Positions 1 to 64,000 of a DNA stretch of 64,000 nucleotides are shown piece after piece; the first letter of the stretch is position 1, and every line of letters starts with the position of its first letter. The stretch is taken from contig JACOTM010000012.1 of assembly GCA_016178305.1 (NCBI GenBank), positions 1 to 64,000 on the forward strand, given 5' to 3'. This DNA is from Flavobacteriia bacterium (GTDB lineage: Bacteria; Bacteroidota; Bacteroidia; Flavobacteriales_D; Crocinitomicaceae). The position numbers and the translations under genes were made by a program. A model generated the notes under the pieces. The model was not told where the DNA came from, made no database searches, and saw only the letters and a list, made by a program, of their open reading frames with translations.

Positions 1-5
1 AAGTA

Positions 6-3000
6 GTGAATGCAGATGCAGGCGTTTGTACTTATACGAAAGTAGGAGCAGGATGGAACGTAGTGGGAACAGATAATTGTTCGGCAACAACGACCTATAC
101 TTTGACAGGCGCAACTTTGGGTTCAGGTTCATCTTTGGCCGGAGTAGTGTTTAATCAAGGTGTAACAACAGTAACATGGAGTGTAACGGATGGTGTAAAT
201 CCTGCACAAACATGTAGTTATACGGTAACAGTAAATGACACACAATTACCTGTAATATCATGCGCAGCAGTAGGCAATCAATTGGTAAACACGAATGCAG
301 GCGTTTGTACTTATACGAAAGTAGGAGCAGGATGGAACGTAGTAGGCACAGATAATTGTTCCGCAACAACGACCTATACCTTGACAGGTGCAACTGTGGG
401 TTCAGGCTCATCTTTGGCCGGAGTAGTATTTAATAATGGAGTCACAACAGTAACATGGAGTGTAACGGATGGTGTAAATCCTGCACAAACATGTAGTTAT
501 ACGGTAACAGTAAATGACATAGAAAACCCAACCATAACTTGTCCATCCAACGTAGTTCAGGTATCAGACGCAGGTGTTTGTACCGCTTTAGTCAACATAG
601 GCATACCATTAACAGGAGATAATTGTTCAGTATCAAGTGTTGTAAATACATTTACAGGGACTAACAATGCAACAGGAACATATCCTTTAGGCTTAACGAA
701 TGTTACTTATACTGTAACTGATGGTAGTGGAAATACAGCTACATGTTCATTTACGGTTACAATAAATGACACAGAAAACCCAACCATAACTTGTCCTTTA
801 AATATTATTCAATCAAATGATGCGGGAGTTTGTTCAGCAATGGTCAATATTGGCATACCATTAACAGGAGATAATTGTTCAGTATCAAGTGTTGTGAATA
901 ATATTACGGGAACAAATGATGCATCTGGAATTTATAATGAAGGCTTAACGAATGTAACCTATACAGTAACGGATGGTGGTGGAAATACAGCTACATGTTC
1001 GTTTACGGTTACAATAAATGACACAGAAAATCCTATCGCAAATTGTCAAAATATTACAACTTACTTAGATAATTCAGGTAATACTTCAATCATTGCAAAT
1101 CAAGTTGATAATTTATCTACAGATAATTGTGGTATTAATACGTTAACAATTGATATTAATTCATTTACATGTGGTAATGTTGGAGCAAACGCTGTAACTT
1201 TAACAGTATTAGATATACATGGAAATCAATCTACTTGTATCTCTACAGTGACAGTAATAGACACGATTAAGCCAATTGTTACATGTTCAAATTTGGCTCA
1301 AGTAGCTGATTTAGGCTCATGTACTGCGTTAGTAAATATTGTAATTCCTAATTCGGATGCATGTGGTATTGCAACATTAACAAATACTTTTAATGGAACG
1401 GGGAATGCTACGGATAATTATCCTGTTGGTGTAACAAACGTAGATTATATTGTAACAGATGTAAATGGAAATTCACAAACATGCTCATTTACTGTAACAG
1501 TAACAGATGTAGAGAACCCAACAATCAATTGTCCTTTAGCTGGAACGAACACAATCAATTCAGATGCAGGCGTTTGTACTTATACACAAAATGGTCTTGT
1601 TTGGAATGCAACGGGATTAGATAATTGTTCAGCGGTTACTTATAATTATACATTAACAGGAGTCACTACTGCTTCAGGTTCATCTTTGATGGGACAAATT
1701 TTTAACTTAGGAAATACAACAGTGAATTGGACCGTTACAGATGGCTCTGGTAATACAGCAACGTGTTCTTACGTAATAAGTGTTATAGATGCTGAATTAC
1801 CAATAATTACTTGTCCAGCGAATATGACAGTTAATAATACAGTTGGATTCTGTTATGGACAACCAGTATTTAGCTTACCTGTTGTTTCAGATAATTGTTC
1901 GATTGTATCATTGATACAAACTTCGGGAATGATTTCTGGAGCGAATTTCCCAATAGGAACAACGACTCAATCATATACTGTGACAGATGGCTCAGGAAAT
2001 CAAGCGTCTTGTTCATATACAATTACGGTTGTAGATAATCAGATACCATCTATAATTTGCCCAGCAAATATTACAGCTTTTAGTTCTATTGGAACTTGTT
2101 CAAAAGTGGTTAATTTTGCTAATCCAATTTATAATGACAATTGTGTTGGATATGTTTTAACACATACTGCTGGATTAAATTCAGGCTCATCTTTCCCTAC
2201 AGGTGTTACAACTGAAACTTATGTAGTAACAGATGCGTCAGGAAATACAAATACATGTTCATTTACGATAACGATAAATGATGCCCAAGTACCTACAATT
2301 ACTTGTCCTTCAAATATTGTAACAGCAAATTCAAATGGACAATGTGGGGCAATAGTAAACTTTACAACACCAATTGGAATAGATAATTGTCCTGGAGCTG
2401 TAACAGCATTAACAGTAGGACTACCAACAGGTTCATTATTTCCATTAGGAACTACAACTGAAACTTATGTCGTGACAGATGCATCAGGAAATACAGCAAC
2501 TTGTTCGTTTACAATTAAAGTAAATGATACTGAATTACCACAAATAGTTTGTCCAGCAAATATTAATATTTCAAATGATTTAGGCGTTTGTGGTGCAGTA
2601 GTTAATTTTGTTTCTCCAGTTGGAACAGATAATTGTCCAGGAGCGAATACTATTGAGACAGTAGGATTACCAACAGGCTCAACATTTCCAATTGGTACAA
2701 CAACTGAAACTTTTAAAGTAACAGATGCTGTTGGGAATATTGCAACGTGTACTTTTACTATAACAGTGAATGACACTGAAAATCCAAATATCATTTGTCA
2801 AGGCGATACAACGGTACCTAATACAATTGGATTCTGTAATGCAACTGTGAATTTTCAAAATGTAGTAGTAACAGATAATTGTTCAGGTTCATTCTTTACA
2901 CAATCAACTGGCTTAGCAGATGGAGCTGTTTTTCCATTAGGAACAACAACGGAAACTTTTGTAGGTCATGATATTCATGGAAATACAGCTACTTGTACAT

Positions 3001-6000
3001 TTAATGTTACAGTAATTGATACAGAATTACCAGTAATCAATTGTCCTTCGAATGTAATTCAAAATAATGATCCAGGTTTGTGTAGTGCAATAGTTAATTA
3101 TTTAGCACCAGTCGGTACAGATAATTGTATTATCGCTAATACAAGTCAAATTGCAGGTCAAGCATCAAATACTTCATTTAATGTAGGAACAACTATCAAT
3201 ACTTATCAAGTTATGGATGGCGCAGGTAACATCAATACTTGTTCATTTACAGTTCAAATTAATGATGTGCAACCACCTGTAATCAGTTGTCCTGCAGATA
3301 CAACAATTTTCAATGTTCCATCACAATGTTATGCAGATATTAACTATGCTGCGCCTACAGCAGTTGATAATTGTGGGATTAGTTCGATTGTTATGACAAT
3401 AGGTTTAGCTAGTGGTTCAATGTTTCCATTAGATACAACATTAGTAACATTTGTTGCAACTGATGTAAATGGATTAACAGCGCAATGTACTTTTAATGTA
3501 TATGCAGTTGACACTGAGATACCTGTAATTGCCTGTCCAAGTGATATTTTAGATGTAGTAATTGCTGGAACTTGTGGAAATGTTGCTACATTTATTACCC
3601 CTTCACCAACTGATAACTGTAGCATTGTATCATTGGTGTTAACAGGTTTACCTAGTGGATCTACTTTCCCAGCAGGTATTACAACTGAAACATATACGGT
3701 TACGGATGCAAGTGGGAATGTAAATACATGTTCATTTAATGTAAATATCATTGATAATGAATTGCCAACTATAAATTGTCCAAATGGACCTAATGGGCAC
3801 CATGAAATCGTTTCTACGAATAATTTATGTACTTATATTCATGCAGGTACAGCATGGGATGCAATAGGAACAGACAATTGCTCAGTAAATTATGAATATG
3901 TTTTAACTTATAATTTGGTAGATGATACAATTGTTTCAAACACTTTGGATTCACAGATTTTTCAATTAGGAACAACATTGGTAACTTGGTCTGTTACTGA
4001 TCCAGCTGGAAATCAAGCTTTCTGTTGGTTTAATGTAGATGTAATGGATAATGAATTACCAGTTGCAATTTGTCCAAATGACACTACTATTAATAATGAT
4101 TTAACAATGTGTTCAGCAGTATTTAATTATCCTTATCCGACAATAACGGATAATTGTTCTGTAGTTGACACGTTATTTACTGGTTTGGTATCAGGTTCAG
4201 TTTTCCCATTAGGAACTTCAACACAAACATTTGATGTAACTGATGGATCTGGTAATGTTGGAACATGTTCTTTCGATGTAACAGTAATTGATGCGGAATT
4301 ACCAATAATTAATTGTCAAGCTGATACAACGATTTATAGTGATATTAATAGTTGTTCAACATCCTTTACATATACTTTGCCAGTTAATACAGATAATTGT
4401 CCTGGACAAATATTAATAATGAATTCAGGATTAGTAAGTGGGTCTCTTTTCCCTGTTGGTACAACTACCAATGTATTCACAGTAACAGATGGAGGAGGAA
4501 ATACAGCAACGTGTCAATTTAATGTAATAGTTTTAGATACAGTATCTCCTTCTATAATTTGTCCTTCAGATATTTCAGATGTTGTAGATCCAGGAACTTG
4601 TGTAAAAACAAATTTAGCTTTCCCAATGCCATTGACAAATGATAATTGTAGTGTATCTTCTGTTTTATTAACAGCAGGATTACCAAGTGGATCTGATTTC
4701 CCTGCAGGTAGTTATGTACAAACATATACCGTAACAGATGCAAGTGGAAATACGAATACATGTTCATTTAATATTGTGATTATAGATAATCAAATTCCTG
4801 TAATTGCATGTGCAGGCATAGTAGGAACGCTTACTGTTCCGACAAATACGTTATGTACATATTTACAAAGTGGAACCGTTTGGGATGCAACAGCAACAGA
4901 TAATTGTACAACAACGATTGGATATACATTAACTGGTGTTACAACAGGAACAGGAACATCTTTACAAAATGTTGTATTTAACACAGGGAATACCCAAGTA
5001 GATTGGTTAGTTACAGATGTTTCAGGAAATATTGATCAATGTTCTTATATTATTAATGTTATAGATACAATTACGCCGACTATTACTTGTCCAGTAAATG
5101 GAACACAGATTGTTTCAACAAATGTAGGTTGTACTTATGTTGAATTAACAACAGCATGGAATGCAATTGCTGTAGATAATTGTTCTTTGACAACAACTTA
5201 TACTTTGAGTGGCGCAACTACTGGAACAGGAACAAATTTACAAGATAGTGTCTTCCTCCCTGGAAATACCCTTGTAAATTGGGTGGCAGTTGATGCTTCT
5301 GGTAATACTAGTTCTTGTTCATTCAATGTACAAATAGATGATAGTATTGCGCCTACAATAGTTTGTAATACTTTGGGTACATTAACTGTAAATACAGACC
5401 CTACCTTCTGTAGATATGAAAACTTAGATCCATTGTTAAATGCAACGGCAACAGACAATTGCTCTATAATAAGCTTAGTAGCAACATTGTCTGGATCAAC
5501 GATAGATGTGACAACAGATTTAATGAATGAAATGTTCCAAAAAGGAAATACATTAGTAACTTGGACAGCAACAGACGGTGTTGGAAATACTTCAAGTTGT
5601 TCGTTTAATGTGAATGTGATTGACAATGAAACACCTGTAATTACTTGTAATTATGTGGATACTTTAAATGTTTTTGTTGATGCTACATTATGTAACAATA
5701 CCAATACAAATGTATTATTAGATCCAACGATTACTGATAACTGTTTTGCTAATGGAGTATATACTTTAACAGGAGTTACAACAGGAACAGGAGCAACATT
5801 GATGAATGTGATATTTAATCATGGAGTAACAAGAATTGATTGGGTTGCTACAGATAGTTCAGGAAATTCATCAACTTGTGCTTTTTATGTGAATGTAATT
5901 GATAATGAAGCGCCAATAGTTTTACCAGTTTTAGCGCCAATTTCATTTGAATGTACGGTTATTCCTCCTTCAGTTATTGATAATTGTGATAACGTAATTA

Positions 6001-7379
6001 CAGGGACAACTACAACTGTATTTACGCAAGGGGTGTTCAATGTTACATGGACGTTTGTTGATTTATCTGGAAATACTTCAACAGCAACGCAAGTAGTAAC
6101 GGTTGATGATATTACAGCACCAGTAACACCAATATTAGCAGATATATTAGCTGAATGTTCTGCAACAGCTAGTGCTCCAGATGCTCTTGATAATTGTATC
6201 GGTAACGTAACAGGGACAACATTAGACCCAATTACATATACTACACAAGGAACACATGTAATTACTTGGTCTTTTGATGATGGAAATGGAAATATTTCTA
6301 CAACAACTCAAAACATCATTATTAATGACATTACGGCGCCATCAATTACAGCACCAATTGATGTTCAAATAATGCCAAATAATAATGGTTGTACAGCAAT
6401 AAATGTTGATTTAGGAACACCAATTTTTACAGATAACTGTACAGTTGATACTGTTTATAATGATGGTCTTGTTACTTATCCACAAGGAAATACAACAGTA
6501 ACATGGACTGTTATTGATGAAAATGGTAATCAAACAACAACAACACAAGTTGTAACAGTGTTACCTATAACTTCTACAATTACACCTGCACCTGTATGTG
6601 ATTCTTATACTGCACCTGACAATGCTGTTTATACAACAAGCGGTGTTTATACAGCAGTTATTCCAAGTGTATATGGATGTGATAGTACAATTACAATTAA
6701 TTTAACAGTGAATCATTCAACAACAAGTATTGATTCAATTAGGGCTTGTGAAACATATACTTCACCAAGTGGGTTATATACATGGATCAATTCAGGAACA
6801 TATATGGATACGATTCAAAATGTGGCTGGATGTGATAGTATAATGACAATTGTATTAACGATTGATCGAATGCCTTCAACCAATATTGTTACATTAACAA
6901 ATAATCAATTGTTTACTGCTTTAGCAGATACAGTAGAATATCAATGGATAAATTGTGACAATGGATTTAGTTGGGAGAATGCAATACAACAAACATTTAC
7001 ACCAGAACATAGCGGTAATTATGCAGTAATTTTAACAAATCATACCTGCGTAGATACTTCATTATGTATGCCAATCGGATTAGAGTTGATTATACCTCAA
7101 GTAATATCTCCAAATGGAGATGGTATCAATGATAAATTAGTAATAAATGGTATTCATGATTATCCAAATAATGTATTAAAAATCTTCAATAGATGGGGTA
7201 ATTTAGTTTACGAATCAAGTAATTATCAAAATGATTGGGATGGTAAAAATATTGAAACATTTACTATTGGAGGTACAGATTTACCAGTTGGAACGTATTT
7301 CTATGTACTTGATTTAGGGAAAGAAGGAAATACTCCAGAACAAAACATAATTAAAGGATACGTTTATTTAACTAAATAA
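6..7379 (+). CDS. Giant secreted HYR-domain repeat protein with C-terminal type B T9SS sorting domain (gliding motility-associated CTD); 5' end beyond window
   Basis: Open reading frame runs in from the window edge. About 26 repeats of roughly 80-95 aa with the pattern (I/V)xCP...GxC...DNC...(A/T)TCSFxVxVxD. C-terminus PQVISPNGDGINDKLVINGIHDYPNNVLKIFNRWGNLVYESSNYQNDWDGK is a typical type B CTD. Confidence 0.93.
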   Translation: MNADAGVCTYTKVGAGWNVVGTDNCSATTTYTLTGATLGSGSSLAGVVFNQGVTTVTWSVTDGVNPAQTCSYTVTVNDTQLPVISCAAVGNQLVNTNAGVCTYTKVGAGWNVVGTDNCSATTTYTLTGATVGSGSSLAGVVFNNGVTTVTWSVTDGVNPAQTCSYTVTVNDIENPTITCPSNVVQVSDAGVCTALVNIGIPLTGDNCSVSSVVNTFTGTNNATGTYPLGLTNVTYTVTDGSGNTATCSFTVTINDTENPTITCPLNIIQSNDAGVCSAMVNIGIPLTGDNCSVSSVVNNITGTNDASGIYNEGLTNVTYTVTDGGGNTATCSFTVTINDTENPIANCQNITTYLDNSGNTSIIANQVDNLSTDNCGINTLTIDINSFTCGNVGANAVTLTVLDIHGNQSTCISTVTVIDTIKPIVTCSNLAQVADLGSCTALVNIVIPNSDACGIATLTNTFNGTGNATDNYPVGVTNVDYIVTDVNGNSQTCSFTVTVTDVENPTINCPLAGTNTINSDAGVCTYTQNGLVWNATGLDNCSAVTYNYTLTGVTTASGSSLMGQIFNLGNTTVNWTVTDGSGNTATCSYVISVIDAELPIITCPANMTVNNTVGFCYGQPVFSLPVVSDNCSIVSLIQTSGMISGANFPIGTTTQSYTVTDGSGNQASCSYTITVVDNQIPSIICPANITAFSSIGTCSKVVNFANPIYNDNCVGYVLTHTAGLNSGSSFPTGVTTETYVVTDASGNTNTCSFTITINDAQVPTITCPSNIVTANSNGQCGAIVNFTTPIGIDNCPGAVTALTVGLPTGSLFPLGTTTETYVVTDASGNTATCSFTIKVNDTELPQIVCPANINISNDLGVCGAVVNFVSPVGTDNCPGANTIETVGLPTGSTFPIGTTTETFKVTDAVGNIATCTFTITVNDTENPNIICQGDTTVPNTIGFCNATVNFQNVVVTDNCSGSFFTQSTGLADGAVFPLGTTTETFVGHDIHGNTATCTFNVTVIDTELPVINCPSNVIQNNDPGLCSAIVNYLAPVGTDNCIIANTSQIAGQASNTSFNVGTTINTYQVMDGAGNINTCSFTVQINDVQPPVISCPADTTIFNVPSQCYADINYAAPTAVDNCGISSIVMTIGLASGSMFPLDTTLVTFVATDVNGLTAQCTFNVYAVDTEIPVIACPSDILDVVIAGTCGNVATFITPSPTDNCSIVSLVLTGLPSGSTFPAGITTETYTVTDASGNVNTCSFNVNIIDNELPTINCPNGPNGHHEIVSTNNLCTYIHAGTAWDAIGTDNCSVNYEYVLTYNLVDDTIVSNTLDSQIFQLGTTLVTWSVTDPAGNQAFCWFNVDVMDNELPVAICPNDTTINNDLTMCSAVFNYPYPTITDNCSVVDTLFTGLVSGSVFPLGTSTQTFDVTDGSGNVGTCSFDVTVIDAELPIINCQADTTIYSDINSCSTSFTYTLPVNTDNCPGQILIMNSGLVSGSLFPVGTTTNVFTVTDGGGNTATCQFNVIVLDTVSPSIICPSDISDVVDPGTCVKTNLAFPMPLTNDNCSVSSVLLTAGLPSGSDFPAGSYVQTYTVTDASGNTNTCSFNIVIIDNQIPVIACAGIVGTLTVPTNTLCTYLQSGTVWDATATDNCTTTIGYTLTGVTTGTGTSLQNVVFNTGNTQVDWLVTDVSGNIDQCSYIINVIDTITPTITCPVNGTQIVSTNVGCTYVELTTAWNAIAVDNCSLTTTYTLSGATTGTGTNLQDSVFLPGNTLVNWVAVDASGNTSSCSFNVQIDDSIAPTIVCNTLGTLTVNTDPTFCRYENLDPLLNATATDNCSIISLVATLSGSTIDVTTDLMNEMFQKGNTLVTWTATDGVGNTSSCSFNVNVIDNETPVITCNYVDTLNVFVDATLCNNTNTNVLLDPTITDNCFANGVYTLTGVTTGTGATLMNVIFNHGVTRIDWVATDSSGNSSTCAFYVNVIDNEAPIVLPVLAPISFECTVIPPSVIDNCDNVITGTTTTVFTQGVFNVTWTFVDLSGNTSTATQVVTVDDITAPVTPILADILAECSATASAPDALDNCIGNVTGTTLDPITYTTQGTHVITWSFDDGNGNISTTTQNIIINDITAPSITAPIDVQIMPNNNGCTAINVDLGTPIFTDNCTVDTVYNDGLVTYPQGNTTVTWTVIDENGNQTTTTQVVTVLPITSTITPAPVCDSYTAPDNAVYTTSGVYTAVIPSVYGCDSTITINLTVNHSTTSIDSIRACETYTSPSGLYTWINSGTYMDTIQNVAGCDSIMTIVLTIDRMPSTNIVTLTNNQLFTALADTVEYQWINCDNGFSWENAIQQTFTPEHSGNYAVILTNHTCVDTSLCMPIGLELIIPQVISPNGDGINDKLVINGIHDYPNNVLKIFNRWGNLVYESSNYQNDWDGKNIETFTIGGTDLPVGTYFYVLDLGKEGNTPEQNIIKGYVYLTK
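18..575 (+). repeat. Near-identical tandem repeat, 279-bp (93-aa) period, within the HYR protein gene
   Basis: gcaggcgtttgtacttatacgaaagtaggagcaggatggaacgtagt recurs at 18 and 297; the following sequence is almost identical through tgtagttatacggtaacagtaaatgaca. Confidence 0.9.
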
Positions 7380-7385
7380 TATTTG

Positions 7386-7414
7386 GTCAGCCTTTCTTTG
7401 GAAAGGTTGACTTT
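7386..7414 (+). terminator. Terminator-like hairpin between adhesin and porP/sprF-like gene (weak U tract)
   Basis: GTCAGCCTTTC-TTTG-GAAAGGTTGAC, 11-bp stem with one G.U pair, followed by TTTAAAA. Confidence 0.5.
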
Positions 7415-7427
7415 AAAACTTAAGGAT

Positions 7428-8348
7428 ATGAAAAAGATAATTACATGTTTAGTAATCGTTCTGAATTTAACGATTCTTAATGCTCAACAAGATGCCATGT
7501 ACACGCATTATTCATTCAATATGTTGACTGTAAATCCTGGTTATGCAGGAAGTAGAGATGCCATGACCTTGACAGCTTTACATAGATCACAATGGGTTGG
7601 TTTTGAAGGAGCACCGGTTACGGAATCATTTACCATTCATGCACCAATTTTTAAAACTAAAATGGGTATAGGTTTATCGGCTTTAAATGATAAAATAGGA
7701 CCTGTAAATAATTCATCTATTTATGCTAGTTATAGCTATAAATTAAAATTTAAAACAGCGGGGCAATTAGCTTTAGGTGTAAATGGAGGTATTAATGTTT
7801 TACAAACGAATTTAACAAATCTAATTGCAACAAATACAAATGATCCTACAATTGCGAATAACACGCGAAATTATTTATCTAAAAATTTCGGTTTTGGAGC
7901 ATATTATACTTATTCGAAATATTTTGTAGGCTTATCTATTCCTAAATTAATTAAAAATAAAATAGATCCAACGGCTTTATCTGACTACAATACGGAGAGA
8001 AGACATGTTTATTTATCAGCAGGAGCTGTTTTAAAAATAAATAATAATTTAAGCCTTAGACCTACAACCTTAATTAAATTTACACAAGCAGCACCAATTC
8101 AAACGGATTTAACAGCAATGTTTATTATTCAAAATACGATCGAAATAGGCGGAATGTTCCGAACAGGTGATGCTTTTGGTTTATTACTAGGATATAATTT
8201 ACCTAATCACATGAGAATTGGATATTCGTTTGATTGGTCTTATGGTGTTCAAACAGCAAGAGTAAATGCGGGCAGTCATGAATTAATGATTCGCTATGAT
8301 TTCATTAACAAAGCAAGAAAACGAATCGTTTCGCCGAGATATTTTTAA
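7428..8348 (+). CDS. PorP/SprF family type IX secretion system membrane protein
   Basis: MKKIITCLVIVLNLTILNAQQDAMYTHYSFNMLTVNPGYAGSRDAMTLTALHRSQWVGFEGAP is the PorP/SprF signature. The ATG at 7428 is preferred over the ORF-track start at 7383, which lies in a hairpin. Confidence 0.93.
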   Translation: MKKIITCLVIVLNLTILNAQQDAMYTHYSFNMLTVNPGYAGSRDAMTLTALHRSQWVGFEGAPVTESFTIHAPIFKTKMGIGLSALNDKIGPVNNSSIYASYSYKLKFKTAGQLALGVNGGINVLQTNLTNLIATNTNDPTIANNTRNYLSKNFGFGAYYTYSKYFVGLSIPKLIKNKIDPTALSDYNTERRHVYLSAGAVLKINNNLSLRPTTLIKFTQAAPIQTDLTAMFIIQNTIEIGGMFRTGDAFGLLLGYNLPNHMRIGYSFDWSYGVQTARVNAGSHELMIRYDFINKARKRIVSPRYF

Positions 8349-8366
8349 TTTTCAAAATCAAATAAC

Positions 8367-10367
8367 ATGAAAAATTCTATATTATTAATTTTATGCTTTT
8401 TTACTGCTATTGGTTTTGGTCAAGTACAGAAATCAAAAAATGAATTAAAAGGAGACAAATTATATTTTGTTTTTGCTTTTCACGAGGCCATATCGAAGTA
8501 TGAAAAAACAGAATTGAAAGATACATTAACTTCTGAAGGAATTAGAAAATTAGCAGATTCGTATTTAAAAATCAATGAATTTGTAAAAAGTGAAGCAAAA
8601 TACGCTGAATTAGTAAAAAAACCAGAAGCAACAGCAAATGACTATTACGCGTATGCGAATGTGTTAAAAATGAATGGGAAATATACAGAATCTGAAAAAT
8701 GGATGAAAGCATATTTTGATAAAGCTCCTACAGAAATTAGATCAAAAATCAATCAATTACTGTTAGATAAAGTTGAAAAATTGAAAGTTGATAAAGGCTA
8801 TTTTAACATTAAAGAATTACCTATAAATACTGATGGACAAGAATTTGCTCCTTTTTATTATGGCGAACAATTGATTTATTCTGCTAATGCTATAAGACAT
8901 GATGGTATTATTATTAAAAATTATATCTGGAATAATACTGCATTTTTAGATTTGTTTATTTATGACCCTCTAAATACGGATTCTATTGTACCAAAAATAG
9001 AATTCAAAGAGAAATTTAATAAAAAATTTCATGAAGGGGTTGTTTCTTTTAGCGCAGATTTGAAAAAAATGTATTTTACAGCAAATAATTATGAGAAAAA
9101 AGCATTAGATGGTTCTTACAATTTAGAAATTTATTGGACTGAAATAAAAGAAGATGGAGAATGGGGTGAACCTGTTCCATTTGAATATAATAATCCAGAA
9201 TATTCGGTTGGACATCCTTATTTAACTAAAGATGGGAAAACATTATATTTTTCAAGCAATATGCCTGGAGGTGTTGGTGGAACAGATATTTATAAATGTA
9301 CTTGGACTAAGGATGGAATTTGGAGTCAACCGGTTAATTTAGGTCAACATATCAATACGGAAGGAGACGAATTATTCCCTTTTTTCCATGATGAAAAACA
9401 AATATTGTTCTTTTCTTCTAATGGGCAATATGGCTTAGGAGGTTTAGATATTTATGCAACAGCTTTAAAAGATGGAGTTTTTGGAAAAGTAAATAATTTT
9501 GGAGCACCATTAAATTCCCAATACGATGACTTTGGAATTGTTATAGATGATAAAATGTCTAAAGGTTATTTTTCTTCAAATCGAATTTCAGGAAAAGGAA
9601 ATGATGATATTTATGGACTTGAAATTTTAAAAGAATTAAAACCAGAAGAGTTTGTTTTAGAAAAAATAATTAATGGAGTTGTTAAAAATATTGATGGCAA
9701 ACCTGTTCCAAATGCCAAAGTTGAATTATTCGATGAAAAAGGGAATCTTGTTAAAACGGTAATCGCAAAAACGGATGGAAAATTTGATTTCAAAGCTCTT
9801 GAAAATCATGATTATACCTTAATATCAAGTAAAGATTATTATATTAATGACACTTCTAAAATTTCGACAGTATCTGAAGATTTAGCTGTAAATACAACGA
9901 TTACATTGGAAGTAAAAGAAGAGATAGTAATTGTTGATAATGTTGCATTTATTAAAGTACAAACTATTTATTTTGATGTCAACAGCTCTGAATTAAGAGA
10001 GGATACAAAAGATAAATTGGCGAATGTAATTAAAATAATGAATGAAAATCCGTCGATGTCTGTAGAGCTTGGATCTCATACTGATTGCCGTGGAACTGAA
10101 AAATACAACATGAAGTTATCACAGGAAAGAGCGTTAAAATCAGCTGAATTTATTCGTCAATATATTTCGAACCCTGAACGAATTCATGGTGTTGGATATG
10201 GTGAAAGCCAATTGGTTAATAATTGTCCTTGCGAGAAAAAGGTGCTTTCAACTTGTTCAGAAGAAGAGCATCAAGCGAATCGTAGAACGGAATTCAAAAT
10301 TATTAATAAAACCACGATGGACATTACTGCTCCTCAAGAAACTCCTATTTTGAATGAAGGAAACTAA
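8367..10367 (+). CDS. OmpA family protein with TPR-like N-terminus and PD40 repeats (PorE-like)
   Basis: Signal peptide, PD40-like repeats (KTLYFSSNMPGGVGGTDIYKC; LFFSSNGQYGLGGLDIYAT), carboxypeptidase regulatory-like segment, and OmpA peptidoglycan-binding domain (VELGSHTDCRGTEKYNMKLSQERALKSAEFI). Confidence 0.9.
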   Translation: MKNSILLILCFFTAIGFGQVQKSKNELKGDKLYFVFAFHEAISKYEKTELKDTLTSEGIRKLADSYLKINEFVKSEAKYAELVKKPEATANDYYAYANVLKMNGKYTESEKWMKAYFDKAPTEIRSKINQLLLDKVEKLKVDKGYFNIKELPINTDGQEFAPFYYGEQLIYSANAIRHDGIIIKNYIWNNTAFLDLFIYDPLNTDSIVPKIEFKEKFNKKFHEGVVSFSADLKKMYFTANNYEKKALDGSYNLEIYWTEIKEDGEWGEPVPFEYNNPEYSVGHPYLTKDGKTLYFSSNMPGGVGGTDIYKCTWTKDGIWSQPVNLGQHINTEGDELFPFFHDEKQILFFSSNGQYGLGGLDIYATALKDGVFGKVNNFGAPLNSQYDDFGIVIDDKMSKGYFSSNRISGKGNDDIYGLEILKELKPEEFVLEKIINGVVKNIDGKPVPNAKVELFDEKGNLVKTVIAKTDGKFDFKALENHDYTLISSKDYYINDTSKISTVSEDLAVNTTITLEVKEEIVIVDNVAFIKVQTIYFDVNSSELREDTKDKLANVIKIMNENPSMSVELGSHTDCRGTEKYNMKLSQERALKSAEFIRQYISNPERIHGVGYGESQLVNNCPCEKKVLSTCSEEEHQANRRTEFKIINKTTMDITAPQETPILNEGN

Positions 10368-10387
10368 AACAATATAATTTATAAAGG

Positions 10388-10420
10388 AATAAGGGGTTTT
10401 TTTGAATCCCTTATTTTTTT
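10388..10420. terminator. Bidirectional terminator between convergent genes
   Basis: AATAAGGG...CCCTTATT stem followed by a T run; lies between the + CDS ending 10367 and the - CDS ending 10411. Confidence 0.75.
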
Positions 10421-10794
10421 GAATTGTATTTTACAAAGATGTTTATCCACATGGACCGACCAAATCGCATTATTAATGGCTGGAGAATAAACATAACTGT
10501 AGAAAGCAAGATAAAAAACGGCAACAATCCCAGTTCCATATACAAATAAAAATAGGCTGTGATGGCAATTACAAGAACTGCAACAATCGGATAACTCGTC
10601 CATAATGAACCTAAATAGAATCCAGGTTCAATTTCATAATCTTGTTTACAATTCGGACATTCTTTAGGCATATCCAAACTTTTTAAAAAAACATAAGGAC
10701 TTTTCTGAATAAATAAATCCCCTTCTTGGCAATTTGGACATTTCCAGTAAAGAATGCTGTACAGTTTATTACCTTTTTGAAGTGGATTATTCAT
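10411..10794 (-). CDS. DUF983 family protein
   Basis: N-terminal zinc-ribbon motif (CPNCQEGDLF...CPNCKQDYEIEPGFYLGSLWTSYPI) plus two hydrophobic segments. Confidence 0.8.
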   Translation of the reverse strand: MNNPLQKGNKLYSILYWKCPNCQEGDLFIQKSPYVFLKSLDMPKECPNCKQDYEIEPGFYLGSLWTSYPIVAVLVIAITAYFYLYMELGLLPFFILLSTVMFILQPLIMRFGRSMWINIFVKYNSKK

Positions 10795-10799
10795 CTTTC

Positions 10800-11585
10800 C
10801 TAATTGTTTAAGATCAAATTATATGCAATATTTTTTTGAACCCCATTCCATAAATGAATTCGTTTGATTAAAGCTGTTTTGGAATATTCAATCGCTTCTT
10901 CCCATTTTTCAGGATCATTTGCACATAATTCATGAATCATTTGTAGTGCCATTGGTCCATGTTCACCACCATCAACTTCAATATGACGGTCTAAGTAATA
11001 GATTAATTTTGTTAAATCAACAGCTGTATTTTGACCAATATGTTTAACTATTTCAATAAACATATCTGGAATTAAATCTTCTCTTCCAAATGTAAAAACA
11101 GCAGCGATAACATGAAGTTTATTGGTTTCAATAGCTTCAAAAGTGAACATTACAAAGTCTTTTGTTTCATCGTTAAGAGTAATTGTTTCCAAAGCTTTTG
11201 AAACGGATTTTGTTTCTTTTATAATCTGAATGAATTTATCAATTTGAGTTGTATTTGCTCCTAATTGACTCATAGCATCCAAATACATTTCATAATGACT
11301 TTTAGGTTCTTGAAGTTCATTCAAATCACTTTCTTCTCCCAAGACTATTTCATTAATCAATCGGCGAGAGACAGGATTTCCAGTTGGAGTCCACGGAAGA
11401 GTTGTATTTGTTAATCCTATTTGAAGGGCTTTCAGCAATGACATAAAATCCCAAACTGCAAAAATATGAGATTCCATAAACAATTGAATTGTTTCAACTG
11501 AAGTTATATCCGAATACAATGGATGTGAGATTAATTGATTTCTTAATTCACTAATTTCCTTTTCGAGTCTTTCTAAATGATTCAT
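10800..11585 (-). CDS. DUF3050 family protein (haem-oxygenase-like fold)
   Basis: LISHPLYSDITSVETIQLFMESHIFAVWDFMSLLKALQ and YLDRHIEVDGGEHGPMAL are typical DUF3050 motifs. Confidence 0.8.
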   Translation of the reverse strand: MNHLERLEKEISELRNQLISHPLYSDITSVETIQLFMESHIFAVWDFMSLLKALQIGLTNTTLPWTPTGNPVSRRLINEIVLGEESDLNELQEPKSHYEMYLDAMSQLGANTTQIDKFIQIIKETKSVSKALETITLNDETKDFVMFTFEAIETNKLHVIAAVFTFGREDLIPDMFIEIVKHIGQNTAVDLTKLIYYLDRHIEVDGGEHGPMALQMIHELCANDPEKWEEAIEYSKTALIKRIHLWNGVQKNIAYNLILNN

Positions 11586-11601
11586 TTTTAATATTTTACT
11601 T

Positions 11602-11817
11602 TTAATTTGGTCTTTTCAAAAGATAATATATATTAATGATGACAATTGCTGTATTCGTGATAATTACAGGAATTGCTACACTCATAATGCCATATATTAT
11701 AAACGCTCCACATCCAAATATGTTTATAATTCTTAATTTTTTCATGTCTTTCATTAAGAAAGAAATCAAAACTAAAAAAGAGGCGATGTAACCAATTATT
11801 TCAGTTAAATTTTCCAA
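11602..11817 (-). CDS. Small membrane protein, YgjV/SemiSWEET-like
   Basis: 71 aa, IIGYIASFLVLISFLMKDMKKLRIINIFGCGAFIIYGIM; three hydrophobic helices. Confidence 0.55.
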   Translation of the reverse strand: MENLTEIIGYIASFLVLISFLMKDMKKLRIINIFGCGAFIIYGIMSVAIPVIITNTAIVIINIYYLLKRPN

Positions 11818-11866
11818 TAGTAGTAAATGTTTCGTTAATAAGGCACTATTTATTAGCGTCTTATTT

Positions 11867-13612
11867 TTAATTTAATGCAATTCCTAATTCTTTCAATTGG
11901 TCTTCATGCAAAGGAGAAGGAGCATCAATCATCACATCTCTGCCACTGTTGTTTTTAGGGAAAGCGATGTAATCTCTAATTGAATCAGAACCTCCCATTG
12001 TAGCAACTAAACGATCTAATCCGAATGCCAAACCACCATGTGGAGGAGCACCGTATTCAAAAGCATTCATTAGGAAGCCAAATTGAGCTAATGCTTCTTC
12101 TTTTGTGAATCCTAATAAATCAAACATTCTTGATTGCAATTCTCTATCATGAATACGAATAGATCCACCACCTAATTCAACACCATTCATCGCTAAATCA
12201 TAAGCATTTGCTCTTATTTTACCAGGCTCTGTTTGAATCAAATGCATATCTTCTGGTTTTGGAGATGTAAAAGGATGGTGCATAGCATGGTAACGGTTTG
12301 CATCCTCATCCCATTCCAATAATGGGAAATCTAAAACCCATAGTGGAGCAAATTCATTTGGATTTCTCAAACCTAATTCATTTCCCATGTGAAGGCGCAA
12401 TTCGTTCATTTGTTTTCTAACTTTTTCTGTATCACCAGATAAAATAAATAATAAATCTCCTGCTTTAGCATTTGCTTTTTCAGCCCATTTTGCTAATTCA
12501 TCTTCTGAATAGAATTTATCTACAGAACTTTTGAAAGTACCATCTTCGTTGCAACGTAAGTAAACTAAACCTTTAGCACCAATTTGAGGACGTTTTACCC
12601 ATTCCGTTAAGGTATCCAATTGTTTACGAGTATATACCGCTGCTTGTTCTGCATTGATTGCTAAAATTGTTTCAGCTTCATCAAAAACTGGGAATCCTTT
12701 ACCTTTTGTTAAGTCTGTTAAATCAACGAATTCCATTCCGAAACGAATATCTGGTTTATCTGAGCCATATTTCTCACTCGCTTCAGCATAAGTCATTCTA
12801 GGGAAAGCTCCTTCGAATTCAATCCCGCGAACTGTTTTAAATAAATGTTTAATCAATCCTTCGAATGTTTGTAAAATATCTTCTTGCTCTACAAATGCCA
12901 TTTCACAATCAATTTGCGTAAATTCAGGTTGTCTATCCGCTCTTAAATCTTCATCACGGAAACATTTTACGATCTGATAATAACGGTCAAATCCTGAAAC
13001 CATTAATAATTGTTTAAAGGTTTGAGGAGATTGAGGTAAGGCATAAAATTGACCATCATTCATTCTTGAAGGAACAACAAAATCCCTTGCACCTTCAGGA
13101 GTAGATTTTATTAAATAAGGTGTTTCAACATCTAAGAAATCCTGACTATCTAAATATTTACGTGTTTCCAAAGCTACACGATTACGCAATCTTAATTTTT
13201 CTTGAACGGGATTACGGCGTAAATCTAAATATCGGTATTGCGCTCTTAATTCTTCCCCGCCATCGGTATTATCTTCAATCGTGAAAGGAGGTGTTTTAGC
13301 CGCATTTAAAATGGTAATTTCAGTTACCATAATTTCAATTTCACCTGTTGGAATTTGATTGTTTTTACTTGAACGCTCTATCACTTTCCCTGTAATTTGA
13401 ATTACAAATTCACGACCTAATTTAGATGCTGTAGCTGCTAATTCAGCATTGTCTTCCGCATTAAACACTAATTGTGTAATACCATAGCGATCACGTAAAT
13501 CGATAAATGTCATTCCACCTAAGTTACGAGAACGTTGTACCCAGCCAGCCAATGTTACTGTAGTATCAATATGAGAAAGGCGTAATTCGCCACAAGTATG
13601 AGATCTATACAT
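11867..13612 (-). CDS. aspS: Aspartate--tRNA ligase
   Basis: [50 protein letters not shown]; class II motifs [21 protein letters not shown] and [11 protein letters not shown]. Confidence 0.98.
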
Positions 13613-13722
13613 TTTTTATTTTTTTAAACCATATAAGACAAAGAAGTTATATTTATGAGAAACAAGTAAAGTATGTAACTATAAATTATATACGCCTTTT
13701 ATGATTAATCTTTATTAAATAT

Positions 13723-15264
13723 CTATAATGGAATGTTTCCATGTTTTTTCAATGGTAATACTTCTGCTTTGTTTTCTAACATTTTAAAAGCATTAATTAA
13801 TTTATTTCTTGTTTCCTCAGGAAGAATAACATCATCAACAAAACCTCTTTCGGCTGCTCGGTATGGATTAGCAAATTTGTCTGCATATTCTGCTTCTTTT
13901 TCTAACCATTTAGCCTGAGGATCATTTGCTTCAGAAATTTCCTTTTTGAAGATAATTTCAGCTGCACCTTTTGCTCCCATAACCGCAATTTCAGCAGTTG
14001 GCCATGCAAAAACTAAATCAGCCCCAATATTTTTTGAATTCATTACATCATAAGCGCCACCATACGCTTTTCGGGTAATGACTGTAATTCTTGGAACAGT
14101 TGCTTCAGAGAAAGCATACAATAATTTTGCTCCATGAGTAATAATTCCTTTCCATTCTTGATCTGTTCCAGGTAAGAAACCAGGCACATCTTCTAAAACT
14201 AATAACGGAATATTAAAGGAATCACAGAATCGGACAAAACGAGCAGATTTTCTAGATGCATCGATGTCTAATACACCAGCCATAGCAGCAGGTTGATTGG
14301 CAATAATACCAATTGTTTTACCTTCTAAACGACCAAATCCTACTACAATATTTTTAGCATAATCTTCTTGAACTTCACGGAAACTATTATCATCGATGAT
14401 ACAGTCAACAACTTTTCGAATATCGTAAGGTAAAGTTGAGTTTACAGGTAGAATAGAGCTAATCGTATTATTTTTAGCGGTATTAAATTCAAAAACAGAT
14501 GGTTTTGGCGCTAATTGATTGGCATTTTGAGGTATATACGTCATGAAATCACGCACTTTTTTCAAACATTCCACATCGTTTGATGCCGTAAAATGGTTTA
14601 CTCCAGATTTCTCCGCGTGTGTTTTGGCGCCACCTAAGTCTTCTGAAGTAACTTCTTCATGTGTAACTGTTTTAACAACATTTGGACCAGTTACAAACAT
14701 ATATGATGTTTCTTCGACCATGAAAATGAAATCTGTTAATGCAGGAGAATAAACGGCTCCACCTGCACAAGGCCCCATAATCACACTAATTTGAGGGATT
14801 ACACCAGAAGCCCTTGTATTTCTATAAAATATATCAGCATAACCAGCCAAAGAAACCACTCCTTCTTGAATACGAGCACCACCCGAATCGTTTAATCCAA
14901 TAACAGGAGCCCCATTTTTCATGGCTAAATCCATTACACGACAAATTTTTTCAGCATGTGTTTCAGATAAAGATCCTCCAAGAACTGTAAAATCTTGTGA
15001 AAAGACATATACCATTCTCCCATGAATAGTTCCGTAACCTGTAACAACTCCATCTCCTGGAAATTTTTGTTTTTCCAAACCGAAATAGGTCGAACGATGC
15101 TCTACAAACATTCCAATTTCTTGGAAAGAACCCTCATCTAAAAGAAGCGTAATACGTTCTCTAGCATTTAATTTTCCTTGAGAATGTTGTTTATTAATAC
15201 GTGCAGTTCCTCCACCAACTTTGGAAGATTCTCGTCTGTTAATTAGTTCTGTATTTTTGTCCAT
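13723..15264 (-). CDS. Acyl-CoA carboxylase beta subunit (propionyl-CoA carboxylase-like)
   Basis: Carboxyltransferase motifs: [74 protein letters not shown]. Start at the MDKNTE Met preferred over 15303. Confidence 0.93.
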
Positions 15265-15467
15265 TTTAGTCAAAAGTTTATCTCCACGCAGGATAAAGCG
15301 CAAAGATAATCTTTATTCATTAAAAAGATTATTTTGAATTGAAAAGTATTGTATTAACCTTTGATTTATATTTTAAACACATCATTCAATTAAATAATTG
15401 AATAGCTTTAATATGTACGTTGTAAAAAATATGTAAATTTGACAAACTATATCAAAAAAAAATTATT

Positions 15468-15899
15468 ATGAAAAAGACTATTATCTACGGATTACTTGGA
15501 ATGTTCTTATTAAGTGGTGCTGTGACTTCTTGTAGCAAATATGAAGAAGGTTCAAAATTTACAGTTTTAACAAAAAAAGCAAGATTAGTTGGTAAATGGA
15601 AAATATCAAAAATTGAATACAATGGAGTAGCTGAATCTACAATTCCAAATACAACAATTGAAATTAAAAAAACAGGAGATTACAACGCTAGTTATTCTTA
15701 TACTTTTTTCGGTCAAACTCAAACGAGTACAGCGAGTGGTACATGGGAGTTAAGTTCTGATAAATCAAAATTATTAATGACTGAAACAGGACAATCTTCA
15801 ATTGATTCTGAAGAGATTATTGAATTAAAAAATAAAGAGATAAAATTAAAAGATGTTAATGGTTCTACAGTTACCATTACAACTTATACGGCATTGTAA
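15468..15899 (+). CDS. Lipocalin-like lipoprotein
   Basis: Lipobox-like SGAVTSC; LVGKWKISKIEYNG...SGTWELSSDKSKLLMT is typical of Bacteroidota lipocalin-like proteins. Confidence 0.7.
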   Translation: MKKTIIYGLLGMFLLSGAVTSCSKYEEGSKFTVLTKKARLVGKWKISKIEYNGVAESTIPNTTIEIKKTGDYNASYSYTFFGQTQTSTASGTWELSSDKSKLLMTETGQSSIDSEEIIELKNKEIKLKDVNGSTVTITTYTAL

Positions 15900-15916
15900 T
15901 AAAATTTAATCTTTAG

Positions 15917-15950
15917 AAATCCGTTGTCGTGAGATAACGGATTTTTTTGT
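15917..15950 (+). terminator. Intrinsic terminator
   Basis: AAATCCGTT-gtcgtgagat-AACGGATTT followed by TTTT. Confidence 0.8.
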
Positions 15951-15992
15951 TTTCAACTTTTTCTCTATTTCATACGTATTAAGATAAAAATG

Positions 15993-16015
15993 GTTTAAAA
16001 TTATTTGAGGAACAA
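15993..16015 (+). repeat. Dispersed 23-bp repeat, copy A
   Basis: GTTTAAAATTATTTGAGGAACAA; the exact reverse complement occurs at 39931-39953. Confidence 0.8.
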
Positions 16016-16117
16016 TTTATAAGAAATAATTTATCTTTCGAAATCATACTAATTTTAGACAAATTGTAAATAATATCTGTATTTTTATAAATCCAAAAAG
16101 CGCTAAAAAAAATAACT

Positions 16118-17803
16118 ATGAAAAAAAATATACTTATATTAGGTTTGGCAATATTTTCTCACGCCGTGGTATTTTCAAAAAATACAGAAGAAAATTTATA
16201 TGCTCCTTTAAAAGATGTTTCAACTCATTTCATTCCAGCTCCTGATTTAGATGCTATTAAAATAGAAGATGCTAAAAATGATAAAAACGGAATGTTTTAT
16301 AGAATAGGGGTTTATTCTTATACAAATTTATCGATGATTAATTCAGGAACGTGGAAAAGTCTATCTTCCGGTGAAAAAATGTGGCAATTAAATATTAAAA
16401 ATACGGGAGCTGAAGCATTAAGTTTTATTTTCAGTTCTTTTAATTTAGCGAAAGGATCGAAATTTTTTGTTCAAAATACGGAAGGAAAAATTGTTTCTGA
16501 TGTGTTAACTGAAATAGATGAAATGGAAGATCTTCAACAACATATAGCATTGTGTTTTGGAGATAATTTAATTTTAACTTTAATAGATCCAAACGATGTA
16601 AGTCCATCAGAAATAGTATTAAACAGGGTCATTTATAATTATAGATCTACAGGGAATCCTGCTATAGAAAAAATAAATGAATCAGAATCTTGTGAGGTCA
16701 ATGTTAATTGTTCAGAAGGAGCAAATTATCAAGATGAAAAAAAAGGGATAGCTAGAGTTTATGTTGTTGAAGGTTCAGGAGCAGGCTGGTGTTCAGGATC
16801 TTTAGTTAATAATTTAGCAAATAATTGTAAACCTTATTTTTTAACTGCTTTACATTGTGGACCATCTGTGAACACTTCAGCATCTAATATGAATTTTTGG
16901 AAATTTTATTTTAATTATGAAGCACCAACTTGTGTAAACCCAACAGTTGTAGGAACTTTATCTTCTCAATATGTTTCAGGATGTGTTCGTATAGCAGATT
17001 CCAATGATAATGATGGGACTAATATTACAAAATCTGATTTTTTATTAGTTCAAATGGGAACATTAGCGAATGAAACAGCAACGATTAATAAATTAATAGG
17101 TTTTGGGGCCTATTGGAATGGATGGGATGCCAATAATACGGCTGTTACAGGTGGTGTTGGGATTCATCATCCAGCGGGAGATATTAAAAAGATTTCTACA
17201 TTTAATGGTGCTTTAGTTAGCTCTTCATGGGGAAGTACTGCTGGAACTCACTGGAGAGTAACTTGGTCTGGAACAACAAATGGTACAGGTGTAACTGAAG
17301 GAGGTTCATCAGGATCACCGCTGTTTACTTATAATGGAGGGTCGTCAAGAATAATTGGCACTTTATCAGGGGGTTCTTCTTATTGTACAGCAACAACATC
17401 TCCAGATTTATATGGTAAAGTTTCTTACCATTGGACAAGCGATGGTTCAACGTCAACAGTTCAATTAAAACCATTTTTAGACCCAAACAATTCAGGAACT
17501 TTGGTTTTGAATGGTTCTAGTAATCCGTGTAACTTTGTAGGTATAAAAGAAGCAACGTTAAATGCAGATGCTAAAGTTTACCCAAATCCTGTACTTGATA
17601 TAATTAATATTGATCTAACAGAAATTGCCAATCAAAAAGTTGCAATCACAATTTATGATATTTCTGGGAAGTTAGTATTTTCTTCGACAAATGCTTCAGG
17701 AAATTTAATCCATATTGATATTTCAACTTTTGAAAAAGGAATTTATCAAGTGATTTTAAAAGCAGAAGGACAGCAATTCACACAAAGAATTTCTAAAATC
17801 TAA
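16118..17803 (+). CDS. Trypsin-like (lysyl endopeptidase-like) secreted serine protease with type A T9SS sorting domain
   Basis: LTALHCGPSV (His), SDFLLVQM (Asp), EGGSSGSPLF (Ser); C-terminal VYPNPVLDIINIDL...GIYQVILKAEGQQFTQRISKI. Confidence 0.85.
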   Translation: MKKNILILGLAIFSHAVVFSKNTEENLYAPLKDVSTHFIPAPDLDAIKIEDAKNDKNGMFYRIGVYSYTNLSMINSGTWKSLSSGEKMWQLNIKNTGAEALSFIFSSFNLAKGSKFFVQNTEGKIVSDVLTEIDEMEDLQQHIALCFGDNLILTLIDPNDVSPSEIVLNRVIYNYRSTGNPAIEKINESESCEVNVNCSEGANYQDEKKGIARVYVVEGSGAGWCSGSLVNNLANNCKPYFLTALHCGPSVNTSASNMNFWKFYFNYEAPTCVNPTVVGTLSSQYVSGCVRIADSNDNDGTNITKSDFLLVQMGTLANETATINKLIGFGAYWNGWDANNTAVTGGVGIHHPAGDIKKISTFNGALVSSSWGSTAGTHWRVTWSGTTNGTGVTEGGSSGSPLFTYNGGSSRIIGTLSGGSSYCTATTSPDLYGKVSYHWTSDGSTSTVQLKPFLDPNNSGTLVLNGSSNPCNFVGIKEATLNADAKVYPNPVLDIINIDLTEIANQKVAITIYDISGKLVFSSTNASGNLIHIDISTFEKGIYQVILKAEGQQFTQRISKI

Positions 17804-17823
17804 TTCTAAAAGTTATATTATTC

Positions 17824-17850
17824 AAGGTTGGTATTTTGCCAACCTTTTTT
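17824..17850 (+). terminator. Intrinsic terminator (identical hairpin also at 21339)
   Basis: AAGGTTGG-TATTTTG-CCAACCTT followed by TTTT. Confidence 0.85.
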
Positions 17851-17941
17851 GCTAAAAGGTAAAAAATTGTTTGTCTGTTTTGTTTATTTCTGACTTAAGT
17901 CATGTCTTGAAAAAATTAACTAAAAATTAACGTTTTGACCA

Positions 17942-17971
17942 TTTGATATGTTATAGTTATAACTAATTTTA
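17942..17971 (+). promoter_or_regulatory. Candidate Bacteroidota promoter (TTTG-N18-TAATTTTA)
   Basis: TTTG at 17942 and TAATTTTA at 17964 resemble the -33/-7 consensus (TTTG ... TAnnTTTG); the ATG at 17995 lies just downstream. Confidence 0.4.
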
Positions 17972-18016
17972 CTTCAATTATTAAATCATTAAAAATGAGA
18001 AAAATTTCTAACTATT

Positions 18017-19648
18017 TTGATTTTAAATCAAAAAATCAAAAAATCAAAAAATCAAATTGTTCTAACTACCAAAAAAATTACTCTATTTTTTAGTGTTTTT
18101 TTCGTAAATTTTGGTGTAAATTCTCAATCTGACATTGGATCATTACGATTGAATGCTAAGGATGGACAAGGGTTTGTTCTTATGAATCAACCTAAATTAT
18201 CAAGTTATTCCTGCTGGAGATTTGTATTTTCTGAGAGAACTGGAACACCCACAGCAATGCATCCCGACGGGATTATTCCATTAGATAATATTACGGTTTG
18301 TGGCAAAAATTACGTTCAAGTTCCCGCTTCGTATAGGTATGATAGGAAAAGAGATATTATTATGACAATATATGGTACAAATAAAACTTCAGAAGTAAAA
18401 GTTTTATCAAATGTTAGATTAGGTAATTATACAGGACCAGCGAAGCAACAGCCCGGCACATTAAATCCTTTATTTAGATGTGCTGCAGTTTGTGATGGTA
18501 ATTTATATCAAGGACAATCTTACGCTTATGCATTAAAGATATATGAAAAAGCCACAACAAGTCAACCAAATGGTACAGGAGAAACTTATATGTCTTTGGA
18601 GGGAATAAATTCAGCGTTGGTAAATAATGAAATAGTTGTACCTTATTTCGGATTTTATTCGGTAACACAAGCAAATGCATGGGCTGGAGCCAGAAGTAAT
18701 AATACTATGACTATTGAGCAATATAGATCTGCTTTTTTTGATTATCCTATTTCACCTATGTTAAACACAGATCAACTTGAAGGAGGAGTTGTAATTCGAG
18801 ATCCAAATGGCACACCAATTAATTTACATACGGATTATTATATGATTAAGAAAGATTTAGGACCATTTGAAAATGACAATCAATTATTAACGGGTAATTA
18901 TGATTCATGGGGTTCAGATTGTAATAATGGCAATGCAACATTAGTTGGGTTTATTAATTTTTTTAATAATTATGCATTAGAAAAACCGAATAATTTTGTA
19001 GAATTGGCATGTTGGGGAAATGGGTATTCTGTAAGTGATGAGGGAGATTTAGAGAATAGTTCTCCATGTGGAGAAGAAACCTATAATTCTTTTAACCAAG
19101 ATATTGATGTTTGGGAAGTTGCACAATGGATGGCAGGATGTAATCCTACTGCTGATCCTCATTTACACCCACACATTATAGTAATGTTAGAACTTGCACC
19201 TATAGGAGGAGGAAACCCAAATCCAATATATTCTTCAAAAAGCGAATTTGCACGAATAGGTGAAAAAATAACAGTTCCAGCAAATTTATATAAATTAAAA
19301 GTAGCATTTAGCGATGGTACTTATAAAGAATTAGTTATCGAAGCCAAACAAACATATACTTATACAGCATCTATAAAAGATTTAGTTGCACCGTTAATTT
19401 ATCCTGTTCCAATAATTGGAGATAAATTTACAGTACAGTTAGAATCTAGTATAGCAACTTCTTTTTTATATGAGTTGTGGGATGGTAATGGACATAAAAT
19501 ATTAACAAGAAAAATGGAAGTTGGCGTAACAAATGGAACGCCTTATGACATTAATGTTAATTCTGATAGTCCAATTCCATCAGGGACATTAATACATAAA
19601 TTTATTTTTTCTGATGGTTCAATTAGAACAATTAATACGTTAAAATAA
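18017..19648 (+). CDS. Secreted protein of unknown function with T9SS-like C-terminus; start codon ambiguous
   Basis: ORF from TTG 18017; signal-peptide-like KKITLFFSVFFVNFGVNSQ; C-terminal PVPIIGDKFTVQLESS...IPSGTLIHKFIFSDGSIRTINTLK resembles a sorting domain. The nearby ATG at 17995 is out of frame. Confidence 0.75.
   Translation: MILNQKIKKSKNQIVLTTKKITLFFSVFFVNFGVNSQSDIGSLRLNAKDGQGFVLMNQPKLSSYSCWRFVFSERTGTPTAMHPDGIIPLDNITVCGKNYVQVPASYRYDRKRDIIMTIYGTNKTSEVKVLSNVRLGNYTGPAKQQPGTLNPLFRCAAVCDGNLYQGQSYAYALKIYEKATTSQPNGTGETYMSLEGINSALVNNEIVVPYFGFYSVTQANAWAGARSNNTMTIEQYRSAFFDYPISPMLNTDQLEGGVVIRDPNGTPINLHTDYYMIKKDLGPFENDNQLLTGNYDSWGSDCNNGNATLVGFINFFNNYALEKPNNFVELACWGNGYSVSDEGDLENSSPCGEETYNSFNQDIDVWEVAQWMAGCNPTADPHLHPHIIVMLELAPIGGGNPNPIYSSKSEFARIGEKITVPANLYKLKVAFSDGTYKELVIEAKQTYTYTASIKDLVAPLIYPVPIIGDKFTVQLESSIATSFLYELWDGNGHKILTRKMEVGVTNGTPYDINVNSDSPIPSGTLIHKFIFSDGSIRTINTLK
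18026..18056 (+). repeat. 8-bp tandem repeat (AAAAAATC)x3 with partial flanking units
   Basis: AAATC-AAAAAATC-AAAAAATC-AAAAAATC-AAA read directly at the 5' end of the ORF. Confidence 0.9.
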
Positions 19649-19661
19649 AAACGTTCACTTA

Positions 19662-19692
19662 AAGGGAGGAAGCCTTTCCTCCCTTATTTTTT
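19662..19692 (+). terminator. Intrinsic terminator
   Basis: AAGGGAGGAAgccTTTCCTCCCTT followed by ATTTTTT. Confidence 0.8.
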
Positions 19693-19699
19693 AAATATT

Positions 19700-21298
19700 A
19701 TGAAAACAATATTATTTACTTTATTTCTGATTTCTAATTTGGCTTACTCACAAAACAACTGGCAAATAACCGCCCAAGCTTGTATAGGAGGTGATCAGTC
19801 AGAAGGATTAATAGGGACGTTAAAATTGTCAAATGGATATAACTTGTTATATGGAAGATCGAATTCAGGAATATCGGGCGATAAAACAGAGTTGAATTAT
19901 GGATTAGCAGATTATTGGTTGGTTGCTATCGATGATAATTTGACAATTCAATGGCAAAAAACAATAGGCGGTAATTTAAACGATCAAATTTCTAAAGTAA
20001 TTGAATCTCAAGAGCATTTTTTATATTTAACAGGTTATTCTGAATCAGATATTACGGGAAACAAATCTGCTATAAATTATGGAGGAACAGACACTTGGGT
20101 CGTAAAAATGGATTTAAATGGTAACATTATTTGGGATAAAAGTTATGGTGGCAATCTTGGAGATATTGGCTCAGACATTATTGAACTTGAAAGTGGAAAT
20201 TTAATATTATTAAACACTTCATCATCAGATGTTTCTGGAAACAAAACATCTTTAAATAAAGGCTCAAATGATTATTGGTTAGTTAAAATTGATTCAGATG
20301 GATTTATATTAATGGATCAAACTTTTGGTGGAATAAACAATGATGTCTCAGGGAGTGTATTAAAAATCAATCAAAATCAATTATTGTTAGATGGATTTTC
20401 GAACTCTTCTATATCAGGGGATAAATCAGAAAACAGTTATGGATTGAATGATGGTTGGTTAATAAAAATAGATACAAATGGGGCAATTATTAATGATTTT
20501 ACATTAGGTGGGAGTGGAGATGATTATATTAAAATAAATAATATGCTAATAATAAATAATTTATTGTTTTTAGTTGGACAATCAAATTCTCCAATTTCTG
20601 GAAATAAAATGGTATCTAATTATCAAAACTCAACCGATTGTTGGATTGTAAAAATGGATGAAAACTTTAATATTATTAATCAAATAGCAATAGGGTCAGA
20701 TAGTACTGAAATTCCTTCATATATTAGTGTATTTAATACTAATTTGTTAATTAGTACGGCATCTTATTCTGGAATCAATCAATTCAAATCAGAAGCGAAC
20801 CATGGGAAATTAGATAATTGGTATTTTGAAGTTGATGAAAATTTAAACTTTTTAGGAAATAAATCATTTGGCTCAAATGGGTATGAATCACTCGCGTTTA
20901 CTTTACAGAGTTCAACAACGGAATTATTACTAGCTTCTTATTCTGGAGGCAAAAACACAGGAGATAAAACATGTGTAGGTCATAATACAAACAATACCAG
21001 TACTTCACCATCAGATTTTTGGGTTTATAAAGTTTCAACAGATGCAGGAATAAAAGAACAAGAAATTGATAAATTTCAAATTTTTCCAAATCCAATAATT
21101 AATGCGTTTATCATTCAAACAGAAAATCAGATTGATCGAATTGAAATACTAGGAAATGATGGAAAAATCGTTCTAGAAAAAGAATTTTCAGATAAGAATT
21201 ATTATGTTAACTCCAATGAATTACAAGCTGGAATTTATTACTGTAAAATAGTAGATAACAATGGAAATTTAGTAATTAAAAAGTTGGTGAAAGCGTAA
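19700..21298 (+). CDS. Secreted repeat (propeller-like) protein with type A T9SS sorting domain
   Basis: Signal peptide; repeated motif SGxKxxxNxGxxDxWLVKIDxxGxIxxxxxxGG; C-terminal IFPNPIINAFIIQTENQIDRIEILGNDGKIV...LQAGIYYCKIVDNNGNLVIKKLVK. Confidence 0.85.
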   Translation: MKTILFTLFLISNLAYSQNNWQITAQACIGGDQSEGLIGTLKLSNGYNLLYGRSNSGISGDKTELNYGLADYWLVAIDDNLTIQWQKTIGGNLNDQISKVIESQEHFLYLTGYSESDITGNKSAINYGGTDTWVVKMDLNGNIIWDKSYGGNLGDIGSDIIELESGNLILLNTSSSDVSGNKTSLNKGSNDYWLVKIDSDGFILMDQTFGGINNDVSGSVLKINQNQLLLDGFSNSSISGDKSENSYGLNDGWLIKIDTNGAIINDFTLGGSGDDYIKINNMLIINNLLFLVGQSNSPISGNKMVSNYQNSTDCWIVKMDENFNIINQIAIGSDSTEIPSYISVFNTNLLISTASYSGINQFKSEANHGKLDNWYFEVDENLNFLGNKSFGSNGYESLAFTLQSSTTELLLASYSGGKNTGDKTCVGHNTNNTSTSPSDFWVYKVSTDAGIKEQEIDKFQIFPNPIINAFIIQTENQIDRIEILGNDGKIVLEKEFSDKNYYVNSNELQAGIYYCKIVDNNGNLVIKKLVKA

Positions 21299-21338
21299 AG
21301 AGATTTTAGTTCCATAATTTTCATAAACAAGATTATAC

Positions 21339-21368
21339 AAGGTTGGTATTTTGCCAACCTTTTTTTTT
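21339..21368 (+). terminator. Intrinsic terminator, same hairpin as 17824
   Basis: AAGGTTGG-TATTTTG-CCAACCTT followed by T8. Confidence 0.85.
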
Positions 21369-21431
21369 GCTTGAAATTCTCATTTTTTGAGAAATTTAGA
21401 CTAATTTTGCACTTCCTTTTTAAGTTTAAAG

Positions 21432-22961
21432 ATGAGCACATCAAAAAAAATTACATCTGCATTAATTTCAGTATATGACAAAACAGGTTTAGAACCGATT
21501 GTTCGTAAATTACATGCTTACAATGTTACTATCTATTCAACAGGTGGAACACAATCGTTTATTGAAGAATTAGGTATTCCCGTTGAAAGAGTAGAAGATT
21601 TAACTTCTTATCCTTCAATTTTAGGAGGTCGTGTAAAAACATTACACCCAAAAATTTTTGGTGGTATCTTAAACAGGAGAGATTTACAAGAAGATCAAGA
21701 TCAAATTGTTGCGTATGAAATTCCAAATTTGGATTTAGTAATTGTGGACTTATATCCTTTTGAAGCAACTGTAGCTTCAGGTGCTTCTCACGATGCAATT
21801 ATTGAAAAAATAGATATAGGTGGTATTTCATTGATTCGTGCAGCCGCAAAAAACCATAAGGATGTAGTGATTATTCCAAGTCAAGAACAATATGCCACTT
21901 TGGAAGAAATTTTAACAAATGGTGCTGGTTCAACAACTTTAGAAGAAAGAGTTGCATTTGCTCGAGATGCTTTCAATGTATCTTCTCATTATGATACACA
22001 TATTTTTAACTATTTTAACCAAGGAGAAACAGAAGCGTTCAAGCAAAGTATCCAACAAGCACAAGTGTTACGATATGGAGAAAACCCACATCAAAAAGGA
22101 ATTTTTCATGGAGATTTAAATGCTATTTTTGATAAATTACACGGTAAAGAATTATCTTACAACAACTTGTTAGATGTCGATGCTGCTGTGAATTTAATGA
22201 ATGAATTTAAAAATGAAGACCCTACATTTGCTATTTTAAAACACAATAACCCTTGTGGACTAGCAATTCGTTCGACATTAAAACAAGCATATATTGATAC
22301 ATTAGCAGGTGATCCTGTAAGCGCATTTGGAGGAATCTTAATTGCCAATAAAGAAATTGATTTAGATACGGCAGTTGAAATCAACGAATTATTTTGCGAA
22401 GTTGTAATTGCGCCATCTTACAATGCGGAAGCATTAGAATTATTAAAAAGTAAAAAGAACCGTATTATTTTAGTTCAAAAAGATATCCTATTGCCAAAAC
22501 GTCAATTCAGAACAATTTTGAATGGTGTATTGGAGCAGGATAAAGATTTGATAACTGAAACAGCAGGTCACTTAGAAACTAGAACAAAATTAACGCCTTC
22601 TGAACAAGAAGTGAAAGATTTATTGTTCGCAAATAAAATAGTGAAACATGTGAAATCAAATACAATCGTTTTAGCGAAAGGAAATCAATTGTTAGCATGT
22701 GGAACGGGACAAACGTCAAGAGTTGATGCTTTAACACAAGCAATTCATAAGGCAAAATCATTTGGTTTTGATTTGAATGGTTCGGTGATGTCATCAGATG
22801 CCTTTTTTCCTTTTCCAGACTGTGTTGAAATCGCAGGAAATGAAGGTATTAAAGCAGTAATTCAACCAGGAGGATCGATTAAAGATGATTTATCAGTAGA
22901 TTACTGTAATGAAAATAATATTGCAATGGTTTTCACTGGAAATAGACATTTCAAGCATTAA
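21432..22961 (+). CDS. purH: Bifunctional AICAR formyltransferase/IMP cyclohydrolase
   Basis: SALISVYDKTGLEPIVRKL, YSTGGT, GGRVKTLHPKIFGGIL, LRYGENPHQKG, LKHNNPCGLA, VIQPGGSIKD. Confidence 0.98.
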   Translation: MSTSKKITSALISVYDKTGLEPIVRKLHAYNVTIYSTGGTQSFIEELGIPVERVEDLTSYPSILGGRVKTLHPKIFGGILNRRDLQEDQDQIVAYEIPNLDLVIVDLYPFEATVASGASHDAIIEKIDIGGISLIRAAAKNHKDVVIIPSQEQYATLEEILTNGAGSTTLEERVAFARDAFNVSSHYDTHIFNYFNQGETEAFKQSIQQAQVLRYGENPHQKGIFHGDLNAIFDKLHGKELSYNNLLDVDAAVNLMNEFKNEDPTFAILKHNNPCGLAIRSTLKQAYIDTLAGDPVSAFGGILIANKEIDLDTAVEINELFCEVVIAPSYNAEALELLKSKKNRIILVQKDILLPKRQFRTILNGVLEQDKDLITETAGHLETRTKLTPSEQEVKDLLFANKIVKHVKSNTIVLAKGNQLLACGTGQTSRVDALTQAIHKAKSFGFDLNGSVMSSDAFFPFPDCVEIAGNEGIKAVIQPGGSIKDDLSVDYCNENNIAMVFTGNRHFKH

Positions 22962-23056
22962 TTAAAATTTTTTTCACAAAAAGTGTAACAAAATTTCGAT
23001 TCTTACGAAGAACCTATGTAACAATTCAAGCTTTTTAGAAAAGCACCAAGAGAAAA

Positions 23057-24082
23057 ATGGGATTATTTAGCTTTTTAACGCAAGAAATTGCGATCGACTT
23101 AGGAACGGCGAATACACTAATTATCATGAATGATAAAGTAGTGGTGGATGAGCCGTCAATTGTTGCAAGAGATATTCAAAGCGGCAAAATTGTTGCTATT
23201 GGAAAGAAAGCGCAACAAATGCATGGAAAAACACATAAGCTGATTGAAACGGTTCGCCCGTTGAAAGATGGTGTGATTGCTGATTTCCAAAGCGCGGAAC
23301 AAATGATTCGTGGAATGATTAAAATGATTAATCCAGGGAGAAGTTTATTTAATCCTGCACTTCGAATGGTAATTTGTATTCCTTCAGGTATTACAGAAGT
23401 TGAAAAGCGTGCAGTACGTGATTCAGCAGAACATGCAGGAGCGAAAGAAGTTTATTTAATTCATGAGCCTATGGCTGCAGCAATTGGTATCGGTATCGAT
23501 GTTGAAGAACCAATGGGAAACATGATTATTGATATAGGTGGTGGTACTTCAGAAATTGCTGTCATTGCATTAGGAGGTATCGTTTGTGATAAATCAATTC
23601 GTATTGCGGGAGATGATTTTACAAATGACATCGAAGAATACATGCGTCGTCAACATAATATTTTAGTAGGTGAGCGTACAGCAGAGCAAATTAAAATTCA
23701 AGTTGGTGCAGCATTGCCAGAATTAGACACTCCACCAGAAGATTTTGCCGTTCGAGGACGAGATTTAATGACTGGTATTCCGAAAGAAATTGTTGTGAGT
23801 TATACCGAAATAGCACATGCTTTAGATAAAACTATTTGTAAAATAGAAGAAGCGATATTAAGTGCATTAGAGATGACTCCGCCAGAATTATCTGCGGATA
23901 TTTATAAAACAGGAATTTACTTAGCGGGTGGTGGATCGATGTTGAGAGGCTTGGATAAACGTATCTCTGCTAAAACAAAATTACCTGTTCACATCGCTGA
24001 AGATCCACTAAGAGCAGTAGCCAGAGGAACAAGTATCGCGTTGAAAAATGTAGATCGTTACCAATTCTTGATAAAAGATTAA
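23057..24082 (+). CDS. mreB: Rod shape-determining protein MreB
   Basis: IAIDLGTANTLI, MVICIPSGITEVEKRAVRDSAEHAGAKEVYLIHEPMAAAIG, IDIGGGTSEIAVI. Confidence 0.98.
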   Translation: MGLFSFLTQEIAIDLGTANTLIIMNDKVVVDEPSIVARDIQSGKIVAIGKKAQQMHGKTHKLIETVRPLKDGVIADFQSAEQMIRGMIKMINPGRSLFNPALRMVICIPSGITEVEKRAVRDSAEHAGAKEVYLIHEPMAAAIGIGIDVEEPMGNMIIDIGGGTSEIAVIALGGIVCDKSIRIAGDDFTNDIEEYMRRQHNILVGERTAEQIKIQVGAALPELDTPPEDFAVRGRDLMTGIPKEIVVSYTEIAHALDKTICKIEEAILSALEMTPPELSADIYKTGIYLAGGGSMLRGLDKRISAKTKLPVHIAEDPLRAVARGTSIALKNVDRYQFLIKD

Positions 24083-24102
24083 TATATTTCAATATATTTG
24101 TA

Positions 24103-24130
24103 GTCCCGACCTTTCATCGGGACTTTTTTC
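24103..24130 (+). terminator. Terminator-like hairpin between mreB and mreC
   Basis: GTCCCGA-CCTTTCA-TCGGGAC followed by TTTTTT. Confidence 0.75.
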
Positions 24131-24139
24131 GTTTATAGA

Positions 24140-24979
24140 ATGCATAATTTAAGGGCTTTTTTTCGTCGCTTTAGAGTATTTTTATTGTTTGTACTGCTGC
24201 AAGTTTTTGCCCTGTCTAATTATTTCACCTCATTAAACTTTCCACGTTCTCAATATTTAACAACTGCTTCATCAATTGCAGGATCTTTTTTAAGTATTGA
24301 ATTTGAAATCACTAAACATTGGAATTTAGGCACAAATAATGAAAAACTGCAAAAAGAAAATATTCGTTTACGAAAAAAAATGCCCAATAGTTTTATTCGC
24401 TTAAATAATGGGATTGTAAAAATAAACGATACACTCTATAAACAACAATATGAGTATATTCCTTCAATCGTAATAAATTCAACTTTTGATAAACGAAATA
24501 ATTATTTTACACTTAACTCGGGTTCGTCTCAAGGAATTAAAAGAGGAATGGGTGTTTTTTCGGATAAAGGAATTGTTGGAGTGATTCACAATGTAAGCGA
24601 AAATTATTCAGTTGTAAAATCCGTATTAACAAGCGACATTAATTTGGACGTGATGATTGAGTCATCAGGAGCATTTGGATTACTCAAATGGAATGGCATC
24701 AATTCAAGAATAGGTTCGATAGATGGAATATCAAATGATATTAAAATTAAAAAATGGTCTAAAGTTGTCACAAGAGGTGGTTCTGGAATTTTTCCAAGAG
24801 GCTTAATGGTTGGGAAAATTAAAAAATTAGGATCAGTTGAAGGAAAACCTTTGTGGGATGTCTCTATCGTTTATTCAGAAGATTACCGTAAAATACAAAA
24901 TGTATATATAGTTAAAAATCTGATGCAAGAAGAACAGAATAAATTAGAAGATAAAATCCCAGAAGACAAAGAAGAATGA
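24140..24979 (+). CDS. mreC: Rod shape-determining protein MreC
   Basis: Position after mreB; N-terminal TM, coiled-coil and beta domains (GIVGVIHNVSENYSVVKSVLTSDINLDVMIESSGAFGLLKWNG). Confidence 0.9.
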   Translation: MHNLRAFFRRFRVFLLFVLLQVFALSNYFTSLNFPRSQYLTTASSIAGSFLSIEFEITKHWNLGTNNEKLQKENIRLRKKMPNSFIRLNNGIVKINDTLYKQQYEYIPSIVINSTFDKRNNYFTLNSGSSQGIKRGMGVFSDKGIVGVIHNVSENYSVVKSVLTSDINLDVMIESSGAFGLLKWNGINSRIGSIDGISNDIKIKKWSKVVTRGGSGIFPRGLMVGKIKKLGSVEGKPLWDVSIVYSEDYRKIQNVYIVKNLMQEEQNKLEDKIPEDKEE

Positions 24980-25491
24980 AAATAGTAATCGTACATACAT
25001 TAAGGTTTTTATTTTTTGTGTTAGCACAATCGTTAATTTTCAATCAATTGGAAGTTGGATTTGGAATACATCCCATGATTTATCCGCTGTTTATAGTATT
25101 GCTTCCTTTTGAAATAAATACACTTTTATTGTTGTTAATAGCCTTGATTACAGGCCTGTGTATTGATTCATTGTCAAACACTTATGGTTTACATACATCT
25201 TCTTTATTGGTTGTTGCTTATTTACGACCAATAATTTTTAAAATTTTTGCCCCGCGGGATGGATACGATGCAAACAAGGAAGGATCTATTTCAGAAATGG
25301 GGCAACGATGGTTTATTTACGTTTTTGGTATATTGCTTTTAATTCATCATTTTTGGTTTTTTATGCTTGAAATGTTTAAATGGAATGAAATTTTATTGAT
25401 TCTTAAAAAAACAATTTTGAGTTTACCAATTTCCTATCTACTTTGTGTACTTTTACAAGTAGTTTTCGTTAGCAAGCCCAAAGAAAGATGA
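24976..25491 (+). CDS. mreD: Rod shape-determining protein MreD
   Basis: Overlaps the mreC stop; multi-TM, LITGLCIDSLSNTYGLHTSSLLVVAYLRP. Confidence 0.85.
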   Translation: MKIVIVHTLRFLFFVLAQSLIFNQLEVGFGIHPMIYPLFIVLLPFEINTLLLLLIALITGLCIDSLSNTYGLHTSSLLVVAYLRPIIFKIFAPRDGYDANKEGSISEMGQRWFIYVFGILLLIHHFWFFMLEMFKWNEILLILKKTILSLPISYLLCVLLQVVFVSKPKER

Positions 25492-27353
25492 ATTTCGATA
25501 CTAGAAAGTATGTAATAATCGTTTTTATATTAACGGTTGGTATTATTTATACCATTCGCCTTTTTTTCATGCAGGTTATAGATGATACTTGGACATTAAG
25601 AGCAACCGAAGTGTCAGAACGAAGAAAACAAATTGTTCCGCCAAGAGGTGCGATTTTTGATCGTTTTGGGACAAAAGTAGTATCTAACAGAACCTATTAT
25701 AATTTAATGTTTGTTGAAGATGATATTAAACATTTAGATACGGCAGCATTTGAAAAATTATTAGGATGGGAGAAAGGAGATGTAAAAAAACGATTTAAAG
25801 AAATTGTTATTGAACAAAGAACATATCGTGATAAAAATGATGGTTACAAAGTAAAACCTAATTATCAAAGTGATAGACCTTATGCTTTTATCAAGGAAAT
25901 GACTTTGGATGAAATTGCGAAAATAGCGCCAAATTTATATAAATTTCCTGGTTTTTATGAAGAAATAACGAGTATGCGTTCTTATACGTATCCGAATGGA
26001 GCAAATATTTTTGGCTATATCACCGAAGTTAACGAAAAAGAAATAGAAGAAGATTCATACTATCGAAAAGGGGATAACATCGGAAGAGCAGGAATTGAAA
26101 AATTTTATGAAAAGGAATTAAGAGGTCAAAAAGGTATAAAATACATTGTAACTTCTGCTCGAAATAATGAATTGAAACCTTATATGGGTGGAAAATACGA
26201 TACGATTGCCAAGCAAGGACCTAATTTTAGATTGGGAATAGACATCAAATTACAAGAATATGGTGAAAAACTAATGCAAGGCAAAAGAGGTTGTATAGTA
26301 GCAATTGAACCTTCTACAGGAGAAATATTAGCGTTAGTATCTTCTCCAACGTATGACCCTAATTTATTAATCGGGAATAGAAATATTAAAAAGAATTATC
26401 CGAAATTAATTCTAGATAAAGACATGCCTTTGTTTCCTAGACCGTTGGCAGCAGAATACCCACCAGGTTCCATTTTTAAATTATTACAATCTTTAATTGC
26501 TCTTCAAGAAGGAGTCATTACTCCTGAATCTGGGTTTCCATGTAATAAAGGCCTCGTTGGTTGTCACCCCGGACATACAGCAAACAATTTACCAGATGCA
26601 ATTAAGTTTTCTTGTAACCCATATTTTTATGCAGTTGTAAGACGAATATTGCAACAAGGGAAAAGTAAAAATGTTTTTGCAGATGCAGAAATAGGGATGA
26701 ATAAATGGTATGATTACATGATGGCTTTTGGTTTGGGTCAAAAATTTGATTCAGATGTTACAGGCTTACGTCCAGGTTTAATACCAAATTCAGCTTATTA
26801 TAACAAATGGTATGGTTATCATCGTTGGGCATTTTCAACCATTCGATCTAATTCAATTGGGCAAGGAGAAATTAAATTAACACCGCTTCAAATGGCTAAT
26901 GTAGCTTGTATTATAGCGAATAGAGGATGGTATTATACACCACATTTTGTGAAATCGATAGGAGGAAAGGGTTCATTACCCCAATTTCGTAAAAAACATA
27001 AATGTAAAATTGATCGTAAAAATTATGACCCTGTGGTTGAAGGAATGCGTCGAGCAGTTAATGAACCAGGAGGAACAGCTTCGAGAGCAAAAATAAATAA
27101 CGAACAAAAAATAATTGTTTGTGGTAAAACAGGAACAGCTCAAAATCCTCATGGAGAAGACCATGCTGTTTTTATCTCATTTGCACCGATGGATCAACCC
27201 AAAATAGCAATAGCTGTATTTATTGAAAATGCTGGTTTTGGAGGAACATGGTCAGCTCCAGTTGCAAGTTTAATGATGGAAAAATATTTGACACGAAAAG
27301 TAAAAGATAAAGAAAAGGAAAAACGAATCTTAGAAGCGACGTTTAAAAATTAA
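25488..27353 (+). CDS. mrdA: Penicillin-binding protein 2
   Basis: PBP dimer domain; YPPGSIFK (SxxK), SCN, KTGTAQNPHG; adjacent to rodA. Confidence 0.95.
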   Translation: MNFDTRKYVIIVFILTVGIIYTIRLFFMQVIDDTWTLRATEVSERRKQIVPPRGAIFDRFGTKVVSNRTYYNLMFVEDDIKHLDTAAFEKLLGWEKGDVKKRFKEIVIEQRTYRDKNDGYKVKPNYQSDRPYAFIKEMTLDEIAKIAPNLYKFPGFYEEITSMRSYTYPNGANIFGYITEVNEKEIEEDSYYRKGDNIGRAGIEKFYEKELRGQKGIKYIVTSARNNELKPYMGGKYDTIAKQGPNFRLGIDIKLQEYGEKLMQGKRGCIVAIEPSTGEILALVSSPTYDPNLLIGNRNIKKNYPKLILDKDMPLFPRPLAAEYPPGSIFKLLQSLIALQEGVITPESGFPCNKGLVGCHPGHTANNLPDAIKFSCNPYFYAVVRRILQQGKSKNVFADAEIGMNKWYDYMMAFGLGQKFDSDVTGLRPGLIPNSAYYNKWYGYHRWAFSTIRSNSIGQGEIKLTPLQMANVACIIANRGWYYTPHFVKSIGGKGSLPQFRKKHKCKIDRKNYDPVVEGMRRAVNEPGGTASRAKINNEQKIIVCGKTGTAQNPHGEDHAVFISFAPMDQPKIAIAVFIENAGFGGTWSAPVASLMMEKYLTRKVKDKEKEKRILEATFKN

Positions 27354-27356
27354 TTC

Positions 27357-28760
27357 ATGAGACAAGGAGAGAAATTAACAAGTCATTTAGATTGGCCATT
27401 GCTAATCATCTATTTTCTGTTTTTGATAATGGGAATGGCTACAGTATATTCCACTTCTTTAAATCCCGAACATCCAAATTTATTTGATTATTCTCAAAAA
27501 TATGGGAAACAAATAGTATGGTTAGGTGTTTCTCTTTTTTTAGGATTATTGGTTTTTTTAATAGACTCAAGTGTCTATAGGAAATTTGCTGTTCCGATAT
27601 ATCTTTTTACACTCGTTCTGTTAGTTGCAGTATTGTTTATGCCCCCTATAAATGGAGCAAGAGCATGGTTGCAATTGGGTGGTTTTGGTATTCAGCCGGC
27701 TGAGTTTGCTAAAACAGGTACGGCACTTTTATTAGCACGGTATATTAGTTCTTTAAATATTAAACAACAAAATTTGAATTCTGTTTTGGTAGCCAATGCA
27801 ATTATGTTAGTACCAATGGTATTAATCTTGTTACAGCCCGATGCAGGTACTTTTGTTGTATTTACATCGTTCTTATTTGTAATGTACAGAGAAGGTTTGA
27901 CCTATGATCCATTGGTATTAAAAATTGTAAACTTAATTCCAGGAATTAAATTCAAACAAACTTGGGTAGGAACACACTTTATACCAATTATGTTTGCGGT
28001 TGTTTTTTTATGTATCGTTACGTTATTATTGAGTAACAATACTTTAACTTTTGATTTTTTACCAGGAGTTAAAATTCCCGGTTTTTTTGGTGTAATTATT
28101 TCGTTACTTATTTTTTGTTTAATTGCTTTTTTCTTTTTAAGGTTTAATTCTTCAAAAAGAGATAGAAGACGGATAACAACAGTTATTTTATTAGCTTTTA
28201 TTTTATCTACTTCCATCGCTTCAAGTGTAAATTATTTGTTTCAAAATCTGGCTGAACATCAAAAAGATCGAATTGAATTGGTATTAGGAATAAGTAAAAA
28301 AGACGAAAAAAACGGAAAAGATTACAATAGAAATAGAGCGATGGCAGCTGTTGGATCTGGCGGTTTATTTGGCAAAGGTTATACGAATGCTTCTGTGGCA
28401 ACGATAGAAAGTAATCACGTTCCAGAAAGTGAAACAGATTTTATTTTTTGCCCTTATGCAGAAGAATGGGGTTTTGTAGGAACATTTATTTTAATAGTGA
28501 TGTACATGATTATGTTTTTTAGAATAATTATGATTGCTGAACGACAACGTTCTCGTTTCAATAGAGTATATGCATATTCGGTAGTAATGATTTTGTTTTA
28601 TCATTTAGCAGTTAATATCGGTATGAATATAGGTTTTGCACCTGTAATAGGAATTCCACTTCCTTTTTTCAGTTATGGAGGTTCGTCAATGATGTCATTT
28701 TCAGTATTGATTTTTGTACTTTTGAAATTGGATAGTCAGCGAAGTCATGTTTTACAATAA
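27357..28760 (+). CDS. rodA: Rod shape-determining SEDS protein RodA
   Basis: Multi-TM SEDS motifs: GIQPAEFAKTGTALLLARY, LLQPDAGTFVVF, VPESETDFIFCPYAEEWGFVG, IPLPFFSYGGSSMMSF. Confidence 0.95.
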   Translation: MRQGEKLTSHLDWPLLIIYFLFLIMGMATVYSTSLNPEHPNLFDYSQKYGKQIVWLGVSLFLGLLVFLIDSSVYRKFAVPIYLFTLVLLVAVLFMPPINGARAWLQLGGFGIQPAEFAKTGTALLLARYISSLNIKQQNLNSVLVANAIMLVPMVLILLQPDAGTFVVFTSFLFVMYREGLTYDPLVLKIVNLIPGIKFKQTWVGTHFIPIMFAVVFLCIVTLLLSNNTLTFDFLPGVKIPGFFGVIISLLIFCLIAFFFLRFNSSKRDRRRITTVILLAFILSTSIASSVNYLFQNLAEHQKDRIELVLGISKKDEKNGKDYNRNRAMAAVGSGGLFGKGYTNASVATIESNHVPESETDFIFCPYAEEWGFVGTFILIVMYMIMFFRIIMIAERQRSRFNRVYAYSVVMILFYHLAVNIGMNIGFAPVIGIPLPFFSYGGSSMMSFSVLIFVLLKLDSQRSHVLQ

Positions 28761-28829
28761 AATACCTAATTTCAACTGTTGATTGAATCAAAGAAATCTT
28801 TACATTTACATAAAAATTGAATATTTAAT

Positions 28830-31349
28830 ATGAGTAATAAAAATCATTCTAAACAATTCGTTTTCAACGAACAACAAAAAAAGAAAGCGACGTATTTGTT
28901 TTGGTTTATAGCAATGTTTCCAATATTGTTTATAACGTGCTTATTATTATTTCAATCGGAAGATGATTTACCACCAGTAGCGATGTTGAATCACCCTCCA
29001 GAATTATTGGCATCTGTAGTATATGCAGATGATGGAGAATCTGAATTGGGGAGATATTGGAAAATTAATAGAACAAGTGTTCCATACAAAGCAATTTCTC
29101 CTTATGTAACAGATGCCTTGATTTCAACAGAAGATGAACGGTTTATCGAACATTCAGGTGTCGATTTTAAAGCAATTGGACGTGCTGTTGTAAGTGTTGG
29201 TGGAGCAGGTGGAGCTTCGACTATTTCTCAACAGTTGGCAAAGTTATTATTTACATTACAACAAAGAGAAAAAGAAGACATTGCCAGAGCAAATGGAATT
29301 GCTTATTCAGGCTCATCAGGAGGAAAAATAGGAAGACTCTTTAGTCGAATTGGAGAAAAAGCGCGTGAAAATATTATTGCAACCCGTTTAGAACAACGAT
29401 TTACCAAAGAAGAAATTATTACCATGTATTTAAATCAATTTGATTTTTTATACAATGCTGTAGGAATTGATAATGCAGCAAAAGTTTATTTCAATAAAAA
29501 ACCAAAAGATTTAACAAAAGATGAAGCAGCAATGTTGATAGGAATGTGTAAAAACCCAACATTGTATAATCCACATTCTTTTCAGATTAAAGATTATAGA
29601 AGTTATTTAGCGAACCAAAATGAAGTTCCGGAATCATCAATAACACGAGTTCAAATTCAAGAAAAAAGAGCTGAAGACAGTTTGAGAGCTGTTTCAAGAA
29701 GAAATCAAGTATTGTTTCAATGGCTTAAAAATAGTAAATCAAAAAGTGAAGCTTTAAGAGTGCCTTTAACACAAGAAGAATATGATAAATTAACTAAAAA
29801 ACCTTTACATTGTAATTTTCAGGAAGTTGATCATAAACGCGGAATGGCTCCTTACTTTAGAGAAGGTTTGAGAAAAGAATTAACGAATTTATTGTTAGAG
29901 AAAAAACCAGACGGCACTCTAAAATATAAAAGAGAAGATGGTGCACCTTGGGATATCTATAGAGATGGTTTAAAAATATATACTACCATTAATATTGAAA
30001 TGCAAGAGCATGCTGAAGAAGCAATGCAACGTCATTTAAAAGAAAATCTACAACCTGCTTTTGATGATAATAACCGCCATTTGAAACATTTTCCGTTCTC
30101 AAATGATGCAACTGAAGAAGAAATAGATGGAATTATGCGCTCAGGGAGATTGAGCTCACATCGTTATATGCAAATGGAAGCAAAAGGAGCTTCGAATGCG
30201 GAAGTTCGAAAGGCGTTTAATACACCTGTTACTATGCGCGTATATACATGGGGTGGAGAAAAAGACACGACAATGACGCCAGATGATTCAATTCGTTATT
30301 ATAAATCATTTTTGCATGCAGGTTTAATTTCAATTCAACCCGAAACTGGAGAAGTGAAAGCATGGGTAGGAGGAGTAAATATTGACCATTTTGCGTATGA
30401 TCATGTAAGACAAGGAAAGAGACAAGTTGGTTCAACAATCAAGCCATTTGTGTATGCCTCTGCTTTAGCTATGGGTGTAGTGAAACCTTGTGATATGATT
30501 CCGGATATTGCTCATTGTGTTGATTTAAGAAATTCAGATGGGGTTATAGATGATCGATGGTGTCCGAAGAATGCAGGAGGAATGTCTGGAGGTTCTTGTT
30601 CTGTGGCGAATGGTTTAGCACAATCTAAAAACAACATAACAGTGGCTGTAATGGCTAAAATGGGAAGCATTGCTGGACCAAAAACAATAGAAAAATTATT
30701 AAAAAATATGGACATTAGTTTACCAGCTAATTCTGTAGTACCAGCGATGTGTTTAGGTTCTATGGATTTATCTTTGTTTGAGATGGTTGGAGCACAAGCA
30801 ATGTTTGTTAATCATGGTATTTATAATAGACCAACAACTATTTTAAGAATAGAAGATCGGAATGGAAATGTAATATACAATGCAAAGCCTTATTCGAAAG
30901 AGGTATTGAACGAAAAAGTGGCTTATGAAACTTTAAAAATGATGGAAGGCGTTGTTCGATATGGAACAGCTGGAAGTTTAAGAGGAGGTCAATCATGGGG
31001 AAATATCACAGCACCAACAGCAGGTAAGACAGGAACAACACAAAACAATTCGGACGGTTGGTTTATTGGTTTAACACCTGAATTAGTGACAGGAGTTTGG
31101 GTAGGTGCAGAAGATAGATTGGTTCGATTTAGATCGATGAATTGGGGACAAGGTGGACGAATGGCGTTACCTATATATGGTTACTTTATGCAGAAAGTAT
31201 ATAAAAACCCAAAAATTGGAATTTCAACAACTGCTTTTGATAAACCAGAAGATTTTGATGATAGCGAGTTTTCATGCAGTGGACAGATTTTGCCACCAGC
31301 AGCTGATGATCCAGCCGCAGACTCTTTGGAAATAGAATTAGGAATATAA
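28830..31349 (+). CDS. Penicillin-binding protein 1A (transglycosylase/transpeptidase)
   Basis: TG51 motifs [41 protein letters not shown] motifs [32 protein letters not shown]. Confidence 0.95.
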
Positions 31350-31366
31350 AATTCAAAAAATTAACC

Positions 31367-32062
31367 ATGAATAAAGTTGTAAATAATGTTGAGGAAGCTT
31401 TAAAAGGAATTGAAGATAACATGACTCTTATGGTTGGAGGGTTTGGTTTATGTGGTATTCCAGAAAATTCAATCGCTCAATTAGTGAAAATCGGTGCTAA
31501 AAATTTAACTTGTATTTCAAACAATGCAGGAGTTGATAATTTTGGGTTAGGATTATTGCTTCAAAATAAACAAGTAAAAAAAATGATTAGTTCTTATGTT
31601 GGTGAGAACGATGAGTTTGAACGTCAAATGCTATCAGGAGAATTAGAAGTTGATTTAATTCCACAAGGTTCATTAGCAGAACGATGCAGAGCAGGTGGAG
31701 CTGGAATTCCAGCATTTTTTACTCCAGCAGGATATGGAACAGAAGTTGCCGAAGGAAAAGAAGTTCGAATTTACAATGGTAAACCACACATATTAGAAAC
31801 GGCTTTAACAGCTGACTTTGCTATTGTGAAAGCATGGAAAGGAGACACAGCAGGAAATTTAATTTACAAAGCAACTGCCCGTAATTTTAATCCAATGATG
31901 GCAACAGCTGGAAAAATAACCATTGCTGAGGTTGAAGAATTGGTTGAGGCAGGTGAATTAGACCCCAATGATATTCATACTCCTGGAATTTTTGTTCAAC
32001 GTATTTTTAAAGGTGAAAAATTTGAAAAACGAATTGAGCAAAGAACAGTTAGACAGAGATAA
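31367..32062 (+). CDS. scoA: Succinyl-CoA:3-ketoacid CoA-transferase subunit A
   Basis: [19 protein letters not shown]...[20 protein letters not shown]...[22 protein letters not shown]...[49 protein letters not shown]. Confidence 0.95.
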
Positions 32063-32069
32063 TTTGAAA

Positions 32070-32210
32070 ATGAGGAATGACAAAGAAAATATAATTGTTC
32101 AATTAAGTTTTAAATATGCTATTAACATCGTAGTTTTCTGTGAACTTTTAGAATCAAAAAATAAATTTGTTGGATCTCGTCAATTATTAAATTCATTATC
32201 AAATATTTAA
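32070..32210 (+). pseudogene. Truncated four-helix-bundle protein (TIGR02436-like) remnant
   Basis: MRNDKENIIVQLSFKYAINIVVFCELLESKNKFVGSRQLLNSLSNI* matches the N-terminal part of the four-helix-bundle (23S rRNA IVS-type) family and stops where GTSIGANIxEA would follow. Confidence 0.7.
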
Positions 32211-32219
32211 TTAAAAACA

Positions 32220-32699
32220 ATGGCTTTAGATAAAATTGGTATAGCGAAAAGAATCGCACAAGAATTAAAAGATGGTTGGTATGTAAACTTAGGAATAGGT
32301 ATTCCAACTTTGGTTGCAAATTATATTCCAGAAGGAATTGAAGTTGAAGGAGCGATGGAAGTTTCTCAAAATGGAGATATTGCAAACTGGAAAATCCCAG
32401 GTAAAATGGTAAAAGGAATGGGAGGAGCGATGGATTTAGTTGCTTCTGCGGATAATATTATTGTTGCAATGATGCATTCCAATAAAGCAGGTGAATCAAA
32501 AATATTAAAAACTTGTACCTTGCCTTTAACAGGTGTTGGATGTGTTAAGAAAGTAGTTACGGAATTAGCGGTATTAGAAATTAAAGACGGAAAATTTTAT
32601 TTAATCGAAAGAGCTCCAGGAGTTTCTGTTGAAGAAATAATTTCAAAAACAGAAGGAGAACTGGTTGTTCCTGAGAATGTACCTGAAATGGTATTGTAA
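32220..32699 (+). pseudogene. scoB: Succinyl-CoA:3-ketoacid CoA-transferase subunit B with internal in-frame deletion (159 aa)
   Basis: N-terminus [36 protein letters not shown] joins directly to [31 protein letters not shown]; the intervening xQSENGxLGxGP...LPGASxFxSxxSFxMIRxxxVxLxxL segment is absent. Confidence 0.75.
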
Positions 32700-34148
32700 T
32701 TGTTTAAGAACAATCGATATAAAACAAGGGTTGATGCTTTTTTAAAAGTATCAACCCTTTTCTTTTGTGTTTTTTGGTATGTTTGGATGTATTTTAATAA
32801 TGAAATTCCACCAGATTCTGGAGATGGAATTATGCATTATTTTTTATCAAACGCATCATGGGAAAATCCAACTTTATTCCTTCATCACTGGGGAAAACCG
32901 CTATTTATTCTTCTGTCTTCCCCATTTTCGCAATTTGGATTTGGGGGTATTGTTGGTTTTAATATTCTAGTGTTTTTTTTGTCTGTTCTTGTTGCTTGGA
33001 AAATTGCTGCAAAACTAGAAGTTAATAAATGGTTTCAATTGCTGTTTCCACTTATTTTAGTCAATATTCAAGATTTTAGTTTAACGGTTTTGGGAGGGTT
33101 AACAGAACCTTTATTTAATTTCTTTTTTCTAATTTCTTTTTGGTTTTTAATGACTAAACAATGGACATTTTTAGCGATTATCGTTTCTTTTTTACCTTTT
33201 TTAAGAAGTGAAGGTCAATTGCCAATCGTCTTGGTTTTAATGATGTTACTTTATTTAAAACAGTTTAAAAGTCTTCCTTTTTTAATTTTAGGATTTATTA
33301 TTTATGCTCTAATTGGTTATTTTGTAAACGGTGATTTTTGGTGGTATTTTACAAAAAGCCCCTATTCGATGAATAATGGAATATACAACCAGGGTCAATG
33401 GAATCATTATTTGATGAGTTATAAGAATTATTTAGGCAATATTGGTTTATTTATTTTCATAGGAGCGTTCATTTATTTAGCAATTCAAAGTTTAAAAAAG
33501 CATTGGCTAAACTTAGAATTTACACTTCTTTTTTATGTATATGGAACATTCGTAGGGATTGTTGTGCTCCACTCTTATTTTTGGGCAACAGGTCAAAATG
33601 CTTCTTTGGGATTAACTCGAATTACAACTCAAGCAATGCCAGCATTTATACTTTTAAACCTTTATTTTTTAAGTAAAAGTAAATTTGGAACATATTCCTA
33701 TTTGCAACCCATGTTTGGGATTTTAGCTGTAATCATCGCTTTCAGTTCTGTTTTCACCAAACATTTTCCGAGCAAAGCAAATCCTTTTGAAATTCAACTT
33801 TTGAGAGCCGCAAGTGATTTGAAATCATCAGCTAAAACATACACTCATATCTTTTACCACCATCCGCTATTTTGTTTTGCTTTTGGAGATAATCCATTTA
33901 AAAAAAATCAAACATGTGTTTTTTATTATTGTGAAGACTTAGAAAAAGAGATAGATACTCAAATGAAAAATGAAGATTTGATTGTGAGAGATAGTCAATT
34001 TGGTCCACAAGAACAACATTTAACGTTGAAAAAAATCAACGCTTCAAAGCGGTTAAAATTGATAAAAGAGTACGTGTCAACACAGCAAATAGAAGATTAT
34101 TATCAGGAAAAAGAAGGTGTTTCAATATACGAAGTTCAAAAAAAATAA
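32700..34148 (+). CDS. Multi-TM membrane protein, glycosyltransferase (mannosyltransferase)-like
   Basis: About 10 hydrophobic segments; luminal motif PPDSGDGIMHYFLSNASWENPTLFLHHWGKPLF; TTG start immediately after the scoB stop. Confidence 0.7.
   Translation: MFKNNRYKTRVDAFLKVSTLFFCVFWYVWMYFNNEIPPDSGDGIMHYFLSNASWENPTLFLHHWGKPLFILLSSPFSQFGFGGIVGFNILVFFLSVLVAWKIAAKLEVNKWFQLLFPLILVNIQDFSLTVLGGLTEPLFNFFFLISFWFLMTKQWTFLAIIVSFLPFLRSEGQLPIVLVLMMLLYLKQFKSLPFLILGFIIYALIGYFVNGDFWWYFTKSPYSMNNGIYNQGQWNHYLMSYKNYLGNIGLFIFIGAFIYLAIQSLKKHWLNLEFTLLFYVYGTFVGIVVLHSYFWATGQNASLGLTRITTQAMPAFILLNLYFLSKSKFGTYSYLQPMFGILAVIIAFSSVFTKHFPSKANPFEIQLLRAASDLKSSAKTYTHIFYHHPLFCFAFGDNPFKKNQTCVFYYCEDLEKEIDTQMKNEDLIVRDSQFGPQEQHLTLKKINASKRLKLIKEYVSTQQIEDYYQEKEGVSIYEVQKK
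32726..32767 (+). terminator. Strong intrinsic terminator-like hairpin within annotated N-terminus of the next ORF
   Basis: AAGGGTTGATGCTTTT-TT-AAAAGTATCAACCCTT (16-bp stem with one G.U) followed by TTCTTTTG. Confidence 0.75.
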
Positions 34149-34180
34149 GGTTGCCTAATTTTTAGACAACCTTATTTTTT
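34147..34180. terminator. Bidirectional terminator between convergent genes
   Basis: AAGGTTG-cctaatttttaga-CAACCTT followed by ATTTTTTT. Confidence 0.75.
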
Positions 34181-35235
34181 TAATCACATTTCAATAGGCT
34201 AATTCCATTTGGAGAAACTCCAACAGAAAGAGTTTGAATAACACTTAAAGTATTAGCATCAACAACTGAAACACTATTGTCGCTAAGATTTGTCACAAAT
34301 ATTTTTGTACCGTCCGAATTAGTTGTTACACCATGGGCACCATTTCCAACCGTTATCGTTGCTTCTACCAAATTTGTATTTGTATTAATGACATACAATT
34401 TATTAGAAACAGGATTGCCACCTACAATTCCTTGATCACAAACATAAACTTTTTGATTATCTGGCGAAGGGTATAATTGAATAGGCCCTTGAGAAGTTGC
34501 TGGTAAATTGATATTGATTGTATCTCCTGTTGTTAAATCATATCGAACGACTTTTTTCAAATCATAAACACTTATAAAAATGCTTTCAATTGTTGGTAAT
34601 ACAGCAGTTTGAACGGCAATTCCATCAACGGGGATGTGTGTTAATGCTCCAGTTGAAACATCAAGTATAATCATTTCTTTCGATGACATACATGCAACAT
34701 ATAATTTGCCATTCAGATAACGCATTCCATGTGGACCAGTTGTTTCACCAAGGTCAAAGCGTTTTGTTTCTTTGGCTTTCTCTACATCAATTTGAATAAT
34801 TTGTCCTTTTTCTTTAGCGGAAACATAAGCATATTTTGATTTTTCATCTAATACAACATGGGCTAAATGCTGATCATTACCAACGTTGATATATTCTTTA
34901 GTTTTATTTTTTTTCCCTTTCAAAACAATGACCATTTCATCATCCCCTGCATTTTCAGGAACACCAGTTGCCCATACAGACCTACCATCAGGTGCAGCTT
35001 GAACATTGTGAACCATGTACGTACTTCCTTTATGTTTTAAATCTGTTTTATCTAATTCTTTAAATGTTTGAGCATCAATAATTGTAATTGTTCCCTCTTC
35101 TTCATTGGCAACGAAAATTTCTTCATGAATTTTTCGTTTACACATTTGTTTGTGACAAGCACTAATTGAAAGGATTGAAATAGACCATAACAATCCACTT
35201 AACGTAAATTTTACGTTATTATAAATTTTTTTCAT
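34180..35235 (-). CDS. YncE/YVTN-like beta-propeller lipoprotein
   Basis: Lipobox-like ILSISAC; repeats EIFVANEEEGTITIIDAQT..., KLYVINTNTNLVEATITVGNGAHGVTTNSDGTKIFVTNLSDNSVSVVDANTLSVIQTLSVG. Confidence 0.85.
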   Translation of the reverse strand: MKKIYNNVKFTLSGLLWSISILSISACHKQMCKRKIHEEIFVANEEEGTITIIDAQTFKELDKTDLKHKGSTYMVHNVQAAPDGRSVWATGVPENAGDDEMVIVLKGKKNKTKEYINVGNDQHLAHVVLDEKSKYAYVSAKEKGQIIQIDVEKAKETKRFDLGETTGPHGMRYLNGKLYVACMSSKEMIILDVSTGALTHIPVDGIAVQTAVLPTIESIFISVYDLKKVVRYDLTTGDTININLPATSQGPIQLYPSPDNQKVYVCDQGIVGGNPVSNKLYVINTNTNLVEATITVGNGAHGVTTNSDGTKIFVTNLSDNSVSVVDANTLSVIQTLSVGVSPNGISLLKCD

Positions 35236-35264
35236 GATTTTTATTTTTAAATAAAAGGAAAAAT

Positions 35265-36263
35265 TTATTTTTCGATATCTTTTTTCTTCAGACTAAATTT
35301 GTATGAAATTCCAGATGTAAATTGATATTGACTGCCAACTTGAGAACCATTTAAATATTGATACAAAGGAATTTCTGATAAGGCATAAACAGTTAAATTT
35401 TTATAACTATAACTAATTTGCGGCACAATAAAAACTTTGCGATTTCCAGTTGAAGCAGGGTAAACATTATAATAAGCAACCATATCAATAAGTTTATCTG
35501 TTTTCATTCGACCAACCCATTCGCCTTTTATTTGTGCAGTAAGACCTAATCGTTTAAAAATAGTTTTCCCAAAAAACACACTAATACTCGCATAATCTCC
35601 AAATTTTTGTCCTAATGAATTCCACCCTTTATGGACATAGATGCTATTTGCAAATACACGGAAATTCTTTTTCAAATAACTGTTAAAAAAGAAAGAATAA
35701 AAAATAAAATCATTTGCTCCATTTGTTAATTGAACCGTTGGAGGAGCTGTTTGATAATAATTTTTTCCAGAGGTAGGATCTGTGTAAAATATGGTAGAAT
35801 CATCGTGGCTTCCAATGGGTATTTTATATCCTAAACCGAGTGTAAATTCTGTTTTTTTCTTTTCAGAACATTTATAATAAACTTGGTATCTTGGAAAGAT
35901 AATAATATCTGCTATTCCAGATGTTCGTGTAATATTTTTTTCAGGCCATATCACCGTTCGATTGATATAATAACCAGATTCTAAAGAAATAGTCAATTTC
36001 GAAGACAATCCATAAGCTAATCGGAAATATGCATAATCACTATACAATCGTCTAAACATTGGAGTTGTATCTCGATCTTGCGCATAAAATTTGTTTGAAC
36101 TGAGATATTGAAAATTAGTAGCTATTTCTACTTGTTTTTCATTTAATACCCCTTGTGAAGTACCACCCGCAATCGGACTTGCACTTCCTCCTGAACAACA
36201 ACCCTGTGCTAGAATAGATTGGGAAGCGAAACAAAAAGAGAGGAAAAATAATAGTTTTTTCAT
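35265..36263 (-). CDS. Outer-membrane beta-barrel-like protein with N-terminal CC motif
   Basis: Signal peptide then QGCCSGGSASPIAGG; alternating amphipathic strands; ends ...YQFTSGISYKFSLKKKDIEK. Confidence 0.6.
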   Translation of the reverse strand: MKKLLFFLSFCFASQSILAQGCCSGGSASPIAGGTSQGVLNEKQVEIATNFQYLSSNKFYAQDRDTTPMFRRLYSDYAYFRLAYGLSSKLTISLESGYYINRTVIWPEKNITRTSGIADIIIFPRYQVYYKCSEKKKTEFTLGLGYKIPIGSHDDSTIFYTDPTSGKNYYQTAPPTVQLTNGANDFIFYSFFFNSYLKKNFRVFANSIYVHKGWNSLGQKFGDYASISVFFGKTIFKRLGLTAQIKGEWVGRMKTDKLIDMVAYYNVYPASTGNRKVFIVPQISYSYKNLTVYALSEIPLYQYLNGSQVGSQYQFTSGISYKFSLKKKDIEK

Positions 36264-36314
36264 AGTTTCTATATAAAATACTACCTAAGATTATTAGACA
36301 GCAATGGAGGATAA

Positions 36315-37091
36315 TTATTCAATCACAATATTCATTGTTTGACTTCCAAAGTCAGTTGTTATTTTAATAAAATAAGTTCCTTTTGGGATTGTTTGATTTT
36401 CTCCAAATGAAGCAAGATGTGTCCCTGTTATTTGATTAGTTTCTTCTTTAGAGCTAATTAATTCACCAGTTACAGCAAACAATTCCATTTTTACATTACT
36501 GGGTTTGTCTAATGAATATTCAACATTGAATTTAGCAACAGCTGGATTTGGAATTATTTTTAAGTCAAAAAGTGTTTCATTTTTTGTTTCAGAAAGAGAA
36601 GCACTTGCTAACAATCCATCAATTGCTGCTTGTACATTTGAAGTACTAACACCACTATTTTGATTATAAACAATAGCATGATTTGTCCCGCCCATTACGA
36701 CTATTTTTGGCATACCTGCAGTACCGTATTGACTCATTACAAATGATGTAGTTGAGAATTTTGTAGCATTTGGCATAGAGTTCGTTGTTCCCCAAGTTGA
36801 TAAAGTAGAGCAACTTGTATTTGCAGCATCATCAACTAAATAAAAATAAACAGTATTTGGATTAGAACTGGCATAACTTTGAACCGCATTGTATGCCGCT
36901 AAAGAATTAGGAGCGCATGAACCACAAGGCATTACAAAAGCAGCAACTATTATTTTTCCTTGATCCATTTCTGAAAATAAATGATGTGAAGTTCCTGCAC
37001 AGTCATTGGCAGTAAAATCTGTTGCTGTAGTTTGTGCAAAAGAGCATCCAATTGTCAATGCACAGATAGAAGTTAAAATACTTTTTTTCAT
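36315..37091 (-). CDS. Thioredoxin-like secreted protein with type A T9SS sorting domain
   Basis: VAAFVMPCGSCAPNSLAAYNAVQSYASSNPNTVYFYLVDD...GTAGMPKIVVMGG; C-terminal IIPNPAVAKFNVEYSL...IPKGTYFIKITTDFGSQTMNIVIE. Confidence 0.75.
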   Translation of the reverse strand: MKKSILTSICALTIGCSFAQTTATDFTANDCAGTSHHLFSEMDQGKIIVAAFVMPCGSCAPNSLAAYNAVQSYASSNPNTVYFYLVDDAANTSCSTLSTWGTTNSMPNATKFSTTSFVMSQYGTAGMPKIVVMGGTNHAIVYNQNSGVSTSNVQAAIDGLLASASLSETKNETLFDLKIIPNPAVAKFNVEYSLDKPSNVKMELFAVTGELISSKEETNQITGTHLASFGENQTIPKGTYFIKITTDFGSQTMNIVIE

Positions 37092-37120
37092 AATTTAATG
37101 TTTTAATTATTTGTAATAGA

Positions 37121-37456
37121 TTAATGACTCATGCCGTGTGGCTGGCAACATTTGGGTAACTTTTGTTGAGCTTCAGGATTCGCTTTCACGTCATCAGCAT
37201 CGTAACCAGTTTCAGAGATTATTGTTTTAATTTTTTCCAATGTAATCTTTTCTTCCTTGTATTTGACCGTTAACATTTTAGTAGGGACATCCAAATTCAC
37301 GTATTGGATTCCTTTGGTGTAATTAAGTTTTTCTTCTAATCTTTCTTTACACATATTACATTCCGAAGAAGTTTTAATGATTACTTCTTTAGACTCTTTT
37401 TTGATGAAGCTAAAGGTTAATAAAGCAATCAAACTGATAATAATTTTTGTTTTCAT
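37121..37456 (-). CDS. Heavy-metal-associated (HMA) domain protein
   Basis: VIIKTSSECNMCKERLEEKLNYTKGIQYVNLDVPTKMLTVKYKEEKITLEKIKTIISETGYDAD; C-terminal KCCQPHGMSH. Confidence 0.85.
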   Translation of the reverse strand: MKTKIIISLIALLTFSFIKKESKEVIIKTSSECNMCKERLEEKLNYTKGIQYVNLDVPTKMLTVKYKEEKITLEKIKTIISETGYDADDVKANPEAQQKLPKCCQPHGMSH

Positions 37457-37463
37457 ATATTAT

Positions 37464-39698
37464 TTATTTGTTTTCATGTTTGATGGTATATCTTAAACCA
37501 CCATATACCGTTATTCCTGTTATTGGCGCCCATACCATTGTTGCGTCGAAATAATTTCCAAAAGGATTTTGAGCATCAATAATAACATTTTTTAATCGAT
37601 AATTGGTTATATTTTCTCCTCCAATATAGAAATTCCATTTTTTATGTATAAACGTTACCTGGGCATTTATTGTTGGGTAAATAGCTGTTTGTGAATCAAA
37701 TAATTTAGCCCCATAGGTTTGAGAGAACATTTTCATTCGCATCTTTCCATTTAATACTCCAGTAATATTTGCTTCCCATTTTTTGTTTTGACTTTTATAG
37801 TTTACATGTGCTAACCAGCGATTTTTTTGCACCATTAGTTGTTGCGCCATTTGATTGTTAAAAGGAGCTTCAACATCCATTCTTTTATAGGTTAAACGAA
37901 AATCAAATATTTTTGAAAGCGCCATATTTAATTCCATTTGTAACGTATTAGAAAATGATTTTCCTCGGATGTTATTGAAATAAATAGCATCTAAGGAAAC
38001 ATCTCGATCCACTACCATTTGAGAAACGAATTGAGTTCTGTAAAAATCGACAGTTAATGAATTTTTTCTTTTACTAATGTAAAAGTCATAAGCGATGGAA
38101 GCGCCATAATTCCAAGAAACTTCAGGAGTAACTGTTTGATCCACTAGCCATTTTCTAGAGGAAGCTAAAAGTGAGATATTATCGATTATAACATTTGGAG
38201 TTCTGAAAGCTTTTCCTGCTGTTACACGAATATCAATAAATTCATTCAATACATATTTGGCATAAAATCGAGGGGAATATTGCAGACCGTATAGTGAATG
38301 ATAATCAATTCTACTTCCAAAAACATTGGTTAATCTTCCCATTTTCATAGTGTATTCGACAAAAGCACCGGGTACTATTTCAAGTTTATTGATTTTTAAC
38401 AAAGCATATTTTGAAATAGTGTTAGAGTCTAATTTTTGAGAAATATCCGAATATACAAAACTTAATCCTGCCTTAAGCGTATGATTGGAATTAAATAATT
38501 GATCTTCATAAATTGAATTTATATAGGCTCTTTTTTCTAATCCTGTGAAATTTCTAGCTCCAAAAAGAGCATTTGTTTCTTGATATTTTATATTGTAAAT
38601 AATACCCAATGAGCGTGTTGCTTTATTTTTAAACATAAATCCTGTCTTTGCAAAAGCATCGATATGCCGTGCTTCCACATTTACGCCATATAAATTAGAT
38701 TTTACTGTTGGAGCATAACCAATTTGTCCACCTGTTTTTCCTTGATAATAACTATTGATACCAAAAACAGCAATCATTTTCTGACCTTGATATTTCCAAC
38801 GATTTAAAAAAGAATAATTTTTACTCAAATTAATATCTCGAAAACCATCTTTATTTAAATCTACTTCGCTATTGAATATTGCCCCATGACCAAAATAAGC
38901 ACCAGATAATTTAGAATTTATTTTATAACTTCCATCTATATTCGCTTCTGCCCTTCCAAAGTTATTGGTGTATAAATTGAAATAGAACTTCTCCATTTTG
39001 TCAGGCTTCTTAAATTCCAAATTAATTAATCCAGCCATAGATTCGTAGCCATTTACGGCACTACCCGTTCCTTTGGTAATTTGAATAGATTCAATCCATG
39101 TCCCCGGAATTGAACTTAAGCCAAATGAGCTTTCTAAACCTCTTAGATAAGGAATATTTTCAAATTGAATTTGAGTGTAAACCCCATCAATTCCCATCAT
39201 TTGAATTTTTTTAGCTCCAGAAACAGCATCGGTAATGTTAACATCAACAGAAGTATTCGTTTGAAATGATTCTGACAAATTGCAACAAGCCGCTTTCCGG
39301 ATTTCTCCTTCCCCAATAGTTTCAGTATTGATTACTTTCATTTTTAAAGTTCCGTAATCTTTTTGTTTGGCAATAATTACAACTTCATTTAATATTTTTT
39401 CAGAATATAATGTAATTTCTAAATTTATTTTTGACAATTCTTCTGTTAAAATCAGGGTATCATTGTAAAACCCCACAGAATAAAACAATAAGGTATCAGG
39501 AAATCCATTTTTTATTTCAAGAGAAAATTTCCCTAAAGAGTCTGTTTCTGTATAATTATTTGAATGAATTGCTTTAATTTGAACCCATTGCATCGTGCTT
39601 TTAATACCGTTATCATATCCATATACAACTCCTGAAATTTGAGAAATACTTTTGTTATATATAAATATTGAAAATAGTATTATTATCAATAATTTCAT
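37464..39698 (-). CDS. TonB-dependent receptor (carboxypeptidase regulatory-like N-terminus), probable metal/copper-related
   Basis: CarbopepD_reg-like start, plug domain with KAACCNLSESFQTNTSVDVNITDAVSGAKKIQMMGIDGVYTQIQFENIPYLRG, C-terminal barrel; neighbour of the HMA gene. Confidence 0.9.
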   Translation of the reverse strand: MKLLIIILFSIFIYNKSISQISGVVYGYDNGIKSTMQWVQIKAIHSNNYTETDSLGKFSLEIKNGFPDTLLFYSVGFYNDTLILTEELSKINLEITLYSEKILNEVVIIAKQKDYGTLKMKVINTETIGEGEIRKAACCNLSESFQTNTSVDVNITDAVSGAKKIQMMGIDGVYTQIQFENIPYLRGLESSFGLSSIPGTWIESIQITKGTGSAVNGYESMAGLINLEFKKPDKMEKFYFNLYTNNFGRAEANIDGSYKINSKLSGAYFGHGAIFNSEVDLNKDGFRDINLSKNYSFLNRWKYQGQKMIAVFGINSYYQGKTGGQIGYAPTVKSNLYGVNVEARHIDAFAKTGFMFKNKATRSLGIIYNIKYQETNALFGARNFTGLEKRAYINSIYEDQLFNSNHTLKAGLSFVYSDISQKLDSNTISKYALLKINKLEIVPGAFVEYTMKMGRLTNVFGSRIDYHSLYGLQYSPRFYAKYVLNEFIDIRVTAGKAFRTPNVIIDNISLLASSRKWLVDQTVTPEVSWNYGASIAYDFYISKRKNSLTVDFYRTQFVSQMVVDRDVSLDAIYFNNIRGKSFSNTLQMELNMALSKIFDFRLTYKRMDVEAPFNNQMAQQLMVQKNRWLAHVNYKSQNKKWEANITGVLNGKMRMKMFSQTYGAKLFDSQTAIYPTINAQVTFIHKKWNFYIGGENITNYRLKNVIIDAQNPFGNYFDATMVWAPITGITVYGGLRYTIKHENK

Positions 39699-39930
39699 AA
39701 TATTCTATTTTATGCTATTTTGATTTTTTTAAAGTCAAATAGCATTATTATTTAAATAATCAACATGAGAAATTTAAAATCTACTGAATGATTAACATGT
39801 AGATTACACGTATATTGAATAAAAAACCTTTTGATTTTCCATTCAAATAACTAGAAACGGTTTAAATTTATTTTCTATATTTTAATCGAAGTCAGATTTT
39901 ATGCCTTTTCCACTCGAAATTCGATGAAAT

Positions 39931-39953
39931 TTGTTCCTCAAATAATTTTAAAC
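39931..39953 (-). repeat. Dispersed 23-bp repeat, copy B
   Basis: TTGTTCCTCAAATAATTTTAAAC is the exact reverse complement of 15993-16015. Confidence 0.8.
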
Positions 39954-39968
39954 AGTTTCTTAAGAATT

Positions 39969-40367
39969 CTAAATTCTGAAATTACAATTAACGATAATGA
40001 GTTTAGGATAATTAGCTAGATTGGGAGGATGTGTGCTAAGAGTTAAGTTAGCACTTTCGTTGTATTTAAGATTAATTTCTTGGAAATGAAAGTTTTGTTC
40101 AGTTAATATAGCAACAGGTTGAATTTGAGCAGTTGTAATCGAATTTATTTTTTCGGAGCTAATTTTTTTAAGGACGATATTTAAATTTTTACAACATCCT
40201 TTTTTCATCTTTTTGTTGCCACAACAAGATTTTACATTGGAACTGTTAAAAGAGATAGATTGGAATTTCTCATTACATAGATGAACATTTGCTGTTAGTC
40301 CTATAGAAACAACAAAATAAAGGGAAACAAATATGTATATTAATAAATTTCTCATATCTAAAATCAA
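39969..40367 (-). CDS. HYC_CC_PP-like small protein
   Basis: N-terminal TM, VHLCNEKF, VKSCCGNKKMKKGCCKN, HPPNLANYPK. The His-Cys/CC/CC/PP pattern and metal-cluster neighbourhood fit the family. Confidence 0.65.
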   Translation of the reverse strand: MILDMRNLLIYIFVSLYFVVSIGLTANVHLCNEKFQSISFNSSNVKSCCGNKKMKKGCCKNLNIVLKKISSEKINSITTAQIQPVAILTEQNFHFQEINLKYNESANLTLSTHPPNLANYPKLIIVNCNFRI

Positions 40368-40415
40368 AGTTATGAAAAAAGATTCATAATTTTCTATGAT
40401 TTAAATCACAAATAG

Positions 40416-41930
40416 CTATTTTTCAATAAATTCTATCCAATTAGAGGCTTGATTTTCATTTAAAACTCTTGGAAATTTATTTTGTGAACCTGCTTTTCCA
40501 ATTTTTTCCATGAAGCCATAAAATTTTGAAACAGGTACAATTTGAATTATAGGATTGTTTAAATTATATTTTCTACAAGATCTATAATCATCATTTAATT
40601 CAGATAAAGTATGATCAATAGTTTGAATTAAATGATTTTCATCTATTTGATTTGAGGTGCCAATATACCAAGCGTGACGTTGATTTTCGACATCAGCATA
40701 GATACAAAATTCAGGAATTTCGATATTTAATGTTTCAGCTGTTTTTATGATAGCTGTATTGATATTATCTAAAGATAAATGTTCACCACTTAAACTTAGA
40801 AATTGCTTGATACGTCCTGTAATTTTAATTTCTCTTTGCTCTACATTTATAAATTGAATTAAATCCCCAATCATATATCTCCATAATCCAGCATTTGTTG
40901 AAATAACCAAAGCATAATCAATTCCTTCTTGTACTTGCGATAATGAAAAAGCGTTGTGTTTGTCTTTTACATTTCCAAATTCATCAAAAAAATCTGAATT
41001 GAATGGTACGAATTCATAAAATATACCATTATTTAACAACAGTTTCATACCTTCTCTATCAGGAGCAGTTTGATAAGCGAAATATCCTTCGCTGGCTAGA
41101 TAAGTATCTAAAAGATGAACTTTTTTACCAATAATTTTTTCTAATCTTGGTATATAGGGTTTCATGAAAACCCCACCATGAATGTAAACTTCAAAGTTTG
41201 GCCAAATATCATGTATTGTATTTAAATTATATTTCTCAATAATTTTTTCCATTAGCATTATACACCAACTAGGAACACCAGCCACAATGCCTACATTCCA
41301 TGAAGGTGCTTTATTTACCATTAGCTCAAGTTTTTTACTCCAATCTTTAACTTTAGCTATTTCATTTTCTGGTTTTGTGAAAGGACTGGCAACAAGGGAT
41401 GTATGTTTTTTTAAGATACCACTTAAATCTCCTTCAACATGATTTTCGATTTCTGTTAAGTTCGATGATCCTCCAACTAATAGGATATTTGCACTAAATA
41501 GACTACTTGGTAAATTAAGACTATGAAGTGTTGAAATTTGTTTGACACTTGTTTTCTGGAATGATCGAATCATTTGTCTTGTTACCGGAATACGCTTACT
41601 CGGTGAACCAGTTGTTCCGGAAGAAAGGGCATAATAGGATACTTTACCAGGCCAAGTATGATGTTTTTTTCCTGCAATAGAATCTTTTAACCATTCTGTG
41701 TAAAATTCTTCATAATTAGTAAGAGGAACACTTTTTTGGTAATTTTCTACTATATCTATGCTTTTAAGAGTAAGGCTAAATAGATGTTTTTTACCAAAAC
41801 TAGTTCTTTTAGCCCGATTTAATAACCATGAGAGAGTCTTCAATTGATTCACATATTCAAAACCTTTATTGATATTTCGATTGTAAGCAATTTCAGAAGT
41901 TTTCTTTATTAATTTTCCAATTATTGGCAT
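40416..41930 (-). CDS. GH3 auxin-responsive promoter family protein (acyl-adenylate/amido synthetase-like)
   Basis: PLTNYEEFYTEWL..., YYALSSGTTGSPSKRIPVT, YLASEGYFAYQTAPDREGMKLLLNNGIFYEFVPF, SLSGEHLS. Confidence 0.88.
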   Translation of the reverse strand: MPIIGKLIKKTSEIAYNRNINKGFEYVNQLKTLSWLLNRAKRTSFGKKHLFSLTLKSIDIVENYQKSVPLTNYEEFYTEWLKDSIAGKKHHTWPGKVSYYALSSGTTGSPSKRIPVTRQMIRSFQKTSVKQISTLHSLNLPSSLFSANILLVGGSSNLTEIENHVEGDLSGILKKHTSLVASPFTKPENEIAKVKDWSKKLELMVNKAPSWNVGIVAGVPSWCIMLMEKIIEKYNLNTIHDIWPNFEVYIHGGVFMKPYIPRLEKIIGKKVHLLDTYLASEGYFAYQTAPDREGMKLLLNNGIFYEFVPFNSDFFDEFGNVKDKHNAFSLSQVQEGIDYALVISTNAGLWRYMIGDLIQFINVEQREIKITGRIKQFLSLSGEHLSLDNINTAIIKTAETLNIEIPEFCIYADVENQRHAWYIGTSNQIDENHLIQTIDHTLSELNDDYRSCRKYNLNNPIIQIVPVSKFYGFMEKIGKAGSQNKFPRVLNENQASNWIEFIEK

Positions 41931-41962
41931 ATTCTCTTTGAATTCTATTCAGAAATAAATTT

Positions 41963-41998
41963 AAAAGACCGCTTTGTATTTTAAAGCGGTCTTTTTTT
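41963..41998. terminator. Bidirectional-type terminator hairpin
   Basis: AAAAGACCGCTTT-gtatttt-AAAGCGGTCTTTT with T run. Confidence 0.75.
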
Positions 41999-42019
41999 GG
42001 TATCCTATAAAAATGGAAT

Positions 42020-42841
42020 CTATGAACTAAACATTACTCCCATTCCGTATGGAGAATCCACTGGATTAACAACTAATGTAGGTATTTGAGCATCGTTAGT
42101 AATAACATACGTTTCATAATTCGCTACAATCGCTCCAAAAATATTATTTTTATTTAAGTTCATAATAGCAATTAAATCAGCATCAATGCTAATAGCATGT
42201 TTTACAACTTCTTTATCGAATCCATTTTTTGGTGCTAATGTTGTTGTTACATCAATTCCTCTTTCTTTGAAGAATTTATTTGCAAACAAAATATTTGCTT
42301 TCACTTTATGTTTCAAAAATTCATCTGTTTCATCTGGAGTGATTACATGAACTCTTGAGTTTAAGTAAGTAGCTAAGTTAGCTACCATCGCTAATTTTTG
42401 TTTAGTTTCTTTATTTAAATCCAATGGAACAACAATATCTCGATATCCATTTTCTCTAATTTTTCTTTCTTGAACTATAATAAAGGGTACTTCAGAATTA
42501 GTAATCACTTTTAAGGCATTACTTCCAGTTAAATGTTGCCATCCATGAGTTCCATGAGTTCCCATAAAAATTAATTCAGCATGATGTTCAGCAGCAAAAT
42601 CACCGATATCATCAAATATATTTCCAACTCTTACCTTAGGAATAACTTTGACATTACCAACATCGAATTTTGATAAAATTTCATTCAATTTAATTTCCGC
42701 CTCTGAAATACTTTTTTCTTTAGGCACAACATGTAAAACAAAAATTTGTGCTTCAACGGATTTGGCTGTAGATATTGCATGATTTAAAGCATTATCCGCA
42801 ACAGGAGTAAAATCATGTGGGACAATAAACGTTTTTGTTTC
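42020..42841 (-). CDS. Universal stress protein (tandem UspA-like domains)
   Basis: METKTFIVPHDFTPVADNALNHAISTAKSVEAQIFVLHVVP...LIFMGTHGTHGWQHLTGSNALKVITNSEVPFIIVQ; second Usp-like half. Internal Met start at 42841 preferred. Confidence 0.88.
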   Translation of the reverse strand, partial: ETKTFIVPHDFTPVADNALNHAISTAKSVEAQIFVLHVVPKEKSISEAEIKLNEILSKFDVGNVKVIPKVRVGNIFDDIGDFAAEHHAELIFMGTHGTHGWQHLTGSNALKVITNSEVPFIIVQERKIRENGYRDIVVPLDLNKETKQKLAMVANLATYLNSRVHVITPDETDEFLKHKVKANILFANKFFKERGIDVTTTLAPKNGFDKEVVKHAISIDADLIAIMNLNKNNIFGAIVANYETYVITNDAQIPTLVVNPVDSPYGMGVMFSS

Positions 42842-42978
42842 CATAGTAAAAGTATTTGTATTCTTGTTTAAGTTAAAATGCAAAGTTAATAATAAACAAA
42901 AATATTGACATTGAAAATAGTTGTTTTCTTTTTTTTATTTTAAAAATAATAATTAGTTTAAGAAAAAAGAGCTATTTC

Positions 42979-45900
42979 TTAATCTTTATAGTTGTTTTTT
43001 AATAATCGTTGTTTTATTTTTTCTAAATTTTCTATTTTTTTTGCTTTTCGTGTATTAATAGCTGTTTGTGTAAAATAACGATGATTTGTCAAGAATTGCA
43101 CTTGGATTTCATCCCATTTACGATCACTATTAATTTTCCCATGTTCCCGCAATTCAATTCTTAATTTATCTGCAATTTCCTCAAAATCATCTCGGCCTAA
43201 ATAATCTAAATCTGCGTCACAAATAATTTCTTCTAATTTATTTTTTGGATTATGTGGAATTTGTGTGACATAAATTAATTCTTTTATTTGTTGAATATGT
43301 TGTTCGGTATATCCATATTTTGGTAATATTTCTTCTGCTAATCGCGCACCAATAGGTTCATTTTTATCATATTGTTCAATAAAACCTGCGTCATGATAAG
43401 AAGCTGCAGATTTTAATAAAAATAATCCTTCATCGGTTACATTTTCTGTTAATGCAATGTTTTCTACTGCTTGCACAACATCTTTCATGTGTTCCAAACT
43501 GTGATAATGTAATTTATCCGACAATCCTTTTTCTAGAACTTTTGTAATATGCCTTTCCGCTTTATTGTAATTTATAGAGCTGTATAGATAAAGATTGACA
43601 ATTTGATGAAAACGTTCATTCGGTATAATTCCTTTTTGATCTTCTGAAAGTTGAACTTTGATTCGTTCAACGGTGTACATTTCAATAAATTCTTTACTTT
43701 TTGATTGAACTTTACCTCTAAATACACATTCAAAAAAAGGTTCAATTAGCTTATAAGTTTCTCCTGTTACAGTTACTTTTCCAGGTTCGCCCAACATTTC
43801 CATTCGCTGAGCTCTATTTACAGTCGCACCCCAAATATCGTAAGCTAATCGCTCGCTACCAATAACCCCTGCCGTTACTTCTCCTGTATTTATTCCAAGG
43901 CGTAACATCCAGATATCTTCTTCCCGACCTTCTTTGATGCATTCTTCTTTTAATGAGGACATATAATCTTGAATTTGAAGAGCAGCAATTGTCGTATCTA
44001 TAGGATTAGTATTGTTTCTTACAGGAACTCCTCCAGCACACATGTAAGCATCTCCTATCGTTTTGATTTTTTCTAAATTATTTTTTACAATAATATCGTC
44101 AAATTTCCGGAAATAAACATCTAATTTACTAACCAACTCGGAAGGTTTCATTTGTTCCGCTTTTTTAGTAAAACCAACAAAATCGGTAAATAAAACGGAA
44201 ACTTTTTTATAAGCCCTTGCACTTGTTGTTCCCTTGTCTTTTAATTCTTTGACAGTTGATTCAGGCATAATTTTCAAAATCAATCGTTCTGATTTATCTT
44301 TTTCAATTTGAAGTAAACGTTGTTGTTCAATCACTTTATTTTTTTCATTTTCAATAACAATATTTTGGGCCTCGATCTGCGCATTTTTAGCTCTTATTTC
44401 ACGTGTTCGTTCAGCTATTTTCATTTCTAAACGCACTAATTTTCTGCGTTCCAATTCTATTTTTTGTTTGATAAATAAACGCACCAAACCAAATAGTATC
44501 AATCCAATAATTAACCAGAACCACCATGTCCACCAAAAAGGAGGTGCAATAACTATATTTAATATACTTGGAGTTGCGTTCCATTTTTCATTCCCTATCC
44601 TTGTATAAACCATCAAACGATATTCACCTGGAGATAATGATGCTAAACGTATTTGGTTTTCATTTCCAATTAAAACTTCTCCTTCATCAGAACCTTCAAG
44701 TAGATATTTGTAATTTGTAAGTTCAGGATTTGATAAATCCGATGGTACAAATTGAATCGTAAAAGATCTTTCTTTATAACTTAATTCAATATTATTAACT
44801 AAAGATAAAGGATTTTTTAACGGTGAATTTTCTTCATTCGTTTTAAGCCAATTATTATCTAGTTTAATTTTAGAAAAAACAACTTTGATATTATTTTCTT
44901 GTTTTCCTAAATTCGAGGGATTAAAAAAGTTAAAACCATAAATTCCCCCAAAATAAAGAAGTCCTGATTTGGATTGTAAATAGGCCCCAAGATTAAATTC
45001 ATTACTCATCAAGCCATGAATTTCTTCATAATTTGTAATCTTTTTGCTTTTGATGTTATAACAGCTTAAACCTTTATTTGAACTTAACCATAAATTATTT
45101 TTCTTGTCAGGCAAAACACTATATATAACATTGTTAGGGAGACCGTTCGATTTATTTAATGTATTTCCAGTATGGGTTTTTTCATTCCAATAAATTAATC
45201 CAGAGCCTAATGTTCCGAAATAATATTCAAATTCAGATATTTGATAATAAGAGGTAATATAGTCTTTGGATAAATTTTTTAATTCAGAATTCCATTTGTA
45301 TGGGTTTACTCTTATTTTATTGTTTTTCGTTTCTAAAACATTTAATCCTCCAGTGCTGGTTGCAAAGAAAATTTTACCTTGTTTATTTTTAAAAACCAAT
45401 CGACATAAACCTACCGAAATACTTTTTGATTTTTCATTGTGCTCAAAAATAACACTTTTTCTATTTTGAAAATCATATAAAACAACTCCTGCTTTAGTTC
45501 CTAAAAAGTATTTTTGTTCTTTCCATTTAATTATAGAATAAATTCGATTATGGGTTAAACTTTGAATTCCTTTTGCAAATTCAACTTTTTGATAGCGATA
45601 ACTATTATCTCCGTAAATGAATAATTCAAACAATCCGTCATCACATCCTGCCAGCAAATGATTTTCTTCTAGCACATAAATACTTCGAACAGGAACTACT
45701 TGATTATCGTTATTTCTAAAGCAATGTGTATATTTTCTTTTTTTCTTGTTATAAATTGAAATTCCAGAATCGGTACCAATATATAAATAATTTGAATTTT
45801 GATCTTCGCCAAAGCACCAAACGGTTGCACTTGGCAAACCTTGTTCTAGATTTCCACTAGGGCCAACACCTAAAAAATCTTGTCTTTTGGGATTAAAACT

Positions 45901-46866
45901 GCTAAGTCCTCTTTCCGAACCTATCCAATAAGTACCAGCATTATCAATAAAAATTAAACTTAACTTATTGTTTAATAAAGCATGTTTTTGAAAAATATCT
46001 TCCGTATTGTGAAATATTAATCCATCACTTGTTATGGTAAATAAACCTTCGTTTCCACTAGTTAATATCCAATTTTTATCATCAGTTAAATGAATATCTG
46101 TAATAGTAATAAATCCATATTCTTTAAAAAGTTTTTGAAATTTTGGTGTAATATGATGTGTCGAAATTTGATATTGAAATAGTCCTTCATTGGTACAAAA
46201 AAATAATAAATCTTTATTTGGTCGAATAATTTTTGAAATAATACCGATTGTTCCATGTTTGAAAGGAATGATAAGTTTTAGTGTTTTTTTTGACAAAATA
46301 TCATAAAAATAAACACCTGCATCTTCTGTATTGATTAACAAAGAATTATTTCCTAAATAAATTACGCTTTGGGTTCGTTTACTTGGAAAACTATTTTTAA
46401 AGGAGGTAAAATTTTTAGTTTTAGTATTAAATTTTAATAATCCATGGGATGAAGATGCCAGCCACAAATTATTTTGTTCATCTACCGTTATACTTTCGAT
46501 CTGAAGAACGGTATTTTTTTGAAAGCTGTAAGTTTCAAATCTTTCGGTTTCAATGTTGTAATTTGTTAATCCATTTGCTGTTCCAAACCATAATTGTCCA
46601 TTTCCAGATTTAGCGGAACATTTGATATATTCACTTTCAATCCCTTTGGTGTTATCTGAATTAAATATCTCAAAACTTTTTCCATCAAATCGATTTAATC
46701 CATCTTGAGTACCAATCCATAAGGCATTTGTATGATCTTGGATAATATTTGAAACTGAACTTTGAGACAATCCATCGCTAATCGTATAATTACGAAAACG
46801 ATAAGATGTTTGTGTATGGGCTACAAAAACAAAAAAGAGTGTAAGAAAACAAAAAAATAACTTCAT
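42979..46866 (-). CDS. Two-component-regulator-propeller sensor fused to class III nucleotide cyclase and C-terminal HD domain (1295 aa)
   Basis: Signal peptide; Reg_prop repeats (ISDGLSQSSVSNIIQDHTNALWIGTQDGLNRFDG); Y_Y_Y-like domain; TM (WWTWWFWLIIGLILFGLVRLFI); cyclase motifs VSVLFTDFVGFTK, KIKTIGDAYMCAGG, YDIWGATVNRAQRMEM; HD-type motifs HYHSLEHMKDV, SYHDAGF, CDADLDYLG. Confidence 0.92.
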   Translation of the reverse strand: MKLFFCFLTLFFVFVAHTQTSYRFRNYTISDGLSQSSVSNIIQDHTNALWIGTQDGLNRFDGKSFEIFNSDNTKGIESEYIKCSAKSGNGQLWFGTANGLTNYNIETERFETYSFQKNTVLQIESITVDEQNNLWLASSSHGLLKFNTKTKNFTSFKNSFPSKRTQSVIYLGNNSLLINTEDAGVYFYDILSKKTLKLIIPFKHGTIGIISKIIRPNKDLLFFCTNEGLFQYQISTHHITPKFQKLFKEYGFITITDIHLTDDKNWILTSGNEGLFTITSDGLIFHNTEDIFQKHALLNNKLSLIFIDNAGTYWIGSERGLSSFNPKRQDFLGVGPSGNLEQGLPSATVWCFGEDQNSNYLYIGTDSGISIYNKKKRKYTHCFRNNDNQVVPVRSIYVLEENHLLAGCDDGLFELFIYGDNSYRYQKVEFAKGIQSLTHNRIYSIIKWKEQKYFLGTKAGVVLYDFQNRKSVIFEHNEKSKSISVGLCRLVFKNKQGKIFFATSTGGLNVLETKNNKIRVNPYKWNSELKNLSKDYITSYYQISEFEYYFGTLGSGLIYWNEKTHTGNTLNKSNGLPNNVIYSVLPDKKNNLWLSSNKGLSCYNIKSKKITNYEEIHGLMSNEFNLGAYLQSKSGLLYFGGIYGFNFFNPSNLGKQENNIKVVFSKIKLDNNWLKTNEENSPLKNPLSLVNNIELSYKERSFTIQFVPSDLSNPELTNYKYLLEGSDEGEVLIGNENQIRLASLSPGEYRLMVYTRIGNEKWNATPSILNIVIAPPFWWTWWFWLIIGLILFGLVRLFIKQKIELERRKLVRLEMKIAERTREIRAKNAQIEAQNIVIENEKNKVIEQQRLLQIEKDKSERLILKIMPESTVKELKDKGTTSARAYKKVSVLFTDFVGFTKKAEQMKPSELVSKLDVYFRKFDDIIVKNNLEKIKTIGDAYMCAGGVPVRNNTNPIDTTIAALQIQDYMSSLKEECIKEGREEDIWMLRLGINTGEVTAGVIGSERLAYDIWGATVNRAQRMEMLGEPGKVTVTGETYKLIEPFFECVFRGKVQSKSKEFIEMYTVERIKVQLSEDQKGIIPNERFHQIVNLYLYSSINYNKAERHITKVLEKGLSDKLHYHSLEHMKDVVQAVENIALTENVTDEGLFLLKSAASYHDAGFIEQYDKNEPIGARLAEEILPKYGYTEQHIQQIKELIYVTQIPHNPKNKLEEIICDADLDYLGRDDFEEIADKLRIELREHGKINSDRKWDEIQVQFLTNHRYFTQTAINTRKAKKIENLEKIKQRLLKNNYKD

Positions 46867-46923
46867 ATATGTATTTCGTTCATACGTACGAAATGATTTT
46901 GTAAAAGTTTCGAAATTAACAAT

Positions 46924-47451
46924 TTATTGAGCTTTGCTATCTGCAGGAGTTGAATTCGCTCTTGTTGTAATCATTTTTAATAAATCGCGGTCGAACATGT
47001 ATAATCCACCTTTATCACCATCGATAAGTTTTAGTTTATCTAAAATTGTACGAGCCAGCGCTTCTTCTTCCAATTGTTCTGAGACATACCATTGTACAAA
47101 ATTATGGGTCGTATAATCTTTCTCTTGTAAACAAATATCTACTAAATTATTAATGCTATCAGTTACCATTAATTCATGATTTAATAGTTGTTCAAAAACA
47201 TTTTCTAAATCTTTAAATTCAATAGGTGGTTGTTCAATTGCTTGAATCATCGCTTTTCCGCCTCTTTCATTGACAAACTTGATAAGTTTCAACATGTGAA
47301 AGCGCTCTTCGTCTGAATGAGAATATAAAAACTGAGCTGTTCCACTTAAGCCATGGTTCTCAGCCCAAGATGCCATTGCTAAATAAAATTGAGAAGAATA
47401 TCCTTCTTTATGTATTTGGTCGTTTAATGCTGCTTCTACTCGTGTGTTCAT
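46924..47451 (-). CDS. Ferritin
   Basis: ALNDQIHKEGYSSQFYLAMASWAENHGLSGTAQFLYSHSDEERFHMLKLIKFVNERGG. Confidence 0.95.
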   Translation of the reverse strand: MNTRVEAALNDQIHKEGYSSQFYLAMASWAENHGLSGTAQFLYSHSDEERFHMLKLIKFVNERGGKAMIQAIEQPPIEFKDLENVFEQLLNHELMVTDSINNLVDICLQEKDYTTHNFVQWYVSEQLEEEALARTILDKLKLIDGDKGGLYMFDRDLLKMITTRANSTPADSKAQ

Positions 47452-47619
47452 GTTTTGTATTTTTCAATGTTAATTTACTATTTTTTTTGAAAAGATCTTC
47501 TTTTTGGGTTAGAAATCTTCTTTTCTTTTTAAGAAAGCCTAAAATTACACTCAATATTTTAATTTAACTCCTTTTTTCATATATTTAATACTAATTTAGC
47601 AATTCAATCGACAGACAGT

Positions 47620-49752
47620 ATGCGCAAACAAAACGGTAAAAAATCCAACAAACTCAAGCAAAGTTTAATTCATGTAATTCGCAAAGTATTTGAAAAAAAT
47701 CCTGGGGCTAAATTAACGCATAAGCAAGTTTGCGAAATGGTTGATGTGCGTGACAATGCTTTACGTAAATTAGTTTATACAATTTTACAAGATTTGGCAG
47801 TAGAAAAATACTTAAAAACGCTTTCTCACGGGGAATATGTTTTGATTGAAGATACTGCAAATTATGTGGAAGGTACTTTATCTATGTCTGCAAGGGGAGC
47901 TGGTTTTGTGATGGTTTCGAAAGAAGTGAAAGATATTTATATTGCTCCTGAAAATGTCAACCAATCATTGAATGGCGATGTTGTGAAAGTCCAAATTATT
48001 AAAAAAGGTCCGACACGAACTGAAGGAAGAATTATCGCTATTGTTGAACGTGAAAGAACGCAATTTGTTGGGGTGATTCAGATGCATGAAAATTTCGCAT
48101 TTTTAATTCCTGATAATACAAGAGCAGGTACAGATATATATATCCCTAAGGAAAAATTAAATGGTGCTAAAGATGGCGAAAAGTGTTTGGTTAAAATTAC
48201 TGTTTGGCCTAAATCTGCTGGAAATCCATTTGGTGAAGTAATAGAATGTTTGGGCAAAAAATCTACCAATGATACTGAAATGTTAAGTATTTTATGCAAT
48301 AATGGTATAGAATTTCAGTTTCCAAATGAGGTATTAAGTCAAGCTGAAACAGTAGGAATGGATTTAGATCCATTAGAAATAGAAAAACGGAGGGATTTTA
48401 GAAATATCACAACGTTTACCATTGACCCTGTAGATGCAAAAGATTTTGATGATGCACTTTCGTACCAAATTTTAGAAAATGGACACTTAGAAATAGGGAT
48501 TCATATTGCCGACGTAAGCCATTATGTAACACCTGGAAGTCCGATGGATATTGAGGCTTTGAAACGTTCGAATTCTGTTTACTTAGTAGATAGAGTGGTT
48601 CCGATGTTGCCAGAACAACTATCAAATATGGCTTGTTCGCTTCGTCCACATGAAGATAAATATAGTTTTTCTGCTGTTTTTGAAATGGATGAAAATGGGA
48701 AAATCTACAATGAGTGGTTTGGGAAAACAGTGATTCACTCTGATCGAAGATTTTCGTATGAAGAAGCTCAAGAAATTATTGAAGGGAAAGAAGGAGATTA
48801 TCAAACAGAGATTCGAAAACTAGATGCTATTGCTAAATTGTATCGTGGAAAACGCATGAAAAATGGAGCTTTAAGTATTGAATCAGAAGAAATGCGCTTT
48901 AAACTGGATGAGGAAGGAATGCCTGTTGAAGTGATGATTAAAGTGTCAAAAGATGCTCATAAATTAGTAGAAGAATTTATGTTGTTAGCGAATCGTAAAG
49001 TAGCTGAATTTATAGGTATTCCGAAAAAAGGAAGAGATCAAATTCCTTTTGTTTACCGTTGTCATGATAAACCAGATGAGACAAAAATTGGTGTTTTCAA
49101 TGTATTTATTGATAAATTCGGTTATAAATTAGATTTTACAGCACCAGATCAAATCGCAAAAAGTATTAATAAATTGTTAGACGATATTCGTTTAACCAAT
49201 GAATATTCCATTATTCAAACCATGGCAATTCGTTCGATGGCAAAAGCAAGTTATGAAACGAAAAATATTGGACATTATGGATTGGCATTTGAACATTATA
49301 CTCATTTTACTTCGCCCATTCGTCGTTATGCGGATTTAGTGGTACATCGAATAGTCTTTGAAGAATTGAATGCTCAAAAACATAAGTATGGAAAAGAATT
49401 AGACGATGTTTGTAAGCGCATTTCAAGAATGGAACGGAAAGCAGTGGATGCAGAACGAGATTCTACAAAATATTTTCAAGTATTGTTTGTTCAAGATAAA
49501 ATAGGAGAGGAGTTTGAAGGGATTGTTTCAGGTTTAACAGAACATGGTTTGTTTGTTAAAATGATAGAAAATCAATGTGAAGGATTGGTTGCAATGAGCG
49601 ATATTCCTGGAGATCGTTTTTATTTTGATCAGGAAAAATTTAGTGTTATTGGAGCAAAAACAAAGAAAGAGTATAATTTTGGGGATAAAGTAAGAGTGAA
49701 AATATATGAAGTACATTTTCAAAAAAGACAAATTGATTTAGAAATGTTGTGA
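47620..49752 (+). CDS. rnr: Ribonuclease R
   Basis: TFTIDPVDAKDFDDALSYQ, IGIHIADVSHYV, HYTHFTSPIRRYADLVVHR, C-terminal S1 domain. Confidence 0.97.
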   Translation: MRKQNGKKSNKLKQSLIHVIRKVFEKNPGAKLTHKQVCEMVDVRDNALRKLVYTILQDLAVEKYLKTLSHGEYVLIEDTANYVEGTLSMSARGAGFVMVSKEVKDIYIAPENVNQSLNGDVVKVQIIKKGPTRTEGRIIAIVERERTQFVGVIQMHENFAFLIPDNTRAGTDIYIPKEKLNGAKDGEKCLVKITVWPKSAGNPFGEVIECLGKKSTNDTEMLSILCNNGIEFQFPNEVLSQAETVGMDLDPLEIEKRRDFRNITTFTIDPVDAKDFDDALSYQILENGHLEIGIHIADVSHYVTPGSPMDIEALKRSNSVYLVDRVVPMLPEQLSNMACSLRPHEDKYSFSAVFEMDENGKIYNEWFGKTVIHSDRRFSYEEAQEIIEGKEGDYQTEIRKLDAIAKLYRGKRMKNGALSIESEEMRFKLDEEGMPVEVMIKVSKDAHKLVEEFMLLANRKVAEFIGIPKKGRDQIPFVYRCHDKPDETKIGVFNVFIDKFGYKLDFTAPDQIAKSINKLLDDIRLTNEYSIIQTMAIRSMAKASYETKNIGHYGLAFEHYTHFTSPIRRYADLVVHRIVFEELNAQKHKYGKELDDVCKRISRMERKAVDAERDSTKYFQVLFVQDKIGEEFEGIVSGLTEHGLFVKMIENQCEGLVAMSDIPGDRFYFDQEKFSVIGAKTKKEYNFGDKVRVKIYEVHFQKRQIDLEML

Positions 49753-49772
49753 TTACATAGGAAGTAGGTTGT

Positions 49773-51134
49773 TTAGGCAAATAAAGCTCGAACAACTTCT
49801 TCCATTTTACCACATTTTACAATTTCTATTTTATAATTAGATTGTTCAATTCCTTTAGAATATTTGGAAATAATTATTTTTTGAAAGCCTAATTTTTCCG
49901 CTTCTGAAATACGCTGATCAATTCGATTGACAGGACGAATTTCACCTGATAATCCAACTTCAGCGGAAAGGCTAATTTTTTTATCTATTGCAATATCTGC
50001 ATTTGATGAAAGAACCGCAGCAACAACCGCCAAATCAATTGCGGGATCATCAACTTTAATACCACCAGCAATATTTAAAAATACATCTTTAGCTCCTAAT
50101 TTAAATCCACATCTTTTTTCCATTACAGCTAAAAGCATATTCAATCTTTTGCTATCAAAACCAGTCGAAGAACGTTGAGGAGTGCCATAAGCTGCAGTAC
50201 TTACTAAGGCTTGAACTTCAACTAACATGGGTCTTAACCCTTCTAAAGTTGCTGCAATAGCGATACCACTTAAAGAAGAATCTGTGTTCGTAATTAATAT
50301 CTCTGAGGGATTTTCTACTTGTCGTAAACCATTTCCGAGCATCTCATAAATACCTAATTCATTCGTACTTCCGAAACGATTTTTTATAGTACGCAGTAAT
50401 CTATAAACATGATTGCGATCTCCTTCAAATTGCATAACGGTATCAACCATGTGTTCCAATACCTTTGGACCAGCTAAAGAACCTTCTTTGGTGATATGGC
50501 CAATTAAAAAAACAGGGGTATTTGTTTGTTTGGCATAGCGTAATAATTGCGCTGTACATTCTCTAACTTGAGAAATACTTCCTGGTGCACTTTCAATATG
50601 AGAGCTGTATAATGTTTGAATAGAATCTATAACCATCAATTGAGGTTGAACATTTTCAGCTTGTGTAAAAATATTTTGAAGATTGGTTTCAGTTAAAATA
50701 AAGCAATCTTTATTTTCCATCCCAATTCGTTCGGCGCGCATTTTTATTTGTTGTTCACTTTCTTCACCAGAAACATAGAGAATTTTCAAATTTGTTTCCA
50801 TTACGGCCATTTGTAAAGTCAAGGTTGATTTTCCAATACCAGGTTCTCCACCAAAAAGAATCAGTGAACCGGGAACAATACCGCCACCTAATACACGATT
50901 AATTTCTTGGTCTTTTAAAATAATACGTGTATAATTTTGACTCTCAATTGTTTGTAAAGTCTGTGGTTTAGCAGTTCTACCAGATGTTGAAAAAGCAACA
51001 ACTTGTGAAGTATTTTTTTCAATAATTTCTTCCACAAAAGTATTCCATTCACTACATGAAGGACATTTTCCCATCCATTTTGGAGTTTCATAACCACAGT
51101 TTTGACAGAAAAATGCTGATTTTACTTTTGCCAT
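49773..51134 (-). CDS. radA: DNA repair protein RadA
   Basis: MAKVKSAFFCQNCGYETPKWMGKCPSCSEWNTF; GGEPGIGKSTL Walker A; KNRFGSTNELGIYEM; LSAEVGLSGEIRPV. Internal Met start preferred. Confidence 0.97.
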   Translation of the reverse strand: MAKVKSAFFCQNCGYETPKWMGKCPSCSEWNTFVEEIIEKNTSQVVAFSTSGRTAKPQTLQTIESQNYTRIILKDQEINRVLGGGIVPGSLILFGGEPGIGKSTLTLQMAVMETNLKILYVSGEESEQQIKMRAERIGMENKDCFILTETNLQNIFTQAENVQPQLMVIDSIQTLYSSHIESAPGSISQVRECTAQLLRYAKQTNTPVFLIGHITKEGSLAGPKVLEHMVDTVMQFEGDRNHVYRLLRTIKNRFGSTNELGIYEMLGNGLRQVENPSEILITNTDSSLSGIAIAATLEGLRPMLVEVQALVSTAAYGTPQRSSTGFDSKRLNMLLAVMEKRCGFKLGAKDVFLNIAGGIKVDDPAIDLAVVAAVLSSNADIAIDKKISLSAEVGLSGEIRPVNRIDQRISEAEKLGFQKIIISKYSKGIEQSNYKIEIVKCGKMEEVVRALFA

Positions 51135-51309
51135 ATTTATTGAAATTAAAGTGTAAAAATAAGAAGAAATATTCAATCTAAATTTTAATCACCTAGGTAA
51201 GCTAACTACGTATATTTTATTACTTTAGAAAAAAACAACTTTTTTTCAACGCAAAATTTAGTATGTTTATCAAAATGACTCTAGAGGCGTAAATTTAACG
51301 AACTATTCA

Positions 51310-51687
51310 ATGAAAAGATTAATAATAAATAAAACAGAAACTTCACCCTTCATAGATTTTTGTTTTGAATCGAGAATATTACAAATTCAAGGACAATCAA
51401 CGCTAGATGAAGTAATTGAATTTTACACTCCAGTTATAGAATGGATTCGTTCAATTAGTCAAAAGCAAAACATTGATTTTACTTTTATTTTAGAAATGGA
51501 ATATTTCAATTTTGAATCATCAATGATGTTATTTGAAATATTGACAGAATTGGAAAAAGTTAATTCGGAAGGGAAAAATTCAATAGATGTTATATGGAAT
51601 TATGATGAAAGAGATGAAGATATGGTCGAAGCGATTGAAAAATATTCTGAAATAATTCAATTACCATTTGTATTGAACAAAATGTAA
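51310..51687 (+). CDS. SiaC family regulatory phosphoprotein (DUF1987)
   Basis: KTETSPFIDFCFESRILQIQGQSTLDEVIEFYTPVIEWI...FILEMEYFNFESSMMLFEILTELEK. Confidence 0.8.
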   Translation: MKRLIINKTETSPFIDFCFESRILQIQGQSTLDEVIEFYTPVIEWIRSISQKQNIDFTFILEMEYFNFESSMMLFEILTELEKVNSEGKNSIDVIWNYDERDEDMVEAIEKYSEIIQLPFVLNKM

Positions 51688-51712
51688 ATTTTATAACAAA
51701 CTTTCACTTCAA

Positions 51713-54691
51713 ATGAACCAAGAGATTCTCCATTCATTGATGCAATTATTTGCAATTATCACCAAACAAGATGAGACTTGTTGGGAGATACAGGATGCTT
51801 ATGTTAAAGATTTTCTTTCTTCTCAAATTTCAGCAGAAAAAAGAGATGGATATTATCAAGAATATCAAGAATATTTAAAAAAGGACTCTCTAAAAATTCA
51901 GTGGACAAATAAAATTTCCGTGAAAGATTCTGTTCATACATTAGCTATTTGTAAAAAAATTAATGCGACATTTTCATTAAAACAAAAAACGATACTGCTA
52001 GTTTGGTTGGCAGAATTTACGTTTGCTTCGAAAGAAGAATCAAAAACACGTATTGAATTATTAACAGCTATTAGTAATGTTTTTCATGTTTTAAATGATG
52101 AACTTCAAAATATTTTCTTTTTTGTTCGTGCTAAAGATGATGATTCAGAGACCAATGAACAAACCTTGATAAACAAGCATAAAACATTAATTGTAAATCA
52201 TCAAAATTCAGCTATTTTATTTTTATATATTGAATCGATTAATATTTTATTTTTTCATTATAAAAAAGAAGAAATTATACGGTTAAATGGGCAATTATTA
52301 ACAGCAAAAAAAGTTTATATATTTTCAGAAGGAGCAGCTATAAAAACGATAGAGAACACATTTCTACAGCACGATATACTTTCATTATTTAGAGCTTCAA
52401 TTATTAAAAACAACATTCATTTTAGTGCAAAAATCCCACTTTATAAATTTAAATCTAAAAAAGTAGCATTAAAAAGTATAAATGTGAATGAAAATGGAGG
52501 AACATTAATTGGAATAATGGGAAGTTCAGGTTCAGGAAAAACAACTTTGCTCAATGTACTATCTGGGATAAATCCGATAACTAAAGGAACTATATTTTTA
52601 AATGGACATTCGATTTATTCGAATGAAAGTAAATCGAATATTGGTTATATTTCACAAGATGATTTACTAATGGAGGAATTAACGGTGTACCAAAACCTTT
52701 ATTTCAATGCCAAGCTAGTCAATGAAAAATGGGGAAAAGAAGAGTTGAAAATACGTATAAAAAAGGTGTTAATAGATCTTGGATTATACGATATCAAAGA
52801 CAATACAGTGGGTAGTGTTATCCATAACAACATTAGTGGCGGGCAAAGGAAGAGACTAAATATTGCATTGGAATTACTGCGAGATCCGTTGGTTTTATTT
52901 GTTGACGAACCGACTTCTGGTCTTTCGTCTAAGGATTCTGAGAATGTAATTTCCATTTTTAAAAGGCTTACGGAACAAGGAAAAATTGTTTTTATTGTTA
53001 TTCATCAACCATCGAGTGAAATTTTTAAACATTTTGATAAATTATTTATATTAGATGAAGGAGGATTACCCGTTTATTATGGGAATACATTGGAATCAAT
53101 AGTGTATTTTAAAACAATTTCGAATCAAATTAATCAAGATATTAGTGAATGTCCAACTTGTAGTCATGTATCTCCCGAACAAATATTTGATATTTTGGAA
53201 GAGAAAAAATTGGATGAGTTTGGTCATTATACATCTGAAAGAAAAATTCCAGCGAAACAATGGCATACCTTTTATAAAAATAATTATGATGGCACGATTG
53301 AAAAAAATCAGGTTATTGATGATTTGAATTTTGTAAAAAAGCCCTCTTTATATCAACAATTTAAAGTGTTTTTTAAACGTGATTTCTATTCTAGAATTTA
53401 TGATAAACAATATTTATTAATTGTATTGTTAGAAGCACCTCTTTTAGCAGGATTTCTCAGTTTTATTATCAAAAGCTCGAATAATACGGATGAAAATAAT
53501 TATCTTTTCAGTTTTAATAAAAATATACCGGCCTATATTTTTATGTTAATTATTGTAACATTATTTATTAGTTTGACAGTTAGTGCGGAAGAAATATTTA
53601 AAGATCGAAGAATATTAAAAAGGGAACATTTACTTCAATTATCGCGATTGAGTTATTTAAGTTCTAAAGTATGTTATTTGTTGATTTTATCTTTAATTCA
53701 ATCTTTTTTATTATGTATTATTGGAAACAGCATCATTGAATTAGCAGGAAATTTTTTTTATTATTGGGTACTAATTTTTTCCATTTTTGTATTTGGAAAT
53801 ATAACAGGTTTAATGTTATCCTCGAGTTTAAAATCTATCGTTGCTATTTATATTATTATTCCGATTATCATCATCCCTCAAATAGTATTAAGCGGTGCCA
53901 TGTTTAAATTTGAAAATTTAAATAAAAGCTTAAACAAAGGTTATACAACACCACTGATTTCAAATACGATGATCTCAAAATGGGGTTTTGAAAGCTTAAT
54001 GGTGATTCAATTTACACAAAATAAATATGAAAAAACAATTTTCCAATACGATCAACTTTTGAGCGATTGTGCTTATCGAACAACGTATTTATTCCCTTAC
54101 CTTACAGATTTGGTGCAAACAAAAAAAGAAAATTCAGTATGTTCAGATACAATTTTTAATACCTTAAAGTTTGAAAGTGAGAGAGACTTTGTAAAAAACA
54201 AATTTCATTTTCATTTTAAAAAACAGATGACAATCGCAAAAGCAAAAGAAAGTATAGATCTATTATCAGAATATTATCAATCTCAATACAATAAAATTTC
54301 GAGACTAAAAGATAGCCAATTGATGCAATTAAGAAATAAATTAGGAAAAAAAGAAATGATGCAGCTAAAAACTAAATTTTACAACGATGATGTTGCAGAT
54401 TTGGTTCAAAATACGTTAATAAAAAAGAAATATTTTGTTGAAAATTCTAGAGTTTACCAAAATTACGACCATATATATTTGAGAGATCATTTAGCTCCAA
54501 ATTATTCTTTAAAAGGAACCTTTATGTTTGTTCCAAATAAGAAAATAGGAGAAAAAATAATATCAACATTTAGTTATAACCTTATTGTTATTTGGTTATT
54601 AAATATCTCTCTTTTCTTTATTCTATACTTTGATATTTTAAAAAAAATACTTAATATTAAACTGATCAATAAAAATGAATCTATAAACTAA
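51713..54691 (+). CDS. ABCG-like ABC transporter: N-terminal extension, ATPase, fused permease (992 aa)
   Basis: Walker A GIMGSSGSGKTTLLNVLSG, signature ISGGQRKRLNIALELL, Walker B PLVLFVDEPTSGLS; about 6 TM helices with a large extracytoplasmic loop before the last. Confidence 0.9.
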   Translation: MNQEILHSLMQLFAIITKQDETCWEIQDAYVKDFLSSQISAEKRDGYYQEYQEYLKKDSLKIQWTNKISVKDSVHTLAICKKINATFSLKQKTILLVWLAEFTFASKEESKTRIELLTAISNVFHVLNDELQNIFFFVRAKDDDSETNEQTLINKHKTLIVNHQNSAILFLYIESINILFFHYKKEEIIRLNGQLLTAKKVYIFSEGAAIKTIENTFLQHDILSLFRASIIKNNIHFSAKIPLYKFKSKKVALKSINVNENGGTLIGIMGSSGSGKTTLLNVLSGINPITKGTIFLNGHSIYSNESKSNIGYISQDDLLMEELTVYQNLYFNAKLVNEKWGKEELKIRIKKVLIDLGLYDIKDNTVGSVIHNNISGGQRKRLNIALELLRDPLVLFVDEPTSGLSSKDSENVISIFKRLTEQGKIVFIVIHQPSSEIFKHFDKLFILDEGGLPVYYGNTLESIVYFKTISNQINQDISECPTCSHVSPEQIFDILEEKKLDEFGHYTSERKIPAKQWHTFYKNNYDGTIEKNQVIDDLNFVKKPSLYQQFKVFFKRDFYSRIYDKQYLLIVLLEAPLLAGFLSFIIKSSNNTDENNYLFSFNKNIPAYIFMLIIVTLFISLTVSAEEIFKDRRILKREHLLQLSRLSYLSSKVCYLLILSLIQSFLLCIIGNSIIELAGNFFYYWVLIFSIFVFGNITGLMLSSSLKSIVAIYIIIPIIIIPQIVLSGAMFKFENLNKSLNKGYTTPLISNTMISKWGFESLMVIQFTQNKYEKTIFQYDQLLSDCAYRTTYLFPYLTDLVQTKKENSVCSDTIFNTLKFESERDFVKNKFHFHFKKQMTIAKAKESIDLLSEYYQSQYNKISRLKDSQLMQLRNKLGKKEMMQLKTKFYNDDVADLVQNTLIKKKYFVENSRVYQNYDHIYLRDHLAPNYSLKGTFMFVPNKKIGEKIISTFSYNLIVIWLLNISLFFILYFDILKKILNIKLINKNESIN

Positions 54692-54739
54692 ACAATGTAC
54701 CAATAACTATTCAATGTTTCAATCATAAAAACTATACAG

Positions 54740-55627
54740 ATGAATAAATTAATATACAAAGTCTTCATTCTTTTAACTGTTTTTTCTTGTTCTTCAAACG
54801 ATCAAAATGAATTAGAGAATCAATTAATCGAAAAAAATGACACAGCAATAAAAATCGATAAGGAGTTAATTGACCAATTAATTCAATCTTTTCCTTCGCC
54901 TTTGGAAACATCTTTGATTCTAAAAAAAGCGGGGAATAACTTTAACAGTGAGATGCTTATTTCCACGAAAAAGACAGAAAAATTTATTACAAATTATGAT
55001 CAATCGATAGCAATAGGTGCTTATGGAGCAGATTTAGCCTACATTAACATTTATGACAAGTCATTTTTAGCTGTTGATTATTTAACTACGATTCGAAGTC
55101 TTTCGATTGAAATAGAAGTTGATCGGTTTTTTAACTTTGAAAGCATGATGAAATTAGCTAAAAGCTCATCAAACATTGATTCTTTAATCCATTTATCGAC
55201 AGAAAGTTTTAATAAAATGGAAGTATTTTTGAAAGATAAAGGACGCGATGAACTAAGTGTATTGATTGTATTTGGGACATGGCTAGAAAGTTCATATATC
55301 ATTTCATATCTCGCTAAAAATAATTTAACTAGCGAAATGAAAAATCAAGTTGCCGAACAAAAAGAAAGTGTAACAAAATTATTAAACATTCTCCATTCTT
55401 GTGAATCAGAAGAATATTTTAAAAATTTAATTTCGCGTTTAAAAAAGTTAGATGATATTTATCAAAAAGTTGAAATTAAGAAGATTATTAGAGAGCCAGA
55501 AATGAGAGAAGAAAATGGGTCGCTTGTATTTTATGATAAAAGTGAAACGATAATTAATGCAAGTGAAAAAGATATCTTGTCAATTATCGACGAAACAATT
55601 AATTTAAGAAATCAACTTTTAAAATAA
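54740..55627 (+). CDS. Lipoprotein of unknown function
   Basis: Lipobox VFSCSS; otherwise helical; downstream of the ABC gene in the same orientation. Confidence 0.7.
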   Translation: MNKLIYKVFILLTVFSCSSNDQNELENQLIEKNDTAIKIDKELIDQLIQSFPSPLETSLILKKAGNNFNSEMLISTKKTEKFITNYDQSIAIGAYGADLAYINIYDKSFLAVDYLTTIRSLSIEIEVDRFFNFESMMKLAKSSSNIDSLIHLSTESFNKMEVFLKDKGRDELSVLIVFGTWLESSYIISYLAKNNLTSEMKNQVAEQKESVTKLLNILHSCESEEYFKNLISRLKKLDDIYQKVEIKKIIREPEMREENGSLVFYDKSETIINASEKDILSIIDETINLRNQLLK

Positions 55628-56098
55628 ATGAACATGAATTTAAAAAGTTTAACAATCGCTCTATTTTTGATTTTTGGTTTGTTATTATCATTTGTTTCAA
55701 CACCAGAATACATTGGTAAATGTTCAGGAGATACGGAATATAAATTAGGACTTACAAAATTAAATAAATATAAATTAATTAAAGATTATAGGGTAAAACT
55801 GAAAGATGGAACTCCTGAAAATCCTCCTACAATTAATTATATGATTTCGTTAAAGGCAGGATTGAAATATAAATTTCTTCCTATGAATATTCCAGATAAT
55901 AAATCAAAAATGATTATGTCAATTTATTTGAATAAAGAAAAAACAGTTTTATTAGCAACAACATTTAATAAATTATCAGGAAAACATTATCCTTCAATTG
56001 ATTTTAACTGTAAGACAACAGGTACATTTTATTTGTTTTTTGAATTTGAAAATGGAATGAAAGGTTGTGGTGTAGGTTTATTTGCAGTTGAAAATTAG
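55628..56098 (+). CDS. Hypothetical exported protein
   Basis: N-terminal hydrophobic segment; starts immediately after the preceding stop. Confidence 0.65.
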   Translation: MNMNLKSLTIALFLIFGLLLSFVSTPEYIGKCSGDTEYKLGLTKLNKYKLIKDYRVKLKDGTPENPPTINYMISLKAGLKYKFLPMNIPDNKSKMIMSIYLNKEKTVLLATTFNKLSGKHYPSIDFNCKTTGTFYLFFEFENGMKGCGVGLFAVEN

Positions 56099-56103
56099 AA
56101 ATT

Positions 56104-58893
56104 TTATAATTTTAATATTGGAATTAATATCTCAACCATTGTTCCTTTGTTCAAATCGATAATTTGAAAACCATATTTATGATTTCGTTTTTTATTGAAA
56201 GAAGCCAATCGTTCACTCGTGATTTTCTCGCCATACGAAATATGTCCTTTTGTGTTTTGCGTTGCCTTTTTTTCGAGAGATGATTTTCTTCCTATTCCGT
56301 TGTCAATGACTTGACATTTAATTAAAGTTTCATGAATGTAAATTAATTGGATGTCAATTTTATATCCGTTATGATTTTCGGTAAAACCGTGTCTGATCGA
56401 ATTTTCAATAAAGGGTTGAATTAACATGTTAGGAATTCTGTAATTAGTTGCTTGTTGAAGAAAATCACAGTTAATTTGCCATTCAAATTTATTTGAAAAT
56501 CGCATTTGCTCCAGTTCTAAATATTTTTCCAGCATGTCTATTTCTTTAGCAACAGTTACGGATGAGCTTCTAGAAATATGTAAAGTTTCCCGTAATAATT
56601 TTGAAAATTTCCCTAAAAAATATTCGGCTTTATCCATTTCGTTATACAAATGAAAACTTTGGATTGAATTTAAGGTGTTAAAAATAAAGTGTGGATTCAT
56701 TTGAGCAAATAATGCCTTTTGTTCCAATATCAATAATTTTTGTTTGGTTTCAAACTGTTTTCGTTTGTATTGGATGTATAAATAGATTAAAAATAATGCG
56801 CCTAATAAAATTAAAAATTTGAAGAAATTAGTTCTCCAAAATGGCGGAGTAACTGTAAAACTTGTAATTTTTTGAATACTTGACCACTGGTTATTTTCGT
56901 TTAAAAAAGCGACTTCTAATTGATAGTAACCATCATCTGGATTTACTAACATGATTTCAGGATCATTGATGATACTCCAATCTGAATTTGAGTGAAGACG
57001 ATATTTATAGCGACCTTTGGTTATAAAATTAGAGGCTCTGAATTTTATATTAATTAAATCTTCATAGTAAGATATTGTCAGCGGTTGAGTTAAATTTAAT
57101 TTTTGATTTTTATTCACACTCACAGACTTTAAATAAATTTTATAATCTCTGTTTCGTATTTGAAAATTTTCTTTGTCGATGAGTGTTAATCCTTTTTTTG
57201 TACCGACCCAAATAGTTTTTTTATTTACAAATAGGCTAATGACTTCATTTGAGATTAATCCTAAACTTTTTGAAATATAATCTATTTGAATTTTATTTGG
57301 TTGAGTTTGGATTTTTAATAAACCTTTAACTGTACCTGCCCACAATATATTTTTTTCATCTATATATAAACAGGTAATGTCTTGACAAATATTGTTTTTT
57401 ATTGGAATAAATTTTTGATTTTTGTATTGATAAATTCCGTTATTTCTTGTAGCAATAATAATCCCCCATTTTTTAGAAAATGCTAAATCAGTAACGCGGT
57501 AACTAAATTCTTTTGGCTTAAATGGAATAATATTGTTTTTGAAACAAGTTGAAAGACCAAATTTATTACCAGCAAATATGTTTCCCTTTTCATCTGCAAT
57601 TACCGAAGAAAACGTTTTTTCTTTGTTTTGATTTAATAACGAAATAGAATTCTTTTTTAAGCCAAAAGAATCTATGGCTCCATCTGCGAATCTGAAAATG
57701 AATTCCCGGACACCATAGACACAATTATTAGTACTATAGAGATCCCTCAACCAATATTTTAGGATAGGTTTTCCATTACATAAAATTCCATTTCCAGTTG
57801 AATAAACCATTTTTCCTTGATAACTTCCAAAGCTGATAAATCCTGAGGAATTATTTTTTATAGAAAATAATTGATCGTTCAAAATTTTATGATAAGAACA
57901 GGCGACCAAACCTACATAAACAGTATCATTAAATTCATAAATATTTTTGATTTCATTTGAAATTAAACCTTGTTTGGTACTGATTGATTTAAAATTATAA
58001 TTAGGAAGATAAAATACACCTGACTCTAAAGTTGAAATCCAAAATCCATTATTATTATCTTCTAAAACGTCTGTTACGGTAACATTTTTAAGGATATTAT
58101 CTTCTAATATTGCTCTGTTTTTTGAAAAATGATAAATAAATAAGCCTTTTTTGACTCCCCCAATCAATAACCGATTTCTTAAAATGTTCAGAGAGACAAT
58201 GTTTACATCGTTTAATTTCAATAAAGGTTTATCATTTGTTAAATCGTAAACAAAATTTCCAAACGAAATAAAGTTTTTATTTAATTTTTTAGCTGTTACT
58301 ATTTTTGACTGCTCTAAAATTATTCCATTGATTAATGTGTTTAATTGTTTTATTTTATTTTGTTGCTTGTAGAATAATTTCACGTTTTTATTTGATAAAA
58401 AGATAGAATTGTCATTTAATATTTTAATATCTTTATCACAATGTACGCTTTTGGGGATTAGTTTACTAATTTTTTGATTGAATTGATATGGTTTTATTTT
58501 TTCATTTTCATAATAACATAGTTGATGTTCGCCGGATAAAAACCATAATCTATTTTTAGCATCTTTATGAATTTGATAGACAACTTCATCAATTAATCCA
58601 TCTTTTTTATGAAAAGTAATAAATTCATCTCCATTGTATTTGACAACACCTCGATCTGTAGCAAACCAAATATTTCCTTCGTGATCATTTTCTATATCAT
58701 ATATCTCAGAACTGGGTAATCCTTGATCTACGGAATAATTTCGAAATAAATATGCGGGTTTAAACGAAGTTTGACCATAATTTTGAACGTAAAAACAAAT
58801 ACTCACAATCAAAAATAAAATATTTTTTAATTGATATTGATTATAAATAGATTCCCCCAAAATTTTTATTGCAAAAATAAAAAAGATTTTCAC
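56104..58893 (-). CDS. Propeller-type sensor histidine kinase, LytS/YehU-like (His_kinase + HATPase)
   Basis: LFRNYSVDQGLPSSEIYDIENDHEGNIWFATDRGVVKYNG repeats, Y_Y_Y-like domain, TM, ALFAQMNPHFIFNTLNSIQSF, NSIRHGF, DNGIGRKSS. Confidence 0.92.
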   Translation of the reverse strand: MKIFFIFAIKILGESIYNQYQLKNILFLIVSICFYVQNYGQTSFKPAYLFRNYSVDQGLPSSEIYDIENDHEGNIWFATDRGVVKYNGDEFITFHKKDGLIDEVVYQIHKDAKNRLWFLSGEHQLCYYENEKIKPYQFNQKISKLIPKSVHCDKDIKILNDNSIFLSNKNVKLFYKQQNKIKQLNTLINGIILEQSKIVTAKKLNKNFISFGNFVYDLTNDKPLLKLNDVNIVSLNILRNRLLIGGVKKGLFIYHFSKNRAILEDNILKNVTVTDVLEDNNNGFWISTLESGVFYLPNYNFKSISTKQGLISNEIKNIYEFNDTVYVGLVACSYHKILNDQLFSIKNNSSGFISFGSYQGKMVYSTGNGILCNGKPILKYWLRDLYSTNNCVYGVREFIFRFADGAIDSFGLKKNSISLLNQNKEKTFSSVIADEKGNIFAGNKFGLSTCFKNNIIPFKPKEFSYRVTDLAFSKKWGIIIATRNNGIYQYKNQKFIPIKNNICQDITCLYIDEKNILWAGTVKGLLKIQTQPNKIQIDYISKSLGLISNEVISLFVNKKTIWVGTKKGLTLIDKENFQIRNRDYKIYLKSVSVNKNQKLNLTQPLTISYYEDLINIKFRASNFITKGRYKYRLHSNSDWSIINDPEIMLVNPDDGYYQLEVAFLNENNQWSSIQKITSFTVTPPFWRTNFFKFLILLGALFLIYLYIQYKRKQFETKQKLLILEQKALFAQMNPHFIFNTLNSIQSFHLYNEMDKAEYFLGKFSKLLRETLHISRSSSVTVAKEIDMLEKYLELEQMRFSNKFEWQINCDFLQQATNYRIPNMLIQPFIENSIRHGFTENHNGYKIDIQLIYIHETLIKCQVIDNGIGRKSSLEKKATQNTKGHISYGEKITSERLASFNKKRNHKYGFQIIDLNKGTMVEILIPILKL

Positions 58894-58929
58894 TAGGTAA
58901 TCATTGTTTGTTGATACTTTTAAAGTATA

Positions 58930-58967
58930 AAATTAAAGAGAATACTTATGAAAATATTCTCTTTAAT
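58930..58967. terminator. 14-bp perfect inverted repeat, probable terminator of the response regulator transcript
   Basis: AATTAAAGAGAATA-cttatgaaaa-TATTCTCTTTAATT; on the minus strand followed by TTATACTTT. Confidence 0.6.
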
Positions 58968-59120
58968 TGATTTGGAAATGGTAGATTTTAATATATTAAT
59001 GATTTAATATCTGTCAAATTCTGTGAGACAAGATTAAGGATAACATCTGGAATTTTATTCATTAAATATATAAACTGTGTGTTTTAGTTTTTTAACTATT
59101 TAAATAGTTTTGTTGGAGAT

Positions 59121-59834
59121 TCATTTTTGATTAAAAAGAGCAAAAACTTGTTTTATATTACTTCTCGCAATTGAAAGTTTTTTATCGTTTATCATTAATA
59201 TTTCATTATTGATTCGATCTAGAAAAAGAACATGGTCTATATTAATAATTGTTGATTTGTGAATTTTTAAAAATTTAGGATGATAAACAACTAAGTTTTC
59301 AAAAAATTTTAATGGTTTTGAAGCAATCAAATTTTTACTATTGGTAAGCACTATTTCTGTATAAGAGCCTTCAGCATTAAAATGTGAAATACAACATTTA
59401 TCAATTAGCTGAGTACCTAAAAGAGTTGTTATTGCTATTTTAGAATTTTCAGCATCATTTTTTTTAATAGAATAAATTTCCTCACACACTTTTTTTAATG
59501 AATCTTGAAATTCTTCCAGATCAATAGGTTTTAATAGATAATCAAAAGCCTTTAATTTCAATGCTTGAATCGCATATTCATTGTATGCAGTAGTAAAGAT
59601 GATTTTTGAATTAGTTTTCTCCTGAATTTGTTGAGCTACATCAATTCCAGAACCATCAAGTAAATTTATATCTAAAAAAATTAGGTCAGGTTGATGTTTA
59701 ATGCTATTATCAATTGTTTCTTGAAATTGCATTGTTTCAAATAACACATCATAATTATCACAATATCTTTCTAAACATTTGTTAATTACTCTACGAGCAT
59801 TTTCTTCATCATCTACAATCCCAATTGTTATCAT
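59121..59834 (-). CDS. LytTR family response regulator
   Basis: TIGIVDDEENARRVI, DLIFLDINLLDGSGIDVAQQI, KAFDYLLKPID; C-terminal LytTR (FLKIHKSTIINIDHVLFLDRINNEILMINDKKLSIARS). Confidence 0.95.
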   Translation of the reverse strand: MITIGIVDDEENARRVINKCLERYCDNYDVLFETMQFQETIDNSIKHQPDLIFLDINLLDGSGIDVAQQIQEKTNSKIIFTTAYNEYAIQALKLKAFDYLLKPIDLEEFQDSLKKVCEEIYSIKKNDAENSKIAITTLLGTQLIDKCCISHFNAEGSYTEIVLTNSKNLIASKPLKFFENLVVYHPKFLKIHKSTIINIDHVLFLDRINNEILMINDKKLSIARSNIKQVFALFNQK

Positions 59835-59866
59835 GTTTTCCTTTTTATAGAAGCAAATGTAATAGT

Positions 59867-61042
59867 TTAATAACGTTTCCCATTATAAATGGATTCTTTC
59901 TTTTTAACAACATTGAATCCAATACTTAGGCCTAACATTCCTCCTTTTTTAGTACTTGAATAAAATAAGTTGATAGGAATATACAAAGCACCTGAACGAA
60001 AAGTTCGACCGATTCCCATTACCCAGCGAGTACTTAAAGAAGCCGTTCCTCTTGTGTCTAAATATGAATTATAAGAGTATATTGGATTTGGTATTTTCGT
60101 AATAGTTGGATCAATTTCCTGTTCATATTTACGAAAATCATTTTCTGACCAAAAGTAATTCTCACCTTTTCCATATTTATTATTTGAATCAAAAAACCCT
60201 TTCGATGTTTTTTGAATACCAAAGCTTGGTCCAAAAGCAAACTCCCAGCCTTTTTTTCCAAATCGAAAACCATTCATTAATGCAACTGATGGTATAAATT
60301 GTCCTTGCTCCAATCCACTAACATTGAAAATGGATTCAAATAACGCAGAAAAATTATCTGTGCCAATATATTGTTTTTCAAATTGATATCCAATCATACT
60401 AAATCCAGGATAGACACCTAATCCACCTTGATCTTCCTTTCTTTTAGCAAATTCAGCTAAGCTACCTGAAACCATGGCATATCCAATTCGTGGTCCAGAA
60501 TTGTTAATTTTCCCTACATTTTTTGATGTAATTATTTCATTATTGAAACTCAATTGGCTTTCAATTTCTTTTATATTTTCTAAGCCCAACATACTGCGAA
60601 GTGTAATCTCAATCATACGCTGTAATTCATCCTCGTGATCACTAAATTCTTTGATTGTAGATTTGTAAATGGTCCCTGTTTTAACATCTATTATTTTTAA
60701 AGATACAATTATTTTTGCCCCTAATCTATCTATACTTCCAGAAGTTATATAATTTACTTTCAAGGAATTTCCTAAAGACGTAAGACAGTTTAGACCAAAA
60801 CAATCTTTTTGAAATGTTGGACTAGAATTCACCACCTCTGAAATATCAAATTCATCGTAAACACTAAATTGATTAATCTTAATTAATTCTAAATAAATAA
60901 TTTTTGTACAGATTTTAGGTGTAATCCCCAATCCTTGAATCGATGGTGTTGCTACTGCAATAGTAGGTTTAGAAGCATCTTGTGCATTCAAATTGAAAAA
61001 TACTCCTATAAAAATTGCTATACTAATAAGATTTGTTTTCAT
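59867..61042 (-). CDS. Exported protein with CsgG/LpoB-like N-terminal domain and membrane-associated C-terminus
   Basis: Signal peptide MKTNLISIAIFIGVFFNLNAQ from Met at 61042; SKPTIAVATPSIQG...YITSGSIDRLGAKIIVSLKIIDVKTGTIYKSTIKEF...LGLSIGFNVVKKK. Confidence 0.6.
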   Translation of the reverse strand: MKTNLISIAIFIGVFFNLNAQDASKPTIAVATPSIQGLGITPKICTKIIYLELIKINQFSVYDEFDISEVVNSSPTFQKDCFGLNCLTSLGNSLKVNYITSGSIDRLGAKIIVSLKIIDVKTGTIYKSTIKEFSDHEDELQRMIEITLRSMLGLENIKEIESQLSFNNEIITSKNVGKINNSGPRIGYAMVSGSLAEFAKRKEDQGGLGVYPGFSMIGYQFEKQYIGTDNFSALFESIFNVSGLEQGQFIPSVALMNGFRFGKKGWEFAFGPSFGIQKTSKGFFDSNNKYGKGENYFWSENDFRKYEQEIDPTITKIPNPIYSYNSYLDTRGTASLSTRWVMGIGRTFRSGALYIPINLFYSSTKKGGMLGLSIGFNVVKKKESIYNGKRY

Positions 61043-61346
61043 ATATTTTGTTTTTAGTTGGAACAAATATATGTCTCTTTCTTGCGTTTTACATAACTGA
61101 TTTACGCAATACAAACAATTAAAATGGTGATATTTGCAAAAAACTTGCATGTTTATACCAACACAAGCATATTTATTTATGATATTCGCAATAGTTATTT
61201 TTTTATTTGTGACAAACGCAAAAAAAGTGGTCAAAAAAAGATTTAATTGCTAAATTGTCAAGTCATTTTCTAATTTTTGTTTATATATCATCAAGGTTCT
61301 TTCCATTTGAAAGAAAAATGAATTACGTTCTTTTTCGTTTGTAACA

Positions 61347-62261
61347 CTAATTAAACTCGAATTTGCCAGTAGTTTTATTTAATATTTGTTCAGACTCATT
61401 GACATATATTTCGTCTGTTGTTTGTAAATAATTCATCATATTATGTGTTACATATAATCCTTTTTTTTCTATTGATTTAAAAAAATAAGTGCTATCTGAA
61501 ATGGTTGTATCGTTTAGAAAAACTTCGTATTCACATCCTGAAGCAGGTGCTTGCGTTCCATACATAAATTTTTTTCCTATAGTTACTTGTGCTTTCATGT
61601 GGTTTAAAAGCATTTGCATTTCTGTAAGTAAGCGAATTGCATAATGAGGGTCTTTGAATAGATACGCATCAAAATAATATTGAATTTGACGAATAAATCC
61701 TCGCATCAAATCATAATCGTAAATTTCTTTCGAAGGAATAGAATTGTAAATCTGCAAAATTTCTTTTCCCATTAGGAATGTTTTTTCTGCCGTTTTTTCA
61801 TGTGTAAATTGTTCGGTTTTATATTGATCAATATTTAAATAAGATTTTGCCCAAAAATAAAGCTTGAATCGGAATAAATGTGGAAAATTTAATAATTGAA
61901 AAAGTGGACTGTCTTTAACGGTTAAAACAATAGTTGGGTTCGTGAAAGATTTAATTTGTTTTACTCCTGCTAAGATCCCTTCCAAATAGGCATCTAAACT
62001 AAAATCATACGCTTCTAAAGAGCGGTATTGAAATACAACACGGTTTTGTTGAATATCTAATAAAGAATCAAAAGAAATTCCGTAATAGGAGCATATTTTT
62101 TGAATTTCATGAATAGTTAATGCAGTCTCGCCTCTGTATCTTCTATAAACTGCATCTTGACTGACGTTCAATACATCTGCTAATGCTCTTCCTAATGAAT
62201 CATCGTTTCCTATTTTCTCTTTTATTAGATTAAAAAGGGTTGCTTGAATATCTACTTTCAT
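61347..62261 (-). CDS. XRE-like transcriptional regulator with large C-terminal domain
   Basis: N-terminal HTH: SLGRALADVLNVSQDAVYRRYRGETALTIHEIQKICSYYGISFDSLL. Confidence 0.7.
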   Translation of the reverse strand: MKVDIQATLFNLIKEKIGNDDSLGRALADVLNVSQDAVYRRYRGETALTIHEIQKICSYYGISFDSLLDIQQNRVVFQYRSLEAYDFSLDAYLEGILAGVKQIKSFTNPTIVLTVKDSPLFQLLNFPHLFRFKLYFWAKSYLNIDQYKTEQFTHEKTAEKTFLMGKEILQIYNSIPSKEIYDYDLMRGFIRQIQYYFDAYLFKDPHYAIRLLTEMQMLLNHMKAQVTIGKKFMYGTQAPASGCEYEVFLNDTTISDSTYFFKSIEKKGLYVTHNMMNYLQTTDEIYVNESEQILNKTTGKFEFN

Positions 62262-62314
62262 TTTTCAATATGTGTCTTACAAAATAACTCTTTTTTAGAA
62301 TTAATTTTCAGATT

Positions 62315-63226
62315 TTAATTCATTTTTACTGGTTTATTCATTGCCATTTTATGCAATTGGTGCTTAATAAATCCATTTGCAATTACGACAACAATAATTA
62401 TTAATGCACCAAAATAAAATTTAGAGCTCAATAATTCATTTTCTTTTAATATAAATATAGCTAATAAAATGGTGTAAACAGGCTCAAGATTTATACTTAA
62501 CGAAACTGTGAAAGCACCTAGTCTTTTAACAACTTCTATCGTTGCTAAAAAGGCAAAAGATGTACAAAGCAAGCCTAGAAATAGCAACCACCAAAAATCA
62601 CTAGTGGTCATCGTAAAAAGAACAGCTATCGTAAACTGATTTTGATAGATTAATATTCCTGAAAGAAAAAATAACCCAATAGTCATTTCATAAAAAGTAA
62701 TCGTTGTGGATGGAATTGTTTGCACTAATTTCCCATTAAATACAGCAAAAAGCGCGGCAAACATTGCTGACGATAATCCATAAGCCAATGCTTCATAATC
62801 TTTTGCTGAGAAATCGCTGGAAACAATGTATATTCCGGCAATGACAAATAATCCCAATATAAATTCGATAATTGAAAATTTACGTTTCATAACTAACGGA
62901 TCTAACCATGTTACATGCAAAGTTGTTGTTGATAAACATAAAATTCCCAAAGATGCGGTTGACAATTGGATGGATTTATAAAAGGTGATCCAATGCATTG
63001 CAACAAATATTCCGACAATGCAAAGTGAAAAAAAATCCTTTTTAGTATTTAACAAGATTGATTTTTTCTTGAAAAGCAGATAAATTCCTAATCCTATTAA
63101 AGCAATTAATACGCGATGCCACACTAAAATATATGAATCAAGGTGAATCAATTTCCCTAAAATACCAGTAAATCCCCACATAAAAATGATGAGATGTAAT
63201 AATATATGGTATTTACTAAATGTCAT
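62315..63226 (-). CDS. EamA/DMT family transporter
   Basis: 10 TM segments; GILCLSTTTLHVTWLDPLVMKRKFSIIEFILGLFVIAGIYIV; FTVSLSINLEPVYTILLAIFILKENE. Confidence 0.9.
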   Translation of the reverse strand: MTFSKYHILLHLIIFMWGFTGILGKLIHLDSYILVWHRVLIALIGLGIYLLFKKKSILLNTKKDFFSLCIVGIFVAMHWITFYKSIQLSTASLGILCLSTTTLHVTWLDPLVMKRKFSIIEFILGLFVIAGIYIVSSDFSAKDYEALAYGLSSAMFAALFAVFNGKLVQTIPSTTITFYEMTIGLFFLSGILIYQNQFTIAVLFTMTTSDFWWLLFLGLLCTSFAFLATIEVVKRLGAFTVSLSINLEPVYTILLAIFILKENELLSSKFYFGALIIIVVVIANGFIKHQLHKMAMNKPVKMN

Positions 63227-63398
63227 ATAACAATAAATTAGATTCAGAAATTATCTCCTTTTTTTGATTTCAATCTTTGAAGCTTTTACGAAAGAAAAGT
63301 TGAAAGATAAATAGATTTTGTGGAATTTCACTTTAGAACGATTTAAAATTAATGGATGAACTAATTTTATCTGGAAAATATCACAAATACAAGAGTTT

Positions 63399-64000
63399 TT
63401 ATTTTTTTATCCATCGCGGTAGGACAAAAACACCTATAAATAAATAAGGAAAATAAGAAATCAATCGCCATAATAAAGCCAATGCCGCAATTAATAATAA
63501 AGAATCACTAAAGGGATTCATCAATTCTCCAAAAGCATATTCAGCAACTCCACTTCCACCTGGGGTAGGGCTAATCATCATCAATAACCATAAAACAATT
63601 TGTTTTCCCAGTAAAAGGAAATTATCTAAAAAGTGAAGGTGTAAAAAAGCATTCAAAATACAATTGATTACTAAATAACGTGAGGACCAACTTAAAAATG
63701 TTGATACCATTGTTTTGAGCCAAAAAAGGAAATTTTCTTTTTTAAATTCTTTGGATGCCATTTGAATTTCTTCTCCTGTTTTTGATGCAATAGCGTGCCA
63801 CTTATTTAAAATAGGTAATGAAAATACTGTTTTTAAAATTTGAGCGGCTACTTTAGGAAATAAAAACACACTGAAAAGAATAAAAACACACAGCAATAAT
63901 TTAATCCCAAATCCAGTCCAAAAAATAAATGATACACTTTTAGATGCTGAAAAATTTGCTGGAAATAATTGATCTTGATTAATAAATATAAAGACAAGCG
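63399..64000 (-). CDS. UPF0104/lysylphosphatidylglycerol synthase TM-region protein (5' end beyond window)
   Basis: Frame stays open from 63896 to the window edge (…QDQLFPANFSASKSVSFIFWTGFGIKLLLCVF); MMISPTPGGSGVAEYAFGELM is the family signature. Confidence 0.85.
   Translation of the reverse strand, partial: LVFIFINQDQLFPANFSASKSVSFIFWTGFGIKLLLCVFILFSVFLFPKVAAQILKTVFSLPILNKWHAIASKTGEEIQMASKEFKKENFLFWLKTMVSTFLSWSSRYLVINCILNAFLHLHFLDNFLLLGKQIVLWLLMMISPTPGGSGVAEYAFGELMNPFSDSLLLIAALALLWRLISYFPYLFIGVFVLPRWIKK

Follow-up and report, generated by a model that had tools for sequence, protein, structure and literature searches.

Within the window, the whole stretch of 64,000 nucleotides analysed here, a gene for a secreted protein carries a short perfect tandem array between an ATG (17995) and its signal peptide (Table 1). 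According to Tandem Repeats Finder, the array is 32 bp long with a period of 8 and consists of 4.0 copies of AAATCAAA with a 100% match, beginning 10 codons downstream of the ATG. A preliminary description of this locus had the sequence and coordinates right, but not the count: what it described as three AAAAAATC units corresponds to 4.0 copies of AAATCAAA.

Table 1 Features of the locus (positions in the window).
Feature	Position	Strand	Evidence
Candidate promoter TTTG-N18-TAATTTTA of the Bacteroidota -33/-7 type; homologs conserve only its -7 part	17942..17971	+	Sequence comparison
Conserved translation start context and ATG start codon (17995-17997)	17981..17997	+	Same motif before the ATG of G010:C170, G010:C87 and G000:C39
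Reading frame from ATG, 32 aa then TAG (predicted OFF register)	17995..18093	+	Sequence, frame script
Inverted repeat TTTTGATTT-T-AAATCAAAA linking leader and first repeat unit; also in ortholog	18015..18033	+	Sequence, RNA fold
Long ORF, TTG start in sequenced register; secreted-protein family outside Pfam/NCBIfam; signal peptide to ~18127	18017..19648	+	
Proposed slippage switch: tandem array of period 8 bp with 4.0 perfect AAATCAAA copies	18025..18056	+	Tandem Repeats Finder, repeat census, frame script, simulation
C-terminal domain resembling T9SS type A sorting domain	19388..19645 (approximate limits)	+	hhalign; weak TIGR04183/PF18962 matches in 2 of 16 members
Downstream partner gene: secreted protein, T9SS type A sorting domain	19700..21298	+	TIGR04183 E 1.6e-8, PF18962 E 4.6e-9

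As sequenced, with four units, the frame opened by ATG 17995 reads MRKISNYFDFKSKNQKIKKSNCSNYQKNYSIF* and closes after 32 codons, as had been described. The long ORF (543 aa) lies in another frame, and its sole start codon is a TTG. When the number of units is varied by script, ATG 17995 gives a full-length protein of about 550 aa at 2, 5 or 8 units and a peptide of 20-40 aa at 1, 3, 4, 6 or 7 units. One extra 8-bp unit restores the long ORF, as proposed, whereas the ON states given earlier, 4 (or 1) units, become 2, 5 and 8 in the 4.0-copy counting. The repeat unit is stop-free in all frames, a requirement for such a switch. Because a unit of 8 bp is not divisible by 3, every step is predicted to shift the signal peptide and the mature protein in or out of the frame of ATG 17995; a period of this kind within the 5' coding region, with unit changes that toggle between full length and early stop, is what characterizes a slipped-strand translational phase-variable locus. 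Judged by its reading frames, the assembly is in the OFF register, one unit short of ON, in line with the earlier view that the gene is OFF or low in this assembly.

The use of ATG 17995 is supported by its context. The word AAATCATTTAAAATGA, or a near-identical one, precedes the ATG in four family members including the window gene, and a TAnnTTTG-like -7 motif lies just 5' of it, with counterparts TAATTTTG in G010:C170 and TACATTTG in G010:C87 and G000:C39. The A-rich surroundings of the ATG had been pointed out before and prove to be conserved; of the promoter-like TTTG-N18-TAATTTTA, only the -7 part recurs in homologs. ATG 17995 is likely the start used. The TTG at 18017 has no such context and, because the ATG context is common to homologs, is unlikely to be the main start, even if a weak use of it is compatible with the data. 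The idea that the leader is a mobile 5' cassette was rejected, as a DNA search of six genomes of the genus returned no good copy besides the ortholog.

The array is beyond chance, as is expected of a slipped-strand phase-variable locus. Simulating 36 Mb under an order-5 Markov model derived from 1.79 Mb of the window's genome (G000; GC 30%) yielded no array of period 8 that reached 20 bp and about 2.9 copies. In that same 1.79 Mb of real sequence, all other period-8 arrays are shorter than the window array, which also ranks in the top four by length across periods 2 to 12. Among 99 related genomes, the 21-mer AAATCAAAAAATCAAAAAATC is restricted to the window locus and its ortholog. Other A+T-rich 7/8-mer arrays are present in the window's genome, indicating that slippage-made arrays are one of its general features; these are real, but being mostly intergenic heptamers or located at contig ends, they were not retained as an explanation of the window array. 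Intergenic ATTCAAA-type heptamer arrays occur immediately 5' of ordinary genes (L082 1479-1503, L102 11705-11728) and are apparently general in this genome. Two contig ends (L113 1-58 and L167 11424-11457, on G000 contigs C12 and C75) are made of the same TTGGATT heptamer array, in 8.3 and 4.9 copies, and probably reflect an assembly break in one long array. The window itself starts with a repeat-rich region of large imperfect tandem repeats (279- and 252-bp units, 16-1030).

A second species of the same genus (G010) has an ortholog with 69% amino acid identity and the same upstream neighbour gene. Its array matches the window array at 31 of 31 bases, and the ATG frame relates to the long ORF in the same way: the gene is also predicted to be OFF, with 39 aa from the ATG and full length when one unit is added. 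No difference in unit number or register is seen at this array between the two species, each represented by one genome. The ORF is intact in both, with a dN of 0.225 and a dS of 1.45, from which we infer that the protein is maintained, and that purifying selection holds the gene despite an ATG that is out of frame in both orthologs, a combination characteristic of phase-variable loci. That the best start is out of frame could also come from a decaying pseudogene or an assembly error, yet both are hardly credible: gene decay is excluded by 543 codons that stay open in two species under strong purifying selection, and two separate assemblies agree on the array.

A paralog, G010:C164, has a 7-bp array (AAAAATC, four copies) at the same place. 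Each of its units differs from the window unit by one A, which suggests unit turnover. The ATG at the conserved place is out of frame and would be ON at 3 or 6 units, and a second ATG, immediately 5' of the array, is in frame with the four units present, so that internal starts may give a graded rather than a strictly on/off output. All three 7/8-bp arrays are in the same register (chance 1/9).

A rival explanation is that the gene is ON as sequenced, from the in-frame TTG 18017 or another internal start, with the array encoding a conserved and mostly static Lys/Asn/Gln-rich n-region of the signal peptide. A conserved internal start would also produce the shared register, the TTG is conserved in the ortholog, G010:C164 has an ATG at the corresponding place, and the array bases are fully identical compared with about 54-72% in the flanks (promoter to ATG 47/65, signal peptide 42/70, further upstream 73/134; the leader stands at 26/30). 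Identical repeat bases are, however, also expected from homogenisation by slippage, and the TTG is without the A-rich context of the ATG. We consider this explanation unlikely, also because slippery tracts at the same place in other members, mostly out of frame, make switching a habit of the family (see below). Internal initiation may still give some product, considering the shared register and the in-frame ATG of G010:C164.

Alternatively, the frame might be bridged during expression, by RNA polymerase slippage on A-runs or by a ribosomal +1 shift, so that four units would always yield some fraction of the product. Three A6 runs and a conserved hairpin at the start of the array are compatible with this. 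The RNA fold of the inverted repeat has an energy of -5.8 kcal/mol (z -2.4) in the window and -7.6 (z -2.0) in the ortholog, but it is not significant in G010:C164 (z -0.8). Moreover, runs of six A are short by the standards of transcriptional slippage, the frame would have to change by +1 (or -2), none of the known +1 shift sites was recognised, and the G and C runs of other members are left unexplained, making this bridging highly improbable. An RNA hairpin as the main device was also rejected, as it is weak and inconsistent among the array genes. The inverted repeat, kept in the ortholog, might promote slippage.

The mature domain of the window protein corresponds to no Pfam or NCBIfam family model. 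Members of its family, found by protein similarity and not by their tracts, are distributed patchily, in 26 of 399 genomes of the order and in 6 of 114 genomes of the family to which G083 belongs; a phylum-wide search of 396 genomes (E 1e-25) gave no member outside the window's genome. The gene family, seen only in this order, and its setting appear to be new. The C-termini of the family resemble T9SS sorting domains at the profile level (hhalign probability 90%, E 1.5e-6). TIGR04183/PF18962 match weakly in 2 of 16 members; the window protein has no match to these models and stays below the curated cut-off for T9SS type A cargo. A Foldseek match to the T9SS chain 8gl8_D comes from a low-confidence model (mean pLDDT 50); structure prediction was not used as a guide to function, and Foldseek matches beyond the C-terminal domain were set aside. 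The family is probably exported by type IX secretion. A secreted-protein gene lies directly 3' of most members. At G000:C39 (locus L088), a poly-G paralog in the window's own genome (G8, predicted OFF), three tandem copies of the T9SS-sorted partner gene follow.

Ten other members carry a run of 7-17 G or C between codons 11 and 28, within the signal peptide or immediately after it (Table 2). Together with the three arrays, this brings the repeat-bearing members to 13; as sequenced, 2 of them are in frame and the remaining 11 are not. A G or C run of 7 or longer is present in 10 of 27 family 5' ends and in none of 20 directly downstream genes (Fisher P 0.0025), and other flanking DNA has two in 134,847 nt, both in one nearly identical locus pair. 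The number expected in the 27 family 5' ends is 0.08 (P ~7e-19, to be read as an order of magnitude only, since poly-G members made up 5 of the 16 alignment rows behind the order-wide search and 10 of 27 may thus carry some selection).

Table 2 G and C runs at the 5' ends of family members, with the state predicted from the reading frame.
Member	Run	Predicted state as sequenced
G010:C87	G7	ON
G000:C39	G8	OFF, ON at 7
G083:C19a	G10	OFF, ON at 9
G083:C19b	G10	OFF, ON at 9
G083:C18	G8	OFF, ON at 9
G406:C356	G8	OFF, ON at 7
G406:C80	G8	OFF, ON at 9
G136:C119	G9	OFF, ON at 8 or 11
G168:C45	G10	ON
G142:C29	C17	OFF, ON at 16 or 19

We observe both differences in tract length and both phases among homologs, with G7 (ON) in G010:C87 against G8 (OFF) in G000:C39, and C17 in G142 against no run in its close relative in G027. 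The proteins of the latter pair are nearly identical, indicating that tracts come and go quickly. In a maximum-likelihood tree, the three array genes form one clade whose sister is a pair of poly-G paralogs of the same two species; related genes therefore use different tract types. Apart from C17, the G142 genome has no G or C run of 8 or more, while G083, G168 and G406 have many G8 runs elsewhere; the runs elsewhere that we looked at are mostly deep inside genes or between genes. Poly-G as a genome-wide switch programme was rejected for the window's genome, where other runs of G8 or more are few and mostly intergenic or within ordinary genes. Outside the family, a C9 run in G168:C15 (L241, 1501-1509) lies where two overlapping frames of a secreted protein (173 and 517 aa) meet, and is a candidate phase-variable gene.

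The array is very probably a random on/off switch, that is, a translational phase-variation switch (contingency locus) operating by slipped-strand mispairing, because relatives across the order have other slippery repeats, mostly G runs, at this place, in most cases in the OFF state. The preliminary description had proposed the locus as a candidate of this kind, and independent slippery tracts at the same place in 12 other members, with 11 of 13 out of frame, support it. Mispairing would add or remove whole 8-bp units, at a rate that we can only presume. At 2, 5 or 8 units the cell would make a full-length secreted protein whose n-region is long and rich in Lys/Asn/Gln, and at other unit numbers the short peptide. 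Four units are few, and well-studied switches usually have more, which counts against a switch. More broadly, different slippery tracts (8-bp, 7-bp, poly-G, poly-C) would serve at the same place in a patchy family with a second secreted-protein gene 3' of it. Probably, this undescribed, order-restricted T9SS-like family of Flavobacteriales forms a dedicated phase-variable system: unrelated tracts would have arisen repeatedly at the signal peptide, and export of the first protein of a two-gene secreted cassette would be randomly switched.

Most of what is known about phase variation by slippage comes from host-adapted Proteobacteria. In Campylobacter, Neisseria and Treponema, G tracts about 8-11 long, located within the 5' coding region or close to it, set the frame of surface genes, as they would in the poly-G members described here; the runs of the present family differ in recurring at the signal peptide of one T9SS-like Flavobacteriales family. 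The mechanism itself is already known, as in neuO and in Haemophilus. In neuO of Escherichia coli K1, AAGACTC heptanucleotide repeats lie in the 5' coding region, and 65.6% of 64 sequenced genomes are not in the ON register (PMC13001214). The window locus is similar in its unit that is not a multiple of 3, its 5' coding position, a full-length product predicted only at certain unit counts and mostly non-ON genomes. It may also be similar in switching a surface trait, if its product is located at the surface. It differs in that neuO is a phage-borne O-acetyltransferase gene with 3-53 units, whereas the window has four 8-bp units before the signal peptide of a T9SS-like secreted protein in another phylum. 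In the simple-sequence-repeat contingency loci of Haemophilus influenzae, slippage also toggles surface genes, and related genes rely on different types of repeat, but these repeats are mostly tetranucleotides in many units, 7/8-mers there are mainly upstream of genes, and both phylum and proteins are different (PMC2651432). The intergenic TAACTGA direct repeats of Beggiatoaceae, Cyanobacteria and some Bacteroidetes are also short, A+T-rich and near gene starts; unlike the window array, which is inside a reading frame, they mostly precede start codons and have been proposed as binding sites for regulators (PMC4679880). We found no report of slippage-driven phase variation of Flavobacteriales secreted proteins in the open-access literature, a scope that excludes most subscription journals.

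The role of the switch is a guess, perhaps escape from phages or grazers, or bet-hedging of attachment. The 13 loci with predicted ON and OFF lengths form a ready test set, and the repeated gain of different slippery tracts at one spot would point to strong selection for cell-to-cell differences in exported products.
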